Shown here: positions 1-64,000 of the stretch, one piece after another
How the letters are laid out: every line of letters starts with the position of its first letter
Numbering within the stretch: position 1 is the first letter of the stretch
NCBI GenBank assembly: GCA_019084245.1
Contig: JAHRFE010000027.1
Location: 186,001 to 250,000, forward strand
DNA length: 64,000 bases
Reading direction: 5' to 3'
Source: Hoeflea sp.
GTDB taxonomy: Bacteria > Pseudomonadota > Alphaproteobacteria > Rhizobiales > Rhizobiaceae
Program-made: the position numbers and the translations under genes
The notes under the pieces: model-generated
Databases searched by the model: none
Seen by the model: the letters and a program-made list of their open reading frames with translations, nothing else
What the model was told of the DNA's origin: nothing

Positions 1-158
1 TCGCGGTTTGATTGCCGGAACTCGAGGGGATGTGATCCTGCTGCCTGCCGGCACATCGCTTCAACTTCCGCCAGGGTGGTGTGGCCGTAGATTTCTGGTT
101 CGCGGGTGCCGAGGCGGTTGAGATTGGGTCCGTTCAGGACGAAAATTGGATTGGTCAT
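1..158 (-). CDS. aroQ: 3-dehydroquinate dehydratase, type II (partial, N-terminus only)
   Basis: The reverse strand from the ATG at 156-158 reads [20 protein letters not shown] and then [11 protein letters not shown], running off the window after about 52 residues. The NGPNLN and GTREPEIYG blocks are the signature N-terminus of type II dehydroquinases, and the Tyr in IYG is the catalytic tyrosine of the family. The enzyme interconverts 3-dehydroquinate and 3-dehydroshikimate in the cytoplasm, either in aromatic biosynthesis or in quinate/shikimate breakdown. It lies downstream of a TRAP receptor gene on the same strand, which favours a catabolic role (inference). No clear Shine-Dalgarno is visible before the ATG. 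The rest of the gene lies outside the window. Confidence 0.9.
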
Positions 159-186
159 CGATAGGTGCCGAATGAAGGAGGGGACC

Positions 187-212
187 GCACGGCAAGGCTA
201 ACCCTGCCGTGC
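187..212 (-). terminator. Hairpin between dctP and aroQ
   Basis: Perfect 8-bp arms GCACGGCA (187-194) and TGCCGTGC (205-212) enclose a 10-nt loop, in the gap between the dctP stop and the aroQ start. There is no T-run after it on the reverse strand, so it may be an attenuator or mRNA-stabilising hairpin rather than a full terminator. Confidence 0.35.
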
Positions 213-274
213 ATGCTACGCCGGATGTCGCACGGGCAGAGTGTGACTGCCCATGCGACAAGATGCTTGCGAAC

Positions 275-1261
275 TCACTGGATCGCATTGATCCTGTCGA
301 CGATGCCCTCGGGCCATTCCTTGGCGAGGTCGGAGTTGAGATACTTGTCCTGTGCGAAGGTTCTGAACGCGTCGAGGTCGGGCTTGTAGATCTTGAGCCC
401 CTGCTTTTCGAAGAACGCAACCAGCTCGCTTTCACCCTTGAGATGTTGTTCGGTGCTCCACGCAATGGCTGCATCGGCGGCCGACTGGACCTTTTCCTGC
501 TGCTCCGGCGAAAGCTTGTTCCAGGTGCTGAGCGAAATCGTCAGCAAGTCATAGCCGACCAGATGCGAGGTCAGCACGATCTGCTTCATGACTTCGTAGA
601 ACTTCATGTTCTGGACGTTGGGAAGGGGATTGTCCTGACCGTCGATCGCCCCGGTTTGCAGGCTGGTATAGACTTCGGCATAGGCCACCGGAACCGGGTT
701 CGCGCCAAGGGCACTGCCAAGGAACTGCCATGCTTCGCCACCTGGCATGCGCAGTTTGATGCCGGACATGTCAGCAGGTGTCTTGATCTCCTTGTCGAGG
801 TTCAGCCCGACCTGGCGGGCGCCGAAATAGGTCGGACCAAGGACCTTGACGCTGAGCTCGTCTTCGACCAGCTGGGTCATTTCCTTGCCCACCTCGCTGG
901 CGAAGAAGGCGCGAAGATGGTCCGCGTCCCGGAACAGATAGGCCGAGGTTAGCGCGGACCACTGTGGAAGCTGGTTCGCGATATCCTGCGGGGCGATATT
1001 GCCCATGTCGAGATTGCCGCGCTGGAGAGCAACCAGTTCAGTCCCTTGCTTGAACAGGGTGCCTCCGTAATAGCCGTTGAATGCGATGTCATCGCCAACC
1101 GCTTCGGCGAATTTCGTCATCATCTCAGCGCGAATATCCTGCTGGGAAAACACTGCCGAGAAACTGAGCTCTACCTTGTCCTGAGCCATTGCCATGCCGA
1201 ATGAGCCGGTAAGCGCCGTCATCATGCCTGCGGCCAAAATCATGCGTCTGGTGATCTTCAT
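275..1261 (-). CDS. TRAP transporter substrate-binding protein (DctP family)
   Basis: Periplasmic solute receptor for a tripartite (TRAP) secondary importer, 328 residues. The start chosen is the ATG at 1259-1261, because it is preceded by a GGAGG ribosome site near 1270-1275 and opens a signal peptide (MKITRRMILAAGMMTALTG, cleavage probably after AMA-Q). The open frame continues upstream but without a signal-like sequence. Family hallmarks seen are GIKLRMPG, with the conserved ligand-binding Arg, and AIDGQDNPL followed by the conserved Asn-Met-Lys-Phe stretch. No DctQ/DctM membrane subunits lie in the window; they would have to be beyond aroQ or elsewhere. The divergent GntR gene is the probable regulator. 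The substrate cannot be read directly; an organic acid, possibly a quinate-pathway intermediate, is inferred from aroQ next door. Confidence 0.88.
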   Translation of the reverse strand: MKITRRMILAAGMMTALTGSFGMAMAQDKVELSFSAVFSQQDIRAEMMTKFAEAVGDDIAFNGYYGGTLFKQGTELVALQRGNLDMGNIAPQDIANQLPQWSALTSAYLFRDADHLRAFFASEVGKEMTQLVEDELSVKVLGPTYFGARQVGLNLDKEIKTPADMSGIKLRMPGGEAWQFLGSALGANPVPVAYAEVYTSLQTGAIDGQDNPLPNVQNMKFYEVMKQIVLTSHLVGYDLLTISLSTWNKLSPEQQEKVQSAADAAIAWSTEQHLKGESELVAFFEKQGLKIYKPDLDAFRTFAQDKYLNSDLAKEWPEGIVDRINAIQ

Positions 1262-1443
1262 AATGTCTATCCTCCCGAAAGTTGCTTCTCCTGATGGCCA
1301 TCCTTGCGGTGGCCCACCCGGGAAAAGCCTACCTCTCGATGGTTCGTCAATCAATGGGTATAAATTAAAATCTCATATGAAAAGAAAATCATCATTTGTT
1401 TTGGAGGCTTGCTTAAGATGGGCTCCGCTGTCAAACTGACGCG

Positions 1444-2142
1444 ATGAAACCGTCATCCGTTACGCTTCTGCACCCCAATAGTGAAACTGTCGGAGAGGTC
1501 GCCTATCGGCAGATCCGCCGCGACATCGTGTTCGGAGCAATAGCACCGGGAACACCGCTCAGGCTCGAGCGCCTGAAGGATCGATATCAGGTCAGCGTCA
1601 GCACATTGAGGGAAATCTTCAACCGTCTGGTCTCCGAGGATTTTGTTATTGCCGAGGGCCAGCGCGGCTTCCAGGTTTCTCCCGTTTCGCAAAACCATTT
1701 CCGTGAGATCGCCAAAATGCGTGAGTTGCTGGAGGGCCATGCGCTGAAGGAATCGTTCGAGCATGGCGATCTGGATTGGGAGAGCCAGGTGGTCGCGGCC
1801 CACCACAAGCTGTCGCGAATGGAAACTCTGATGGAGGCCGGCGATCACGATCAAACCGAAACATGGAAGCGCTATGATCGTGAGTTTCATGCCGCCCTGA
1901 TCGCCGCATGTGGCTCCAGTGTGCTCATGCAGTCCCACCGCCGGATATTCGATCACTTTCTGCGCTACCAGGTGGTGGCCATCATTTATCGCGGCCGGGC
2001 CGCATCGGATGAACACTTGCAGTTGTTGGAATGCGCCCTGTCACGGGATCATGTCACCGCGGCGAAGATACTGGGCCAGCATATTCATGCCTGTGTCGAG
2101 CACACGTTCGAAAACGGGCTGATTGGAGATGTCAGTCCTTGA
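1444..2142 (+). CDS. GntR-family transcriptional regulator (FCD/FadR-like)
   Basis: DNA-binding repressor or activator of 232 residues. The N-terminal winged helix-turn-helix is clear at about residues 15-75 (VAYRQIRRDIVFGAI, LERLKDRYQVSVSTLREI, RLVSEDFV). It is followed by an all-helical ligand-binding FCD domain (REIAKMRELLEGHAL, then a conserved DREFHAALIAACGS block and a late HIHACVEHTFE helix with likely metal-binding histidines). The gene is transcribed away from the TRAP receptor and shares a 182-bp A+T-richer intergenic region with it, the usual arrangement for a regulator sensing the imported acid. The ATG at 1444 is used because the nearby upstream ATG (1419) runs into a stop. Confidence 0.88.
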   Translation: MKPSSVTLLHPNSETVGEVAYRQIRRDIVFGAIAPGTPLRLERLKDRYQVSVSTLREIFNRLVSEDFVIAEGQRGFQVSPVSQNHFREIAKMRELLEGHALKESFEHGDLDWESQVVAAHHKLSRMETLMEAGDHDQTETWKRYDREFHAALIAACGSSVLMQSHRRIFDHFLRYQVVAIIYRGRAASDEHLQLLECALSRDHVTAAKILGQHIHACVEHTFENGLIGDVSP

Positions 2143-2738
2143 AGTCCGTTCTCGTTGTGGCGCTTCATCCTGCGACCGAAGTGAGACTGTGTGAAGGCTG
2201 ACAAAGTCAAAAATACAATGGTGCAGCGGCGCCTGGATGCGTGCTTTCAGTGATGATTTCCTTTTAAAGTATCCGTGCGTCTGATCAAACGCACCAAGGT
2301 CTCTTGTCTTGCAGCTGCTGCATAATTCTTGCTTTTAATCGATGCCGATTTAAGGATTCATGCAGGAGAAGGCGCGGTCCGCTCAGGGCCATTTGCCGGG
2401 CTTTCTGTCTCGCCGCAATCAAGAGCTGCTTCTCGCCCGAAGCTGCCAAATCATGATGAGCGCTTTCGCACCTAACCTGCTGGCCGTTTCGGTTGGCGGG
2501 AGGGCAGTGACCAAAGCACGCCGAAGTCCCACCCGGAAGGCCCTCCATTTATTGCCTCAAAAACAAGCAGTTGCCGGAAATACGGTCAAATTCTGGCCGT
2601 TCCATCACGCAAGGTAACTGCCGTTATTTCAAAGTTTCACCCGGCGGATGAACCTCTCGTCCGCGGCCGCGTTTTAGTCTCAATCGCAGTGCAGCAAATT
2701 TTCAGTTTCGCCAGTGCAGTGCATGATTGGAAAGTTCA
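2143..2738. other. Intergenic region upstream of ndvA
   Basis: About 600 bases with no convincing gene. Short frames exist (for example 2360-2617 on the plus strand), but they lack a ribosome site and overlap a palindromic element. A TGAAC-N16-CGTT match (2649-2673), one base from the EcfG stress-promoter consensus, sits 65 bases before the ndvA start. The ndvA promoter must lie in this region. Confidence 0.6.
2318..2365. repeat. Palindromic intergenic element (Rhizobiales-like)
   Basis: A 48-bp imperfect palindrome. The outer arms CTGCATAATTC (2318-2328) and GATTCATGCAG (2355-2365) match at 9 of 11 positions. The inner arms TTTAATCG (2334-2341) and CGATTTAA (2346-2353) match at 7 of 8 around ATGC. 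The composition is A+T-rich inside GC-rich DNA. Its form resembles the dispersed intergenic palindromes I associate with rhizobial genomes, but only one copy was noticed in this window. Confidence 0.5.
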
Positions 2739-4517
2739 GTGAGTCTCTTGAGTATCTATATGCGGGCCCTGCGGCTGTTGGTTTCGGAAGGCTGGAGGGT
2801 GACCGGCATAAGTGCGGCCAATGTCGCGCTTGCGGTTATCATGATTGCCGAACCCATTCTCTTCGGCGAGATCATCCAGTCCATTTCCAACAACTCGGAC
2901 CTGGTGTCGCCCATTGCCCTGTGGGCGGCATTGGGTTGTTTCAACATCATAGCCTTGGTCCTGGTCGCACGCGGCGCCGACCGTCTGGCCCACAGGCGTC
3001 GCTCAAGCGTGCTCACCGAGTCGTTCGAGCAGGTGATGTCGATGCCGATGGCCTGGCATCACAGCCAGGGCACCTCCCAGGTGCTGCACACCCTGCTTCG
3101 CGCCATTGAAACATTGTTCACGCTGTGGCTCGGTTTCATGCGCCAGCATCTGGCAACGGTGGTCACGCTTGTCCTGCTTGTGCCGACCGCGCTTGCGCTC
3201 GACTGGCGCATGGCATTGGTGCTTGGCGGTCTGGGCGCCTGCTATGTGGCGATCAACCGGCTTGTGATGAACCGCACAAAGGCAGGCCAGGCTCGGGTCG
3301 AGCAGCATTATCACCAGGTCTTTTCCCACGTGGCCGATTCCATCGGAAATGTTTCGGTCCTGCAGAGCTATGGCCGCGTCGCCCAGGAAGCGGAAGCGCT
3401 GCGCCGTTTCACCGACGACCTGCTCAAGTCCCAGTATCCGGTGCTCACCTGGTGGGCGCTGGGCAGCGCCCTGCAGCGCCTGGCCGCGACAATCTCGATG
3501 ATGATCGTTCTCATCATTGGCGCGATGCTTGTTGGGCGCGGCGAGATGCGCATTGGCGACATCGTGGCCTTTACCGGCTTTGCCGGCCTGCTGATCGGCC
3601 GCCTCGACCAGGTGACCGGTTTCTTCAACGAGATCTTCGAGGCCCGCGCGCGGCTGGAGCCGTTTTTCGCGCTCAAGAATACCGTCTCCAAACGGGCCGA
3701 CAACAATGGCGGCCTGAGCGTTGACCGTCTCCAGGGACATGTGAGCTTCGACAATGTCTCGTTTACGTTTCCTGGCAGCGGCGAGGGTGTGCACAATATC
3801 AGCTTCGAGGTGCCCGCCGGCAAGACTGTCGCCATTGTCGGTCCCACCGGCGCAGGCAAGACCACGATGATCAACCTGCTTCAGCGCGTGTTTGATCCGG
3901 ACAGCGGCAGCATTCGCATTGACGGCATCGACGTGCGTGACATGACGCGGCGCTCGCACAGCAATCAGATTGCCGCGGTTTTCCAGGAGGCCGGACTGCT
4001 CAACCGGACCATCGAGCAAAACATCCGCATCGGCAAGTCCGACGCCGGCAATGAGGAAGTTCACGAGGCTGCCAAGGTTGCCGCCGCGATGGAGTTCATT
4101 CTGTCCAAGCGCGAAGGCTATGACACGCTCGTCGGCGAGCGCGGCGCCCAGCTGTCGGTTGGCGAGCGTCAGCGCATCGCGATCGCCCGCGCGGTGCTCA
4201 AGGACGCCCCCATCCTCGTGCTGGACGAGGCAACCAGCGCCCTGGATGTGGAGACCGAGCAACTGGTCAAGAGCGCCATAGACCGGTTGCGCAAGGACCG
4301 GACGACCTTCATCATCGCCCACCGCCTTTCGACGGTGTGCGATGCCGACCTGGTGATCTTCCTTGATCACGGACGCATCATCGAGTTCGGCGAGTTCCAG
4401 CAACTGGCCGGCCGCGACAACGGACGGTTTGCGGCACTGTTGCGCGCCGGCGGCTTGCTGGCGAGCAAGGACCGGCTCCATGCCGTGGGTCAGCTGCCAC
4501 TGTCGGAATCGGCGTAA
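2739..4517 (+). CDS. ndvA: Cyclic beta-1,2-glucan ABC exporter NdvA/ChvA
   Basis: Inner-membrane ATP-binding exporter that moves cyclic beta-1,2-glucan from cytoplasm to periplasm. The GTG at 2739 is chosen: it gives MSLLSIYMRALRLL, matching the typical NdvA/ChvA N-terminus, and has GGAAA 6 bases upstream. A TTG at 2727 is the alternative. The N-terminal six-helix domain contains the family block AEPILFGEII. The nucleotide-binding domain follows, with Walker A GPTGAGKTT near residue 367, signature LSVGERQR near 471 (Val replacing the usual Gly), Walker B ILVLDEATSALD and H-loop IIAHRLST. About 592 residues, normal for the family. An opgC-like gene follows after 4 bases, so the two are probably co-transcribed. 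The synthase NdvB is encoded about 20 kb away rather than adjacent. Confidence 0.93.
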   Translation: MSLLSIYMRALRLLVSEGWRVTGISAANVALAVIMIAEPILFGEIIQSISNNSDLVSPIALWAALGCFNIIALVLVARGADRLAHRRRSSVLTESFEQVMSMPMAWHHSQGTSQVLHTLLRAIETLFTLWLGFMRQHLATVVTLVLLVPTALALDWRMALVLGGLGACYVAINRLVMNRTKAGQARVEQHYHQVFSHVADSIGNVSVLQSYGRVAQEAEALRRFTDDLLKSQYPVLTWWALGSALQRLAATISMMIVLIIGAMLVGRGEMRIGDIVAFTGFAGLLIGRLDQVTGFFNEIFEARARLEPFFALKNTVSKRADNNGGLSVDRLQGHVSFDNVSFTFPGSGEGVHNISFEVPAGKTVAIVGPTGAGKTTMINLLQRVFDPDSGSIRIDGIDVRDMTRRSHSNQIAAVFQEAGLLNRTIEQNIRIGKSDAGNEEVHEAAKVAAAMEFILSKREGYDTLVGERGAQLSVGERQRIAIARAVLKDAPILVLDEATSALDVETEQLVKSAIDRLRKDRTTFIIAHRLSTVCDADLVIFLDHGRIIEFGEFQQLAGRDNGRFAALLRAGGLLASKDRLHAVGQLPLSESA

Positions 4518-4521
4518 GGCG

Positions 4522-5811
4522 ATGGGTAACGATCTCAAGCCAAACCATCTGGGGAAAAATGTTCAGACCGAAGATGCGGCTGACCGGAAATCGGCGCCGG
4601 CCGGCGCGCGGCCGAAGAGCCGGGACACGAGGATCGATGCGCTGCGAGCATTCTGCCTCATCACCATTTTCGTCAATCATGTCCCCGGCAATCCGTTTGA
4701 GCAGCTCACCTCCAAGAATTTCGGCTTTTCCGACGCCGCCGAAGCTTTTGTGCTGATCTCCGGGGTCTCCGCCGCCTATGCCTACGGGATGAAGTTTGAG
4801 GCCGGCAGCCGACTGCTCACGGCAATCCGGGCGTTGCGGCGCGCCGGCGTTCTTTACGTCGCCCATCTCGTGTGCACGCTGGTGACGCTGGCTATCTTTG
4901 CAGGGTTCTCGCTCTACTACGCCGCACCCGAATTGCTCGACACCATCAACATCGGGCCGTTGATTGCCGACCCGGTCCGGGGGCTTTTGGGACTTGTCAC
5001 GCTCGGGCATCAGCTGGGCTACAACAACATCCTGTCGATGTATGGCGTGATCCTGCTGATGCTGCCGCTGTTCCTGTTGCTTTCCCATTGGGGCATTGCC
5101 GTGATGCTGGCGGCTTCGGGCGCGCTTTGGCTGGGGTGCGGATTGTTCCTGATTGCACTTCCCACTTATCCCGGGGGCAATTTCTGGTTTCTCAACCCGC
5201 TGTCGTGGCAATTCCTGTTTGTCATCGGCATGGCCGCGAACATGCATGTGCGGGGCGGCGGCCGGATTCCGGTTTCGGTCACGCTGCAGGTCCTGTGCGT
5301 CTTATATTTGCTCCTGTCGCTTGCCTGGGTGAAAGTGCCGTTCTGGGGTGTTGATGTTTCCCTTGGCCTGCCAGCGGTTCTCACCGGCTTCGACAAGACT
5401 TTCCTGTCTGTCTCGCGGCTCACCCATGTTCTTGCCATGGCCTATCTGCTGGTCACGGTGCCCGCCCTGTCCAATATCTGGCGGGTGGGGCGCCGCAATC
5501 CTCTCGCGGTCATGGGGCGTCATGCCCTTCCGGTGTTCATCGCCGGCACGGTGCTGTCGATGCTGGCGCAGGCCTGGAACTTGACCCATGCAAGCAGCGC
5601 AACAGCGCTGGGCCTGATGATTCTTGCCGGCGTCTTGGCACAGGCAGCCCTGGCCTACTACCTTGAATGGCTCGGTGGTCTCCAAGCGGCGGCCAGGCGC
5701 CCGGTTCCAAATATCCAGAGGGTCACTGCTGCCGACCCACTGCGGCCCGCCGGCGCCCCTGAGCAAGGTGCACGGCCAGTCACGGCATCGCCGGTTCGGG
5801 CTACGTCGTAG
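4522..5811 (+). CDS. opgC: OpgC-like glucan-modifying membrane protein
   Basis: Polytopic inner-membrane acyltransferase of the OpgC family (429 residues), which adds succinyl groups to periplasmic glucans. After a charged N-terminus the family blocks RIDALRA, TIFVNHVPGN and NFGFSDAAEAFVLISG are present; the His in NHVPGN is a plausible catalytic residue. About ten hydrophobic segments follow, ending in an Ala/Pro/Arg-rich tail. The ATG at 4522 lies 4 bases after the ndvA stop, so coupling to the glucan exporter is likely. From this location I infer that the substrate is exported cyclic beta-glucan. The open frame extends upstream into ndvA but without homology. Which acyl group is used is unknown. 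Confidence 0.88.
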   Translation: MGNDLKPNHLGKNVQTEDAADRKSAPAGARPKSRDTRIDALRAFCLITIFVNHVPGNPFEQLTSKNFGFSDAAEAFVLISGVSAAYAYGMKFEAGSRLLTAIRALRRAGVLYVAHLVCTLVTLAIFAGFSLYYAAPELLDTINIGPLIADPVRGLLGLVTLGHQLGYNNILSMYGVILLMLPLFLLLSHWGIAVMLAASGALWLGCGLFLIALPTYPGGNFWFLNPLSWQFLFVIGMAANMHVRGGGRIPVSVTLQVLCVLYLLLSLAWVKVPFWGVDVSLGLPAVLTGFDKTFLSVSRLTHVLAMAYLLVTVPALSNIWRVGRRNPLAVMGRHALPVFIAGTVLSMLAQAWNLTHASSATALGLMILAGVLAQAALAYYLEWLGGLQAAARRPVPNIQRVTAADPLRPAGAPEQGARPVTASPVRATS

Positions 5812-5857
5812 ATGCAGTGTCGTGTGTTTGGAGGGGCAGAGAAAACCTGCCTTTTTG

Positions 5858-5882
5858 GGAACGCAATCTCCCTACGCGCGTT
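5858..5882 (+). promoter_or_regulatory. EcfG-type (general stress response) promoter upstream of the PQQ dehydrogenase
   Basis: GGAAC (5858-5862), a 16-bp spacer and CGTT (5879-5882) match the alphaproteobacterial EcfG consensus exactly. The -10 element ends 33 bases before the ATG at 5916. This suggests the dehydrogenase can be transcribed independently of ndvA-opgC under stress. Confidence 0.7.
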
Positions 5883-5915
5883 GGATCTCCAAATGCCACT
5901 ATTGGGGAGACGATC

Positions 5916-8510
5916 ATGCGCGCCGACAGACCCGTTACCAGCACTGAAGATTTCGAAATGCAACGCAGTGCGAAGGGTTCCGGCTATTCCCTCGGCTCCA
6001 TTTACACATCCATCGTCGGTATTCTGGTTCTCCTTCTGGGGCTTGTGCTCGGCGCAGGCGGCGTCTGGCTCATTTCACTTGGCGGGTCGTGGTATTACGC
6101 CATCGCCGGCTTAGGTCTGATTGCCAGCGGTTATCTGTTGGTGCGGCAGAAGATCATGGGTGTCGGCATCTACTTTCTGATCTGGATCGGGACGCTGATC
6201 TGGGCTGTCTGGGAGGTCGGGTTTGATCCCTGGCCGCTGGTGCCGCGGGTCGTGGCGCCCACCATCATTCTTGTGCTGGTTGCCCTGACCATACCGATTT
6301 TCTCGTCGCGTCCGGCATCCCATAAATATATCGCCCGGCACGGCAAGGCCTATCAGCCTCTTGTTGTCCTGCTTGCCGTAGGGTTGGCATTTTCCGCCTT
6401 CGCGGCAGATCGTGCGCTCGCCCAGTCCGAGGCGCCGCAGGCGGTCGCGCCAGGCCAGACAGAGAACGAGCCGGCTGACGAAGCTGCTCCCGATGAAACC
6501 ATCGCCCCCGACGCCGCCCAGGCTCAGCCTGCGCCGGGCGAAGCCCCCGCTGAAGCGGCGGTCGTCGAACCAGCGAGCGAGACATCTGTCTTGCGCCCCG
6601 CGCAGATCCTTGAGGCCGGCACGGATTGGCCGGCCTATGGCGGAACCTACGAGGGACGGCGGTATTCGCCCCTCAACCAGATCACACGCGACAATGTGGC
6701 GGACCTCGAACAGGTCTGGGAATTCCGCTCGGGCGACATGCCGAAGGGTGATGCCGAAGGCAAATACTCGCCCGAGAACACGCCGCTCAAGGTGGGTGAC
6801 AGCCTGTTCATCTGCACGGCCATGAACATCATGGTGGCAATCGATGCTTCCACCGGCAAGGAAGAATGGCGCTACGATCCCGGCGTCTCCGCCGATGCGA
6901 TCCCCTATGGCGCGACCTGCCGCGGCGTGGCCTACTACAGGGACGAGGCGGCTGACCCTAGCGATCTCTGCGCCGAGCGGGTGATCGAAGCCACGCTTGA
7001 TGCACGGATGATCGCGGTTGACGCCAGCACGGGCCAGCTTTGCACCGGTTTCGGGCAGGAAGGCATTATCGATCTGAATGATGGAATCGGTGAAACGGTT
7101 CCGGGCTGGTACGCCGTGTCAGGCCCACCCACAATCGTGCGCGGCATCGTCGTGACCGGCGCCCAGGTCAAGGATGGTCAGGCCGAAGATGCGCCCTCGG
7201 GCGTCATCCGTGGCTACGACGCCGTGACCGGAGAACTCGCCTGGGCGTGGGACATGGGCAAACCCGACCTCAAGGGCATGCCGCCCGAAGGCGAGGTCTA
7301 CACCCGCGGCACGCCCAACATGTGGACCCTTGCCTCCGGCGACGAAGAACTTGGGCTTGTCTATTTGCCGATGGGCAATTCCTCCGTGGATTATTATGGC
7401 GCCAACCGCTCGGAGGCCGAGAATGAATTCTCGACCGCAGTGGTCGCGATTGATGTGGAAACCGGCGATGTGGCCTGGAAATTCCAGACAGTGCACTATG
7501 ATGTCTGGGACTACGATCTCGGGTCTCAGCCGACGCTGATCGATTTTCCAGGGGAGGAGGGCCCGGTTCCGGCCATGATCCTGCCCAGCAAGCAGGGTCC
7601 GATTTACGTTCTTGACCGGCGGACGGGCGAGCCGCTGTTCCCCGTCGAGGAACGCCCGGTGCCCTCGGGCGGTGTCGAGCCGGAAAACCTGTCGCCCACG
7701 CAGCCCTATTCCAGCTATGCGACTCTGAGCCAGCCACGGCTGACGGAGAGGGACATGTGGGGCATGAGCCCGCTTGACCAGCTCTGGTGCCGCATCCAGT
7801 TCCGCCGCGCCGCCTATGACGGCGAATACACCCCGCCGACGGCGGATCGCCGCTGGATCCAGTATCCGGGCTACAATGGCGGCAATGACTGGGGCGGCGT
7901 TGCGGTCGATGTCGAGCGCGGCATCCTGATCGCCAACTACAACGACATGCCCAACTACAACCGCCTGATCCCGCGCGAGGAGGCTGACGCACAAGGCATC
8001 AAGCCGATCAATGAAGGCGGCCAGGGCGGTGGCGGCGAGGCCGGCGCCCAGGCCGGATCGCCCTATGCAATCGCTGTGAACGCAGGCTGGCGCATGCCGA
8101 CGGGCCTGTTGTGCAAGGAGCCGCCCTATGGCGGGATCCGCGCCATCGACCTTGCGACCGGTGAGACTCTGTGGGATCAGCCTCTGGGCACCGCGCGCAA
8201 GAACGGGCCATTCGGCATCCCCTCGATGCTGCCGTTCACCATCGGAACGCCCAACAATGGCGGGCCGCTGGTCACCGCGGGCGGACTGATCTTCATTGCG
8301 GCTGCGACCGACAACCTGTTGCGGGCGATCGATATCGAGACCGGCGAAGTGGTGTGGCAGACCGTGTTGCCGGCCGGCGGCCAGACCACGCCGATGACCT
8401 ATGAGGTGAACGGCCGCCAGTACCTCGTGATCGCGCCCGGAGGTCATCACTTCATGGAAACCCCGACAGGAGACCATGTCATCGCTTACGCCCTGCCCGA
8501 AGGCCAGTGA
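5916..8510 (+). CDS. Membrane-bound PQQ-dependent dehydrogenase, glucose/quinate/shikimate family
   Basis: Quinoprotein of 864 residues that oxidises a sugar or polyol acid in the periplasm and passes electrons to ubiquinone. The ATG at 5916 has GGGGAG about 8 bases upstream; the open frame's earlier start at 5817 has no support. About five transmembrane helices occupy residues 25-165. Next comes an unusually long Ala/Pro/Glu-rich linker (about 168-228), then the eight-bladed PQQ propeller, starting with the WPAYGGTYEGRRYSPL block near 235 and continuing through TVHYDVWDYDLGSQPTL, NNGGPLVTAGGLIF and APGGHHFM. Glucose dehydrogenase (gcd) and quinate dehydrogenase (quiA) cannot be separated by eye. 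The TRAP/aroQ genes 5 kb upstream make quinate worth considering. An EcfG promoter precedes the gene and a hairpin follows it. Confidence 0.9.
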   Translation: MRADRPVTSTEDFEMQRSAKGSGYSLGSIYTSIVGILVLLLGLVLGAGGVWLISLGGSWYYAIAGLGLIASGYLLVRQKIMGVGIYFLIWIGTLIWAVWEVGFDPWPLVPRVVAPTIILVLVALTIPIFSSRPASHKYIARHGKAYQPLVVLLAVGLAFSAFAADRALAQSEAPQAVAPGQTENEPADEAAPDETIAPDAAQAQPAPGEAPAEAAVVEPASETSVLRPAQILEAGTDWPAYGGTYEGRRYSPLNQITRDNVADLEQVWEFRSGDMPKGDAEGKYSPENTPLKVGDSLFICTAMNIMVAIDASTGKEEWRYDPGVSADAIPYGATCRGVAYYRDEAADPSDLCAERVIEATLDARMIAVDASTGQLCTGFGQEGIIDLNDGIGETVPGWYAVSGPPTIVRGIVVTGAQVKDGQAEDAPSGVIRGYDAVTGELAWAWDMGKPDLKGMPPEGEVYTRGTPNMWTLASGDEELGLVYLPMGNSSVDYYGANRSEAENEFSTAVVAIDVETGDVAWKFQTVHYDVWDYDLGSQPTLIDFPGEEGPVPAMILPSKQGPIYVLDRRTGEPLFPVEERPVPSGGVEPENLSPTQPYSSYATLSQPRLTERDMWGMSPLDQLWCRIQFRRAAYDGEYTPPTADRRWIQYPGYNGGNDWGGVAVDVERGILIANYNDMPNYNRLIPREEADAQGIKPINEGGQGGGGEAGAQAGSPYAIAVNAGWRMPTGLLCKEPPYGGIRAIDLATGETLWDQPLGTARKNGPFGIPSMLPFTIGTPNNGGPLVTAGGLIFIAAATDNLLRAIDIETGEVVWQTVLPAGGQTTPMTYEVNGRQYLVIAPGGHHFMETPTGDHVIAYALPEGQ

Positions 8511-8516
8511 CGTCGA

Positions 8517-8544
8517 CAGGGGCCGGCTTTCCAATCGGCCCCTG
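8517..8544 (+). terminator. Terminator after the PQQ dehydrogenase
   Basis: Perfect 9-bp arms CAGGGGCCG (8517-8525) and CGGCCCCTG (8536-8544) with a 10-nt loop, 7 bases past the stop codon. A short run with TTT follows at 8552. Confidence 0.75.
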
Positions 8545-8642
8545 CTGGTACTTTGGGATGGAGCCCCTGTCCTGTCGTATCACTTTGCGGAGGCGGTGTT
8601 TGGGGGGCAGGTCCGCTGAAGCGCCGACCGTTTTAGCGTGAA

Positions 8643-9059
8643 TCAGGCTCGGCTCTTCTTGTCATGCATCCTGCTCTGCCCGCGCTTTCGGGTGCCAAGT
8701 TCCTCCCGCAGGATCGACAGGTTGCGCAGGTTGGCCTTGAAGCCGACATCGAAAATATCGCCGATCACGGGGACCGAGCCAATGACGTAATCAATGCCCG
8801 TATTGGCAATCATGCGGGCGAGATGCCGCTTGCCCAGGCCCATTTTGTGCCCGCGCCAGATGATCCAGGCGGACGGCGCCGCCATCAACGTGTCGCCGAT
8901 GCCTGGAACCAGTCCGATGATGGAGTCAAATCCGAACCGGATCGTCGTGCCGGGCAGGCGAAAGCGGCTGTCGAGCATTTTGGCCAACCGGTCCAGCTGC
9001 GCCAGTTCTCGTTCTATGAGGAGACTGTCTTGGTCAAGGGTCGGCGTAGCGTCTGACAT
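8643..9059 (-). CDS. DUF4112 domain-containing membrane protein
   Basis: Small protein of 138 residues matching the DUF4112 family: FGFDSIIGLVPGIGD at about residues 43-57, a helix ending APSAWIIWRGHKMG, and YVIGSVPVIGDIFDVGFKAN near 90-109. The paired (L/V)P(G/V)IGD motifs are the family hallmark. Function unknown; it probably associates with the inner membrane. The gene stands alone, convergent with the PQQ dehydrogenase and divergent from the fad operon. The C-terminus is strongly basic. The start at 9059 is the only one preserving the N-terminal helix. Confidence 0.85.
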   Translation of the reverse strand: MSDATPTLDQDSLLIERELAQLDRLAKMLDSRFRLPGTTIRFGFDSIIGLVPGIGDTLMAAPSAWIIWRGHKMGLGKRHLARMIANTGIDYVIGSVPVIGDIFDVGFKANLRNLSILREELGTRKRGQSRMHDKKSRA

Positions 9060-9132
9060 GTTGCATCAACCGCCGGCCCCGCTTTTTGTTCCTTTGAATT
9101 CACCGCCTGGCTCGTAGGAAACACCTTTAAGC

Positions 9133-9157
9133 GGAACAAAAGCCCAAGGGAGACGTT
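9133..9157 (+). promoter_or_regulatory. EcfG-type promoter upstream of the fad operon
   Basis: GGAAC (9133-9137), a 16-bp spacer and CGTT (9154-9157) match the EcfG consensus exactly, on the strand of fadE. The predicted leader is about 180 bases, longer than at the other three sites, so a second, closer promoter is possible. Confidence 0.55.
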
Positions 9158-9339
9158 AACCTGACTCAAAGTCTGGGTCAGGCGCAGGCATTGCCGCCAT
9201 GGGAAAACAGCGAATAGCTGGCGCTTTCCAAACGAGCATTTGCGACAGCAGTGCGGCGAACACTGTCCGATACCGCGTTGCAGGGGGGTAACCCTGCCGG
9301 CCTTTCGGACGTCAAAACCGAACAGCAGGAGCACCCCCT

Positions 9340-11583
9340 ATGTCCATCCGAACTTTCCGACGCGACACGCTCACGCGGCCAATTTTCAAATGGGCGCGCA
9401 CACAGCTTCCGAGCCTGTCCGAAACCGAACGCGACGCGATCGATGCGGGCGAAGTCTGGTGGGACGCTGAACTGTTCAGCGGCAATCCTGACTGGGCGAA
9501 GCTGCTTGACGTCAAGCCGGCATCGCTCTCCGAAAAGGAACAGGCTTTCCTGGATGGCCCGTGCGAAGAACTGTGCTCCATGCTCAATGACTGGGAGATC
9601 ACCCGCGCCGGTGACCTCCCGGAGCCTGTCTGGGACTTCATGAGGTCCGGCCGCTTCTTTGGCATGATCATCCCCGAAAAATACGGCGGGCTCGGGTTCT
9701 CCCATTTCGCCCATTCGGAAGTCATCCGGCGCATTTCCACCTGTTCGGTCACGGCCGGCGTCACCGTCATGGTGCCCAATTCGCTGGGCCCGGGCGAGTT
9801 GCTGATGCAGTTCGGCACCGATGAGCAGCGGGACTACTGGTTGCCGCGGCTCGCCGAAGGTGAGGAAATACCGGCTTTCGCCCTGACCAGTGAAGATGCG
9901 GGCTCAGATGCATCGGCCATGCGCGATTCAGGCGTCGTCTGCAAAGGCCAGTGGAAAGGCAAGGAGACCCTGGGGCTCCGCCTCAACTGGTCCAAGCGCT
10001 ACATCACGCTCGGGCCGGTCTCCACCGTGCTGGGCCTTGCCTTCAAGTTGAAGGACCCCGACGGACTTCTCGGCAACACGGAAGCGGAAGGAATCACCTG
10101 CGCGCTGATCCCGACCGATGTGCCGGGAGTCAGCATCGGACGTCGGCACATCCCTTGCGGCCAGGTATTCCAGAACGGTCCGAATTCCGGCAAGGACGTG
10201 TTCGTGCCGCTTGATCACATCATCGGTGGTCCGGATTTTGCAGGCAAGGGCTGGATGATGCTGATGAGCGCGCTCGCCGCCGGGCGCGGAGTTTCGTTGC
10301 CCTCGCTGTCCTGCGCCGCGGCGTCGACATCGGCCCACGCCACCGGCGCCTATGCCCGCATCCGCGAGCAGTTCGGCATTCCGGTTGGCAAGTTCGAAGG
10401 CGTGCAGAGCCATCTCGGCCGCCTCGCCGCCAATGCCTATACGCTGGATTCCGCCCGGAAATTGACCTGCGCCGGCCTCGACCAAGGCCGCAAGCTTGCG
10501 GTCATTTCAGCCATCATGAAATCGAACGCCACCTACCGCATGCGACAGGCGGTCGATGACGCCATGGATATCCATGCGGGCAAGACCGTGATTGATGGGC
10601 CGAACAATTACCTTGGCAATTTTCACAAATCCGTACCCGTCGGCATCACCGTCGAGGGCGCCAATATCCTGACGCGCAACATGATCATCTTCGGCCAAGG
10701 CGCGATCCGCTGCCATCCCCACCTGCTCGATGAGATCCTGGCGCTCGACAAGTCCGACGACAAAGAGGCGCTCGATGCCTTCGACAAGGCCTTCTGGGCC
10801 CATGTCGGCCATTCGCTGAAGACCTTCTTCCGCGCCGCGGGCAGGGCCTGGACCGGCGGCGCCTTCGCCCCGGCGCCCACGCATGGCGGCTCGGCCGCGG
10901 CGAGCATCTATCGCCGGATGGGACGGTATGCCGCGGCCTTTGCGCTGGTTTCCGATTTTGCGCTGCTCACCCTTGGCGGATCGCTCAAGCGCAAGGAGAT
11001 GCTCTCGGCCCGGCTCGGCGACGTGTTGTCCGAGCTCTATCTGCTTTCCGCGGTGATGAAGCGCTGGCATGACGATGGGCACAAGGCCGCCGACTTCCCG
11101 CTGGTCGAATGGGCCGCGGAGGACTCGCTTGCCAAGATGGCCCGGGGCCTTGACGAAGTGCTGGCCAATCTGCCGAACCGCGCGGCGGCATTCTTCCTGC
11201 GCGCGGTGACGCTGCCCGGCGGGTCGCATCGCGGGCCGTCGGACGATCTGACACGCGAGTGCGCCGAGCTTCTGCTCACGCCGTCGCCCACACGCGACCG
11301 GCTGACCAAGGGCGTCCGTGCCGTCAGCGGAGACGGGGCCCTGAAGACGCTCGAAGAGGCGTTCGCGCTTGTCGTCGAGACCGAGCCGCTGCGCCGCAAG
11401 CTGCGTGACGCGAAGCTTTCCGTTGATTCAGCCGTCGCCAATGGCACGCTCACCAGCGAGCAGGCCGGTCTCCTGCGCAAGGCCGAGGCCCTGGTCGCCG
11501 AGGTGGTTGCGGTCGATGATTTCGATCCTGCCGAGATCCTGCGCGACGAATTCATCGATGAACCAAGGGAGGCCGCCCAATGA
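9340..11583 (+). CDS. fadE: Acyl-CoA dehydrogenase, FadE type
   Basis: FAD-dependent first step of fatty-acid beta-oxidation, making trans-2-enoyl-CoA. The 747 residues fit the large FadE class rather than the ~380-residue ACADs. The N-terminal half has the acyl-CoA dehydrogenase core: EKYGGLGFSHFAHSEVIRRI near residue 110, the ALTSEDAGSDAS block near 185, and VEGANILTRNMIIFGQGAIR near 440. The C-terminal third (from about residue 500) is the FadE-specific extension (DUF1974). AGGAG lies 8 bases before the ATG. The last four bases ATGA overlap the thiolase start, so translation is coupled. First gene of a four-gene beta-oxidation operon. Confidence 0.92.
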   Translation: MSIRTFRRDTLTRPIFKWARTQLPSLSETERDAIDAGEVWWDAELFSGNPDWAKLLDVKPASLSEKEQAFLDGPCEELCSMLNDWEITRAGDLPEPVWDFMRSGRFFGMIIPEKYGGLGFSHFAHSEVIRRISTCSVTAGVTVMVPNSLGPGELLMQFGTDEQRDYWLPRLAEGEEIPAFALTSEDAGSDASAMRDSGVVCKGQWKGKETLGLRLNWSKRYITLGPVSTVLGLAFKLKDPDGLLGNTEAEGITCALIPTDVPGVSIGRRHIPCGQVFQNGPNSGKDVFVPLDHIIGGPDFAGKGWMMLMSALAAGRGVSLPSLSCAAASTSAHATGAYARIREQFGIPVGKFEGVQSHLGRLAANAYTLDSARKLTCAGLDQGRKLAVISAIMKSNATYRMRQAVDDAMDIHAGKTVIDGPNNYLGNFHKSVPVGITVEGANILTRNMIIFGQGAIRCHPHLLDEILALDKSDDKEALDAFDKAFWAHVGHSLKTFFRAAGRAWTGGAFAPAPTHGGSAAASIYRRMGRYAAAFALVSDFALLTLGGSLKRKEMLSARLGDVLSELYLLSAVMKRWHDDGHKAADFPLVEWAAEDSLAKMARGLDEVLANLPNRAAAFFLRAVTLPGGSHRGPSDDLTRECAELLLTPSPTRDRLTKGVRAVSGDGALKTLEEAFALVVETEPLRRKLRDAKLSVDSAVANGTLTSEQAGLLRKAEALVAEVVAVDDFDPAEILRDEFIDEPREAAQ

Positions 11584-12869
11584 GCGACCATCGGCCGGTC
11601 TATATCGTCGACGGCGCACGCACGCCGTTCCTCAAGGTGCGCGGCGGGCCTGGTCCGTTCACGCCGGTAGATCTTGCCGTGCAATGCGGACGGCCGCTGC
11701 TTGCCCGCCAGCCGCTGGCGCGCAATGCCTTTGATCTGGTGATCCTGGGCTGCGTCAACGTCATTGCCGACGAGATGAACCCGGCGCGCGTCGCGGCCCT
11801 TCGCCTCGGCATGGGCGAGGACACGGTTGCCTTCACCGTGCAGATCAATTGCGGCTCCGGCATGCAATCGATCGACACCGCCTACCGCTACATCCGCGAC
11901 GGTTCCGCCAACCTGGTGCTCGCCGGTGGCGCGGAGGCGCTCAGCCATGCGCCCTTGGTGCTGCGCAAGGGCGCCGTCGAATGGTATGCAGGCATGGCGC
12001 GCGCCAAGGGGTCGATTGAGCGCGTGTCGATGATGACCGACGTCAAGGCCGATTTCTTCAAGCCGGTGATCGGGCTCGAGCGCGGCCTGACCGACCCGAT
12101 CACCGATCTCAACATGGGCCAGACCGCCGAGATCCTGGCGCATCGTTTCGATATCAGCCGGGAGAAGGCCGATCGCTATGCGATGGAAAGCCATCACCGG
12201 CTGGCAAACGCCCAGGAACAGGGCTGGCTCGATGGCGAGGTGGAGCCGGCCTTCGACCGGGATGGCACGGCTTACGACAAGGATGACGGCGTTCGGCCCG
12301 ACAGCAGCATGGAGAGCCTCGCCAAGCTGTCGCCGGCCTTTGAAAAACCCTACGGCAAGGTGACACCGGGCAATTCTTCCCAGATCACCGATGGCGCATC
12401 CTGGCTGATTCTTGCGAGCGAGGACGCGGTCAAGCAGCACGGTCTCAAGCCATTGGCGGTCATTCGCGACAGCCAGTGGTCGGCGCTCGATCCCTCGGTG
12501 ATGGGCCTCGGCCCGGTTCTGTGTTCGACCGAGATGATGACACGCAACGCCCTGACGCGGGAGCAGATCGACCTGTGGGAGATCAACGAGGCCTTTGCCG
12601 CCCAGGTTCTCGCCTGTCTTGCCGCCTGGGAGGACGAGACGTTCTGCCGCGAAGTGCTGGATCTGCCGGAAGCCTTCGGGGCGATAAACCGCGACAGCCT
12701 CAATGTCGATGGCGGCGCGGTCGCCCTCGGCCACCCCGTCGGAACCAGCGGCAACCGGATCGTGTTGCACCTTGTTCAGGCGATGTCCCGGCTCGGCAAA
12801 AAACGCGGCATCGCCACCGAATGTATCGGCGGCGGCCTGGGCGGCGCCATGCTTGTGGAGATGACATAA
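11580..12869 (+). CDS. 3-ketoacyl-CoA thiolase / acetyl-CoA C-acyltransferase (FadA/FadI type)
   Basis: Final, thiolytic step of beta-oxidation; 429 residues, typical of the long FadI-like class. The nucleophilic Cys lies in QINCGSGMQSID (about Cys91). The active-site loops NEAFA, GHPVGTSGNR and the C-terminal CIGGGLGGAM with the second cysteine are all present. It starts inside the fadE stop (ATGA) and its own stop TAA shares a base with the next ATG (TAATG). This packing with fadE and fadJ indicates one polycistronic message and probably a thiolase/FadJ complex. Confidence 0.93.
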   Translation: MSDHRPVYIVDGARTPFLKVRGGPGPFTPVDLAVQCGRPLLARQPLARNAFDLVILGCVNVIADEMNPARVAALRLGMGEDTVAFTVQINCGSGMQSIDTAYRYIRDGSANLVLAGGAEALSHAPLVLRKGAVEWYAGMARAKGSIERVSMMTDVKADFFKPVIGLERGLTDPITDLNMGQTAEILAHRFDISREKADRYAMESHHRLANAQEQGWLDGEVEPAFDRDGTAYDKDDGVRPDSSMESLAKLSPAFEKPYGKVTPGNSSQITDGASWLILASEDAVKQHGLKPLAVIRDSQWSALDPSVMGLGPVLCSTEMMTRNALTREQIDLWEINEAFAAQVLACLAAWEDETFCREVLDLPEAFGAINRDSLNVDGGAVALGHPVGTSGNRIVLHLVQAMSRLGKKRGIATECIGGGLGGAMLVEMT

Positions 12870-14950
12870 TGACCAAACCTGTCCTGTCCGTCATCGGCGA
12901 GATGAAACTCGAGCTCGGATCCGGCGAGGAGACAGCCTTCGGCAACTGGCGTCTGCGCCAGGACGCCGACCGCATTGCCTGGGCGATCCTTGACGGCAAG
13001 GGCAGCACCAACACGCTGTCCGAAGCCGTGCTCACCGACCTGTCGAAGCTGCTGGACGCGATCGAAAGCCAGCCGCCCAAACTGCTGGTGCTGCGCTCGG
13101 CCAAGCCTGGTGGCTTCGTGGCCGGCGCCGACATCTCCGAATTCCGCGATGCCAAGGACGAAGCCTCCGTAGCCGACCGTCTTCGCGAAGGTCATGGAGT
13201 GATCGACCGGCTTGAAGCGCTTAAATGCCCGACGGTTGCCGTCATCCATGGCTATGCGCTCGGCGGTGGTTTTGAGCTGGCGCTCGCCTGCGACCGCCGG
13301 ATCGCCATCGAAGGCGCCTGGTTCGGTTTTCCGGAGGTCCGGCTCGGCCTGCATCCAGGCCTTGGCGGCACGTTCCGCCTGTCCGAACTGATTGATCCGA
13401 CCGAAGCCATGACCATGATGCTCACCGGCAAGTCGGCGCACACGAAAAAGGCCAGGCAGCTTGGCATCATCGAGGCCGTGGTCGAGGAGCGGCATGTCCG
13501 GGCCGCGGTGCAGGCGCTGCTCGGCAAGGACGACGACGGTTCCAAGCGCGGGCTGAAGGCTGCCATTTTTGACATGGGGCCGGCGCGCAAGCTCGCCGCC
13601 AACCGGATGCGATCGCAGACCGAGGCCAAGGCACCGCAGGAGCACTATCCCGCGCCGCATGCCCTGATCGATCTCTGGGAAACCCACGGCGGCGACCGCG
13701 ACGCCATGCAGGAAGCCGAGATCAAGTCCTTCGCCCGGCTTCTGATGAGCGATACGGCGCAGAACCTGATCCGTGTCTTCTTCCTGCGCGAGGCGCTGAA
13801 GAAGAACGGTGTCGGCAAGAGTGGCATCGAAACCGTCCATGTCGTCGGGGCAGGGACCATGGGCGCCGAGATCGCCGCCTGGTGCGCGATCAAGGGATTG
13901 CGGGTGACGATCAGCGATATCAAGCTCGAGCCGCTGGCAAAGGCCGTCAAGGACGCGGCGAGCACCGCCCGCGACGCGCATCTGTCGGATATCGAAATCC
14001 GCGACGCGCTTGATCGGATGATGCCGGATCCAAGGGAATATGGTCTGGCCAATGCCGACCTGATCATCGAGGCGGCGCCGGAGAAGCCGGAACTCAAGCG
14101 GGACCTGCTTACCTCGATCGAGGCGCGCGCCCGCAAGGACGCGATCATCGCCACCAACACATCCAGTCTCGAACTGGACGGGCTCGCCGCGGTGATGAAG
14201 AAATCGGGCCGCTTTGCCGGCCTGCATTTCTTCAACCCGGTCTCCAAGCTCGACCTCGTCGAGGTGGTCTCGCACGACAAGGCGACCAGGAAGACCCTGT
14301 CCCAGCTCAATGCATTCGTCACCGCGATCGGCCATCTGCCCGCGCCTGTCAAGTCCTATCCGGGCTTCCTCGTCAACCGGGTGCTCACGCCCTACCTGCT
14401 CGAAGCGGCGCTGATGGTTGATGAAGGCATCGACCCGGTGCAGATCGACCGCGCCGCCGAAGAGTTCGGCATGCCGATGGGGCCGCTCGAAGTTGCCGAC
14501 AGGGTGGGCCTCGATATCTGCCTGCACGTCGCCGACAGCCTGCGCGACAATCTCGACACGCCGATCCCCGACGTGCCTGACTGGATGGCCAAGCGGATGG
14601 AGAGCGGACGTCTCGGCGTCAAGTCAGGCGAAGGTATCTATGCCTGGGAAGACGGCAAGCCGAAGAAGGGCAAGGGCGGCAATCATCCGCTTCCGAAGGA
14701 CGCTCAGGATCGGCTCATTCTTCCCATGCTGAATGCAGCAGTCGAATGCCTGCGCAAGGATGTTGTCGCGGACGCCGACACGCTCGACGCGGCGATGATC
14801 TTCGCCACCGGGTTCGCGCCGTTCCGCGGCGGTCCGATGCACTATGCGCGCCAGCGCGGCATCAACGATGTCGTCAGCGCCCTCATGGAGCTGGCGGAAA
14901 GCCATGGCCCCCGCTTTGCCCCGGATCTAGGCTGGAAAGATCTTGGCTGA
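12869..14950 (+). CDS. fadJ: Bifunctional enoyl-CoA hydratase / 3-hydroxyacyl-CoA dehydrogenase (FadB/FadJ)
   Basis: Middle two steps of beta-oxidation in one 693-residue polypeptide. The N-terminal crotonase domain (1-260) shows GGFVAGADISEF, ALGGGFELALACD and a PEVRLGLHPGLGGT active-site region. The NAD-binding domain starts at VHVVGAGTMGAEIA near residue 323, with the HFFNPVSKLDLVEVV block and a C-terminal 3HCDH domain (FPGFLVNR-like YPGFLVNRVL). The ATG at 12869 overlaps the thiolase stop by one base. The open frame upstream of it is a shadow of the thiolase gene. The missing partner of the pathway in this window is an acyl-CoA synthetase (fadD). Confidence 0.93.
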   Translation: MTKPVLSVIGEMKLELGSGEETAFGNWRLRQDADRIAWAILDGKGSTNTLSEAVLTDLSKLLDAIESQPPKLLVLRSAKPGGFVAGADISEFRDAKDEASVADRLREGHGVIDRLEALKCPTVAVIHGYALGGGFELALACDRRIAIEGAWFGFPEVRLGLHPGLGGTFRLSELIDPTEAMTMMLTGKSAHTKKARQLGIIEAVVEERHVRAAVQALLGKDDDGSKRGLKAAIFDMGPARKLAANRMRSQTEAKAPQEHYPAPHALIDLWETHGGDRDAMQEAEIKSFARLLMSDTAQNLIRVFFLREALKKNGVGKSGIETVHVVGAGTMGAEIAAWCAIKGLRVTISDIKLEPLAKAVKDAASTARDAHLSDIEIRDALDRMMPDPREYGLANADLIIEAAPEKPELKRDLLTSIEARARKDAIIATNTSSLELDGLAAVMKKSGRFAGLHFFNPVSKLDLVEVVSHDKATRKTLSQLNAFVTAIGHLPAPVKSYPGFLVNRVLTPYLLEAALMVDEGIDPVQIDRAAEEFGMPMGPLEVADRVGLDICLHVADSLRDNLDTPIPDVPDWMAKRMESGRLGVKSGEGIYAWEDGKPKKGKGGNHPLPKDAQDRLILPMLNAAVECLRKDVVADADTLDAAMIFATGFAPFRGGPMHYARQRGINDVVSALMELAESHGPRFAPDLGWKDLG

Positions 14951-16799
14951 GGCGGAGGCAGCATTGTCGACCGACGCGGAAGACCTGGCCCGCCGGATTA
15001 TCGAGCAGACCGGCGGCGAGATCCGGCTGGCGCTTCCGCTCGGTCTTGGCAAGGCCAATGGCATCGTCAACGCGCTGACGCGGGCGGCATGTGATGATCC
15101 GGCGATCAACCTGACCATCCTGACCGCATTGACGCTGCAGCGGCCGGAGCCGCATTCCGACCTGGAGAAGCGGTTTCTCGAACCCGCGCAAGACCGGCTT
15201 TTCGGCCGCTACCAACCGCTGCTTTACGCGGAGATGATCGAAAAGGGCACGCTTCCTGCCAATATCGAGGTCCGCGAGTTCTTCTTCCAGGCCGGGCAGT
15301 GGCTTGGAAACACCTATGCGCAGCGCCATCATATCTCGGCCAACTACACCCATGCGCTGGCCTGTCTGCTGGATTTCAGGCCGAATGTCGTGGCACAACT
15401 GGTCGCGCGGGCAGCCGACGGCCGCGTGAGCCTGAGCTGCAACACCGACATCACCGTCGATCTGCTCAAAGCCAGGCGCGAGGGCCGCGCCGACTTCATC
15501 TTCTCGGTCGAGATCAACGACAATCTGCCCTTCATGGATGGCCCGGCCGTGGTCACCGCGGGAGAGATCGACATGGTTCATGAGCCAAGGACCTCGTTCG
15601 ACCTGTTCTCCGTCGTGCGCCGGCCGGTGAGCCTCAAGGATCTGGCCAGCGGTCTTCATGTCTCGCAGCTGATTGTTGACGGTGGAACGCTCCAGATCGG
15701 CATCGGATCGATCGGCGATGCGATTGCGCAATCCCTGTTGCTGCGCCACCGCCGGAATGGTGACTACCTGCCACTCATCTCGGCAAATCCGTTTTCGGAT
15801 GCTGCGCTTGAATCCCATCACGAGCCGTTCGAGCCGGGTCTCTACGCTGTCACCGAAATGCTGGTGGGCGGCATTCTCGAATTGTTCGAAGGCGGCGTCA
15901 TCCGCAGGGAAGTCGACGGGGTTGCGATCCATGCCGGCTTCTTTCTGGAGTGCCGGGATTTTTATCAGAAACTGCGAGACATGCCTGCCGAGCGGCGGGC
16001 CAAAATCGCCATGATGCCGGTCTCCTTCACCAACTCGCTTTATGCTGAGGAAGCTGAGAAACGCGCGGCGCGGCGCGATGCCCGTTTTGTCAACAATGCG
16101 ATGATCGTCACCTGTCTCGGCGCAGTGGTCTCGGACGGGGTGGAGAACGGCCAGGTCGTCAGCGGTGTCGGCGGTCAGTTCAATTTCGTCGAGCAGGCGA
16201 CCGCGCTCCATGACGGCCGCTCGATCATCACGTTGAACGCGACGCGGGAAAGCGACGGCAAGACGGTGTCCAACATCCGCTGGGACTATCCGCATGAAAC
16301 GGTGCCGCGCCATTACCGCGATATCGTGGTGACCGAATATGGCGTGGCGGATCTGCGCGGCAAGACCGACGAGGCGTGCATTGCTGCAATGCTCTCGATT
16401 GCCGACAGCCGCTTCCAGGCCGGACTTCTTGACCAGGCGAAAAAGGCCGGCAAGATCAGATCCGACTACGAGATCGCAGATACCGACCGCGCCAAAACGC
16501 CTGAACGTCTGCAGGCCTGGCTCGGCGCCGCACGGCAAGACGGTCTGTTGCCGCAGTTTCCCTTCGGCACCGATTTCACAGAGACCGAACAGCGTCTCCT
16601 GCCGGCGCTCGCCATCCTGAAACAGGCCTCCAAGTCCTGGCCGGCGCTTGCGCGAATCTTTGCCCGCGGCCTGTCCGCGCCGCCCGATGAAGCGGGCCTT
16701 GAAAGATTGGGGCTGCTCCAGTGTTCGACATGGAAGGAGCGGGTGATGCGCTATCTCGTGGTCGGGGCAATGGCGCAAAATGCGGATCGTCCCTCATAG
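14943..16799 (+). CDS. Acetyl-CoA hydrolase/transferase family protein
   Basis: CoA-transferase-fold protein of 618 residues that would cleave or exchange the CoA of short acyl-CoAs. Seen features: an N-terminal class I CoA-transferase-like half (ALPLGLGKANGIVNAL, then QTGIG-like LQIGIGSIGDAIAQ near residue 260) and a C-terminal AcetylCoA_hyd_C half (VSGVGGQFNFVEQA, VVTEYGVADLRGKT). It begins with TTG at 14943, inside the fadJ gene, with GGAAAGA as ribosome site; the 8-base overlap argues for coupling. Its place at the end of a beta-oxidation operon suggests it recycles CoA or handles the acetyl-CoA product. The true substrate is not readable. Confidence 0.85.
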   Translation: MAEAEAALSTDAEDLARRIIEQTGGEIRLALPLGLGKANGIVNALTRAACDDPAINLTILTALTLQRPEPHSDLEKRFLEPAQDRLFGRYQPLLYAEMIEKGTLPANIEVREFFFQAGQWLGNTYAQRHHISANYTHALACLLDFRPNVVAQLVARAADGRVSLSCNTDITVDLLKARREGRADFIFSVEINDNLPFMDGPAVVTAGEIDMVHEPRTSFDLFSVVRRPVSLKDLASGLHVSQLIVDGGTLQIGIGSIGDAIAQSLLLRHRRNGDYLPLISANPFSDAALESHHEPFEPGLYAVTEMLVGGILELFEGGVIRREVDGVAIHAGFFLECRDFYQKLRDMPAERRAKIAMMPVSFTNSLYAEEAEKRAARRDARFVNNAMIVTCLGAVVSDGVENGQVVSGVGGQFNFVEQATALHDGRSIITLNATRESDGKTVSNIRWDYPHETVPRHYRDIVVTEYGVADLRGKTDEACIAAMLSIADSRFQAGLLDQAKKAGKIRSDYEIADTDRAKTPERLQAWLGAARQDGLLPQFPFGTDFTETEQRLLPALAILKQASKSWPALARIFARGLSAPPDEAGLERLGLLQCSTWKERVMRYLVVGAMAQNADRPS

Positions 16800-17229
16800 A
16801 TGTGCGGACTTCCTGGAGTGACGTCATGAGTCCACTGCGCCACCAAAAAGCAGTTCAATACGAACAATGTCATTTGTTTATCAACAAGTGCTAATGCGTT
16901 TGACTTGGCGTCAGAAAAGTAATTATAGGGAAAATCAAAATGATACTCCAATTTATTCGAAAAATACTGTGTGAAATATGATTAATAATACAGTAAAAAA
17001 TAGTACAATTTATGATTGAAGGAATTAGAAATGTAATATCGACGAGACATAAGCCGTGTAAACGGATCAATACGCGCCGGGGTAATGTACGCGATTATTC
17101 ATATATGACAATTAACGCATTCTTATTTCTATGAAACATACCCTTGCTGTACCACGAAGATTGCCGGGCGGAGACTGCGGCATGGGCGAGGGACAGTCCT
17201 TCCCCCATGCCTCAATGAGGAGAGACACC
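16800..17229. other. A+T-rich intergenic region
   Basis: About 430 bases after the fad operon with no gene. The stretch 16840-17130 is strikingly A+T-rich for this genome (runs such as AAAATAGTACAATTTATG near 16995). I see no transposase fragment or tRNA in it. It probably contains promoter DNA for the downstream small frame and c-di-GMP gene, and may be laterally acquired or curved DNA. Confidence 0.5.
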
Positions 17230-17451
17230 ATGAAGCAGGATGGTATGCCTGAACTCGAAAACGCGGAAACGCGCGGAACTGGCGGATTGGTCGATCTGCA
17301 CCTGGCAGCTCTTGGATCACGCCTCGCGCTGCTCAAGAGCCGTTCCGGCCTGACGCTTGGCTCTTTTGATCCTCAAGCCGCCCGGCAACTTTGTTCCGCC
17401 TCCCATGCCCCGCGGGTGGCAAGCAGAAGCAGGTGGAGCATCTGGCACTGA
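17230..17451 (+). CDS. Small hypothetical protein
   Basis: A 73-residue frame beginning MKQDGMPELENAE, preceded at a good distance by GAGGAGAG, a strong ribosome site. The N-terminal half contains a plausible amphipathic helix (LVDLHLAALGSRLALLKSR); the C-terminal half is Arg/Ser-rich and looks random, as if the frame ran past a lost stop. I do not recognise it. It lies 143 bases before the GGDEF-EAL gene and could be a leader peptide, a small regulator or the stump of a decayed gene. Confidence 0.3.
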   Translation: MKQDGMPELENAETRGTGGLVDLHLAALGSRLALLKSRSGLTLGSFDPQAARQLCSASHAPRVASRSRWSIWH

Positions 17452-17594
17452 TCGCGCCCGGCGCGTTCGACAAGCAACCGACAGCCTCCGGATCGGCAAA
17501 GCCGATGCGAAACCGGGCCCCGTCCGCAAGCGGCCGCGGCCGGAAGTGGCCGTCCATGTCACAGCTCTCCACTGAAAGAAGAAGGGAAGGCTCG

Positions 17595-19790
17595 ATGAAT
17601 ATTCCGTACCCGGTCAATGAACCGGAGCGACTGCAGGCACTCCGCGCGCTCCGCATCGTCCACACAGAGCCCACGCCCGAGTTCGATGCAATCGTGGCCA
17701 TGGCAGCGTCCATTTTTGATGTTCCGATCGCGCTGATCTCATTCGTTGAATCGGAGTTTCAATGGTTCAAGGCAAAGTGCGGCCTTGAGACGGACCAAAC
17801 ATGCCGTGAAGTGGCCTTTTGCAATTACACGATCCTGACACGCGAAGTCCTTCTGGTCGAAGACGCGACAAGGGATGAGAGATTCGCCGGAAATCCGATG
17901 GTGACGGGGGAGGCTCACATCCGGTTTTACGCGGGCGCGCCGATCTCTCTGGACGGCAAGACAAATGTTGCGACGCTTTGCGTCATCGACATGGAGCCCA
18001 AATGCGTTTCCCAGGTACAGATCGATCAATTGTCCGCGCTCGCGACCGTGACAGCCGGGCTCATCCGTGCCCATTCCGACGCCAACATCGCCAGAACATC
18101 CGCGGTGAACGCCCGCCAGCGCGGAAAGCTCTTGTCTCAGGTGGAATCCATCTCGGAAATAGGGGCTTGGGCGATTGATATTGAAAGGCTGATGACGGAA
18201 TGGTCACCTCAGGTCTTCGCCATTTGTGAACTTCCCGTGGGCGATCCGCCAACCTTCGCCGAGGCCATTTCCTATTATCCCGATTACGAGAGAAGACGAT
18301 TGGTCAATGAAATAAACACGTGCATCGAGAATGGCGGCTCATTTCAAATTGAATGTGACTTTGTCACGTCAAAAGGCAACGACAGACGCGTCCAAGTAAT
18401 CGGAGAGGTCGAGTATGGTCAGGATGGAAGAAAATTCCTGATTGGTATATTCAAGGATATAACTCAAGCATACCTTCAGGAGGAAAGACTCCGCCGCGCC
18501 GCCCATACCGACAGCCTGACCGGCATCCAGAACCGTTTTTCATTTCATGAAAAAATCGCGCAATTGATAAAGGGCGCGTCCGACAACGAGAATTGCTTTT
18601 CGTTGCTGATGATCGATCTGGATGAGTTCAAGGATGTCAATGACAGCCTCGGTCATCTGGCGGGCGATGAGGTTCTGCGCACCGTTGCACGGAGAATTGA
18701 ACGGTCGATATCGAACGATGGGTTTTGCGCGCGAATTGGCGGCGATGAATTCGCGGTCCTGTTGCCAGGCAAATCAAATCCGGTAGAGGCGGAGGAGTTT
18801 GCGAACCGGTTGCTGGCGGAGATCCGCCTGCCGATTGCCTGTCAGGATAACGAAATCAGGATCGGTGCTTCCATCGGCATTGCGACGCAGGAACGCGGGG
18901 GCGGCACAGGCGATGAGATCCTCCTGAATTCGGATCTGGCGCTTTATCACGTCAAGCAAAACGGGCGTGGAAAAACCCAGAGCTTTGACCAATCCCTCAA
19001 TCATAGCTTCGAACAGAAAAAGCGATCCACAGCACTCATCCGCTCCGCCATTGCAGAAGGCCGTCTGGAGCCGTTCTATCAACCCATCACCGACCTCAGG
19101 ACGCACAGGATGCAGGGCGTCGAGGCGCTTGTGCGTATCCGCAATACGGACGGCTCAATCCTGGGGCCTGCCGATTTCTGGCAAGCCCTGAACGAACCCC
19201 AATGCGCCCGCGTGATTGACGAGGCCATGCTCGGACTGGCTCTGAAGGATTTCGCCCATTGGCGGCGCCGGGGCCTTGATATTGATTTTGTCAGCATCAA
19301 CGCCTCATCGATAAGTGTCCAGTCGATGGAGTATGTGGATACCGTCCTGAAAACCTTGCGCGATGAAGGCCTGTCGCCGGGCGACGTCAAGATCGAGATC
19401 GTCGAGGGCGTGTTCATGGGAAATGACAGCAAGAACGTACGAGACGTGCTCGAAGGCTTCTCCAGGGAGGGTGTTTGCATTGCACTCGATGACTTCGGAA
19501 CCGGCTATGCTTCACTGAGCCATCTGCGGGATTTCCCGATTGATTGCATCAAGATTGACAGGTCGTTTGTGTCCGGAACTGGCAACAATGCAAACAACGC
19601 GGCCATCGTTCAGGCTCTGGTCGGGCTCGGCAGATCAATGAAACTCGAGGTCGTCGCCGAGGGAATCGAAACACAGGATCAGCTTGATTTCGTGGCATCC
19701 CTCGGGTGCGATTTCGGCCAGGGATTTTTCTTTTCCCGGCCGGTTGCTGCGCATGATCTGGAGAAGGCCGTATCCCGAAAGGCAGCGTAG
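17595..19790 (+). CDS. GAF-PAS-GGDEF-EAL cyclic-di-GMP signalling protein
   Basis: Cytoplasmic c-di-GMP enzyme of 731 residues without membrane segments. The ATG at 17595 follows GAAGGGAAGG; an earlier in-frame start has no support. An N-terminal GAF domain (about 25-160; ALISFVESEFQWFKAKCGL, FYAGAPISL) precedes a PAS-like domain (about 185-300). The GGDEF domain carries an intact GGDEF at about 382, so cyclase activity is possible, but the inhibitory RxxD site is not present at the usual spacing (SNDG occupies it). The EAL domain has EALVR near 509, DDFGTGYASL, KIDRSFV and QGFFFSRP, so phosphodiesterase activity is expected. A PilZ-like gene follows about 170 bases downstream and may encode an effector. 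Confidence 0.92.
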   Translation: MNIPYPVNEPERLQALRALRIVHTEPTPEFDAIVAMAASIFDVPIALISFVESEFQWFKAKCGLETDQTCREVAFCNYTILTREVLLVEDATRDERFAGNPMVTGEAHIRFYAGAPISLDGKTNVATLCVIDMEPKCVSQVQIDQLSALATVTAGLIRAHSDANIARTSAVNARQRGKLLSQVESISEIGAWAIDIERLMTEWSPQVFAICELPVGDPPTFAEAISYYPDYERRRLVNEINTCIENGGSFQIECDFVTSKGNDRRVQVIGEVEYGQDGRKFLIGIFKDITQAYLQEERLRRAAHTDSLTGIQNRFSFHEKIAQLIKGASDNENCFSLLMIDLDEFKDVNDSLGHLAGDEVLRTVARRIERSISNDGFCARIGGDEFAVLLPGKSNPVEAEEFANRLLAEIRLPIACQDNEIRIGASIGIATQERGGGTGDEILLNSDLALYHVKQNGRGKTQSFDQSLNHSFEQKKRSTALIRSAIAEGRLEPFYQPITDLRTHRMQGVEALVRIRNTDGSILGPADFWQALNEPQCARVIDEAMLGLALKDFAHWRRRGLDIDFVSINASSISVQSMEYVDTVLKTLRDEGLSPGDVKIEIVEGVFMGNDSKNVRDVLEGFSREGVCIALDDFGTGYASLSHLRDFPIDCIKIDRSFVSGTGNNANNAAIVQALVGLGRSMKLEVVAEGIETQDQLDFVASLGCDFGQGFFFSRPVAAHDLEKAVSRKAA

Positions 19791-19961
19791 GTTTCTTAGG
19801 ACTTCATCCCGTGCCTGCAAACAGACCCCGCAGGTTGATCGGAAAATTTTGGGCGCGCCGGCCGATACCGTCGGGCGCAGGAGCAGATGAAAAGACGAGC
19901 AAGGTTACCCACCATCTCCAAACTGGCCGGCAATTGAGCCGGCAACTCAAGGACCGTTCTT

Positions 19962-20378
19962 ATGAGCCCCCAAACTCCGTCGAACTCACCTGGAAATTAC
20001 CTCACCAAATTTGCAATGGAGCAGGAAAACCGCCAATGGGATCGGCGGGAGTGTGCGGTTCTGGTCAATATCGTCTTTGCACTCAAGGGCATACGCCGGA
20101 TCAGCAGCGCGCAACTGCGCGTGCTCAACATCTCGGAAGGTGGCCTGATGGCGACATCCCGGCGGCTCGATATTCCGGACCATTTCCACATTTCCATCGG
20201 CAAGGCGCAGTATCACATTGGATGCGGTGTCGTGGCGCGCCATAATGGCGGCTTGCATGTTCGCTTCATTCGCGAGCAGCCGACGGTGTTCATCAATGTC
20301 TTTGCTTCCCTGCTCGACCCCTTCGCCCTGCTTGAGGAAATCCGCCCGGCGCTCTACGGTCTGGAAGGGGAAGTGTAG
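19962..20378 (+). CDS. PilZ-like domain protein
   Basis: 138-residue soluble protein. A basic WDRREC stretch followed about 30 residues later by LNISEGGLMATS resembles the PilZ c-di-GMP-binding pattern (Arg-rich motif, then D/NxSxxG). The strands after it (FHISIGKAQYHIGCGVVARHNGGLHVRFI) fit a PilZ beta-barrel. The ATG has AAGGA upstream. The position after a GGDEF-EAL gene supports a c-di-GMP receptor role. The first motif is not a perfect RxxxR, so binding is uncertain. Confidence 0.65.
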   Translation: MSPQTPSNSPGNYLTKFAMEQENRQWDRRECAVLVNIVFALKGIRRISSAQLRVLNISEGGLMATSRRLDIPDHFHISIGKAQYHIGCGVVARHNGGLHVRFIREQPTVFINVFASLLDPFALLEEIRPALYGLEGEV

Positions 20379-20403
20379 GCGCAGATCCGGCGCGCCCTGC
20401 TCG

Positions 20404-20425
20404 CGGTCACGCCGAGAAATGACCG
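20404..20425. terminator. Possible bidirectional terminator between convergent genes
   Basis: CGGTCA (20404-20409) and TGACCG (20420-20425) form a 6-bp stem in the 75-base gap between the convergent PilZ and esterase genes. The stem is short and lacks a clear T-run. Confidence 0.3.
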
Positions 20426-20453
20426 TGGGAAAGCCCCGTTCCAGGATTGGGTC

Positions 20454-21599
20454 TCAGACGGCTTTCGTCATGAAGAAACGGATCATTTCCGCCGAGGCGT
20501 TCGGGCCCTTGCTGTCGGTGTAGGATCCCGCCGCACGGCCGCCGGACCAGGCGTGACCCGCCCCCTCGATCATCCAGAGCTCGACAAGAACCATCCCGTC
20601 GGATCCTGTGAAATCGCTGCGGGCATAGCCCCGCCCGCGCACTGACCGGTTGCCGATTTTTGCCGGCGCGGCGTCTTCGCCCACTGCCGCCGCGACGATC
20701 AGCGATGCATTGGACGGGTGCACCGTGCTGTCGGCATCCCCATGAAAGATGATCCGCCGCACTGGATTCGACTGAGCCGGGGTTGGGCGCGCAAAGCCGG
20801 CTGATCCGCCGCCCTTGTGCATTGCCGACATCGCGGTGATCACGTTGCATGCCGCGCCGCGCGCCAGACCGGAATGGACCCCTGCCGCTGAAAAGACGTC
20901 CGGATAGACATCCGCCAGGATCACAGCCATGGCGCCGCCGGCAGACAGCCCGGCCACGAAAACGCTGTCGCGCTCAAGGCCGAATTCCTTCATCAGTTTG
21001 CGCGTGAGCGAGGCCAGAATGGCGGGCTCGCCCGCACCGCGCCGCTGATCGCCCGGCTTGAACCAGTTCCAGCAGGCTGCCGCATTGTGTCCACCGGTCT
21101 GCGCCGGATAGGCGATGGCCAGTCCATGCTTCTCGGCAAGCGCGTTCATGTTGGTGCCCCTTGCGAAATCGTCGGGGCTTTGCTTGCAGCCATGCAGCAT
21201 AACGATGAGGCCATTGGGTTGTGTGGCCCTGCTTGCGGGCAGATAGAGCTTGTATCTGCGCGATCCGGCTGCACTGCGATGGGTGCGTTCAATATTGTGC
21301 GCGCCGGCCGGGATGCGGGGAGGGGCCGCGCGGCCTTCTGATCGGGATCTTGTCGCCGGGGCGAGTGATCCCGCTGTGCTCAATTGTTTCAGTACGGCGC
21401 CGAGTCCGCGACCGGTTTTGGGCGCGGCAGCCTTGCGCGGCTTGGCTGCCTTCTGCTTCAGCGCTGCAATCGGCGCAAGCGCTGACTTGACCATGATGCC
21501 GGTCATCGCCCTTTGCAAGGATCGGGTCGCCTTGGTCATCTGCGCGGACCCCATCAGCCGGTTCATCCGGCGCATGCTGGCCGTGAGGGTGCGTGTCAT
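20454..21599 (-). CDS. PHB depolymerase-family esterase (copy 1)
   Basis: Alpha/beta-hydrolase of 381 residues in the PHB depolymerase/feruloyl esterase family (LpqC-like). After a basic, low-complexity N-terminal region (1-85, many Lys/Arg/Ala) the catalytic core shows LIVMLHGCKQSPDDFA (oxyanion region), nucleophile Ser in GLSAGG near residue 218, Asp in HGDADSTVHP and His in GAGHAWSGG. It could release 3-hydroxybutyrate oligomers or hydrolyse other short esters. There is no conventional signal peptide, so it is probably cytosolic. It is a paralogue of the gene at 21874-23046, in the same orientation, but has its own upstream region with a TGC-rich palindrome. Confidence 0.87.
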   Translation of the reverse strand: MTRTLTASMRRMNRLMGSAQMTKATRSLQRAMTGIMVKSALAPIAALKQKAAKPRKAAAPKTGRGLGAVLKQLSTAGSLAPATRSRSEGRAAPPRIPAGAHNIERTHRSAAGSRRYKLYLPASRATQPNGLIVMLHGCKQSPDDFARGTNMNALAEKHGLAIAYPAQTGGHNAAACWNWFKPGDQRRGAGEPAILASLTRKLMKEFGLERDSVFVAGLSAGGAMAVILADVYPDVFSAAGVHSGLARGAACNVITAMSAMHKGGGSAGFARPTPAQSNPVRRIIFHGDADSTVHPSNASLIVAAAVGEDAAPAKIGNRSVRGRGYARSDFTGSDGMVLVELWMIEGAGHAWSGGRAAGSYTDSKGPNASAEMIRFFMTKAV

Positions 21600-21679
21600 G
21601 GGAATTTCCTTTGATGGGGCGTCCGCTTGCGCTCAAAAAGGCAATACTCAAGCGGACCTGACCACCTGCACAACGCACC

Positions 21680-21701
21680 ATGTTGCATTGCGTTGCAACA
21701 T
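21680..21701. promoter_or_regulatory. TGC/GCA palindrome upstream of esterase copy 1
   Basis: ATGTTGCA (21680-21687) and TGCAACAT (21694-21701) are perfect 8-bp arms around TTGCGT, about 80 bases before the esterase start. PhaR, the polyhydroxybutyrate-sensing repressor, is known to bind TGC-N-GCA type repeats at phasin promoters. PhaR control of this gene is therefore a reasonable inference. Confidence 0.5.
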
Positions 21702-21873
21702 TTACGAAGAAATTCAAGACAGATGGCAAAAGAGAGCCGTGAACCGGAGCGTCTGGGGTGGCATCGGCCGAGCCGGAATCATGCGATCGAACTCAAGGAC
21801 CTGGTTGCGGCCATCGCCTTGCTTCCTGATACCCAACACCAGCCTTCCCTGCGCCAATGCCCGGGTTTGTCGG

Positions 21874-23046
21874 CTACGCCCGCCTGTGCTGCAGAAAGAA
21901 CCGCAGCATTTCACGCGACGCATCGGGACCCTTCGGGTCTGTATAGCTGCCGCCCGGCTGGCCGCCCGACCAGGCATGGCCTGCGCCATCGATCTCCCAA
22001 TGTTCAGTGATGCTTCGGCCGAGGGCGTCCTCGTGGCGGGTCTGCCGGTAGGCGCGCCCGCCTTCCGAGCCACCGGAAACACAGACCCTGTTGAGACCGG
22101 ATCGTGTTTGCATCGCCTGTGCCACCACAGCCTCGCCATTTCCCGGATGAACGGTCTTGTCGGCAAGGCCGTGGAAGACGATGGCCGGGACTGTCACCGC
22201 GCTCGCCTTGCCGGTCGAGCCGCCGCGCATGGCGGCGAAGGCAGACGGCACGTCGCGCGCCCCGCCGGCAGGCAGGCCGGAATGAACGCCGACGGCTGCG
22301 AACAACTCCGGATAGGCCGCTCCCAGGATCGCCGCCGCTGCTCCACCCGCTGACAGACCCGCAACATAGACCCGCTCGGGATCTGCGGGATGGTCGCGCA
22401 GAATATCGGCCACGATCCCTGCAATCAGGGCCGGTTCACCCCGGCCGTTCCCCTGATCCTCCGGCCGGAACCAGTTCCAGCATTTCTGGGCGTTGGCGCC
22501 TTGGGGCTGGGCCGGCCAGGCGATGAGGCAGCCGTACTCCTCGGCCAGCGCATTCATGCCGGTTCCGATGGCGAAATCCTCGGGCGACTGGGTGCAGCCG
22601 TGCAGCATCACGATCAGCGGCATCGGCTGACCGCGCTCGCCGGTGCTGTTGGCGGGAATGTAGAGCCGATAGTCCCGTCTGCCCGCTCCGTGATGCGCGA
22701 GCGACAGGAACCGTGCTCCGTGCGGCAGATGAAGCGGCCTGGCGGTGACTTCGCCGCGGCTCGGCATCCCGCCCGCGGCGATCCTGCGTATAGTCTCGCG
22801 AAGCCCAGTGCGATGGGTTCGGTTACCGGTCGCGGCAGTGCGCGGGGCAGTTGCCGCTGGAGCTTCTGGCGCGGTATTGCCCAGACGGGTGAACGTTCCC
22901 TCGATCACGCCGGACCCCTCACTGTCGTGGCCAGGTTCGGACGACGGTTGCAGAAGCGACCGGATCAGCGCCGTCGCTTCGTCCAGCCTGCCGGCCCGGG
23001 TCAGTTCGGTGGCCCGGGACATGCCGCGGGAAAGATTGGTGTTCAT
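21874..23046 (-). CDS. PHB depolymerase-family esterase (copy 2)
   Basis: 390-residue paralogue of the neighbouring esterase with the same catalytic layout: LIVMLHGCTQSPEDFAIGT, Ser in GLSAGGAAAAIL near 230, Asp in HGLADKTVHPGN and His in GAGHAWSGGQPGG. The N-terminal 130 residues are different and probably form a helical regulatory or binding region (NLSRGMSRATELTRAGRLDEA reads like a helical pair). The start at 23046 is 24 bases after the CopG stop, so it is co-transcribed with that regulator. The tail DPKGPDASREMLRFFLQH is nearly the same as in copy 1, indicating a duplication. The natural substrate is unknown. Confidence 0.87.
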   Translation of the reverse strand: MNTNLSRGMSRATELTRAGRLDEATALIRSLLQPSSEPGHDSEGSGVIEGTFTRLGNTAPEAPAATAPRTAATGNRTHRTGLRETIRRIAAGGMPSRGEVTARPLHLPHGARFLSLAHHGAGRRDYRLYIPANSTGERGQPMPLIVMLHGCTQSPEDFAIGTGMNALAEEYGCLIAWPAQPQGANAQKCWNWFRPEDQGNGRGEPALIAGIVADILRDHPADPERVYVAGLSAGGAAAAILGAAYPELFAAVGVHSGLPAGGARDVPSAFAAMRGGSTGKASAVTVPAIVFHGLADKTVHPGNGEAVVAQAMQTRSGLNRVCVSGGSEGGRAYRQTRHEDALGRSITEHWEIDGAGHAWSGGQPGGSYTDPKGPDASREMLRFFLQHRRA

Positions 23047-23069
23047 AAGAGCGCTTTCGTGATTGTGGA

Positions 23070-23492
23070 TCAGGTGATGCGGTCTGCCAGCGCGGCCTTG
23101 ACCGCGTCGCTGGCTTGCAGGGTGCCGAGAACAGACAGGGCGGAAATGGTGGCGCGGGCGAGGTCGGCCGGGACATCTGCAGCAATCACGACAAGCCCCA
23201 GAACGCGGATGTCGAGCATTTCGCCCGCTGCCTTCGCTGTAGTCAGTTCTTCGCGTGTGATGTGCCTGAGGCCGAGGTCGACGCTCTTGCGGACGACGAT
23301 CTGGCGCACCGTCTCGGCGTGACGCTCGATCTGGTTGCGGATGGCGGTGCGGATGAAGTCGCTGCGGTTGGAATAGAAGCCCTCGCGCACCAGAAGCTCG
23401 ATCTGGCCCAGATCGACAAAGCCGAGATTGATGGTGATCTTTTCAGAGTCGGGTGCTCTGGCCTGTGTTGCCGCTGTTGTCGTCTTTGCCAC
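23070..23492 (-). CDS. CopG/ribbon-helix-helix transcriptional regulator
   Basis: 140-residue protein. ITINLGFVDLGQIELLVREG followed by YSNRSDFIRTAIRNQIE is a standard RHH domain (one strand plus two helices, about residues 20-60). The remaining 80 residues form a hydrophobic C-terminal domain (DIRVLGLVVIAADVPADLA) that may oligomerise or sense a signal. It heads an operon with esterase copy 2. A long inverted repeat directly upstream of its start suggests autoregulation. Proteins of this type are chromosomal regulators rather than toxin-antitoxin antidotes when, as here, no toxin gene follows. Confidence 0.85.
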   Translation of the reverse strand: MAKTTTAATQARAPDSEKITINLGFVDLGQIELLVREGFYSNRSDFIRTAIRNQIERHAETVRQIVVRKSVDLGLRHITREELTTAKAAGEMLDIRVLGLVVIAADVPADLARATISALSVLGTLQASDAVKAALADRIT

Positions 23493-23501
23493 GTCAATAC
23501 T

Positions 23502-23531
23502 CCATGTACCATCTGTATGGATGGTATATGG
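23502..23531. promoter_or_regulatory. Inverted-repeat operator upstream of the copG-esterase operon
   Basis: Arms CCATGTACCATC (23502-23513) and GATGGTATATGG (23520-23531) pair at 11 of 12 positions around TGTATG, starting 10 bases before the CopG start codon. The position suits a repressor site covering the promoter or ribosome site. CopG itself is the natural candidate to bind it. Confidence 0.6.
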
Positions 23532-23663
23532 ATGTTATCTCCGTTTCCGCAACCCCTTCTCGGCACTTTCGCGGTAAAGGCCCATGCCTGTGCTGGTTGA
23601 CGCGGCGCCAAGCCTCAGGATGGGTGATCTGGGCGACCTGGTGTTTTTGGCTCCTGTCGCCGC

Positions 23664-24713
23664 TTATGGATTGGTGTCGGCCGCGCTCTTCGCGTGTCTT
23701 TCTCTCCAGCGTTTACGGGCGTAAGCCTGCAGGTCCGCCACGCCGTCCAGTTCATCGACGATCTCTTCGCCGATCAGGGTCTCGATGAGATCTTCAAGCG
23801 TGACGATGCCTGCGGTCCCTCCATAGGCGTCCACCACAAGAGCCACATGACGATCTTCGTGGACCAGGGTGTCGAACAGCTGCTCAAGCGAGGTGGTCTC
23901 GACGACCGAGCCAAGGTCGCGCTTAAGCTCCAACAACTGCTTCTGTCCGTTGTTGTCGATGGCCTCGAACAGCAGGTCGGTCTTGAGCACAAATCCCGTC
24001 ACGTCGTCGACCGAGCCGTCGAAGATCGGAATACGTGAAAACCGCAGCTCCTTCTTGCGCGAGATCGCCTCGTCGATGGTGGTGGCCTGATCGAGCGCGA
24101 AGATCACCGTCCGGGGCGTCATGATGTCCTGCACGGTCAACCGGTCGAACTTGAGAAGGTTGGCGACCACCTTGGAATCGCCGTGATCGATAACTCCCTC
24201 CCGATGGCCGATATCGGCCATGGCGACAATCTCTTCGCGGCTGACAGAAGCCTGCAGCCTGCCGCGCGACAAAAGACGCGTGATCGCCTGCGACATCTTC
24301 ACCAGGGGCCACATCGACCAGATGAGCACCGGCAGGATTCGCGCTGCAAAAGGCGCGAAACTCTTCCAGTACAACGCGCCCAGCGTCTTGGGAATGATCT
24401 CCGATACCACCAGGATCAGGAGCGTCAGAACAGCCGAGAAGATTGCGATGGAGGCCTCGCCGAAGACAATGGCCGCCTGGGCTCCGGCGCCCGCCGCGCC
24501 GACCGTGTGGGCGACGGTGTTCAGGCTGAGGATCGCCGCGAGAGGGCGATCGACATCGTCCTTCAGCGCGTTGATCTGCGCTGCCACCTGCGGTTGGGAT
24601 GCCTTGATGGTCGCGGTATAGGTCGGGGTTATGCTGAGCAGGGCTGCTTCGAGCAACGAGCACAGAAACGACACGCTGATCGCGAGGGTGACGAATATAA
24701 TCAGGAGTGTCAT
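23664..24713 (-). CDS. CNNM/DUF21 and CBS-domain membrane protein
   Basis: 349-residue integral membrane protein of the CNNM/CorB-like family, linked to Mg2+ or Co2+ export. The DUF21 domain with about four hydrophobic segments covers residues 1-180 (VSFLCSLLEAALLSITPTY, VVSEIIPKTLGALY). A CBS pair follows (about 195-320; VQDIMTPRTVIFALD, TLEDLIETLIGEEI). The C-terminal CorC_HlyC domain found in longer relatives is missing, and the protein ends shortly after the CBS pair. The ATG at 24713 is chosen because it opens the first membrane helix and has AGGA upstream; the open frame before it is non-homologous. An exact EcfG promoter lies 67 bases upstream. Confidence 0.88.
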   Translation of the reverse strand: MTLLIIFVTLAISVSFLCSLLEAALLSITPTYTATIKASQPQVAAQINALKDDVDRPLAAILSLNTVAHTVGAAGAGAQAAIVFGEASIAIFSAVLTLLILVVSEIIPKTLGALYWKSFAPFAARILPVLIWSMWPLVKMSQAITRLLSRGRLQASVSREEIVAMADIGHREGVIDHGDSKVVANLLKFDRLTVQDIMTPRTVIFALDQATTIDEAISRKKELRFSRIPIFDGSVDDVTGFVLKTDLLFEAIDNNGQKQLLELKRDLGSVVETTSLEQLFDTLVHEDRHVALVVDAYGGTAGIVTLEDLIETLIGEEIVDELDGVADLQAYARKRWRERHAKSAADTNP

Positions 24714-24779
24714 CGTGGTCCTATGGCTGCTGACAAATGTCTGTCGCGCGGTTCGAGCGCTGAATGAGGCAGTGGGAGT

Positions 24780-24804
24780 AACGTCGACCAGGAGATTTTG
24801 TTCC
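24780..24804 (-). promoter_or_regulatory. EcfG-type promoter upstream of the CNNM gene
   Basis: On the reverse strand GGAAC (24804-24800), a 16-bp spacer and CGTT (24783-24780) match the EcfG consensus exactly. The -10 ends about 66 bases before the start at 24713, between ndvB and the CNNM gene. Confidence 0.65.
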
Positions 24805-24888
24805 GAAGCACGCCCCCAATGCCGAACCTTCGCACGGAACCAGTCGACACTTGATGCCACGCCTGTCCGACCCTGTCGCCCTTTCCGC

Positions 24889-27800
24889 TCAGCCGAGCCG
24901 GACGATGAGGTTCTGCGTCGCTGCGGATGGCCGCAGGACGAGTTGCCCGTTTTCGGGCTCAAGCGCCACGCCATCCAGCATTGCCGAGACCACGCCGTGC
25001 CCGGTTCGTGCGGCATTGTCGATTGTGATCGACAGTGTGGCTTCACCGGCGCGGACAGCGGCCTTGATCTCGGGCCAGGCCTTTGGAAAGCAGGGGTTGA
25101 GGATGATGTCCGGGCCTCTGCGGGTCAGCCCCAGAAGACCTTCGATCCCGGCGCGATACATCCAGCCGGCCGATCCGGTGTACCAGGTCCAGCCGCCGCG
25201 CCCCTCATGCGGCGCGGTCGAATACACGTCGGCCGCCACCACATAGGGCTCGACCTTGTAGCGGGCCGCGTCATCCGGGCTCAGCGCGTGATTGATCGGG
25301 TTCAGCATCGAGAACAGCGCGCCTGCGGCATCGCCATCGCCGAGCTTCGCCTGGGCCAGGATTGCCCACATTGCCGCGTGGCTGTACTGGCCGCCATTCT
25401 CGCGCAGCCCTGGCGGGTAGCCCTTGATATAGCCCGGGTCCTGCGGGGAGGCATCGAAGGGCGGCGTGAACAGAAGAGCAAGCCCGGGGTCGGGACGAAC
25501 CAGATGCTCGCTCATCGAGGCCATGGCCGTCGCCGCACGCTCCGGATCAGCAGCGCCCGACAACACCGCCCAGGTCTGTGCGATGCTGTCGATCCTGCAT
25601 TCCTGCGACGCGGACGAGCCCAGCAGCGTGCCGTCATCATAGGTGCCGCGCCGGTACCATGCACCATCCCAGCCATCGCGCTCGATCGCCTCGCGCACAG
25701 CCGTCGCATGCTCGCGCCAGCGCATGGCGCGCTCCGGAGCGCGGCTGTCTGCAAGCGGAGCCATGGCGTTGATCGTGGCGATCAGCAGCCAGCCGAGCCA
25801 GACCGAAGTGCCTTGGCCGTGTTCGCCGACCCGGTTCATGCCGTCGTTCCAGTCGCCGGTGCCGATCAGCGGCATCCCGTTCGCGCCGGTGAACTCGATC
25901 GCCTGGTCAAGGCCGCGGGCACAATGCTCGAACAGGCTCGCCTCAAGCGGCGAAACGGATGGCAGGAAGAAATCGTCATGGGCGCCCTCCAGCAGGGCAG
26001 GGCCTTCGAGGAACGGGACCTGTTCATCAAGCACCGCCGCATCGCCCGAAACCGCAACATATTGCGCCACGGCATAGCCCAGCCAGACACGGTCGTCCGA
26101 AATGCGGGTGCGCACGCCTTGACCGGAATGGGGCAGCCACCAGTGCTGCACATCGCCTTCGGGGAACTGCCGTGACGCCGCGCGCAGCAAATGCGCCCGT
26201 GTCATCTCGGGCCGCAGCGCCGTCAGCGCCATCCCGTCCTGCAGCTGATCGCGGAAACCGAAGGCGCCGCTGGCCTGATAGAAACCCGCACGCGCCCAGA
26301 CCCGGCAGGCAAGTGTCTGGTAGAGCAGCCAGCCATTGAGCATGATGTCCATGGACCGGTCCGGCGTCGATACCTGAACGGCGCCCAGAAGATCGCGCCA
26401 ATGCAGCTTCACGTCCTCAAGGGTGGCGTCCGGGTTAAGCGCGCGGTGTCGCAGGATCAATTCGCGGGCGGCCTCGGCGGAGTCTGCCTGTCCGATCAGG
26501 ACCACGATCTCGATGGTCTCGCCGGGCTGGAGCGTAACCCGGCGCTGCAATGCGGCGCAGGGATCAAGCAGCGGGCCGGTCCGTCCCGACAGCGGCGTGG
26601 CCCCGATTCCGGCAGGAGCGGCCATGCTGCCGCCCGTGCCCAGGATTTCACTCCGGTCGGCGCTGTGGCTGCTGGTGTCAGCCCCCATGTCGGCAAAGGC
26701 GACACGTCCAGGAAAGGCGGTCGAATACGGATTGCGGGCAAGGATCGCGCCGGTTTCGCTGTCGAGACTGCTGATGACATGGCGCGCGGTGGCGCTGCGC
26801 GACGGTCCAAGCACCCATTCGGCATAGGCCGTCACCGAAAGCGACCGTACCCGTCCGGAGGTGTTGCTCAGTGTCAGCCGGGTGATCCGCACCGGATCCT
26901 CCATCGGCACGAATTGCAGCATGACTGCGCCGATTCCATGCGCGGAATGCTCGAACTGGCTGTAGCCGAAGCCGTGACGCGCGACATAAAGACCGCCATC
27001 ACGGATCGGCAGGGCGGTCGGAGTCCATGTCTCGCCGGTCTCAAGGTCATGCAGATAGATCGCCTCGCCGGGCGGGTCGGTGACGGGATCGTTCGACCAG
27101 GGGGTCAGCTGGTTCTCGCGGCTGTTCTCGGCCCAGACATGACCGCTGCCAAGCGCTGACACCTGAAATCCAAAGCCAGAGTTGGAAATGACATTGATCC
27201 ACGGAGCGGGTGTGCTTTGACCGCCGCTGAGTGCGATCACATATTCGCGGCCATTCTCTGCAAAGCCGCCGGTGCCGTTGAAGAACTCCAGTGTCGAAGT
27301 GTCGAATGGGCTGGGTGCTTCCCGCAGCGTGGTCCGCGGCAGCGCAAGCCGGGGCTGAGGAGCGACAGCCGGCCTGGCTGTCGCGTCGATCTGCTGGCCG
27401 ATGCTGCCGCGCCGTGCAACCAGTACCACGCTGGCTACCGCCAGCAGCGAGGCCAGCGAGTCGGCTGAAACCAGGTCCCTGCGCAGGATATGCACCGCGC
27501 CGTCGTTTCTGCCCGAAGGGTTTGTGACGCGCGGACGCGATCCGGCGGAGCGCACCGCCTGTTCGATTCTGGTCTGCAGATCCTGAACATAGGAGGCGGA
27601 ACGGTCGTTCAGGATCACCAGATCGACGCCCAACTGCCGCATCCGCAGAAACTCATGTGCTGCCAGGACCTCGAGCAAGCGTGGCGCATCTTCGGCGTCT
27701 TCGATCCGGAACAGGATGATCGGCAGGTCGCCGGATATGCCGTGCACCCACAGCGCCGATTGCGGGCCGGCCCCGGCGCTGACGGTCACGGCTGGTGCGC

Positions 27801-30800
27801 GAAGGCTGGTATCGGCCCGGATCAGCATCCCGCCCAGACGCTGGAAATCCGTGGCGGCTGCCTGGGTCATCCCCAGATGCCGCAACTGAACCTGCGCCTT
27901 CGTCCACGCCAGGGTTCCCGCGCGGTCGAAGGCCGAAGGGTCGCGGTGGCGGTCGACCAGATCGAGCAAAATATCGGGATCGTCCGCGATGATGGTCCAG
28001 AACGTGACCCGCGCCATCCCCCCTGCCGGAACGATGACCGAGCGCCGGATCGCAAAGATCGGATCGAGAACCGTCCCCGTTGTCTGCGACAGATCGTTGC
28101 TCGCCATGGCGGCGGAGCCAATATTGCGCCCCGCTCCGATGAACCGGGCACGGTCTGTCTCGAACTGGATGGGTGCAACCTCTGTGCCTTCGACCACGGC
28201 AATGTGAGCCGCCCAGACTTCCGGGTCCGAGGGCGCGCGCTTGCGGCGCGTGGCGATGATGACGCCGAGTTCTGGCAGAAAGTCGGTCACCACGAACAGC
28301 TTCGAAAACGCCGGATGCGCAACATCCGTGGCAAGTGGAGCCAGCACCAGCTCGGCATAGGAGGTGAGGTCGATCTCGCGCGCAGTCTCACCCGTATTGG
28401 TAAGGGTCACGCGCCGGGCCTCGGCGTCATCCTCGGCGGAGACGACGATCTCGGTGAGCGTCTTCAATTTCTCGCGCTGATGCGTAAACGTCGCCTGGTG
28501 TTCGCTGAACACCGCCTGATGCGCCTCCGGATCGGCCCCGGTCGGCTGCAGGGCGGAGGACCAGGTGTCTCCCGAAGCACGATCACGCAGCAGGATAAAT
28601 GACCCGTGCCCGGCCGTCGTGGGGTCGTCGCGCCAACGGGTGACGGCAAGGTCGCGCCAGCGGCTGTAACCTGCGCCGGTCGGCGTCAGCATCACGCCAT
28701 GGGTGCCGTTCGACAAAAGATGCGCGGTTGGCGCGGCTGTCGCGGGCGAGGGGAACGGCCGCACTGCCGGGACGAAATCGGGTTCGTGCGCGGCGACCTG
28801 CATTTCCTCGGCGCGCGGCGGCGCCTCACTGGCATCGCGAGGCACACGCTCCTGCAGCAGAAGCTCGACCGCCTTGATCATCGGTTCTGCGTGGAACCGG
28901 GTCCTCAGGCGGCCGTGCTGCACGCAATTGGCGATCGCGGTGATGGTCATGCCCTGGTGATGCGCCATGAAGCTGCGCACGATGGCATGGTCTGTTCCTG
29001 CAGGAAGCCGGGATGCCGTGAAATCCACCGCCTCGTAGAACCCGAACCGGCCTTCGGCTCCCAATGCGTTCAATCGCTTGTAGTTGCGCAGCGACTCGAC
29101 CGGCGCAACCATCGCAGCCAGTCCCGTAGCATAGGGAGCGACAACGCGGTTCTCGCTCAGGCCGCGTTTCAGGCCCAGGCCCGGCACACCGAAATTGGAA
29201 TACTGGTAGGTCATTTCCAGATCGCGCGCGTTGTAGGACGATTCGGAAATGCCCCACGGAATATCAAGGGTTGCGCCATAGGCCCGCTGGCGATCGACGA
29301 TCCGGCGGTTGGTTTCCGCCAGCACCGAGCCTTCCGGCGCGCGCATCACCAGGGACGGCATCAGATATTCGAACATGCTCCCCGACCAGGAGATCAGCGC
29401 CGACCCGGCGCCAAGCGGCGTGGCAGCACGGCCAAGCCGGAACCAGTGGCGGGTCTCGACATCGCCCTTGGCAATCGCGAACAGGCTCGCCAGCCGTGCC
29501 TCCGAGGCCAGCAGATCGTAGCAGCTTGGATCGAGCTGATTGGTGGTCACCGAAAAGCCGATCGACAAGAGTTTCTTGTCCCGGTCGAGCAGAAAGGAAA
29601 AATCCATCTCCATAGCCAGCTCGCGGGCGAGCTTTTCAACAGTGGCCAGGCGCGGGGCGAGATCCAGGTCGCGGTCTGCGGAATGGCCCGCCAGGCATGT
29701 ATGCACGGCCTCGATCCAGACGCCCGCCTCGGAATCCGGTTCGACAATCGACCGGGCGCGGGTGGCAGCGGCGAGGCTCAAGGCCAGCAGCCTGTCGAGC
29801 GGCGCCTGCTCAGCGGCGGCTTCGACCAGTTCACCCAGCAGATTGGCGAGCACGCTGTCTTCCGGCGTTGCCGCGGCGCTGAATGCGCACTCGGCCAGAA
29901 GCAGGCAATCGGACAGGCCAGCGCGCCAGTCGGCCTCCGCGGCCGGTTCCCGTTGCCAATCGGCGCAGGCCTGCGCCACGGCGATCAGGTGCCCGGCGAG
30001 GTTTCCGCTGTCCACGGACGATATGTATTCCGGTTCCAGCACGCGCAGATCGTCTGTGGTGTGCCAATTGTAAAGATGACCGCGGAACCGCGGCATCCGC
30101 TGCACCGTGGCCAGCGTCCGCTCCAGCCGCGAGACGGCATTCGTACGTCCGATCCAGCCCATGTCATGGGCTGCCGTCGTCGCCAGAAGATAGAGGCCGA
30201 TATTGGTGGGGGAAGTGCGGCGCGCCAACACCGGCTGCGGCGTTTCCTGGAAATTGTCCGGCGGCAGGTAATTGTCCTCAGCCGTCACGAAAGTTTCGAA
30301 GAAACGCCAGGTGCTGCGCCCGACCAGCCGCAAGCTCTGTATCTCGCCATTACTCAACCGCTCGGCCTCGCGCAGGGCCTTGGGCTGGCTGATGCGGTGA
30401 GCGATGAACGGGCCAGCCAGCCATACCAGCGCGAAGGGCAGGATTAGCGGCCAGGCAGGCGGATTGAATGCCATAGCTCCACCCGTCACGCCGAGGCCAA
30501 GCAAGACGCCCGCCGCCATGAACCGGTACTGTTCTGGCAGGCCGGGTCTTTGCTCCCGCGCAGCCTGGGCTGCAGTCACCCATTCCAGGAGGTGCTTGCG
30601 TGAAACACCAAGACGCCAGGCAGTGCGCAGGATGGCGTCGACCATCCGCACCACAGTATCAGGCAGGAAGGCGATCTCCATCGCGATCCGCCACAAGGCA
30701 GTTCTGGTGTCGCCGGCAAGGGCCGCCAGGTGGCTGTGCGCGGTGATCCCGGCCCGGCCGGGCAGAAGCGCAAACGGCAGCGACAGCAGATAGGGCAGCG

Positions 30801-33396
30801 CCAGCATGGCCAGCACCATTAAGGTCCATATGGCGGCGGCGGGGAAGGGCAACAGCCATCCCGCACCCAGCGCGGCAAGCGTCAGCGGGGCGGTGAGCGA
30901 CCGGCGAAGGTTGTCGATGATTTTCCACCGTCCAAGCCCGAAGACCGGATTACATCCGTCAGCGGTCCGGCCGGCAAGGCCTGCCAGCCAGGGCAGCAAC
31001 TGCCAGTCGCCGCGCACCCAACGGTGCTGGCGTCGCGCTGAAACATCATACCGGGCCGGAAAGTCTTCGACCACTTCGATATCGGACACCAGCGCCGCCC
31101 GTGCGAGATTACCCTCGAACAGGTCGTGGCTGAGCATGGTGTTGTCGGGAATCCGGCCTTCCAGCGCCGCCATGAAAGCATCGACGTCATAGATGCCCTT
31201 GCCCGTGAACGAACCTTCTCCGAACAGATCCTGGTAGACGTCGGAAATCGCCGACGCATAGGCGTCGATGCCGCCATGGCTGGCGTTGATCTGCTGATAG
31301 ACGGATCCTTCGGCGCCGAAGGGCAGGGCGGGTGTCACGCGTGGCTGCAGGATGCCGTAACCATGCGTCACCCGGCCAAGGTCCGCATCGAAATGCGGCG
31401 CGTTCAACGGATGGGCAAGCTTGCCGGCCAGCCGCCGGACGGTGTCGCGCAAGAGCCGCGTGTCGGCGTCGAGCGTGATGACGAAGCGGACATCCTGCGG
31501 CACTGCGCAAGGCGCGATGAAGCTGGTGTCGTCTGCGCCGCGCAGGAGGCGATTGAGTTCGGTCAGCTTGCCGCGCTTGCGCTCCCACCCCATCCAGACG
31601 CCCATCGACGGGTTCCAGAGCCGGCGGCGGTGGAGGAACATGAACCTATCGCCATCAGGCATGGGATATTCTGCGTTGAGCCGTGCAATCGCGCGCATGG
31701 CGTGGGCGACAAGCTCCGCATCCTGCGGGCGCGTTTCGGTCGCGGAATCCGGTCCATCCGATAACAGCGCGTAATGAACCGCGCCACCTGTGCTCGACAG
31801 ATGATGCACTTCCAGCCGTTCGATGCAGGCGGTCAGATCCTCGACCGTATCCAGCAGAACCGGCACCACGACGAGGCAGCGCAGTTCAGGCGGAATGCCT
31901 GAGGCGAGGTCCATCCCTGGCAGCCGCCGCGGCGCAACCGACCGCGTCACCACGAGGTTGACCAGCGCTTGGCCCGCCTCGAATGCCGGTCCTAGCGCGG
32001 CGAGGCCAAGAGCCAGGACAAGCCAGCCTTGTGCGCCCGATTGCGTCAGCGCGAGCCCGAGAATGGACGCGACAATGGAAAGACAGGCCAGGCCGATTGC
32101 GATCAGATAGCCCTTCAAGCCAAGCCGCCCGGCCATGCGCCGCAGCCGCAGGCTCGGCCCCGGGCTGTACCCGATGATGCGTTCAAGCGCGCGCCGTCCC
32201 GGCCCGATCAGGCCGTGGCCCGGATCACGCGTGGCAGGGGTTTCGCCCGCCGCAGCAAGAGTCAACGCTGCATCCGTCACCGCCACCTCGGTCATTGACG
32301 AGCCGCGTGCGAGAATTTCAATTTCAGTACGGTAAAGGTCGCGTGTGGCGAAATCCATCGCCGCAAAATCAGACCCCGAACGCAGCCTCGCATCGACAAG
32401 GCTGACCTCTTCGAAGAAATCGGGCCATTCAAGCTCGGAGATCAGGCGCATGCTGGTGATGATGTTGCGCATCGTCACGTTGGATGCGCCTTGCCGGAGC
32501 TGGGCGTGCTCCACCACATCATCCATCGTCAGGCCTTGCTGTCCCAGCCGGTCCTGCAGCCAGTCGTGCAAGGGTGTATCCGCGGTATCGAAACCGCGCA
32601 GCCGCTGGGCGATCCGCGCCGCCATGATCTCGGGGATCGGTGCGCCATTTAGCGCCTCGGTCGCATCGGCCAGGGCCCGAAATCCGGGATAGGGACCGCC
32701 TGCTGTAGTGGCCCGGCTCATCACCTTGTCGACCAGATCATCCGCGGCCTGTCGCAAGTCCTGACCGGCGATGATCTGTTCGGCCAGCCGGCGCATGTTC
32801 TCGATCAGCACGATGCGCAAGGTGATCGCGAGCGCCCAAAGCTCGCCGATGGTCAGGGGTTCGACCGTCTGGTAGGCGCGCACGAAGCGGGCAAAGACAG
32901 GGCCGTTCAGCAAGCTGTCGGTGTGCGCCACATAGGCCCAGACGATGCCCAGAACACGCGGGTAGCCGGCAAACGGGCCGGTGGCGAGTTTCGGAAGCTG
33001 GCGGTAGTATCCAGGCGGCAGGTCGCGCGCGATCTGCTCCAGCTGGCGCTCAACCATGTGATAATTGTCGAGCAGCCATTCGGTTGCCGGCGTGACGGTC
33101 TGACCCGCCTGGAGCGCCCGCGTGCAGGATCTGTACGCAGACAGCAGGACTGTCGAATTGTCGCGAACCCGCCGGCTCAGCGGGATGACACGCGCTGCGT
33201 TGCCTGTGACGGGTTGGGCTTTGGCCAGGGAAATGGCGTGATGTTCAAGCCTTTCCGCTCCGAACAAATCGGCGCGGATCACCGCTTCATCATTCCAGGG
33301 GGCAGGAAATGTTGACCGCCATGCGGAAGGCAAGCGCGCCTGAAACCATGCGACTGGCTTAGCGACCATCTGTTGACCGGGCACCTTTGGCGTCAC
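24889..33396 (-). CDS. ndvB: Cyclic beta-1,2-glucan synthase NdvB/ChvB
   Basis: Giant inner-membrane enzyme of 2835 residues, the usual size for NdvB/ChvB, which initiates, elongates, trims and cyclises beta-1,2-glucan from UDP-glucose. The N-terminal third contains membrane helices (about 420-500 and 850-1000). Between them lies the GT84 glycosyltransferase domain, with DAD near residue 643 and QHRWVRGDWQLLPW near 790. The C-terminal half carries two repeats of beta-sandwich sequence and a GH94 phosphorylase domain with the catalytic GTGDWNDGMN motif near 2515, which controls chain length. The GTG at 33396 overlaps the stop of the small upstream gene (GTGA); an ATG at 33369 is the alternative. 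Product export is by NdvA, about 20 kb away. Confidence 0.95.
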   Translation of the reverse strand: MTPKVPGQQMVAKPVAWFQARLPSAWRSTFPAPWNDEAVIRADLFGAERLEHHAISLAKAQPVTGNAARVIPLSRRVRDNSTVLLSAYRSCTRALQAGQTVTPATEWLLDNYHMVERQLEQIARDLPPGYYRQLPKLATGPFAGYPRVLGIVWAYVAHTDSLLNGPVFARFVRAYQTVEPLTIGELWALAITLRIVLIENMRRLAEQIIAGQDLRQAADDLVDKVMSRATTAGGPYPGFRALADATEALNGAPIPEIMAARIAQRLRGFDTADTPLHDWLQDRLGQQGLTMDDVVEHAQLRQGASNVTMRNIITSMRLISELEWPDFFEEVSLVDARLRSGSDFAAMDFATRDLYRTEIEILARGSSMTEVAVTDAALTLAAAGETPATRDPGHGLIGPGRRALERIIGYSPGPSLRLRRMAGRLGLKGYLIAIGLACLSIVASILGLALTQSGAQGWLVLALGLAALGPAFEAGQALVNLVVTRSVAPRRLPGMDLASGIPPELRCLVVVPVLLDTVEDLTACIERLEVHHLSSTGGAVHYALLSDGPDSATETRPQDAELVAHAMRAIARLNAEYPMPDGDRFMFLHRRRLWNPSMGVWMGWERKRGKLTELNRLLRGADDTSFIAPCAVPQDVRFVITLDADTRLLRDTVRRLAGKLAHPLNAPHFDADLGRVTHGYGILQPRVTPALPFGAEGSVYQQINASHGGIDAYASAISDVYQDLFGEGSFTGKGIYDVDAFMAALEGRIPDNTMLSHDLFEGNLARAALVSDIEVVEDFPARYDVSARRQHRWVRGDWQLLPWLAGLAGRTADGCNPVFGLGRWKIIDNLRRSLTAPLTLAALGAGWLLPFPAAAIWTLMVLAMLALPYLLSLPFALLPGRAGITAHSHLAALAGDTRTALWRIAMEIAFLPDTVVRMVDAILRTAWRLGVSRKHLLEWVTAAQAAREQRPGLPEQYRFMAAGVLLGLGVTGGAMAFNPPAWPLILPFALVWLAGPFIAHRISQPKALREAERLSNGEIQSLRLVGRSTWRFFETFVTAEDNYLPPDNFQETPQPVLARRTSPTNIGLYLLATTAAHDMGWIGRTNAVSRLERTLATVQRMPRFRGHLYNWHTTDDLRVLEPEYISSVDSGNLAGHLIAVAQACADWQREPAAEADWRAGLSDCLLLAECAFSAAATPEDSVLANLLGELVEAAAEQAPLDRLLALSLAAATRARSIVEPDSEAGVWIEAVHTCLAGHSADRDLDLAPRLATVEKLARELAMEMDFSFLLDRDKKLLSIGFSVTTNQLDPSCYDLLASEARLASLFAIAKGDVETRHWFRLGRAATPLGAGSALISWSGSMFEYLMPSLVMRAPEGSVLAETNRRIVDRQRAYGATLDIPWGISESSYNARDLEMTYQYSNFGVPGLGLKRGLSENRVVAPYATGLAAMVAPVESLRNYKRLNALGAEGRFGFYEAVDFTASRLPAGTDHAIVRSFMAHHQGMTITAIANCVQHGRLRTRFHAEPMIKAVELLLQERVPRDASEAPPRAEEMQVAAHEPDFVPAVRPFPSPATAAPTAHLLSNGTHGVMLTPTGAGYSRWRDLAVTRWRDDPTTAGHGSFILLRDRASGDTWSSALQPTGADPEAHQAVFSEHQATFTHQREKLKTLTEIVVSAEDDAEARRVTLTNTGETAREIDLTSYAELVLAPLATDVAHPAFSKLFVVTDFLPELGVIIATRRKRAPSDPEVWAAHIAVVEGTEVAPIQFETDRARFIGAGRNIGSAAMASNDLSQTTGTVLDPIFAIRRSVIVPAGGMARVTFWTIIADDPDILLDLVDRHRDPSAFDRAGTLAWTKAQVQLRHLGMTQAAATDFQRLGGMLIRADTSLRAPAVTVSAGAGPQSALWVHGISGDLPIILFRIEDAEDAPRLLEVLAAHEFLRMRQLGVDLVILNDRSASYVQDLQTRIEQAVRSAGSRPRVTNPSGRNDGAVHILRRDLVSADSLASLLAVASVVLVARRGSIGQQIDATARPAVAPQPRLALPRTTLREAPSPFDTSTLEFFNGTGGFAENGREYVIALSGGQSTPAPWINVISNSGFGFQVSALGSGHVWAENSRENQLTPWSNDPVTDPPGEAIYLHDLETGETWTPTALPIRDGGLYVARHGFGYSQFEHSAHGIGAVMLQFVPMEDPVRITRLTLSNTSGRVRSLSVTAYAEWVLGPSRSATARHVISSLDSETGAILARNPYSTAFPGRVAFADMGADTSSHSADRSEILGTGGSMAAPAGIGATPLSGRTGPLLDPCAALQRRVTLQPGETIEIVVLIGQADSAEAARELILRHRALNPDATLEDVKLHWRDLLGAVQVSTPDRSMDIMLNGWLLYQTLACRVWARAGFYQASGAFGFRDQLQDGMALTALRPEMTRAHLLRAASRQFPEGDVQHWWLPHSGQGVRTRISDDRVWLGYAVAQYVAVSGDAAVLDEQVPFLEGPALLEGAHDDFFLPSVSPLEASLFEHCARGLDQAIEFTGANGMPLIGTGDWNDGMNRVGEHGQGTSVWLGWLLIATINAMAPLADSRAPERAMRWREHATAVREAIERDGWDGAWYRRGTYDDGTLLGSSASQECRIDSIAQTWAVLSGAADPERAATAMASMSEHLVRPDPGLALLFTPPFDASPQDPGYIKGYPPGLRENGGQYSHAAMWAILAQAKLGDGDAAGALFSMLNPINHALSPDDAARYKVEPYVVAADVYSTAPHEGRGGWTWYTGSAGWMYRAGIEGLLGLTRRGPDIILNPCFPKAWPEIKAAVRAGEATLSITIDNAARTGHGVVSAMLDGVALEPENGQLVLRPSAATQNLIVRLG

Positions 33397-33584
33397 TGAT
33401 TTGATAAGCCATTATCGTTGACGGATGTCTCAAGAGGCATGTTGCCGGAGGGTTCCTCGTCGGCTCCCTTCAGTATACGGCGGGCGTCCTGCGATCCGCC
33501 CGCGAAACGCAGATTTGCGATCCTGTCGCTGCGAAGGCGATGCGTCATTGCGGCCCAACTGTTGGCAATCTGATCCCATTCCAT
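33393..33584 (-). CDS. Small conserved-looking protein upstream of ndvB
   Basis: 63 residues starting MEWDQIANSWAAMTHRLRSD, a compact amphipathic helix rich in Trp/Met/Arg, with a polar C-terminus. GAAAGGAT at good spacing precedes the ATG, and the stop overlaps the ndvB start (GTGA). This points to a translated first cistron coupled to ndvB. It lies 60 bases downstream of an exact EcfG promoter. I cannot name a family with confidence; a stress-related small protein or ndvB leader peptide are both possible. Confidence 0.6.
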   Translation of the reverse strand: MEWDQIANSWAAMTHRLRSDRIANLRFAGGSQDARRILKGADEEPSGNMPLETSVNDNGLSNQ

Positions 33585-33643
33585 GTGAAGATCCTTTCAG
33601 GACACGGCGCCGATCCGTGACGGAGGGCTGCTAGTCCCTCAAC

Positions 33644-33669
33644 AACGGCCAACATCCAGGGAAAGTTCC
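33644..33669 (-). promoter_or_regulatory. EcfG-type promoter upstream of the small ORF-ndvB unit
   Basis: Reverse strand: GGAAC (33669-33665), a 17-bp spacer, CGTT (33647-33644), an exact consensus match. The -10 lies about 60 bases before the small gene's ATG at 33584, giving a short leader. Confidence 0.7.
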
Positions 33670-33996
33670 CCGGGAAACGTAGAGAATTTCAACTATCGAG
33701 ACTTGGTGTCCCGCCTGTGGTGCATCATTGCTCGGGTGCCCCATCAGGCTGGACCCACGGGCATGTGGCAGACTCGCGCAATGGGGCATTTAAGCGCTCG
33801 TCACTTGTTCAAATTGAGGCAGCCCAGCCAGTCGGATCCGAGAGGCTGCCTGACTTGACTGTGCAGCTGGACTGTCTTACCTCCATCGAGAAACGGTTTT
33901 GATTTCGTAGCCTTAACAAAAGTTTGGCAACGCATCGACTCCCCTCCAAGCTCGCGCATCTTCTGGGAGCGCGAGCGCCGGTATCAAGGATGGATC
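33670..33996. other. Intergenic region upstream of the cupin gene
   Basis: About 330 bases without a convincing gene; a 61-codon frame at 33717-33902 has no ribosome site. A hairpin with arms AGGCAGCC (33817-33824) and GGCTGCCT (33844-33851) and a 19-nt loop could be a small RNA or attenuator element. Confidence 0.4.
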
Positions 33997-34356
33997 ATGA
34001 TCGACCTCAAGTGCTTCGGCGACCTTTCGGGTCTTGCGCTGGGGACCTTCGCCCCCAAGCCCACAAGCTTCACCGACGGCCAGGTCGAGGCGGCCATTGA
34101 ACTCTGGGCATCAGTCGATGGGCTGACAAAGATCGGCGTCTGGGAATGCACGCCAGGGCGCTTTTCCGCTGACCGCACCAAATCCTCCGAGATCTGCCAT
34201 GTGCTGAGCGGCTCGGCCACTGTTGTGGGCAAATCGGGAGGGGACGAGCGCAAGATCGGTCCGGGAGACCTGCTCGTGCTGCCGCTCGGCTGGGAGGGTG
34301 AATGGACCATCCATGAACAGCTGCGCAAGACCTACGTGATAACCCGTCAGCCCTGA
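33997..34356 (+). CDS. Cupin domain protein (Cupin_3/EutQ-like)
   Basis: 119-residue single-cupin protein. IGVWECTPGRF, EICHVLSGSATV and IGPGDLLVLPLGWEGEWTIHE correspond to the cupin barrel of the DUF861/Cupin_3 family, found in (S)-ureidoglycine and sugar-binding-type enzymes. The canonical metal-binding His set is reduced (one His in CHV, one in IHE), so enzymatic activity is unclear. AAGGATGG precedes the ATG. It stands alone with a short gap to the cytochrome gene. Confidence 0.8.
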   Translation: MIDLKCFGDLSGLALGTFAPKPTSFTDGQVEAAIELWASVDGLTKIGVWECTPGRFSADRTKSSEICHVLSGSATVVGKSGGDERKIGPGDLLVLPLGWEGEWTIHEQLRKTYVITRQP

Positions 34357-34421
34357 CACCCGGTCTTGGGCAGCGGAGTGCGCCGGATCGCTTGACAAGG
34401 ATCGACTTGAAAGGGCGAGAG

Positions 34422-34841
34422 TTGAACAGAACGTCTCTTCTGATTGCAACCGTTGCCATCCTGGGCACTGCGTTGATCTGGAAAATGAACGCTGCAACAA
34501 AGCAGCCGGCTTCTTCATCCGGTTCGCCGCTGGTTTCGGTCACCGTTCCGGCGTTGAGTGAAACGGCGGAGGCGGGGAAGGCCGTGTTCGATGCCAAATG
34601 CGCCGAGTGCCATGGAGCCAATGCCGCCGGGCAGGACGGCATCGCTCCGCCCCTGGTCCACAAGATCTATGAACCCGGCCATCATGGAGACGCTTCGTTC
34701 CATCTGGCGGCGAGGAATGGCGTGCGCGCCCATCATTGGCCCTTTGGCAACATGCCGCCGGTGGAGGGGATCGACGATGTGGAGATCGAGCGGATTGTGA
34801 CCTATGTGCGCGAACTTCAGCGCGCCAACGGCATTTTCTGA
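34422..34841 (+). CDS. Membrane-anchored or secreted c-type cytochrome
   Basis: Monoheme cytochrome c of about 139 residues. An N-terminal hydrophobic segment (LLIATVAILGTALIW) acts as signal or anchor. The haem site CAECH lies near residue 60, and the distal Met is probably in FGNMPPVEG. Several His residues (HHGDASFH, GVRAHHWPFG) lie between them. I use the TTG at 34422, which is close to an AAGGG site; a TTG at 34392 is an alternative. It is followed by copper and SCO-type assembly genes, so a role near the terminal oxidase or copper handling is inferred. Confidence 0.8.
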   Translation: MNRTSLLIATVAILGTALIWKMNAATKQPASSSGSPLVSVTVPALSETAEAGKAVFDAKCAECHGANAAGQDGIAPPLVHKIYEPGHHGDASFHLAARNGVRAHHWPFGNMPPVEGIDDVEIERIVTYVRELQRANGIF

Positions 34842-34958
34842 GCCGATGCGGGATTGAAATCCCGGGTCGCGCATCTTGACGCAGGCCCCCCTGAAAGGCC
34901 TTGCTCCCGCCGCAAGGGGTGTATAACTCTTCGTGCATTGGCATATCAGGCTAAGGTC

Positions 34959-35354
34959 ATGATCGGGACACGAAGGTTTAAGAACGGATCGGGATGGCTG
35001 CGCATGATCTGCGCGCTGTCGCTGATGCTTGTCGCCTTCGCCCATCGTCCGCTTGCACTTGAAACCGCTCCTGCCTATTCGACCGCCGAAGTGGCGTCTT
35101 TCATTCTTCCCGATGGCACGCTGCCCGATCTTTGCCTGACCGGCGAGGACGACGGCTCGCACCATTCCGCCGCCAATCATTGCGAAGCCTGCCGCATTGT
35201 CTCCTCGGTCGATCTGCCGTCCCCCTTTGACGGCTATGTGATCACCCGCTGGTCTTCCGCAGCCGAACTTGCGGTCCCCCAGGACGCAAAGCTCGCCTAT
35301 CCGGCCCTGCGGCCCGGTGCTTCACCGCGTGGGCCTCCGTCCTTCACAGCCTGA
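34959..35354 (+). CDS. DUF2946-like secreted protein
   Basis: 131 residues with a single N-terminal hydrophobic helix (MICALSLMLVAFAHRPLAL) and a His/Cys motif in the middle (HHSAANHCEACRI). This pattern is typical of DUF2946-type small proteins encoded beside copper genes. AAGGT precedes the ATG at 34959; a longer frame starts at 34854 without a ribosome site. The next genes are PCuAC and SCO, so a periplasmic copper-related function is inferred. There is no experimental function for the family that I can state. Confidence 0.65.
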   Translation: MIGTRRFKNGSGWLRMICALSLMLVAFAHRPLALETAPAYSTAEVASFILPDGTLPDLCLTGEDDGSHHSAANHCEACRIVSSVDLPSPFDGYVITRWSSAAELAVPQDAKLAYPALRPGASPRGPPSFTA

Positions 35355-35538
35355 TTACCCCGCCTGTTTAGCGGGCAGCCGCGCCTGACGCGGCTTTTGA
35401 TCCTGTGTCCGGAGACTGCCTTCCGCGGAATTCCCCGGCTTTTCCTCCATTTTTTCGGCTTCCCATGCGTCCACGGACGTTCCATGCCGCCCATCCATCA
35501 TTGCCTGACCTCAGGCGACTCTGAAAAGGTAAAACACC

Positions 35539-36057
35539 ATGAACCGCTTCACCCTTCTTCTCTCCGCCGCCATCCTCAGCCTCTCCTCGGCAGCGGCGTC
35601 CGCCCATGATTTCAAGCTGGGCGCGCTCGAGATCGAGCATCCCTATGCGCGCGCAACGCCGCCCAACGCCCCGGTCTCCGGCGGCTACATGACCATCCGC
35701 AACACCGGTGCGGAAGCCGACCGCTTGATCGCGGGCGAAGCCGAATTCGCGGACAAGGTCGAAATCCATGAAATGGCCATGGACGGCGACGTGATGAAAA
35801 TGCGCCAGTTGGCAGACGGCCTGGAAATCCCCGCCGGCGGCGAAGTTGTTCTCAAGCCTGGCGGCTTCCATGTCATGTTCATCGGCATCGACAGCCAGTT
35901 CAAGGACGGCGAAATCCGCAAGGCAACGCTGACTTTCGAGAAAGCCGGCGCCATCGAGCTTGAGTTCCAGGTCGAAGACATCAGGGCGATGCAGGACACC
36001 ATGAAAATGGACGGAACCGGCAAGATGGACCATGGCGCCATGAAGCACGGTGGCTGA
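35539..36057 (+). CDS. Periplasmic copper chaperone PCu(A)C
   Basis: 172 residues with a signal peptide (cleavage near ASA-HD). The copper(I) site follows the family order: His77 and Met79 in KVEIHEMAM, Met88 in VMKMR, and His111/Met113 in GGFHVMFIG. The C-terminal tail adds Met/His pairs (KMDGTGKMDHGAMKHGG) that may bind more copper. PCuAC delivers copper to the CuA centre of cytochrome c oxidase together with SCO, which is encoded immediately downstream. Confidence 0.92.
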   Translation: MNRFTLLLSAAILSLSSAAASAHDFKLGALEIEHPYARATPPNAPVSGGYMTIRNTGAEADRLIAGEAEFADKVEIHEMAMDGDVMKMRQLADGLEIPAGGEVVLKPGGFHVMFIGIDSQFKDGEIRKATLTFEKAGAIELEFQVEDIRAMQDTMKMDGTGKMDHGAMKHGG

Positions 36058-36061
36058 GCCC

Positions 36062-36673
36062 ATGCCGCGGCTGGGCAGGAAAACCGGGATAGGGGCGGCG
36101 ATTGCCGCCCTGATCCTGCTCTCGATCGGGTTTTTGGGCTGGCAATACGCAGTCCAGGGCACCGATCAATCCCTGACCGCCGGGATGAAGCTCGGCACCG
36201 ATTTCACGCTGGTCGACCACAATGGCGCGCCGGTCACCCAGGCTGCGTTCGAGGGGCGGCCGACGCTTCTGTATTTCGGCTTCACCCGCTGCCCGGAGGT
36301 CTGTCCGACGACGCTCTACGAGATGGCGGGCTGGCTTGATGCGCTGGGGGAAGAGGGCCGCGAGTTGCAGGCCTTCTTCATCTCGGTCGATCCGGAACGC
36401 GACACGCCGGAGATCATGAAAGGCTATTCGGAGGCCTTCACCGACCGGGTCATCGGCATCACCGGCGATCCCGATGAAATCGCACGGGTTGTTGCCGCCT
36501 GGCATGTCTATGCGGCGAAGGTTCCGACAGAGGACGGTGATTACACCATGGATCACACCGCGTCGGTTTTCCTCATCGACAGGGACGGCGTCTTCAAGGG
36601 CACGATCGCCTATGGCGAGAGTGCGGAAACGGCGATGGCCAAGCTCAGGAGACTGGCCGGCACTTCCGGCTAG
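36062..36673 (+). CDS. SCO1/SenC-family copper protein
   Basis: Membrane-anchored thioredoxin-fold assembly factor of cytochrome c oxidase. An N-terminal anchor (IGAAIAALILLSIGFLGW), the CxxxC copper/redox motif (Cys77 and Cys81 in TRCPEVCPT) and the conserved His in MDHTASVFLID are present. I take the ATG at 36062, 5 bases after the PCuAC stop; a GTG at 36050 would overlap that gene by 8 bases. The tight pair PCuAC-SCO is a standard CuA-delivery module. A 14-bp-stem terminator follows. Confidence 0.92.
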   Translation: MPRLGRKTGIGAAIAALILLSIGFLGWQYAVQGTDQSLTAGMKLGTDFTLVDHNGAPVTQAAFEGRPTLLYFGFTRCPEVCPTTLYEMAGWLDALGEEGRELQAFFISVDPERDTPEIMKGYSEAFTDRVIGITGDPDEIARVVAAWHVYAAKVPTEDGDYTMDHTASVFLIDRDGVFKGTIAYGESAETAMAKLRRLAGTSG

Positions 36674-36736
36674 AGCATCCCGCTATCAGGCGGACTCGCA
36701 TGATCTCGGAAAAAGATCCCCTAAATTCAATCAGAT

Positions 36737-36772
36737 AGAGCGCCGTGCGTTCAATTGGACGCACGGCGCTCT
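36737..36772. terminator. Strong bidirectional terminator
   Basis: Perfect 14-bp arms AGAGCGCCGTGCGT (36737-36750) and ACGCACGGCGCTCT (36759-36772) with an 8-nt loop, in the gap between convergent SCO and HlyD-like genes. Confidence 0.85.
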
Positions 36773-36777
36773 GGGGC

Positions 36778-37989
36778 TCACTCCGCTGCCGCCCTGTCCT
36801 CGATCAGGCTTCCATCCTCAAGCGCGTCTCCGGGGTAAAGCACCACCCGGTCGCCGTCCGACAGCCCGGACAGGATCTCGGCATGGCGGTCGGTCATGTG
36901 GCCGATCTCGACCCGTGTCACCCGCGCCCTGCCGTCCTCCATCCTGAACACCGCCCAGTCCCCTTGGTCGCGGTACAGCGCGCTGACGGGAACCTGCAGG
37001 ACAGCATCGGACGCCCAGGTGATCAGGTTGACGATCACCCGGAACCCGTGGCCGAGATCCTCAGGTGGAGGCTCCGTGAGGGCGATGATGGCATTGACCC
37101 GTTGCTCGGAGATCCCGAGCGCCGAGACCTTGGTGAAAGCCGAGGGTTCGATGCGCTCGACTTGCGCCTGCAGTTCTTCCGTTCCGCCCCAGTCGGTGAC
37201 CAGCGCCGGGCTGCCCGGGCGCACTTTGACTGCGTCCGCCGACAGCAGATCGACGGTGATCTCGAGATCGGATGGCTCTCCAACCTCGGCAATCATCTGA
37301 CCCACGCTGACCGCCTGTTCGCTCTTGGCGTTGAGCGCCAGTATGGTGCCGGCAATCGGCGAGACGATCTCGACGCAGCATTCGCCATTGGTGGCGGTGA
37401 TGCGCGTCTGTCCGGGTTGCGCCAATCGGGCCTCGGCGCTGGCAAGCTCCGCGCGCCGCAGCGCGATCATCGCTTCTGCCGAGGTCACCTGAGCCTCGGC
37501 AAGCTCCACCTCGCCAGCCAGCCGCTCCAATTCGCTTTCGGAGATGAAATTGGTGGCGGCGAGCTTCATCGCCCTGGTGTGGCTGGCGCGGACCAGATTT
37601 CTGCCCGTACGGGCGCGGATGAGTTCCACTTCCGCCACTGCGACGCTTGAGCGCGCCGCATCAATGCCCGCCATCAGTTCGGTTCGCGTTCTGGTATCGA
37701 GGAACGGCGGATCGAGCGGGTGAATCTCTGCAATGCTCTCTCCCTCTCCGATCGGGTCTCCGACCGAGAATTCGATCCGGTCAAGATGCCCGGCGATGGG
37801 CGAGGAGACCGCATAGACATTGCGGATGCGGGTGACCCCGTCTTCCTTGACCGTTACCTGCATGGGGGCGGTTGTCACGGTGGCAAGGTCAACCAGGATG
37901 GATTTTTCGCCGAAGGCGACAAAGAACGCTCCGCCGATCACGGCTGCGGCCGCCAATCCTGCGAGGCTTCGGACAAGCACAGAGGCCAT
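36778..37989 (-). CDS. HlyD/MacA-family periplasmic adaptor
   Basis: 403-residue membrane-fusion protein: an N-terminal anchor (LAGLAAAAVIGGAFFVAFG), barrel and lipoyl halves (VSSPIAGHLDRIEFSVGD; IVSPIAGTILALN) and a coiled-coil hairpin between them (about 110-190, heptad-like SELERLAGEVELAEAQVTSA). It links an inner-membrane exporter to the outer envelope. It is the last gene of a three-gene operon, downstream of the ABC ATPase and permease, with a 4-base gap. Confidence 0.9.
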   Translation of the reverse strand: MASVLVRSLAGLAAAAVIGGAFFVAFGEKSILVDLATVTTAPMQVTVKEDGVTRIRNVYAVSSPIAGHLDRIEFSVGDPIGEGESIAEIHPLDPPFLDTRTRTELMAGIDAARSSVAVAEVELIRARTGRNLVRASHTRAMKLAATNFISESELERLAGEVELAEAQVTSAEAMIALRRAELASAEARLAQPGQTRITATNGECCVEIVSPIAGTILALNAKSEQAVSVGQMIAEVGEPSDLEITVDLLSADAVKVRPGSPALVTDWGGTEELQAQVERIEPSAFTKVSALGISEQRVNAIIALTEPPPEDLGHGFRVIVNLITWASDAVLQVPVSALYRDQGDWAVFRMEDGRARVTRVEIGHMTDRHAEILSGLSDGDRVVLYPGDALEDGSLIEDRAAAE

Positions 37990-37993
37990 GGTT

Positions 37994-40369
37994 TCAATCC
38001 CTTGTTTTCAGAACACGGATCAGATCGAGCCGGTCGATGCGCCGGCGCACGATCAGCGCCGACACCAGTGCCCCGCCGAGCACCACCAGGCTCGACACCG
38101 CATAGGTCGGCGGGTTGATGATAAGCGGTATCCGGAACAGATCGCTTTCAAAGCCCTTGGCGACAAGTTCGGAGAATCCGCGCCCGATCAGCCACCCAAG
38201 CGGCTGCGCCAGCACCACCATGACGCCAAGCTCCGTCAGCAGAACCTTTGACACTTCGGCATTGGTAAAGCCGAAGACCCTGAGGCTCGCAAGCTCGCGG
38301 GCGCGCTCGGACAGCTGGATTCGCGCCGAATTGTAGATCACCCCAAAGGTGATGATCACGGCGAGCGACACATAGATGGTGATGCTGATGCCGATATTTT
38401 CCTCGATGACCTCCTGGAACCGCTTGCGCGAGACTCCTTGCAGCGCCACCGAGGCGATCGCCGGCGTCTGTTTGACCGCGTCGTAAAGCTCCCCAATCCG
38501 GCTTTCATCGACAATGACCCGCGCGCCGGAAATCCGCACGCCCTGGCCCGAGAGCCGGTCGAGGGCCTCGCGGCTCATGTTTGCGGTGAGCCCGACATAG
38601 CTGTTGGTAAGGCCCACCAGCGGCACCGGAACGCGGCGGCCCTGTCCATCGCTCAGCTCGACTTCGACCTGGTCTCCGGGCGCGAGATCGAGGTGCTCGG
38701 CGAGGCGCTCCGACAGCAAGAGACCCGCCGGCGGCAGCTTGATCGCGCCAAAATCCTGATCAAGCACACGACTGATGTCCGTGTCGGGATCGGAGCCGAC
38801 AATCTGGACAATGCGCGACCGGTGCCCGTTTCGAAGTGTCGCCGCCTCCGCGCGAAATGGTTCTGCCGCAAGTACGCCGGGCAGACGGGAAACATCCCGG
38901 ATCGCGTCCTCGGACGCTTGTGCCGTAAAGGTCAGCGTCGCGTCCTGGCGATCGGCCCTGAACCAGACGGTGTCGATCATGTGATCGATGGAATCGAGCG
39001 CAAACAGGGACGTGATCAGCAACGCCACGGGCAGTGCAGTCCCGAGCGTCGTCAGTGCGGTGCGCATCGGCCAGCGCACCAGATGGCGCAGCGCCATGAT
39101 GGTGAGCTGCGAGAACGGCAGGCGGAAGCCCTCGGATGTTCCACTGAAGATGCTGTGATAGCCGGTTGGCGCGGGTGGCCGCATTGCGACCGCCGGCGGC
39201 AGTCTTACCGCTCCCGTGATCGCGTTGGCAGCCCCGGCCAGAGCGGAGGCGAAGGTCACCAGCATGGAAATCACATAGAGATCCGGCTTCTGCGAGAACA
39301 CCAGAAACGGGAATGAGTAGAATTCGCCATAAAGCGCGGCCATGCCCTGTCCCAGATACGTGCCGGCGATCGCACCGATCACCACCCCGACCAGCGAAAT
39401 CAGCAGCGTCAGTTTTGAATAGTGCCAGGCAATCGCGGCATTCGAATATCCCACGGCCTTTAAAAGGCCGATCTGCTCGCGTTCCAGCGCGATCAGCCGG
39501 GACAGGATCATGTTCACCAGGAAGGCCGAGATGAACAGGAAGATCGGCGGGATCACCTGCGCCATGGCTCTGAGCTGGGTCAGTTCCGTGTCGAGGAAGG
39601 CGTCGGACATGTGGTCAGTGCGGTCATAGGCGCCGGTTCCCCCATGCGGCTTGAGGATGGTGTCGAGCCGCGCCATCACGTCTTTCCTGTCGGCGTTGCG
39701 CGCCAGCGTCAGCGAGACGCTGTTGAACGCCCCCTTCATGTCATAGGCGCCTTCCAGCACCGTTCGATGCATGTGAATGACGCCGAAGCGCTTCTGATCG
39801 GGCACAAAGTCGCCGGGGCCTATGGCATAGACATACTCGGGGGACAGCGTGATCCCGGTGATCGAGAGGTGCCGTTTGCGGCCATTGATCAGCACGTCGA
39901 AGCTGTCGCCTGGCCGGAACCCGTGCGCCTCGGCGAACGCCTCGATGATCGCCGCCTCATCCGTGCGTCCGGGTTCCGGCAAGCGGCCGGACCTCAGATA
40001 AAGCCGGTTGACCGCAGGCTCGCCGTGATCGGGGATCGAGATCAGCATGCCGGTGGCGGGTTCGGCCATGCCGGTGATCTCGATGATCACCGGGTTGGCG
40101 ATCCGGGTCTCGACGGCGGAGACCCCGTCAATGGCTGCGATCTCCGCCTTGAGGCTTTCCGGCGCCCGCGTCGCCGTGGCAAACACATCGCCAAACCGGG
40201 TCCGGTCGTAAAACGCTGCACGGGTGTCTTCGAGCGCGCGTGTCGCGCCCATCGCCAGGATGAGCGTCATCACCCCGCACGCCATCACCAGCGCCACGGC
40301 GAGCGATTGCGCCCAGAGCCGCGCCAGATCGCGAACAAGCTTGCGGTCGAGCATGCTGAGCCTGATCAC
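37994..40369 (-). CDS. ABC exporter permease (FtsX/MacB-type, fused)
   Basis: 791 residues, about twice the single FtsX-like permease. It has an N-terminal helix, a large periplasmic domain, three helices near 270-380, then a second FtsX-like module (helices near 440 and in the last 150 residues, ending [19 protein letters not shown]). This is the usual layout of the long DUF-type permeases that work with LolD/MacB-like ATPases and MacA adaptors. The start overlaps the ATPase stop by 4 bases. The substrate is unknown; lipids, peptides or lipoproteins are typical of the family. Confidence 0.87.
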
Positions 40370-41094
40370 CAGGTCACCTCCGACGGCTTGACCCGGGTCT
40401 CATTGATCTCCGACGACGCGATACGGCCATCGAGGAAGGTGAACACCCTGTGGGCGATCTTCCGGATCCCGGCATTGTGGGTGATGATGGCAGTGGTGGC
40501 GCCGGTTTCCTCGTTCACCCGCGCCAGCGCTTCGAGCACGATGATGCCGGTGGCCGAATCGAGCGCGCCGGTCGGCTCGTCGCACAAAAGCACGTCGGGG
40601 CGTTTGGCGATCGCCCGGGCAATCGCCACCCGCTGCTGCTCGCCGCCCGAAAGCTGCGCCGGGAAGTGGTTCATCCGGCTTTCGAGGCCCACCAGCGCCA
40701 GCGCGTCGCCCGGGGCCATCGGTTTTGCCGCCACTTCGGTGATCAGCGCGACATTTTCCCAGGCTGTGAGGCTGGGGATCAGATTGTAGAACTGGAACAC
40801 AAAGCCGACATGGTCGCGGCGATAGGCGGTGAGTTGCCGGTCGCTGGCGCCCGATAGCTCCATGCCCTTGAACTTGACCGATCCCTCGGTCGGCCGGTCA
40901 AGGCCGCCGACAATATTGAGCAGGGTGGATTTTCCGCTGCCCGACGGGCCCAGCATCACCGCCATTTCGCCGGCCTCCAGCGCCAGATCGACGCCATTGA
41001 GCGCGCGCACCTCGACATCGCCGGTGCGATAGACCTTGGTCAGGCCGGAAACCGCGAAGATCGGCAGCGTGGAGGTAGGTGGATCAGATCTCAT
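40366..41094 (-). CDS. ABC transporter ATPase (LolD/MacB type)
   Basis: 242-residue nucleotide-binding subunit: Walker [13 protein letters not shown], the LolD-like [13 protein letters not shown]-loop [12 protein letters not shown], signature [15 protein letters not shown], Walker [13 protein letters not shown] and H-loop IITHN. The ATG at 41094 is used because homology begins soon after it and AAGG lies upstream; the open frame runs to 41151. An FNR box lies 35-48 bases upstream of this start, which suggests oxygen control of the exporter operon. Confidence 0.9.
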
Positions 41095-41128
41095 GCGAGC
41101 GACCTTATCTTCCTTGATCCTGATGTCC

Positions 41129-41142
41129 TTGATTCTCATCAA
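41129..41142. promoter_or_regulatory. FNR/FixK box
   Basis: TTGAT-TCTC-ATCAA, an exact TTGAT-N4-ATCAA palindrome, in the divergent region between the ABC exporter (start 41094) and fnr (start 41283). It is closer to the exporter; it may also serve fnr autoregulation. Confidence 0.75.
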
Positions 41143-41282
41143 GTCAGGCAAAGCGCTTTCGGGGCGTAACGTCCGTGCTTTCGGCTGATCCTGTATGATT
41201 TATCAAAGAATTCAAATACTGCGACATCTTGCGGGTTGGATTATGCTATGGGTTCGGTAGAGTGAACGGATCGGGGAGTCCC

Positions 41283-42008
41283 ATGGATATTCAACGCAAA
41301 GATGTTCACAATTCAGACCTGCCGGTCCTGTGCCAGGCCTGCGAGAGCCGTCATCGCGGCGTTTGTGGCGCCCTGACACCCGATCAGCTTCTGCAATTGA
41401 GCAAGCATTCAACCCGGCGCACGCTTGAACCGGGCGCTGAACTGGCTGGCGAAAGCATCCAGACGAAAACCTATTCCAACATCATTTCAGGCGTGGTCAA
41501 ACTGTCGAAGATGATGGCCGATGGCCGTCAGCAGATTGTAGGCCTGCAATTCGCGCCGGATTTCCTTGGCCGCCCGTTCCGCAAGGAAAACGGCGTGAGC
41601 GCGGAAGCCGCGACCGGCGTCAAGGTGTGCTCCTTCCCCAAGCAGGTGATTGAACGGATGATCGGCGAGATGCCGGAACTCGAGCACAAGCTGCTCGAAC
41701 AGACGCTTGATGAGCTTGATGAAGCGCGCAACTGGATGCTGACGCTCGGGCGCAAGACCGCGGGCGAAAAAGTGGCGAGTTTTCTTTTGTTGATCGCGAC
41801 CCATGCCTTTCCGGATAATGAGTCCGATTCGGTTGAGTTCGAACTGCCGATGAGCCGCATGGACATCGCCGATTTCCTCGGCCTGACCATGGAGACCGTC
41901 AGCCGGCAGTTGACCAAGCTGCGTGCCGACGGCGTCATCCGGATCATCAACAACCGCCATGTCGAGGTGCCCGATATCGCGCGCCTGTCGGATCGGGCCG
42001 GCATGTAG
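41283..42008 (+). CDS. fnrL: Crp/Fnr-family oxygen regulator (FnrL/FnrN type)
   Basis: 241-residue anaerobiosis regulator. N-terminal cysteines Cys17, Cys20 and Cys28 (CQACESRHRGVC) plus Cys116 (VKVCSF) can hold an oxygen-labile 4Fe-4S cluster, which separates it from cluster-free FixK. A cNMP-like sensor domain is followed by a dimer helix (RNWMLTLGRKTAGEKVASFLL) and the C-terminal HTH (DIADFLGLTMETVSRQLTKLRADG), with the ETVSR-type recognition helix that reads TTGAT-N4-ATCAA. In phototrophic alphaproteobacteria FnrL also activates photosynthesis and respiratory genes. Start ATG 41283 has GGGAG upstream. Confidence 0.92.
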   Translation: MDIQRKDVHNSDLPVLCQACESRHRGVCGALTPDQLLQLSKHSTRRTLEPGAELAGESIQTKTYSNIISGVVKLSKMMADGRQQIVGLQFAPDFLGRPFRKENGVSAEAATGVKVCSFPKQVIERMIGEMPELEHKLLEQTLDELDEARNWMLTLGRKTAGEKVASFLLLIATHAFPDNESDSVEFELPMSRMDIADFLGLTMETVSRQLTKLRADGVIRIINNRHVEVPDIARLSDRAGM

Positions 42009-42147
42009 GACCTGGAACAACGGCAGTGACATCCGTTGCGATCTTACGCAGCCTTTGCTGACGTCAATTCCTGTTTGCAACCCGCCGCGTCTGGTCTAGT
42101 TTCTTCCCGGAAAGAGCCTTTGGGAGAAGGCAAGGGGAGGGGCTGGG

Positions 42148-43761
42148 ATGGAGTTCGATTATGTCATTGTCGGCGGTGGATCCGCCGGTTCTGTGCTCGC
42201 TGCACGGCTGAGCGAAAATCCCGCGGTCAAGGTTTGCCTCCTGGAGGCAGGCGGCGACGGCAAGGGCATATTGGTGCGCGCACCGCTTGGCATGATTGCC
42301 ATGCTGCCCGGTCGGCCGAAGATCAACAATTGGGCGTTCGAAACGGTTCCGCAACCGGGTCTGAATGGCCGCCGCGGCTACCAGCCGCGCGGCCGGGCGC
42401 TTGGCGGCTCTAGCGTGCTCAACGCCATGCTCTATGTGCGCGGCCATCCGTCCGATTATGATGACTGGGCGCGGGCCGGATGCGACGGCTGGGGCTGGTC
42501 CGACGTGCTGCCGGTGTTCCGCCGCACCGAGCGAAACGTGCGCGGCGCAGATGACTATCACGGAGCCTCAGGTCCGCTTGAGGTGGCCGAGCAGCGAAGT
42601 CCCCGTCCGATCAGCCGCGCCTTCATCGATGCCGCCGCCGAGGTGCAGATCCGCCGCAATGATGATTTCAACGGCCCGGATCAGGAAGGCGCCGGCCTCT
42701 ATCAGGTCACCCAGTTCTGGCGTGACGGCAAGCAGGGCGAGCGCTGTTCGGTTGCAGCCGCCTATCTGCATCCGGTGATGAGCCGCGCCAATCTTCGCGT
42801 CATCACGGGCGCTCATGTCACGAAGGTGCTGATGGATGGCCACCGCGCCACCGGCGTGACCTACCGACAAGGCAAGGCTGATCACCAGGTCGTCGCCCGA
42901 ATGGAAGTGATCCTGTGCGGTGGCGCGTTCAATTCACCGCAACTGCTGATGCTGTCGGGCATCGGTCCGGGCGAGCATCTGCGCTCGCGCGGCATCGAGG
43001 TGCTCAAGGATCTGCCGGGCGTCGGCCAGAACCTGCAGGATCATCTCGACTATATCTATGCCGCCAAGACCCGCGACACTGATGTGCTGGGCTTGGGGGC
43101 GGTGGGCGCCTACAAGCTCTTGCGCCATATCCTCGACTGGCGACGTGACGGATCGGGTCTCGTGGCCTCGCCCGGCGCCGAGGGTGGCGCGTTCCTGAAA
43201 TCCGAGCCAAGCCTTGAGCGGCCCGATCTGCAATTGCATTTTGTGGCAGCGCTGGTGGATGATCATTCCCGCAAATTGCATTGGGGCTATGGCTACTCCT
43301 GCCATCTGTGCATCCTCAGGCCCTTTTCGCGCGGCGAGGTCGGGCTTGACAGCCCCGATCCGCTGCGTGCGCCGCGGATCGACCCGAAATATCTCTCCGA
43401 CGAGCGCGACGCCGCCTTGATGCTCAAGGGTGCCAGGATCATGCGGAAAATCATGGATGCGCCGTCGCTGCGCAAATATCGTCTCAGGGAAGTCTATACA
43501 CGCGAAGGCATGGATGATGCCGAACTGATGCGCCATATCCGCGCCCGCGCCGACACCATCTACCACCCGGTCGGAACCTGCCGCATGGGCCGCGACCGCA
43601 TGGCGGTGACCGATCCCGAACTCAGGGTACACGGGGTAGAGGGCCTGCGCGTCGTCGACGCCTCGGTGATGCCGACGCTGATCGGCGGCAACACCAACGC
43701 GCCAACGGTGATGATCGCGGAAAGGGCGGCGGACATGATCATTGCCGCCGGGAAAGCCTGA
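42148..43761 (+). CDS. GMC-family FAD oxidoreductase (choline/alcohol dehydrogenase-like)
   Basis: Flavoprotein of 537 residues. The FAD-binding VIVGGGSAGSVLAARL at residue 6 and LEAGG follow the start; GMC signature 1 (RGRALGGSSVLNAMLYVRG) and signature 2 (GAFNSPQLLMLSGIGP) are intact. The C-terminal catalytic region has the YHPVGTCRMG and VVDASVMPTLIGGNTNAPT blocks. The family oxidises alcohols to aldehydes; choline dehydrogenase is one branch, but no betaine genes lie nearby, so the substrate is open. GGGAGGGG precedes the ATG. Confidence 0.88.
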   Translation: MEFDYVIVGGGSAGSVLAARLSENPAVKVCLLEAGGDGKGILVRAPLGMIAMLPGRPKINNWAFETVPQPGLNGRRGYQPRGRALGGSSVLNAMLYVRGHPSDYDDWARAGCDGWGWSDVLPVFRRTERNVRGADDYHGASGPLEVAEQRSPRPISRAFIDAAAEVQIRRNDDFNGPDQEGAGLYQVTQFWRDGKQGERCSVAAAYLHPVMSRANLRVITGAHVTKVLMDGHRATGVTYRQGKADHQVVARMEVILCGGAFNSPQLLMLSGIGPGEHLRSRGIEVLKDLPGVGQNLQDHLDYIYAAKTRDTDVLGLGAVGAYKLLRHILDWRRDGSGLVASPGAEGGAFLKSEPSLERPDLQLHFVAALVDDHSRKLHWGYGYSCHLCILRPFSRGEVGLDSPDPLRAPRIDPKYLSDERDAALMLKGARIMRKIMDAPSLRKYRLREVYTREGMDDAELMRHIRARADTIYHPVGTCRMGRDRMAVTDPELRVHGVEGLRVVDASVMPTLIGGNTNAPTVMIAERAADMIIAAGKA

Positions 43762-43859
43762 GCAGGGACCGAAGGCTTTGCTGTGAAGCGCCCTGTTGCT
43801 GGCGGTCCGGCTGCTTGCTAGGACAATCCCACAACAACTCAGACCATCCGGAGCCTGCC

Positions 43860-44387
43860 ATGACTGTTCGCATTGCCGTCCTCACCGTGTCCGATCGCGC
43901 CAGCCGCGGGGAGTACGAGGATCTGGGCGGGCCGGCGGTCAAGGCCTGGCTTGAACGGGTGATCTCGAGCCCTGCCGAGATCGTCATCCATGTCATCCCC
44001 GACGGGATCGAGAGCGTGCGCGACACGCTGGTCCGGCTCTGCGACGAGGACGGCGTCGACCTGGTGCTGACCACCGGCGGCACCGGCCCCAGCCCACGCG
44101 ATCTGACGCCCGAGGCGATGAAACTGGTGTTGGAGAAGGAACTGCCCGGCTTCGGCGAATTGATGCGCAAGGTGAGCCTGGAGCAGGTGCCGACCGCCAT
44201 CCTGTCGCGCCAGACCGCCGGAACGCGGGGCAGAACCCTGATCGTCAACCTGCCGGGCAAGCCCGGCTCGATCGACATCTGCCTGACAGCGGTGTTCCCG
44301 GCAATCCCCTTCTGTCTCGATCTCATCGGCGCCGGTCGTATCGAAACCCATGACGAGATCCTGAAAGCGTTCCGCCCGTCGAAGTGA
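43860..44387 (+). CDS. mogA: Molybdopterin adenylyltransferase MogA
   Basis: 175-residue enzyme that adenylates molybdopterin before molybdate insertion. RIAVLTVSDRASRGEYED at the N-terminus, LVLTTGGTGPSPRDLTPEA, and the C-terminal NLPGKPGSIDICL are the MogA/MoaB-fold signature loops. The ATG at 43860 is taken; the open frame begins 45 bases earlier with no support. No other molybdenum-cofactor gene lies in the window. The stop codon is inside a terminator hairpin. Confidence 0.92.
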   Translation: MTVRIAVLTVSDRASRGEYEDLGGPAVKAWLERVISSPAEIVIHVIPDGIESVRDTLVRLCDEDGVDLVLTTGGTGPSPRDLTPEAMKLVLEKELPGFGELMRKVSLEQVPTAILSRQTAGTRGRTLIVNLPGKPGSIDICLTAVFPAIPFCLDLIGAGRIETHDEILKAFRPSK

Positions 44388-44393
44388 CGGGCG
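44373..44393 (+). terminator. Terminator overlapping the mogA stop codon
   Basis: Arms CGCCCGTC (44373-44380) and GACGGGCG (44386-44393) are a perfect 8-bp stem with a 5-nt loop. The mogA TGA (44385-44387) lies within the loop and right arm. Confidence 0.65.
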
Positions 44394-44428
44394 AAAGCAG
44401 GTTCAGGCAAGGGGTGTGAAGGTCCGGT

Positions 44429-47400
44429 TCAGGTCCGCAGCACCCGGTAGATCGCCGGGATCACCAGCACCGTGAGCGCCGTCGACGAGGCGAGCCCGAA
44501 CAGCAGCGAGATCGCCAGGCCCTGGAAGATCGGGTCGGTCAGGATCACCGCCGCGCCGATCATGGCAGCCAGCGCCGTTAGGATGATCGGCTTGAAGCGG
44601 ATGGCGCCCGCCTCGATCAGCACCGGCGTCAGCGGCGTGCCCGGCACATGCGCGTGGCGGATGAAATCCACGAGCAGGATCGAGTTGCGCACGATGATGC
44701 CCGCCAGCGCGATGAAGCCGATCATCGAGGTGGCCGAGAACGGCGCGCCGAACAGCCAGTGGCCGATCAGGATACCGATGAAGGTCAAAGGCACCGGCGT
44801 GAGAATGACCAGCGGCGCCTTGAACGAGCCGAATTGCGCGACCACCAGGATATAGATACCGAGCAGCGCCACGCCGAAGGCGGCGCCCATGTCGCGGAAC
44901 GTGACCCAGGTCACTTCCCACTCGCCGTCCCAGAGCAGGGTCGAGACCTGTTCATCGGCCGGCTGGCCGTTGAGCGCGATCACCGGTTTCTCCAGATCGG
45001 TCCAGTCCATCGCGTCAAGCGCCTCCTGCACCGCCAGCATTCCGTAGAGCGGCGCCTCATAGTCGCCGGCCATCTCGGCCATCACCATTTCGGCGGCACG
45101 GCCATTGTGGCGGAAAACGGGGAAGGAGGATGTTTCCATGGAGACAGTCACCACATCGCCCAGTTCCACCACGCTGCGGTCGCCCGGCAGCACATTGGCC
45201 GGGATCGGCGTGGACAGGAAGCTCTCGTTGACCAGGCGTTCGGACCGCGGCCGTTCAAGCCGGATCGCGATCGGCGTCCGGCCTCCGCCGCGGTGAGAAT
45301 AGCCCACGGTCTGGCCGGTGTTGAGGATCGAGATCGTGTCGAACACGTCCTGTTCCTCGACCTTGAAGAACTCGAGGTCATCGGTGGAAATCCTGACCCG
45401 GACGCGCTCCGCCGGCAGTCCCCAGGAATTGTCGATGTCGACGATGAAGGACGCCGAGCGGAATGCTTCTTCCACACGTCGCGCCACCGCACGGCGCGTC
45501 TCCGCATCGGGGCCATAGATTTCGGCGAGCAGCGTCGCCATCACCGGCGGGCCGGGCGGCGGCTCGACCACCTTCAGACTTGCGCCCTCGGGCAGCGGAA
45601 TGGCCGCTATCCGGGTGCGGATGTCGAGCGCGATCTCATGGCTTGACCGGTCCCTCTCGCCCTTGGGCGTGAGGTTGAGCGCCACATCGCCCATCTGGGT
45701 TTCCGAGCGCAGGAAGGAGTGGCGCACCAGGCCGTTGAAGTTGAAGGGCGCTGCCGTGCCGGCATGTGTCTGGGTGGATTTGACCTCGTCGAGCTTGAGC
45801 ACTTCGCGCGCGACCGCCTGCGCCACGGCGTCGGTGGCTTCCACCGACGTGCCCTCTGGCATGTCGATGACCACCGAGAGTTCCGACTTGTTGTCAAACG
45901 GCAAGAGCTTGACGGTGACATGCTTGGTGTAGAACAGCGACAGCGAGCCGAGCGTCAGCACGCCCACGACGAGCAGAAAGATCCAGGAACTGGTCTTGCT
46001 GGACAGGATCGGCCGCGCCACGGCGCGATAGATCTTTCCGAGCAGGCCGCCGGGCTCGACCCCTTCGGCCGGACCGTGATGCAACGGCGCGCGACCGGCG
46101 ATCTTCAGCATCAGCCACGGCGTCACCATGACGGCGACGAAGAACGAGAACACCATGGCCGCCGAGGCATTGGCCGGGATCGGGCTCATATAGGGACCCA
46201 TCATGCCCGACACGAACAGCATCGGTAGCAGCGCCGCGACCACGGTGAGTGTGGCGACGATGGTCGGGTTGCCGACTTCGGCGACCGCCTCGATCGCTGC
46301 CTGCTTGCGCTCGCGCCCGTCGCGCATGCCCCAGTGGCGGGCGATGTTCTCGATCACCACGATGGCGTCGTCGACCAGGATGCCGATGGAAAAGATCAGC
46401 GCAAACAGCGACACGCGGTTGAGCGTGTAGCCCATCACCCGCGAGGCAAACAGCGTGAGCAGGATCGTCACCGGGATGACGATGGCCACCACCAGCGCTT
46501 CGCGCCAGCCGATAGCCACCCAGACCAGCAGGATGATCGAGACGGTGGCAAGACCCAGATGATACAGAAGCTCATTGGCCTTCTCATTGGCGGTCTCGCC
46601 ATAGTCGCGGGTAATTTCGACCGCCATGGAATGCGGAATGAGTGAGCTTTCGAGCGCTTCGGTGCGTTCGAGGATCTGTTCGGCGACCAGCACCGCATTG
46701 GCGCCGGCGCGCTTGGCTATGGCCAGGGTGACCGCGGGTCTGCGGTCAATGCCGCCATTTTCCGCACGCGTCACCGTGGCGACAATCCGCGCGGTCGAGT
46801 CTGAGGCGAAGGAGATATCCGTCAGATCGCGCACATAGACCGGCCTTCCGTCGCGGGTCGTGACCAGCAGATTGCCGATCTCGGAGGGCGCGTAGAGCGT
46901 CTCGCCAACCATCAGGTCCGCCGACTGGCCGTTGACGGTCACCTGGCCTGCGGGGAAGGCGCGGTTGGCGGCCGACACCTTGCCCGCAAGTTGCTGCAGC
47001 GTCACGCCGTTGAGCGCCAGGCGCTTGGGATCGGGCGCGATGCGGATGATCTCGTCGGTGTCGCCGACAAGATAGGTCAGCCCCACATCGTCGATCTTGG
47101 ACAGCTCGGTCCTGAGTTCGCGCGCGACGCGGGTCAGATCATTGGCGCTGACCGTGTCTCCGGCTTCGAGCGATGGCGTCAGCGTCAGCGAGACGATGGC
47201 GACATCGTCGATGCCGCGGCCGACGATCATCGGTTCGGGAATTCCGACCGGGATGCGGTCGAGATTGGCGCGGACCTTGTCGTGAACCCTGAGGATCGCC
47301 GAATCGGTTTGGGTGCCGACGATGAACCGGGCGGTGACCAGCACCTTGTTGTCCGATGTCTGCGAATAGACATGCTCGACTCCGTCAATGCTCTTGACGA

Positions 47401-47638
47401 TGGTTTCGAGCGGCTCGGAGACCAGTTTCACCGCGTCCTCGGCCTTGAGGCCGGGTGCGCTGAGCATGATGTCGACCATCGGCACAGAAATCTGCGGCTC
47501 TTCCTCGCGCGGCAGCGTCATCAGCGCAACCAGTCCGAAGGCGAAGGCCGCGAGCAGGAACAGGGGCGTCAGGGGCGAGACAATGAAGCCGCGGGTCAGC
47601 TTGCCCGCAATGCCCAGATCGGAGGGAGTCGTGCTCAT
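44429..47638 (-). CDS. RND efflux pump inner-membrane subunit
   Basis: 1069-residue proton-driven transporter of the AcrB/MexF superfamily with 12 transmembrane helices in two halves and two large periplasmic loops. The N-terminus has the RND PLTPLFLLAAFAFGL helix and PREEEPQISVPMVDI. The TM4 proton-relay region reads SIGILVDDAIVVIENI (paired Asp). The C-terminal half ends LFGLASSTALTVLVIPAIYRVL. It lacks heavy-metal (CusA) hallmarks that I can see. It overlaps the adaptor stop-start by 4 bases. No outer-membrane TolC-like gene is present. Confidence 0.92.
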   Translation of the reverse strand: MSTTPSDLGIAGKLTRGFIVSPLTPLFLLAAFAFGLVALMTLPREEEPQISVPMVDIMLSAPGLKAEDAVKLVSEPLETIVKSIDGVEHVYSQTSDNKVLVTARFIVGTQTDSAILRVHDKVRANLDRIPVGIPEPMIVGRGIDDVAIVSLTLTPSLEAGDTVSANDLTRVARELRTELSKIDDVGLTYLVGDTDEIIRIAPDPKRLALNGVTLQQLAGKVSAANRAFPAGQVTVNGQSADLMVGETLYAPSEIGNLLVTTRDGRPVYVRDLTDISFASDSTARIVATVTRAENGGIDRRPAVTLAIAKRAGANAVLVAEQILERTEALESSLIPHSMAVEITRDYGETANEKANELLYHLGLATVSIILLVWVAIGWREALVVAIVIPVTILLTLFASRVMGYTLNRVSLFALIFSIGILVDDAIVVIENIARHWGMRDGRERKQAAIEAVAEVGNPTIVATLTVVAALLPMLFVSGMMGPYMSPIPANASAAMVFSFFVAVMVTPWLMLKIAGRAPLHHGPAEGVEPGGLLGKIYRAVARPILSSKTSSWIFLLVVGVLTLGSLSLFYTKHVTVKLLPFDNKSELSVVIDMPEGTSVEATDAVAQAVAREVLKLDEVKSTQTHAGTAAPFNFNGLVRHSFLRSETQMGDVALNLTPKGERDRSSHEIALDIRTRIAAIPLPEGASLKVVEPPPGPPVMATLLAEIYGPDAETRRAVARRVEEAFRSASFIVDIDNSWGLPAERVRVRISTDDLEFFKVEEQDVFDTISILNTGQTVGYSHRGGGRTPIAIRLERPRSERLVNESFLSTPIPANVLPGDRSVVELGDVVTVSMETSSFPVFRHNGRAAEMVMAEMAGDYEAPLYGMLAVQEALDAMDWTDLEKPVIALNGQPADEQVSTLLWDGEWEVTWVTFRDMGAAFGVALLGIYILVVAQFGSFKAPLVILTPVPLTFIGILIGHWLFGAPFSATSMIGFIALAGIIVRNSILLVDFIRHAHVPGTPLTPVLIEAGAIRFKPIILTALAAMIGAAVILTDPIFQGLAISLLFGLASSTALTVLVIPAIYRVLRT

Positions 47639-48603
47639 GGCAGCACCACCTTGTCGCCAGCGGCAACACCGCTGATGATCTCGATCATGCCGTCATTGTC
47701 GCCGTCTTGCGGCGCGCCCAGAATAACGGTTCGCTCCACGGTCTGCCCGGAAGGATCTTCCATCGAGATGAAATCAATGCCATGCCGCGTGCTGACCGCC
47801 GACATCGGCGCAAGCAGGGCAGAGCGTGTGCCGATCGGCACTTCGACGAGGATGCGGGCATTGACGAAGGCGGTGTCGAGTTTGTCGACCTCGACATCGG
47901 CGATCACCCTTCCATTGTCGATCTGCGGATAGAGCTTGGCGAGCCGTCCGGCGGTTTCGCCGCCTTCGGTGGCGATGCGGATTTCGGCGCCGGCCTGCAG
48001 GTCGCCCGCAAACCGCTCAGGCACGGCAAGTCTCAGGAAAAAGCCGCCCGAGCCGATGGTCGCCACCGGTTCGCCCGGCATGATCACCGAGCCGCGGGTG
48101 GCGGGCACGGTGAGCACGCGGCCATCGGCGGGGGCAATGACCGCGCCCTCGGTTTCCTGCTGGGTCAGCACCGCGCGGCTGGCTTGCGTGGCGGCGATCT
48201 GGTTGCGGATCACCTCGACATCGGTCGATAGCTGCGCCAGCCGCTGCCGCGTCACCACGCCCTGGCTCACCAGCGTCTCGCCGCGCTGGAGCTCGGCCTC
48301 CGCGGTCGCAAGCTGCGCCGCATAGGCTGCGAGCTGGGCGTCCTGCGCAGCGATCTGAAACGCGATCTTGTCGTCCTTGACGAGGCCCAGCTGCTGTCCC
48401 GCCGTCACCAGGTCGCCTTCGCTGATTGTCAATTCCTCGATCACCCCGCCGATGCGGGCGCGCGCGGGCACGACGTCGCGCGATTCGACGCGTGCCTGCA
48501 CCGCTTTCCATTCGGTAATTTCCGTAGGCGCCAAGGTCAGCGTTTCTGCCTGCGCCATACCGGCGGAGGCCAGGACAAGAAGGGCAAAGCTCGAGATTTT
48601 CAT
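47635..48603 (-). CDS. RND efflux periplasmic adaptor (membrane-fusion protein)
   Basis: 322-residue HlyD_D23-type adaptor with signal peptide (MKISSFALLVLASAGMAQA). It has the lipoyl halves (RARIGGVIEELTISEGDLV; ADGRVLTVPATRGSVI), a coiled-coil stretch around residues 80-145 and a barrel domain. The ATG at 48603 follows GAGG; the open frame runs further upstream without homology. It is the first gene of the two-gene pump operon. A palindrome with arms CTTATATA/TATATAAG lies about 100 bases upstream and is the candidate operator. Confidence 0.9.
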   Translation of the reverse strand: MKISSFALLVLASAGMAQAETLTLAPTEITEWKAVQARVESRDVVPARARIGGVIEELTISEGDLVTAGQQLGLVKDDKIAFQIAAQDAQLAAYAAQLATAEAELQRGETLVSQGVVTRQRLAQLSTDVEVIRNQIAATQASRAVLTQQETEGAVIAPADGRVLTVPATRGSVIMPGEPVATIGSGGFFLRLAVPERFAGDLQAGAEIRIATEGGETAGRLAKLYPQIDNGRVIADVEVDKLDTAFVNARILVEVPIGTRSALLAPMSAVSTRHGIDFISMEDPSGQTVERTVILGAPQDGDNDGMIEIISGVAAGDKVVLP

Positions 48604-48997
48604 GATTGCCTCGCAACAAGGGTTTGAATGGACACCAAACCGACTTTGATCGTTTTGGCGCGCTTTGTCTTTGCGCGAGATCAGTCGCGTGGAATCCGAT
48701 TGCAGCTTATATAGGCGCTTATATATAAGATCGCAAATATAAAATGATCGAGATTTGGCGAGTTCATCCAAACGGCTTGCTGCCGCAGCGAGCGCTCAAG
48801 CCAGCTGATCGTCAAGCAAATGCACGGGAGACAGTAACGTGTCCCGGTTCGCCTCGAGGGTTTCTCTGCGTCAGACCTGACGATTGCGCGTCGGAAGACA
48901 GGTTGTCAGGTAACCATGAGGGGCTTTCGTGCGGGGCTGTGAGCGCTGAAGCCCTGTCAGACCAGGATTTCGCGAGGCTGATACTCCCCGGGCCGGT
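48604..48997. other. Intergenic region upstream of the RND operon
   Basis: About 390 bases. It holds the RND operon promoter and an A+T palindrome. A plus-strand frame at 48744-49004 has no ribosome site and no recognisable sequence; I do not call it a gene. Confidence 0.5.
48706..48729. promoter_or_regulatory. A+T palindrome, probable efflux operator
   Basis: CTTATATA (48706-48713) and TATATAAG (48722-48729) are perfect 8-bp arms with an 8-nt spacer; GCTTATATA also repeats directly 12 bases apart (48705 and 48717). TetR- or MarR-like efflux regulators use such sites, but no regulator gene lies adjacent. Confidence 0.5.
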
Positions 48998-50161
48998 TCA
49001 ATAGGCCTTGCCGCGCGCTGAAACCGGCCAGAGGCAGTCGACCTTGCCGTTGCGCACGCCCACATACCAGTCATGCAGATTGCAGGTCGGGTCGCAATGG
49101 CCCGGAACCAGGCGAAGCTTGTCACTGATTTTGAGCACGTTGCCCGGATCGAGGAGCGTGCCGTGCTCGTCCGAGCATGCGGTATAGGTTACGTCATCGC
49201 GGCCAAAGACGACGGGCAAGCCGCTGTCCACTGATTGCACCTTCAGGCCTGCGTCGCAGATCGCCCATCCGGGCTTTACATGGCTCATCACCGAGGTGAG
49301 GAGGAACAGCGCGTTTTCGAACCCGGCCTCGTCGAGACGGTTTCCGTCCTGATCCAGCACCCGGCCGTAATCGGCGTCCATGAACGCGTAGGAGCCGCAT
49401 TGCAGCTCGGTATAGACGCCGGATGTGCCCTCCAAACGGTAGCTGCCGGTGCCGCCGCCGGTGACGGTGCCGCAGGCGATGCCGTCTGCCCTCAACGCGT
49501 CCAGGACCTCCCGAACAAGCGCCACCGCTACGTCGAACTTCGCCTTGCGCTCCTCATGGTGCTTGAGGTGCTGCATCGCGCCCTGGTAGGCCTGGATGCC
49601 CGCAAATTCGAGACCCGGCGCGGCGATGATGGCTTGGGCCAGGTCCAGGGCTTCCGCGGCCGTCGACACGCCGCAGCGCCCGGCGCCGCAATCGAGTTCG
49701 ACCAGGCAGCCGATCGTCGCGCCATGCCGGGCCGCTGCCTCAGACAACTCGGGGATGTTGTCCGGATCATCAACGCAGCAACTGATCTTTGCACCGAACC
49801 GCGGCAGCCGCGCCAGCCGGTTGATCCTGGCCGCGCCGCGCACCTGGTTGGACACGAGAATATCCTTGATCCCGCCGCGGGCAAAAACCTCCGCCTCCGC
49901 GACCTTCTGGCAACAGACGCCGTCCGCGCCGCCGATCCTTTGCTGCAGTTTCGCCACGTCCACCGACTTGTGCATCTTGCCATGCACCCTCAGTCGCACG
50001 CCCATGGCGCGCGCCTCTTGGCCCATCTTGATGATGTTGCGCTCAAGCGCGTCGAGATCGAGAACGAGGCATGGCGTCTCGATGTCCTGTTCATCCATGC
50101 CGGGCAGGGCAGGCACATCGAAGCCTGGTTCCAGCCCGTCAAGATCGGTAATCGCGGTCAT
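48998..50161 (-). CDS. DSD1-family PLP enzyme, probable 3-hydroxy-D-aspartate aldolase (BhcC-like)
   Basis: 387-residue fold-type III PLP enzyme (alanine racemase N-terminal barrel). The PLP Lys is expected in RVHGKMHKS near residue 64. VCCQKVAEAEVFARGGIKDILVSN, CGAGRCGV and the metal-binding C-terminal PGHCDPTCNLHDWYVG block place it in the D-threonine aldolase/D-serine dehydratase group. The specific ending GVRNGKVDCLWPVSARGK resembles BhcC of the beta-hydroxyaspartate cycle, which joins glycine and glyoxylate for C2 assimilation. The partner genes (bhcA, bhcB, bhcD, bhcR) are not in this window, so the assignment is provisional. GGAG precedes the ATG. Confidence 0.75.
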   Translation of the reverse strand: MTAITDLDGLEPGFDVPALPGMDEQDIETPCLVLDLDALERNIIKMGQEARAMGVRLRVHGKMHKSVDVAKLQQRIGGADGVCCQKVAEAEVFARGGIKDILVSNQVRGAARINRLARLPRFGAKISCCVDDPDNIPELSEAAARHGATIGCLVELDCGAGRCGVSTAAEALDLAQAIIAAPGLEFAGIQAYQGAMQHLKHHEERKAKFDVAVALVREVLDALRADGIACGTVTGGGTGSYRLEGTSGVYTELQCGSYAFMDADYGRVLDQDGNRLDEAGFENALFLLTSVMSHVKPGWAICDAGLKVQSVDSGLPVVFGRDDVTYTACSDEHGTLLDPGNVLKISDKLRLVPGHCDPTCNLHDWYVGVRNGKVDCLWPVSARGKAY

Positions 50162-50291
50162 GTTCGTCTCCCTGTTCGTGACACATACCTGAACCAGGTT
50201 GGAACGAAATACCAGATCACCCGCTTGACCCGGCTGGATCGCTCAGGTCAGGTGGGCTGCAAACAGCTTTGCTCCGAGGAGAAATGACCCC

Positions 50292-50555
50292 ATGAGATGG
50301 GCCTTGATCGATTTTAGCCATCCGTTCTTCCGCCCCATGATTCGCCGGATCGCGATCGTGGGTCTGCTCGTCGTCTGGACTGTGGTGGAGTTCATGGCCG
50401 GATCCACCGGCTGGAGCACCTTCTTCCTTCTGCTCACTGCCTATGTCGGATGGGGGCTTTTCCTGTCCGGCCAGGCTGACGGCCCGTTGCAGGAAAAGGA
50501 TGATGCCGGTCAGGCCCCTCCATCGGGGGAGGACAAGCCCGAGGACCGCGAGTGA
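50292..50555 (+). CDS. Small membrane protein (DUF3329-like)
   Basis: 87 residues: basic N-terminus HPFFRPMIRRIAIV, two hydrophobic helices (IVGLLVVWTVVEFMAG and FFLLLTAYVGWGLFL) and an acidic Asp/Glu tail. The N-terminal HPFFRP plus two-helix layout is that of DUF3329-type short proteins common in alphaproteobacteria. A GGAAC-N16-CGCT sequence at 50201-50225, one base off the EcfG consensus, lies upstream. Function unknown. Confidence 0.7.
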   Translation: MRWALIDFSHPFFRPMIRRIAIVGLLVVWTVVEFMAGSTGWSTFFLLLTAYVGWGLFLSGQADGPLQEKDDAGQAPPSGEDKPEDRE

Positions 50556-50680
50556 GCGCAGCCGGAACCGGCATTTCTCCCGGCGTGCAGGGGCAAACTC
50601 ATCGGCTCGGGAGTGCCTGATTTCGCATCGCAGGGGCTTGTGGCGACGATTGTGCCGGTCTATAAGCCAGCCGCTGGTCA

Positions 50681-50757
50681 CGGAGTGTAGCGCAGCCTGG
50701 TAGCGCACGTCGTTCGGGACGACGGGGTCGGAGGTTCGAATCCTCTCACTCCGACCA
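50681..50757 (+). tRNA. tRNA-Pro (anticodon CGG)
   Basis: 77 bases including an encoded CCA. The acceptor CGGAGTG pairs with CACTCCG; the anticodon arm CGTCG-TTCGGGA-CGACG gives anticodon CGG; the T arm holds GGTTCGAATCC. An A+T-poor leader precedes it and IS-like repeats follow. Confidence 0.97.
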
Positions 50758-50780
50758 GTCTTTCTATTTGTCCGGCCCGG

Positions 50781-50819
50781 AGACATAGGCGACAGTTTGT
50801 ACCTAAGACATGGGTGACA
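50781..50819. mobile_element. IS-end-like direct repeats downstream of tRNA-Pro
   Basis: AGACATAGGCGACA (50781-50794) and AGACATGGGTGACA (50806-50819) are near-identical 14-mers, 25 bases apart, differing at two positions. GACAT..G.GACA repeats of this kind are typical of the terminal transposase-binding sites of IS481/IS3-like elements. No transposase is present, so this would be a solo end left by a lost element. Confidence 0.4.
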
Positions 50820-50897
50820 AGCTCGTGCCGAAATGCCGTCTTCGACCTCTTTGAGTCTCAATTTCTCTCTGCTGTGAGCAAGGCAACAGCCAGGGGT

Positions 50898-51474
50898 TCA
50901 CCTTGCCTGCGGGATGCTGGGCAGGAAGTTGGAGATGCCTTGCGCTTCAAACTGGGTTGCGACCACCGGGATTGCTTTCACGCCGAGATGAATATTGTCC
51001 ATGAACCATCGATCGGCCGAGCGACCATCCGGTTCCAGGAAGGGTTCAAACATGTCGATGAACGGCAGCCGGTGCTCCCGGCAATAGACGCGCATCTGGT
51101 CACGCATGCACCGCAAGGCCTGATTGCGCAGGGTCCACGCTCTGCAGAAGCCAGAACGCATTCCTGCGGCCGCCTTCGGTTGAGTTCTCCTTGTGCATGG
51201 TGGCCGCCAGGGGCGCACCCAGTCTGCAGACCCTGACATTTGGAAAGATGCTGTCGGACACGGCCATGCAGTTGGGATCGATGGCATCAACCCCCGAGAA
51301 GACCGAGACATGACTGTCGCCGATGACATACACCAGCGGCAGGTCATCGGCGTGAGATGGCATATCGGTCTGATCTTGGCGCTGCACGAAATGTTTATCC
51401 GATCCTGTATGTGCCCCGCCGGTGGGACCTTCAGCGGAATTGTCTGCCCTGGAATAGATCGGATATTTACGCAC
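50898..51474 (-). pseudogene. Broken SGNH/GDSL-like hydrolase
   Basis: Two reverse-strand frames carry parts of one protein. The frame at 51100-51474 contains LVYVIGDSHVSVFSGVDAI (GDSH nucleophile block) and the sequence up to [10 protein letters not shown]. The other frame, ending at 50898, supplies the C-terminal half with [15 protein letters not shown] and WFMDNIHLG (the Asp-x-x-His region). The middle block expected in such enzymes is missing near 51110-51150, so both a frameshift and an internal deletion are inferred. It sits between IS-like repeats and recQ. Confidence 0.65.
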
Positions 51475-51586
51475 TCAGGGCAGGCGGTGGCAATCCTTGC
51501 GGGCCCTGTTCCTTGGGCGTCCTTCCGCCCTCGCGGTCGTCGCATGATCCATGCCATAATGCGGCTCTTCCCACGAGAGCGATTCC

Positions 51587-53449
51587 ATGCCGCAGACCCA
51601 AAGCCCGATCGATGCCCTGTTCGAAAGCCAAGCGACCGCCGACCCGCTGGCCGTTCTCAAGCGGGTTTACGGATATCCTGCGTTCCGCGGCAGGCAGGCC
51701 GAGGTTGTGGGCCGGGTGGTCGAGGGCGGCGATGCGGTGGTGCTGTTTCCGACCGGCGCTGGCAAGTCGCTGTGTTTCCAGATCCCCGCGCTCTGCCGTC
51801 CGGGCGTCGGCATTGTCGTGTCGCCGCTGATCGCGCTGATGCGCGACCAGGTGGAGGCGCTCAAGCAATTGGGCGTGCGCGCCGCAGCGCTCAATTCCTC
51901 GCTCAGCCGCGAGGAATTCATGGTTGTCCGCGCCGCGATCTCCCGGGGCGAGCTCGATCTTCTCTATGTCACGCCGGAACGCATCGTCACGCAGGGCTTC
52001 AAGGACATGATCGGCAATGCGCAGATCGCGCTGTTTGCCATCGACGAGGCCCATTGCGTCTCGCAATGGGGCCATGATTTCCGGCCGGAATACCGCGAGC
52101 TGGGCCATCTGGGCCAAGCCTATCCCGGCGTGCCGCGCATCGCGCTGACGGCGACGGCGGACCCGCACACCCGCGAGGACATCATCGACAAGCTGGGCCT
52201 CAGCACGGCCGAGGTCTTCACCACCTCGTTCGACCGGCCCAACATCGCCTACGAGATTGTCGAGCGCGATCAGCCGCGCCAGCAATTGCTGCGCTTTCTG
52301 TCGCGCCACAAGGGCTCGAGCGGCATCGTCTACTGCCTGTCGCGCGCCAAGGTCGAGGACACCGCCGAGTGGCTCAACAAGCAGGGGATCTGGGCGAAAG
52401 CTTATCACGCAGGCATGGACCGCAGCGTCCGCGAAGCCAACCAGGATGCGTTTCTCAAGGAAGAGGACCTGTGCCTGGTCGCCACCGTCGCCTTCGGCAT
52501 GGGCATCGACAAGCCCAATGTACGCTATGTCGCCCATCTCGATCTGCCGGGGTCGGTCGAAGCCTATTACCAGGAGACCGGCCGTGCCGGCCGCGACGGG
52601 CTGCCCTCGGACGCCTGGATGACCTACGGCATGGCCGATGTCATCCAGCGCGGCCGGATGATCGACGGCGGGGCGTCGGGTGAAGACGTCAAGCGCGTCG
52701 AGCGCGCCAAGCTCAATGCGCTGCTCGGGATCTGCGAAAGCGCCGGCTGCCGCAGGCAGGCGATCCTGGCCCATTTCGGCGAGGCGCATCAGGGGAGTTG
52801 CGGCAATTGCGACACCTGCTTGAAGCCGGTCGAGACCTGGGACGGAACCGAGGCCGCAATCAAGGCGCTGGCTGCATGCTACCGCACCGGCGAGCGCTTT
52901 GGCGCGGGCCACTTGATCGACGTGCTGTTGGGCAATGAGAACGACAAGACCGCGCGCTTCGGCCATGTCGACCTGCCGGTTTTCGGGGTAGGCAAGGATA
53001 TCCCGGCCAAGACCTGGCAATCTGTCTACCGCCAGCTTCTGGCCGCGGGCCTCGTCAGCGTCGATCACGAGGCCTTCGGTGCGCTCAAGCTCGTGCCCGA
53101 CGAGGCCCGCGCCGTGTTCAAGCACGAGCGCGAGGTCCGCTTCCGCAAGGACCGTCCGGCGGGGCCGAAAGCGTCGCGGCGCCCGCCCTCGGGCGCGGCG
53201 AGCGCCAAATCCACGTTGGAGCCGGCTGATGGCGAGCTGTTCGAGGCTTTGCGCGCGGCGCGCATGGCGATCGCCAAGGACCTGTCGGTACCGCCCTATG
53301 TGGTGTTTCCCGATACCACGCTTGTGGCCTTTGCCACCGAACGCCCCGCTGACCGCGAAGCGCTGCTTGGTATCTCGGGCGTCGGGCAGTCCAAACTGGA
53401 GCGGTACGGCGATGCTTTCCTCAAGGTCATTCGTGCGCATCAAGGATAA
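51587..53449 (+). CDS. recQ: ATP-dependent DNA helicase RecQ
   Basis: 3'-5' DNA helicase for recombination and replication-fork repair, 620 residues. Walker [12 protein letters not shown] near residue 54, DEAH box ([19 protein letters not shown]) near 150, motif [12 protein letters not shown], zinc-binding Cys cluster GSCGNCDTC near 405 with RQC domain, and an Arg/Ala-rich linker before the HRDC domain (about 545-615; [17 protein letters not shown]). The linker contains the Lys/Arg-rich block [16 protein letters not shown]. Complete gene; the ATG is at 51587. Confidence 0.95.
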
Positions 53450-53490
53450 TTGTCGCGCCTCATGCGGTGATGACTGCGGTTTGATGTCTT

Positions 53491-54309
53491 TCAGGCTTGC
53501 GGGTTGAATCTCACGGAAAACCGCGTGCCGTGGTCATGGTCCCCTCTGGCGAAATCCAGTTCGCCATGGATTTGCCGCACCAAGGCGGAAATGATCTTCA
53601 TGCCCAATCCTTTGGTTGCCGCCGGATCAAACGCCTCCGGCAGGCCCGGGCCATCGTCGCAGACTGTTAGGGCGGCTTGACCCTTCGGCAGGATCAGCAG
53701 GCTGACTGCAATGCTGCCCCTGGCATATTTAAGGGAATTGGTGATCAACTCGCTGGCGATGAAGGCGAGAGGCGTGGCAGTCACCCGTGAAATTGTTAGA
53801 TGTTCTCCCTCAACGAAGAGGGTTCGCTCCGAGGAGTCGCTGGACACCATATCGGATAAATCGCGGCACAACCGTTCAAGGGATTGTTTGAAATCGACGC
53901 TTTCGAGTGTGTCCATCGCATGGAGATGGCGATGAACGCGCGCAAGTGTCAAGACACGGTTGGCGGCGAGGGTTAGCTGCGCCGCCGTCTCGGGGTTTGT
54001 GGCGTTTCGGCTCTGCATCGTGAGCACGCTGTTGATCAGTTGAAGTCCGTTCAGGAGACGATGTTCGGACTCCTTGGACAGAATGTCTTTTTGCAGAATC
54101 AGGTCGTCCTTGTGACGCAACAGCTCGCTTTCGCGGAGAACCTTTTCACCCAATCTGGATTCTGTCTCGCGATGTCGTTCCAGTTCCTGCTCATATCTGA
54201 CAATGGCGGGGCACATCACGACGGGGCAATTGTGCGGTTGACGGAACCGGGTTGCCGGTTTGGGTGCAATCTGGAGCGTCTCGGGTTCAAGTGATTTGGA
54301 TGCAAACAT
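53491..54309 (-). CDS. HisKA_2-family sensor histidine kinase
   Basis: 272-residue soluble kinase. The phospho-acceptor His83 lies in KESEHRLLNGLQLINSVLT, the HisKA_2 motif used by general-stress-response and light sensors of alphaproteobacteria. The ATP-binding domain has the N box (ASELITNSLKYA), G1 (CDDGPGLPE) and G2 (KGLGMKIISALV). There is no PAS or LOV domain in front; instead a short Cys-containing N-terminus (Cys28 and Cys33 in NCPVVMCPAI) and a coiled coil (VRYEQELERHRETESRL). The ATG at 54309 follows GAGGAGG. The partner regulator is not in the window. Confidence 0.85.
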   Translation of the reverse strand: MFASKSLEPETLQIAPKPATRFRQPHNCPVVMCPAIVRYEQELERHRETESRLGEKVLRESELLRHKDDLILQKDILSKESEHRLLNGLQLINSVLTMQSRNATNPETAAQLTLAANRVLTLARVHRHLHAMDTLESVDFKQSLERLCRDLSDMVSSDSSERTLFVEGEHLTISRVTATPLAFIASELITNSLKYARGSIAVSLLILPKGQAALTVCDDGPGLPEAFDPAATKGLGMKIISALVRQIHGELDFARGDHDHGTRFSVRFNPQA

Positions 54310-54505
54310 GTGAAGCCCTCCTCGGATTTTGCGGAACCAAACACCTATGCCATGCACTGAAAAGCAGACTTGGTCGAAGCAGGGAAATCACAAGCTGCGC
54401 CAGTCACGATACTTGAATGCAGCCGGGGAGCATTGATGTATATCATCGGTCTCAAACATTGCAGGCAAGGTCCCGGACCTTGAACCCTCCGGCCCCATCG
54501 AAGCA

Positions 54506-54643
54506 ATGGGTGTCTGCCTCCGGTTTGGCGCCGCCACGCCCTATCTCTCGGTCTATGTGCTGGAAAGCCTGTTCCTGATCGCGGCCCTCGCCGTCATCGC
54601 CCCGCAGCTGCGCAGGCCTCAACCGAGTCTGCGCGCCTCCTGA
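54506..54643 (+). pseudogene. pucC/lhaA-like remnant (C-terminus only)
   Basis: The plus-strand frame ending at the TGA 54641-54643 reads GVCLRFGAATPYLSVYVLES then LFLIAALAVIAPQLRRP. The pattern resembles the last transmembrane helix and basic tail of PucC/LhaA (BCH2-family) light-harvesting assembly proteins. No initiation site or upstream coding sequence is present; the same frame is closed by TGA at 54434. It lies near the photosynthesis cluster, so it looks like a decayed copy. Confidence 0.5.
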
Positions 54644-54892
54644 TGCATGTCTTCTGACTATTCCTGCTTCTCGCGAGAAAACGAAGCAAGGGAGAAGGTT
54701 GCCACCCTCTGGCGGCGATGGGGCATGGATCGGGCGCGGCGCCTGCCGGCAGCCGGGCCGCACATGCAGGCAAACCGGCGGGCAGCGAGTAATTTTTTGG
54801 CCATGGTGCAAGGGAAACGGATGGATTAATGCTGCCTTGCGGCCAGAGAGTCTTTTCCGTTGGCCAGATTCAGTTCTGAGGCAGTTTCAAAC

Positions 54893-56056
54893 ATGGCAAA
54901 GCCGGAATTTGCGGCGACGCGGTACTATTTCGTGACCTTCTGGGCCGCCGCGGTCACGGTCACCTACCTGCCGATCTGGCTCAATGAACGCGGCGTCAGC
55001 GATGCCGGGATCGGGCTGATCAACACCGTACCGATGGCCGGGATATTGTTGTTCAGCATCTTTGCCGGCCGGTTGGCCGATCGCGCCTCGGACTGGAAGC
55101 AGGCAATCCTGCTCGGCACCGGCCTGAGCGCGGCGTTCTCGCTGTTCCTGGGCTTTGCCGAAGGCTTCTGGATGATCCTCCTGATCTGGACGATGATCAA
55201 TCTGCCGGCCGGCCTGGTCAGTCCGGTCGCTGACGCCGCGACCATGCGGCTGTCGATGCGGCTCGGCTTTTCCTTTGGCGCAACCCGCGCCTGGGGAACG
55301 CTCGGCTATCTCGCCATGTGTTTCCTCACGGGCTACGTGATCCTCTGGCTGGGCGCACCATCTTTCGTCTGGCTGATGGTGTTTGCCTGCGCGGCGCGCT
55401 TCCTGGTCGCGGCGGGACTGCCGCAGATGCGTGACACCGCCCGCCCGCGCGCGATTTCCGATGGACGGCTGTTGTCGCGTGATGTCGTCGCCGCGTTCGA
55501 GCCCTGGGTGCTGCTGCCGGTGATCGCCGGCGCCATCCTGTTCGCCAATCACATGGTCATGAACGCGTTCTCGTCGCTGGTGTGGAAGCAGCAGGGCCTT
55601 TCCGAGCCGGTGATCGGCGGCCTGATCGCGCTGGGTGCTGCGGCGGAAGCGGCGACCATGTTTGCCTGGAAACGGATCAACACCCGCTTTCCGGCCCGCA
55701 TCCTCATCCTGATCGCAGCAGTCGCCTCGATCCTGCGCTGGGCGGGAATGAGCTTTTCCCCGCCGCTTGCGGTGATCGTCCTCATGCAGCTGGGTCAGGC
55801 AGTCACCTTCACCTTCTCCTATCTCGGGTGCCTCTATTTCATCGCCAAGAGAACGACAGAAGACACCTCGGCGGAGGCGCAAAGCCTGTATGGGGTGATG
55901 ATGCAGGGATTCTCGATCCTGGTTGTCGCAGGCTTCGGCATCGCCTTCGGGATCTTTGGCGTCAACGCCTTCTGGATCTGCGTCACGCTCTCGGTGCTGG
56001 CGCTGGCGTTGGTCCAGATATCGCTCAGAATGCGCCGCCCCGATTCGGCAGATTGA
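54893..56056 (+). CDS. MFS transporter (MFS_1-like)
   Basis: 387-residue transporter with 12 predicted helices. The first helix region YYFVTFWAAAVTVTYLPIWL, the loop GRLADRASDWKQ (MFS motif A-like) and the later pair SEPVIGGLIALGAAAEA fit the LacY/phenylpropionate-permease-like MFS_1_like branch. The start MAKPEF (ATG 54893) has GAGG about 11 bases upstream; a TTG at 54860 would add 11 residues. It stands between the pucC remnant and the aerR-like gene and may be unrelated to photosynthesis. Substrate unknown. Confidence 0.83.
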   Translation: MAKPEFAATRYYFVTFWAAAVTVTYLPIWLNERGVSDAGIGLINTVPMAGILLFSIFAGRLADRASDWKQAILLGTGLSAAFSLFLGFAEGFWMILLIWTMINLPAGLVSPVADAATMRLSMRLGFSFGATRAWGTLGYLAMCFLTGYVILWLGAPSFVWLMVFACAARFLVAAGLPQMRDTARPRAISDGRLLSRDVVAAFEPWVLLPVIAGAILFANHMVMNAFSSLVWKQQGLSEPVIGGLIALGAAAEAATMFAWKRINTRFPARILILIAAVASILRWAGMSFSPPLAVIVLMQLGQAVTFTFSYLGCLYFIAKRTTEDTSAEAQSLYGVMMQGFSILVVAGFGIAFGIFGVNAFWICVTLSVLALALVQISLRMRRPDSAD

Positions 56057-56168
56057 CGCGCCGTGCGGCCGTCAGCTGCATCCGCGCATGCAACTGGATG
56101 CGCAAAGGTCGCTGTAACATCTTGAATGAATGCATGTCGTTATCGTTCAAATGAATCCGTTTGAACGC

Positions 56169-56186
56169 GACAGGCATTAGCCTGTC
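56169..56186. terminator. Bidirectional terminator region between MFS and aerR genes
   Basis: GACAGGC (56169-56175) and GCCTGTC (56180-56186) form a perfect 7-bp stem with an ATTA loop, 3 bases from the aerR stop. A second 8-bp hairpin CGTTCAAA/TTTGAACG lies at 56144-56167. Confidence 0.7.
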
Positions 56187-56189
56187 ACT

Positions 56190-57083
56190 TCACTCGTTGC
56201 CTTCGCCCTTGAGCGTTGCATTGGCCATTTGCAGGGCATGCCGGACATCGAGCGCCAGAATGTCGGCGCCGGCGGCATGCAGTTCCTCCTGACGGCTGCC
56301 GAGGCACGGTCCGCCGATCAGCACCGACATGGATGGATCCGGGCAGGTCGTGCGGATTTTGCCGATCACGGAGCTGATATCCTCGATCGTTGATCCCACC
56401 GCGATCGAGACGCCTATCACCTGATATCTGCCTTCGCGCGCCATTCCATAGGCCCGGTTGCCGGCCTGCAGGCTTGGCCCGCCGTCAACCAGCCAGCCTT
56501 CTTCATGAAACACCGATGCGATCACGCTCAGGCCCAGCGTATGGTCGTTGCTGGGCATCCGCATCAAGAGAATCCGCGGCCGTTCCTCATCGCAAAACGA
56601 AGGGCCATCAGTCTCGGAAAGACTGGTCAGCAGCAATTGCAGCCTTGCGGACGCCGCGGTGATGCTGGAAAAATTCTGCTGATCCTCGCACCACATGCGT
56701 CCAAGTTCCTCGGCGACGGGAATGATCAGCGTCTCGCAGATCACCAACAGCGGCACCCTTTCGCTGCGTAGCCGGTCAAGCGCTCCGCGGAAATGCTTCG
56801 GGTCCTTCTCAAGAAGAGCGCTGAGCAATTGGCGGAAATGGATTATCCCGTTGGTCGAGCGACGTTCGTCGGGCCCGGTTCCGTCGCTTCCGTTCTCGTA
56901 ATGAAAATGGTGGCGGATTGCCTGCTCCAGCTTGCCGCGGTCCTCGGTCTCCATCTGCGGGCAGGGGGCCGATCCCGCGGGGAGTAGCGGAGAGCGTGCG
57001 ACGGACCCCCTCGTCGTATTGCTCATGTACGGTCTACCCGGGGCGAGCCGTTCATAGCCGCCTCTTTCTTCGTTACCGGACAT
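56190..57083 (-). CDS. aerR: Cobalamin-binding photosynthesis regulator, AerR/PpaA type
   Basis: 297-residue protein with a helical middle domain (EELGRMWCEDQQNFSSITAA, about 125-144) and a C-terminal B12-binding domain. MPSNDHTLGLSVIAS fits the (D/N)xHxxG lower-ligand motif with His181, and VLIGGPCLG is the GG loop. AerR/PpaA proteins act as antirepressors of PpsR/CrtJ, the aerobic repressor of photosynthesis genes. The ATG at 57083 has GGGGGATAGG upstream; a GTG at 57098 is an alternative. It lies downstream of dxs on the same strand, and TGT-N12-ACA boxes precede dxs. The long basic N-terminus (1-50) is not typical, so its function should be taken as probable. Confidence 0.8.
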   Translation of the reverse strand: MSGNEERGGYERLAPGRPYMSNTTRGSVARSPLLPAGSAPCPQMETEDRGKLEQAIRHHFHYENGSDGTGPDERRSTNGIIHFRQLLSALLEKDPKHFRGALDRLRSERVPLLVICETLIIPVAEELGRMWCEDQQNFSSITAASARLQLLLTSLSETDGPSFCDEERPRILLMRMPSNDHTLGLSVIASVFHEEGWLVDGGPSLQAGNRAYGMAREGRYQVIGVSIAVGSTIEDISSVIGKIRTTCPDPSMSVLIGGPCLGSRQEELHAAGADILALDVRHALQMANATLKGEGNE

Positions 57084-57259
57084 TGGCCTATCCCCCACAT
57101 CATGCGGATCTGATCCACGATGAAAAGGTTATGACGGTTTTTATAATGAAACGAGGGCCTGTACGGCGATACTGCATCGCGGTTGTTGCCAAAACAGAAA
57201 AGGAGATTCAAGACGGCATATTAAGACCAGTCTAATTATACGGATACATTTAAACAACA

Positions 57260-59212
57260 CTATATGACGGAGGCAAGTCGCAAAAGCCGCTCATTGTTTC
57301 GGGCAGCTTTCTTTTGGAGAGTGTTCAGCGCCGCCTCCGCCAGATGCGGCGCAGTCAGGCCCGAGCGGTCATACATGACGGCCGGGCTCGCATGTTGCTC
57401 GAACCGGTCCGGCAAGGTCAGCGTCCGCACCGCCAGCGAGCCGTCGAGTTGTCCGCTTTCGGCCAGATGCCTGAGCACACTTGCGCCAAAGCCGCCGCTT
57501 GCCCCTTCCTCGACGGTAATCAGCGCGTCATGGCTGCGGGCAAGGTCTTCAATCAGCCGGGTGTCCAGCGGCTTGGCAAAGCGGGCGTCGGCTACGGTCG
57601 TGGACAATCCGCGCGCTGCGAGCAGATCGGCGGCAGCGAGGCATTCGCCCAGTCGCGTGCCGAATGACAGGAAGGCAATGTCACGGCCCTGGCGGACCAC
57701 GCGGCCCTTGCCGATCTCAAGCGGGACGCCCCGCTCGGGCAGCGCCACGCCGGTTCCTTCCCCGCGCGGATACCGGAATGCGATCGGCCCGGCATCGTGA
57801 CCTGCGGCGGTTGCGACCATGTGCACCAGTTCCGCCTCGTCGGCCGCCGCCATCACGGTGAAACCCGGCAGATTGGACAGGAAGGCAATGTCGAAGGCGC
57901 CCGCATGGGTCGGCCCGTCGGCGCCGACAAGGCCGGCGCGATCGATGGCGAAGCGCACCGGCAGGCCCTGCAGCGCCACATCGTGGACGATCTGGTCATA
58001 GGCGCGCTGCAGGAAGGTGGAATAGATCGCACAGAACGGCTTCATCCCCGCCGCGGCCAGGCCGGCGGCGAAAGTGACCCCATGCTGCTCGGCGATGCCC
58101 ACGTCGAACATCCGCGCCGGATGGGCCTTGGCGAAGAGATCGAGCCCGGTGCCAGACGCCATCGCCGCGGTGATGGCGACGATGCTTGTGTCGCGCGCCG
58201 CTTCATCGGTCAGCGCCTGGGCGAAGACCTTGGTGAAGGCCGGCGCGCCGGGCTTGGACTTGGACAGGGTCCCGGTCTCGGCGTCGAAGCTGCCGACGCC
58301 ATGATACTTGTCGGCGCTGTTTTCCGCCGGCGCATAGCCCGCGCCCTTGCGCGTGATAGCGTGGATCAGCACCGGCCCGTCGGCCGCATCCTTCAGGGTC
58401 CGCAGGATGGTCAGGAGTTGCGGCAGGTCATGTCCGTCGACCGGCCCGACATAGGAAAATCCCATATGCTCGAAGAGGCTCGAATTGCCGGTGAGGGCGC
58501 CAACGGCATGGCGCGCCCGCGCGGCGCCGGTCCGGAAAGGCTCGGGCAGCAGCGCGGCCGCCTTTTTCATCGCGACATCCATGCGGATCGCCGGCGCCCG
58601 TGCGCAGAGCGCTGTGAGATGCCTGGAAAAGGCCCCGACCGAGGGTGAAATCGACATTTCATTGTCATTGAGAATGACGAACATCCGCTGGCCCAGCGCG
58701 CCGGCATTGTTCATCGCCTCATAGGCCATGCCTGCCGACATCGCGCCGTCGCCGATCACCGCCACCACATCGCCGTCGCCATACCCCAGCGACCGCGCGG
58801 CAGCGAATCCGAGGCCAGCCGAAATCGAGGTCGAGGAATGTGCGGCGCCAAAGGGATCATAGGGGCTTTCGGAGCGTTTGGTGAATCCTGACAAGCCGCC
58901 GTCCTGGCGCAGGCTCGCCATGGCCTCGCGCCGGCCGGTGAGAATCTTGTGGGCATAGGCCTGGTGGCCTACATCCCAGATCAGCTTGTCGCGGGGCGTG
59001 TCGAATACGGCATGGATGGCGACGGTGAGTTCAATCACGCCGAGGGTGGAGCCGAGATGTCCGCCGGTGGCGGCGACCTTGGCGATGGTGTCTCGCCGGA
59101 GTTCTTCCGCCAGCGTGACAAGATCGGCATCACCGAGGCGGCGCAACGCCTCCGGATTGTCTATCCTGTCAAGAATCGGCGTCGCGTTCTCCGGTTTCGA
59201 AACAATCCCCAT
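57260..59212 (-). CDS. dxs: 1-deoxy-D-xylulose-5-phosphate synthase
   Basis: 650-residue thiamine-diphosphate enzyme making the first intermediate of the MEP isoprenoid pathway from pyruvate and glyceraldehyde 3-phosphate, feeding carotenoid and bacteriochlorophyll side-chain synthesis. The ThDP motif is [18 protein letters not shown] near residue 155; other hallmarks are [13 protein letters not shown] near 80, [15 protein letters not shown] near 377 and [18 protein letters not shown] precedes the ATG. It is divergent from bchI and shares a region of PpsR-type boxes with it, so it is probably a photosynthesis-cluster dxs copy; whether a second dxs exists elsewhere is unknown. Confidence 0.95.
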
Positions 59213-59310
59213 TGTCTGCCTCCATGTTCGCCCGGCCTTGGCCCGGTGAGTGCGGGCTTCTGGTTCTCGAACCGCACCTCCACGACCATATTCGGTGTAA
59301 TGCAGAAAAA

Positions 59311-59328
59311 TGTAAACAATAATTTACA
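59311..59328. promoter_or_regulatory. PpsR/CrtJ box 1 (dxs side)
   Basis: Exact TGT-N12-ACA (TGT 59311-59313, ACA 59326-59328) in the divergent dxs-bchI region. An 8-bp gap separates it from box 2, the spacing known for cooperative CrtJ binding. Confidence 0.7.
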
Positions 59329-59336
59329 CAAAAATA

Positions 59337-59354
59337 TGTCAATCAATATAGACA
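59337..59354. promoter_or_regulatory. PpsR/CrtJ box 2 (dxs side)
   Basis: Exact TGT-N12-ACA (TGT 59337-59339, ACA 59352-59354), 8 bp from box 1. The surrounding DNA (59300-59370) is strongly A+T-rich. Confidence 0.7.
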
Positions 59355-59500
59355 ATTTGAAAAGACTAAGGCGGTTTTAGCCTCGGAATCCTCCATCAAG
59401 ACGGCTGCGTGCAGGATTGCGGCCTTTGAGCTCCACCCGGTGCAGACGGATTATCGCGATTGCAAATGATCCCAGAGTGTATATTTTGGTTGACGTGACA

Positions 59501-59518
59501 TGTACAAAAATGTGGACA
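59501..59518. promoter_or_regulatory. PpsR/CrtJ box 3 (bchI side)
   Basis: Exact TGT-N12-ACA (TGT 59501-59503, ACA 59516-59518), about 90 bases before bchI. A degenerate TGT-N12-ACG at 59478-59495 lies just upstream and could form a pair with it. The remainder of 59213-59608 holds no gene. Confidence 0.6.
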
Positions 59519-59608
59519 CTTTGGCTCGATCAGCTGGGTTCCACAGCGCGTGACGCCCGGCGCTCAGACAAGCCAGGCTCATGCGCTCAGAATGAGAGGT
59601 AACCGCCA

Positions 59609-60640
59609 ATGGCTAAGCCCTATCCCTTCAGCGCCATTGTTGGCCAGGATGAAATGAAGGAAGCCCTGCTGATGGCGGCGGTCGAGCCGGCGCTTGGCGG
59701 GGTTCTGGTGTTTGGCGACCGCGGCACCGGAAAATCGACCGCAGTGCGCGCGCTGGCGGAACTGGTGCCCGAACTCGCCGGCACCCGCGGCTGCCGCTAC
59801 AATTGCGATCCCGCCCAGCCCGCCGAACCCTGTCCGGTCTGCGCCACCGCGCCCAAGTCGGAGCGAATCAAGCGCCGGGCGCCGATGGTCGATCTGCCGC
59901 TGGGCGCCACCGAAGACAGGGTCTGCGGCGCGCTGGATATCGAAAAGGCGCTTGTCTCCGGCGAGCGCGCCTTTGAGCCCGGGCTTCTCGCCAAGGCTCA
60001 TCGCGGCTTTCTCTATGTCGACGAGGTCAATCTGCTCGAGGATCATCTCGTCGACCTGCTGCTTGATGTGGCGGCTTCCGGCGTCAATGTTGTCGAGCGC
60101 GAGGGGCTGAGCGTACGCCACCCCGCCCGGTTCGTCCTGGTCGGCAGCGGCAACCCGGAGGAGGGCGAGTTGCGGCCGCAATTGCTCGACCGCTTCGGAC
60201 TGTCGGTCGACGTCGCCTCGCCGCGCGATATCGCCTCGCGGATCGAGGTGCTCAAGCGCCGCGACGCCTATGAGCAGGACGCCGATGCCTTCCATGCAAA
60301 ATGGTCCAGGGAAGAACAGCGGCTTGCGGCGCGGATTGTCGCCGGTCGCAAGGCCGTGGGCTCGGTGGTGCTGTCCGAGCGGTTGATGATCATGATGGCG
60401 CATCTGTGCATGCAATTGGGTGTTGACGGCCTGCGCGGCGAACTCACGCTGATGCGCGCCGCCCGCGCCAAGGCGGCGCTTGACCGCCGCAAGGAAGCGA
60501 CCGTCGAGGATGTCCTGGCCGTGGCGCCGATGGCGCTGCGCCACAGGCTGCGCCGCGATCCGCTCGATGAGGCAGGCTCGAAGACCCGCGTCGACCGCGC
60601 CATCAGCGAAGTTGCGGGAGCGCCCGTGGGACATGCCTGA
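59609..60640 (+). CDS. bchI: Magnesium chelatase ATPase subunit I
   Basis: 343-residue AAA+ motor of magnesium chelatase, the first committed step of bacteriochlorophyll synthesis (Mg insertion into protoporphyrin IX). Opening FSAIVGQDEMKEALLMAAV, Walker A FGDRGTGKSTAVRAL near residue 33, a Cys-rich insertion (RGCRYNCDP, PCPVCATAP), Walker B FLYVDEVNLLEDHLVDLL and sensor region VGSGNPEEGELRPQLLDRFG. It overlaps bchD by 8 bases. The Mg-chelatase porphyrin-binding BchH subunit is not in this window. Confidence 0.95.
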   Translation: MAKPYPFSAIVGQDEMKEALLMAAVEPALGGVLVFGDRGTGKSTAVRALAELVPELAGTRGCRYNCDPAQPAEPCPVCATAPKSERIKRRAPMVDLPLGATEDRVCGALDIEKALVSGERAFEPGLLAKAHRGFLYVDEVNLLEDHLVDLLLDVAASGVNVVEREGLSVRHPARFVLVGSGNPEEGELRPQLLDRFGLSVDVASPRDIASRIEVLKRRDAYEQDADAFHAKWSREEQRLAARIVAGRKAVGSVVLSERLMIMMAHLCMQLGVDGLRGELTLMRAARAKAALDRRKEATVEDVLAVAPMALRHRLRRDPLDEAGSKTRVDRAISEVAGAPVGHA

Positions 60641-62528
60641 TCCTGGCCCTGATCTGGACACTGATCTTGACCCCGGCGCTGCGGTCCATCCGCGGTGGGG
60701 CGATGCGCTGCTGGCGGCGCAGGTCCTGGTGGCCGGCGCCGGGCTGATCGGCGGGGTGCGGCTGCGCGCGGGCGCGGGCCCGGTGCGCGACCGCTGGCTC
60801 GAGATGATGCGCCTGATGCTGGCGGCAAGGCCCGGCCCGGTCCTGCCGTGGATCCGCATTCCCTCGTCCTCGGCCGCAGGCCGGCTGACCGGCGGCATCG
60901 ACATCGCCGCAACGCTCACCTCGGGACGCCCGGTGCATGAAAAGGGACTGTTGGCCCGTGCCGATAGCGGATTCATCGTTCTCGGCATGGCCGAGCGGCT
61001 CGCTGGCGCAAGTGCGGCCATCATCGGCCGCGCGCTTGATGACGGCGAATCCATCGGGTCTTCCGGGACCAGGCAGGCGTCTCGGTTTTCGATCGTGGCG
61101 CTCGACGAGTCCACCGGCGAGGACGAGGACCTGCCTTCGGCACTCGCCGACCGGTTGACGCTCGATCTGCGGCTTGACGGCCTGTCGATCCGTGACGCCG
61201 TCTGTGATCCCGACTTGGCCGCTGCCCTTGCTCGGGACCTGCCTGGTGCGGAAACCTCCGCGAAAGCCATGGGCGGCATTCATATGGGCGACGGTCTGCT
61301 TGAGGCGTCTGCCGCCATAAGCATGGCTCTGCCCGGCAGCCCGATCCGCCGTGCGCTCGATCTGGTCCGCGTCGCCCGGATCCTCGCCATGCTTGAACGC
61401 AAGGATAGCGTTGACGGCGAATACCTCGCCACCGCCGTCCGGCTTTGCCTCGGCATCACCTTGAATACGTCCGAGCAACCCACCCCGGAGGATCAGCCTG
61501 CCGAAGCCGATCAGGCCCAGAATCAGGAGCAGGATCAGGCCGAGGATACGGACGACCAGCCGCCGCCTCCGCCCGAACCGCCACGCGACGATGCGGACTC
61601 CGACGGCGAAACCACCGAAGCTGAGATTCCGGAAGAGGACATGGTGGTGGCCGCCGCCGCTGCATCGCGCGCGGTGCTGGCCGAGCTCGACCGCCCGGAT
61701 CGATCGATGGCGTCCAAAATGGCCCGGACTGGCAAGTCCGGCGGTTTCAAGTCGGGCAGCCGCCGAGGCCGGCCTGCAGGCATTGTCTCGCGACCGCCCT
61801 ACACCGAAGCCCGGCCCGATGTGGTGTCCACATTGCGCGCGGCGATCCCGTGGCAGCGGTTGCGCAACCCGGATTTTGCGCTGCGCACCGACGGCTCGGT
61901 GCCGCAACTGCGTATCCTTCCATCGGACTTCCGCTATATCCGGTTCCGCCACCGCACCGAATCCACCGCCATCTTCGCCGTCGACGCTTCGGGATCCACC
62001 GCCATGGAGCGGCTGGCCGAGGCCAAGGGTGCGATTGAACTGCTGCTGGGCGACTGCTATGTGCGGCGCGACCAGGTGGCGCTGATCACCTTCCGCGGCC
62101 TGACGGCGGAAACCCTGCTTGAGCCCACCCGCTCGCTGGTCCGGGCCAAGCGCTCGCTCACCGGCATCCCCGGCGGCGGGCCGACGCCGCTTGCCGGCGC
62201 CATAAGACGCTCGCTCGAAATCGCCGGCATGGTGCAGCGGCGCGGCCGGTCGCCGCTGATCGTCTACCTGACCGATGGCAGCGGCAACATCGCGCTTGAT
62301 GGAAAGCCGGATCGCGTCCGGGCGCGCGAGGATGAGAAGATGCTGGCCCGCCAGGGCGCAGCCCTCGGCTACCGCTCGATCCTGATCGACATCTCCCGCA
62401 GGCCGCGCGTGACGACGCGGGAACTGGCGCGCTCCATGCAGGCGCAATATTGCCCGCTGCCGATCGTTTCGGCGAGTGCGGTCAATGCCATTGTCAGCGC
62501 CGAACTGCAGAAAGGCGGCGGGCAATGA
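60633..62528 (+). CDS. bchD: Magnesium chelatase subunit D
   Basis: 631-residue platform subunit that works with BchI and BchH. It has an N-terminal degenerate AAA-like domain (1-275), an acidic and Pro/Gln-rich linker (about 278-336) and a C-terminal von Willebrand factor A domain with MIDAS FAVDASGSTAMERLAEAKGA (Asp451), CYVRRDQVALITFRG and YLTDGSGNIALDG. The ATG at 60633 is used; the open frame upstream is the shadow of bchI. Its last four bases ATGA overlap bchO. The bchI-bchD-bchO order is the classical photosynthesis-cluster arrangement. Confidence 0.94.
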   Translation: MPDPGPDLDTDLDPGAAVHPRWGDALLAAQVLVAGAGLIGGVRLRAGAGPVRDRWLEMMRLMLAARPGPVLPWIRIPSSSAAGRLTGGIDIAATLTSGRPVHEKGLLARADSGFIVLGMAERLAGASAAIIGRALDDGESIGSSGTRQASRFSIVALDESTGEDEDLPSALADRLTLDLRLDGLSIRDAVCDPDLAAALARDLPGAETSAKAMGGIHMGDGLLEASAAISMALPGSPIRRALDLVRVARILAMLERKDSVDGEYLATAVRLCLGITLNTSEQPTPEDQPAEADQAQNQEQDQAEDTDDQPPPPPEPPRDDADSDGETTEAEIPEEDMVVAAAAASRAVLAELDRPDRSMASKMARTGKSGGFKSGSRRGRPAGIVSRPPYTEARPDVVSTLRAAIPWQRLRNPDFALRTDGSVPQLRILPSDFRYIRFRHRTESTAIFAVDASGSTAMERLAEAKGAIELLLGDCYVRRDQVALITFRGLTAETLLEPTRSLVRAKRSLTGIPGGGPTPLAGAIRRSLEIAGMVQRRGRSPLIVYLTDGSGNIALDGKPDRVRAREDEKMLARQGAALGYRSILIDISRRPRVTTRELARSMQAQYCPLPIVSASAVNAIVSAELQKGGGQ

Positions 62529-63457
62529 AACCGGCGCATCGTCCGTCCCGCAGCTTGCCCGCGCTTGAGGCGGAAGGCAGCCACTGGCCGCTGCGTGAAG
62601 CGAGCCGGATGGTGCGGGTCGGGCGGATCGACTGGCATGTGCAGGATCTGGGCGCTCAGGACGCCCCGGTGGCGATCCTGGTTCACGGAACCGGGGCTGC
62701 CACGCACTCATTTCGCGGCCTGGCGCCGCTGCTGGCGCAGGACCGCCGCGTCATCGCGATGGATCTGCCCGGACACGGCTTCACCCGCGGCGCCGAGGCG
62801 GAGGATCTGACCCTGCCGGGAATGGCGCAAGCGCTGGGCGGACTGGTCCAGGCGCTCGGGATCAACCCCGCCGTCGCGATCGGCCACTCGGCCGGGGTCG
62901 CGGTGCTGCTGCAATCGACATTGTCGGGCGGGATCAGGCCCGACTGCATCATCGGCTTCAATGCGGCGCTCGAGCCCATTCGCGGCAATGTGCTGCTCTC
63001 GCCTTTGGCCAAGCTGCTGTTTGCCAACCCGCTGACGGCGCGGCTGGTCTCGTTCCAGGCCAGGATCGTCAACATGGCCGATCAGTTGCTCAAGGCCACC
63101 GGCTCCCGGATCGATCAGACCGGGCGGGAGTGCTACGCCCTGCTGCTGCGCCAGCCGACCCATATCAATGGCGCTCTGGGGATGATGGCCAACTGGCGGC
63201 TGGAGCCGCTGATCGCGAAGCTCGGACAGCTGCACACCCCGGTCACGCTTATTGCGGCGGCCGATGACCCGATGGTTCCGGCGCGGGTCTCGCTCCAGGC
63301 GGCGCGCCTCATTCCAGGCTGCGCCGTCGAGATCGTCGATCATGGCGGCCATCTGATGCACGAGGCCGATCCGGCTCTGGCTGCCGAGCTGATCCGGCGG
63401 GCGGCCGCTGCGTATACCGGACTGTCCCCGGCAAAGCGGATCGGTGGCTTGAGATGA
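62525..63457 (+). CDS. bchO: Alpha/beta-hydrolase BchO, putative Mg-chelatase accessory protein
   Basis: 310-residue alpha/beta hydrolase that always accompanies bchID in phototrophic Proteobacteria; its reaction is not established. The oxyanion region LVHGTGAATHSFRG, nucleophile elbow IGHSAGVAVLL near residue 121, an acid in AAADDPMVP and His in VDHGGHLMHEADP are visible. Start ATG 62525 overlaps the bchD stop (ATGA). Hydrophobic helices around residues 150-190 suggest contact with membrane or pigment. Confidence 0.92.
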   Translation: MKPAHRPSRSLPALEAEGSHWPLREASRMVRVGRIDWHVQDLGAQDAPVAILVHGTGAATHSFRGLAPLLAQDRRVIAMDLPGHGFTRGAEAEDLTLPGMAQALGGLVQALGINPAVAIGHSAGVAVLLQSTLSGGIRPDCIIGFNAALEPIRGNVLLSPLAKLLFANPLTARLVSFQARIVNMADQLLKATGSRIDQTGRECYALLLRQPTHINGALGMMANWRLEPLIAKLGQLHTPVTLIAAADDPMVPARVSLQAARLIPGCAVEIVDHGGHLMHEADPALAAELIRRAAAAYTGLSPAKRIGGLR

Positions 63458-63506
63458 GCGCGTTGAGACCGGGGTCGACCAGGAACCACAGGACCGGAGC
63501 ATTGTC

Positions 63507-64000
63507 ATGATGACTGTCCACGACCCGGTGCTTGCCGGTGGGAAAACCCGCGATGCGCGGCCCCATGCGATTGTCATCGGCGCGGGCTTTGGCGGTCTCG
63601 CCGCCGCCGTCAGGCTCGGCGCCCGCGGCTACCGCGTGACGATTGTCGAGAAACTCGACGAGCCCGGCGGGCGGGCGTCGCAGTTCCGCCAGGACGGCTT
63701 CACCTTCGATGCCGGTCCGACCATCATCACCGCGCCCTTCATCTTCGAGGAACTGTGGACGCTCTGCGGCCGCAAGCTGTCCGATGACGTCACGCTGGTG
63801 CCGCTCGACCCCTTCTACACCGTCCGATTCGACGACGGGGAGGAGTTCCGGGTCAATGGCGACGAGACCTTCATGGAAGCCGAGGTCGCCCGCTTCTCGC
63901 CCGGCGACGTCGAAGGCTACCGGCGCTATCTCGCCGAAAGCGAGCGCTGTTTTCAGACCGGCTTCCTGGGCATGATCGACAAGGCCTACCTCACGCTGTT
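63507..64000 (+). CDS. crtI: Phytoene desaturase CrtI (partial, N-terminus only)
   Basis: The frame from ATG 63507 (or 63510) stays open to the window end, 164 codons. AIVIGAGFGGLAAAVRLGAR is the FAD dinucleotide-binding motif, followed by VEKLDEPGGRA and FDAGPTIITAPFIFEELW, all diagnostic of bacterial CrtI-type desaturases. It converts phytoene to lycopene or neurosporene in carotenoid synthesis. GGAG precedes the start, 49 bases after bchO. No PpsR box is seen in that gap, so it probably reads from the bchI promoter. Confidence 0.93.
   Translation, partial: MMTVHDPVLAGGKTRDARPHAIVIGAGFGGLAAAVRLGARGYRVTIVEKLDEPGGRASQFRQDGFTFDAGPTIITAPFIFEELWTLCGRKLSDDVTLVPLDPFYTVRFDDGEEFRVNGDETFMEAEVARFSPGDVEGYRRYLAESERCFQTGFLGMIDKAYLTL

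Follow-up and report, generated by a model that had tools for sequence, protein, structure and literature searches.

Two predicted PpsR operator pairs between a photosynthesis-cluster dxs and bchI in Hoeflea sp., with a separate box-free housekeeping dxs

Introduction

In R. capsulatus, CrtJ is described as binding tandem boxes that are either 8 bp or 45–500 bp apart (PMC6199135). For R. sphaeroides, Table 2 of PMC4344238 gives a PpsR ChIP peak at crtIB/crtA-bchIDO and a 20-fold change in crtA-bchIDO expression, and bchI is already known as a PpsR/CrtJ target (PMC4344238, PMC6199135). The gene dxs is not named as a direct PpsR/CrtJ target in the literature surveyed, although the supplementary peak tables of the R. 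capsulatus CrtJ ChIP study (PMC5362033) could list it; R. sphaeroides DxsA appears as a target of PrrA in PMC4263372, and dxs is described as following pufC or pufX in Rhodobacteraceae (PMC6052148).

Here, we analysed a 64,000-nucleotide stretch of Hoeflea sp. DNA (the window; bases 186001–250000 of contig C27 in a genome of 4.82 Mb) in which dxs and bchI are transcribed divergently. Similar to bchC and crtA-bchIDO/crtIB of R. capsulatus as presented in PMC6199135 and PMC5362033, this locus combined paired TGT-N12-ACA boxes, a bchI operon as the predicted target and a gene for an AerR-type co-regulator. Unlike the arrangement given there, in which bchI follows crtA and is divergent from crtIB, bchI was the first gene of its group and faced dxs; and whereas aerobic repression is on record for R. 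capsulatus, control at the present locus was read from sequence. The likely targets matched the PpsR regulon of R. sphaeroides (crtA-bchIDO with crtIB, crtEF/crtCD, bchC, bchG and ppaA/bchF in Table 2 of PMC4344238), except that dxs of the photosynthesis gene cluster (PGC) is absent from that ChIP table. The aerobic phototroph D. shibae, according to PMC10890935, has mutation-proven TGT-N12-ACA boxes in the divergent promoter of bchF and ppaA and a B12-dependent PpaA, to which the window genome showed a likeness in its genes; control in D. shibae is ascribed to PpsR, LdaP and PpaA, and no BLUF domain protein was found in the window genome. In Rubrivivax gelatinosus, PpsR is described as using a pair of boxes separated by 8 or 9 bp, with the spacing affecting the redox response of binding (PMC4452267), compared to gaps of 8 bp in the window and 7 bp in two congeners for the pair next to dxs.

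Results and Discussion

The dxs-bchI intergenic region was 396 bp long. On one side lay a PGC-type dxs (57260..59212, minus strand; TIGR00204, 748 bits), with an AerR-like gene for a B12-binding protein downstream of it (56190..57098, minus strand). On the other side lay bchI (59609..60640, plus strand; TIGR02030, 504 bits), which encodes the Mg-chelatase ATPase subunit, followed by bchD (plus strand, 60480..62528 as an ORF from its first start codon; NF009943, 531 bits, below the cut-off of 571), bchO (plus strand, 62450..63457, also from the first start codon; TIGR03056, 286 bits) and crtI-family and crtB-like genes, which together would form a single bchIDO-crtIB operon. Reading the contig to base 323000, we found PGC genes comprising dxs, bchIDO, the crtI-family and crtB-like genes, a crtC-like gene, crtD, a crtE-like prenyltransferase gene, bchCXYZ, pufM, pufC, idi, a crtA-like gene, hemA, acsF, puhC, a lhaA/pucC-like gene, bchM, bchH, bchB, bchN, bchF, a BchL-like NifH-family gene, an AerR/PpaA-like gene, ppsR, bchG and bchP, in which list several names score below the curated cut-off of the best model, while crtF and small genes were named by place alone. 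The crtA-like gene (257 bits, cut-off 300) was situated between idi and hemA, and beside it was an IPP isomerase gene (L009:3231-3773, minus strand; TIGR02150, 106.1 bits, cut-off 105.8), which gives the cluster two isoprenoid-supply genes. A sensor histidine kinase gene was also present about 3 kb from dxs (window:53491-54357, minus strand), with PhyK and a blue-light-activated kinase as the best models, both far below their cut-offs.

A sequence-only reading of this DNA had proposed three exact TGT-N12-ACA boxes between dxs and bchI, and these were borne out. The first two form a pair next to dxs, namely a dxs-proximal box at 59311..59328 (TGTAAACAATAATTTACA) and a dxs-distal box at 59337..59354 (TGTCAATCAATATAGACA), and the third lies towards bchI at 59501..59518 (TGTACAAAAATGTGGACA). 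That reading missed a fourth, degenerate box (TGT-N12-ACG, one mismatch) at 59478..59495, which is 5 bp before the box at 59501, and the region is best described as two predicted operator pairs, 59311/59337 (gap of 8 bp) and 59478/59501 (gap of 5 bp). Another one-mismatch site at 59301 overlapped the box at 59311. In 20,000 dinucleotide shuffles of the 396-bp intergenic region (mean of 0.096 boxes per shuffle), no box occurred 18,145 times, one box 1,792 times, two boxes 63 times and three boxes never, and a pair at the exact 8-bp spacing arose once.

The boxes were also preserved between species. Those at 59311 and 59337 each had an exact counterpart in two congeners, and the degenerate site at 59478 was kept in both congeners that have the region (15 of 18 positions invariant in the three-species alignment). 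Overall, 41 of 54 columns in the exact boxes were invariant in that alignment compared to 100 of 331 elsewhere, and the well-conserved dxs-bchI boxes are very probably real PpsR operators. The 8-bp gap of the dxs pair, which the sequence-only reading had singled out, was found in the window but was not constant among relatives: it was 7 bp in both congeners and 6–8 bp in the seven dxs-side pairs found. Two boxes at a spacing suited to cooperative binding were present in the 8-bp dxs pair; for the bchI box at 59501, the near partner was degenerate and 5 bp away, a gap outside the CrtJ spacings described in PMC6199135, and the next exact box was 146 bp away. A simple scan of the region for −10 and −35 elements that the boxes might overlap found no sigma-70-like promoter.

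The bare TGT-N12-ACA motif occurred 11 times in the window compared to 5.5 expected (4 of 100 shuffles reached 11) and 566 times genome-wide compared to 548 for a reversed control. Since the motif was about as common in the genome as its reversed control, the evidence rests on position and context. A scoring matrix built from 57 distinct exact boxes found in other genera, and therefore biased to exact boxes, was run over 137 kb. Twelve of the 13 top sites fell in PGC intergenic regions, where they were grouped as six pairs, either close together or overlapping, in front of bchC, dxs, bchG, crtD/crtE, bchI and bchF/AerR-like, the gap being 8 bp at dxs, bchC and crtD/crtE and 5 bp, 1 bp and −2 bp (an overlap) in the other three; the site ranked 10 was inside a gene outside the PGC. 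With rank 2 for 59311 and rank 4 for 59337, the dxs pair outscored the bchI pair (rank 7 for 59501 and rank 12 for the degenerate site). The refined motif had 17 matches genome-wide and 16 for its reversed control, with 6 of the 17 inside the PGC; it was concentrated there rather than commoner, and because it was not enriched in the genome over the reversed control, regulon members beyond the PGC are left unnamed.

We consider it highly probable that the region holds two PpsR operator pairs, one serving the PGC dxs and one serving bchIDO-crtIB, as part of joint repression of the PGC by PpsR. The pair at 59311/59337 would serve the PGC-dedicated dxs and the pair at 59478/59501 the bchIDO-crtIB operon; the genome's own PpsR may sit on the pairs as neighbouring dimers and so lower transcription of both operons, jointly with crtCD/crtEF, bchC, bchF/AerR-like and bchG, which have similar upstream sites. 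Extra DXP for the bacteriochlorophyll tail and carotenoid would then be made only during pigment making, and the supply of building blocks is probably switched jointly with it, as judged from the seemingly strong PpsR sites at this dxs. The boxes with their statistics and conservation, the two dxs lineages and the PpsR and AerR-type genes are the observed part of this scheme; that PpsR binds and represses, where the promoters lie and what the signal is are inferred. The proposal of a single control region for both genes thus stood in part, with predicted PpsR operators at both genes but arranged as two pairs, one near each gene, rather than as a three-box array.

The absence of a PpsR gene had been named as grounds for rejecting this kind of control; a ppsR gene was found on the same contig (TIGR02040, 361 bits, above the curated cut-off), and its product also matched the PpsR structure 4hh2. 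The recognition helix was nearly identical across nine aligned proteins, all nine of which, including the PpsR of Roseobacter litoralis and Thiodictyon, shared Cys439 of the HTH; a cysteine at position 271, between PAS domains, was not conserved. The HTH cysteine is reported as redox-active in CrtJ (PMC9144470), and its loss in Rubrivivax is reported to have left aerobic repression intact (PMC4452267). Of 57 genomes searched, all 52 with BchI (51 above the cut-off) had a PpsR match at E 1e-30 or better, and none of the five non-phototroph congeners did. Eight relatives (G131, G267, G338, G166, G088, G321, G387 and G089) had two PpsR matches above the cut-off, in some with one copy within about 10 kb of bchI, and four more (G177, G235, G288 and G101) had a second match below it.

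The AerR-like identity of the gene downstream of dxs was upheld, with AerR 7te2 as the best PDB match (E 3e-10) and a PF02310 score of 31.1 bits (cut-off 32.1). The genome encodes two AerR-type proteins with 23% identity, namely this one, of 302 aa, and a second whose gene precedes ppsR, of 376 aa when read from the first start; both keep the aligned His and Trp/Phe. In AerR, the His is described as holding B12 and the Trp and Phe as capping it (PMC9144470), and alignment to 7te2 assigned His145, Trp94 and Phe101 of the protein encoded at 56190-57098 as the predicted B12 ligand and cap residues. These two proteins give some weight to the idea that PpsR with AerR activates as well as represses and that, under certain conditions, the main effect of the boxes is higher expression of dxs and bchI, as does the account of LAerR turning CrtJ into an activator in R. 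capsulatus (PMC6199135). We regard this as unlikely, although less so than the other alternatives weighed below, as published accounts make PpsR/CrtJ a repressor of photosynthesis operons in R. sphaeroides (PMC4344238), in D. shibae (PMC10890935) and, with oxygen, in R. capsulatus (PMC6199135).

Within the preferred reading of PpsR repression at both genes, the signal first suggested was oxygen. AcsF, the oxygen-dependent cyclase, was present (497 bits) and was the only cyclase found, and BchE had no match above the cut-off in the genome (best score of 23 bits, cut-off 481); bacteriochlorophyll synthesis should therefore need oxygen, which makes oxygen doubtful as an off-signal. PpsR repression in D. 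shibae is, moreover, reported to depend on light and not oxygen (PMC10890935). Aerobic repression was thus not supported, and a light signal, passed on by the B12 proteins of AerR type, or one of redox state is more likely than plain repression by oxygen. Light acting through B12 proteins would be the likelier of these, by analogy with D. shibae and R. capsulatus.

A second dxs was found on the same contig (C27:112068-113966 of the window genome, G000), was 62% identical to the PGC copy and was of the housekeeping type without boxes. Five sampled congeners that lack BchI each had one dxs and no PpsR. We compared 5' regions across 79 dxs genes; bchI loci supplied 19 of these, and 60 were obtained separately. 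Among PGC-type or PGC-located dxs, 24 of 28 had an exact box no more than 200 bp away, compared to 0 of 28 housekeeping dxs (Fisher p 9e-12, a guide only as it ignores the kinship of genomes), the latter being 23 from two-copy phototrophs and five from non-phototroph congeners; other dxs of single-copy phototrophs had such a box in 4 of 22 cases. With a limit of 300 bp, the counts were 24 of 28, 2 of 28 and 7 of 22, respectively, and the five extra sites were G+C-rich and 259–300 bp upstream. Four of the 28 PGC-type or PGC-located dxs had no exact box within 200 bp (L031, L038, L063 and L066), two of which had a one-mismatch site in 250 bp. Class assignments were made as follows: of the two groups of 28, the tree described below includes 20 PGC and 12 housekeeping dxs, and the rest were assigned because they adjoin bchI, lie near ppsR or are the other copy in their genome. 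L063 was PGC-type by the tree alone, and L041, L049 and L054 were PGC-located dxs of housekeeping descent. Because the tree places L069 (G262) with housekeeping dxs, it was not kept in the PGC group (24 of 29 if it is included), and the single dxs of G267 and of G365 were counted as PGC-type or PGC-located, outside the 22. The counts exclude the extra dxs matches of G242, which were fragmentary, as well as those of G292, and G387 gave no dxs match.

The claim that isoprenoid supply is placed under this control consequently needs narrowing. There are boxes at dxs, but only at the second, PGC-type copy; since the housekeeping dxs elsewhere on the contig is box-free, the cell's entire isoprenoid supply is not controlled in this way, and the housekeeping gene would sustain quinone and other essential isoprenoids. 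If this is true, quinones and pigments do not depend on one isoprenoid entry gene, and a second dxs is kept within the pigment regulon. Probable PpsR operators at dxs are a modest but useful extension of the known regulon, and the spare dxs, together with the apparent repeated recruitment of dxs, is more telling than the boxes first noted.

The repeated recruitment was suggested by a tree of 41 dxs proteins, for which reading frames were chosen by alignment. It separated 24 housekeeping proteins, as a clade (100/100), from 17 of PGC type, among them that of the window. Inside the housekeeping clade was a seven-member group (97/95) of the bchI-adjacent dxs of G208, G365 and G242 and the dxs of four species of genus g99, and six of the seven had an exact box. 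Five g99 genomes (99–100% complete) had one dxs and one PpsR each, and in the single-contig genome G099 the only dxs was 1.3 Mb from bchI and outside the PGC. The upstream regions of g99 dxs (L100-L104) had two islands in all five species. One is a box near −110, exact in four species and with a single mismatch in L102; the other, read by eye, is a degenerate TGA-N12-ACA site. We lean slightly towards PpsR control of the isoprenoid entry step having arisen on two dxs lineages, the old PGC-type paralogue and a housekeeping-type gene that is the only dxs in g99. As the only copy, the g99 gene is presumably essential; if the reading is true, its expression would be in the hands of a photosynthesis repressor, and species with a box on their only dxs offer a natural test of having no spare copy.

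At bchI, an exact box was present within 200 bp in 38 of 50 family loci, taken from 52 genomes with BchI (G356 and G089 were left out); 12 of 50 had no exact box at that distance, seven of which had a one-mismatch site. Nineteen of the 50 loci had a divergent dxs near bchI (in an upstream stretch of mostly 1.5–2 kb). A cytochrome c gene related to that of L015 was upstream of bchI in 15 of 50 loci and stood between dxs and bchI in 9 of 19, so that control of dxs and of bchI would be separate modules. Exact boxes were present near both dxs and bchI in five of these nine loci (L015, L017, L024, L035 and L040), near dxs only in two (L023 and L030) and at neither in two (L031 and L038).

These loci bear on the possibility that the boxes are PpsR sites but regulate bchI only, with the dxs-side pair looping to bchI in the way of distant CrtJ sites in R. 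capsulatus. The two pairs are about 120–150 bp apart, which is within the 45–500 bp on record for CrtJ sites (PMC6199135). We nevertheless find it improbable, given the boxes at both ends of five of the nine loci split by the cytochrome c gene, the box at four dxs that are on the PGC contig about 40 kb from bchI (L067, L068, L070 and L071), and the boxed only dxs of g99 outside the PGC. Least probable of all is that a different factor recognizing a similar palindrome binds the boxes, or that they reflect A+T-rich promoter sequence containing TTGACA: many boxes do end in TTGACA (a −35 consensus), G+C around the dxs pair (59281-59370) was 28% and an N14 spacing matched 12 of 50 bchI loci, but N10, N11, N13 and reversed half-sites gave 0–2 bchI loci compared to the 38 for N12, the N14 matches were mostly the same sites since most shared an arm with an exact box (8 of 14 at bchI and 8 of 10 at PGC dxs), housekeeping dxs lacked the motif within 200 bp, and the shuffles preserved composition.

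PpsR repression through one pair at each gene remains our preferred reading, and we also surveyed the layout more widely. A class-wide search found BchI at E 1e-100 or better in 27 of 385 genomes; besides the window's, 26 bchI loci were obtained, with a box within 200 bp in seven and, over the approximately 1.5 kb upstream of bchI, a dxs in none, so that this sample gave no case of the divergent dxs-bchI layout outside the family. Among the best 80 of at least 597 dxs loci in named genomes, six were PGC-linked by a neighbour test and one of these had boxes; PGC-linked Rhodobacterales loci had a box within 200 bp in 0 of 4 cases, the upstream sequence of L177, another of the six, was absent, and the 74 that were not PGC-linked had none. 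The PGC-linked dxs of L214, a Beijerinckiaceae MAG, carried two boxes 6 bp apart.

If operators of this kind function as predicted, the 8-bp and 7-bp gaps in sister species make the spacing effect described for Rubrivivax testable on natural promoters. In L036, L037 and L039 (genus g25), the spacer between dxs and bchI was only 127–129 bp and contained a single box midway, and a control region truly shared between the two genes is possible there.
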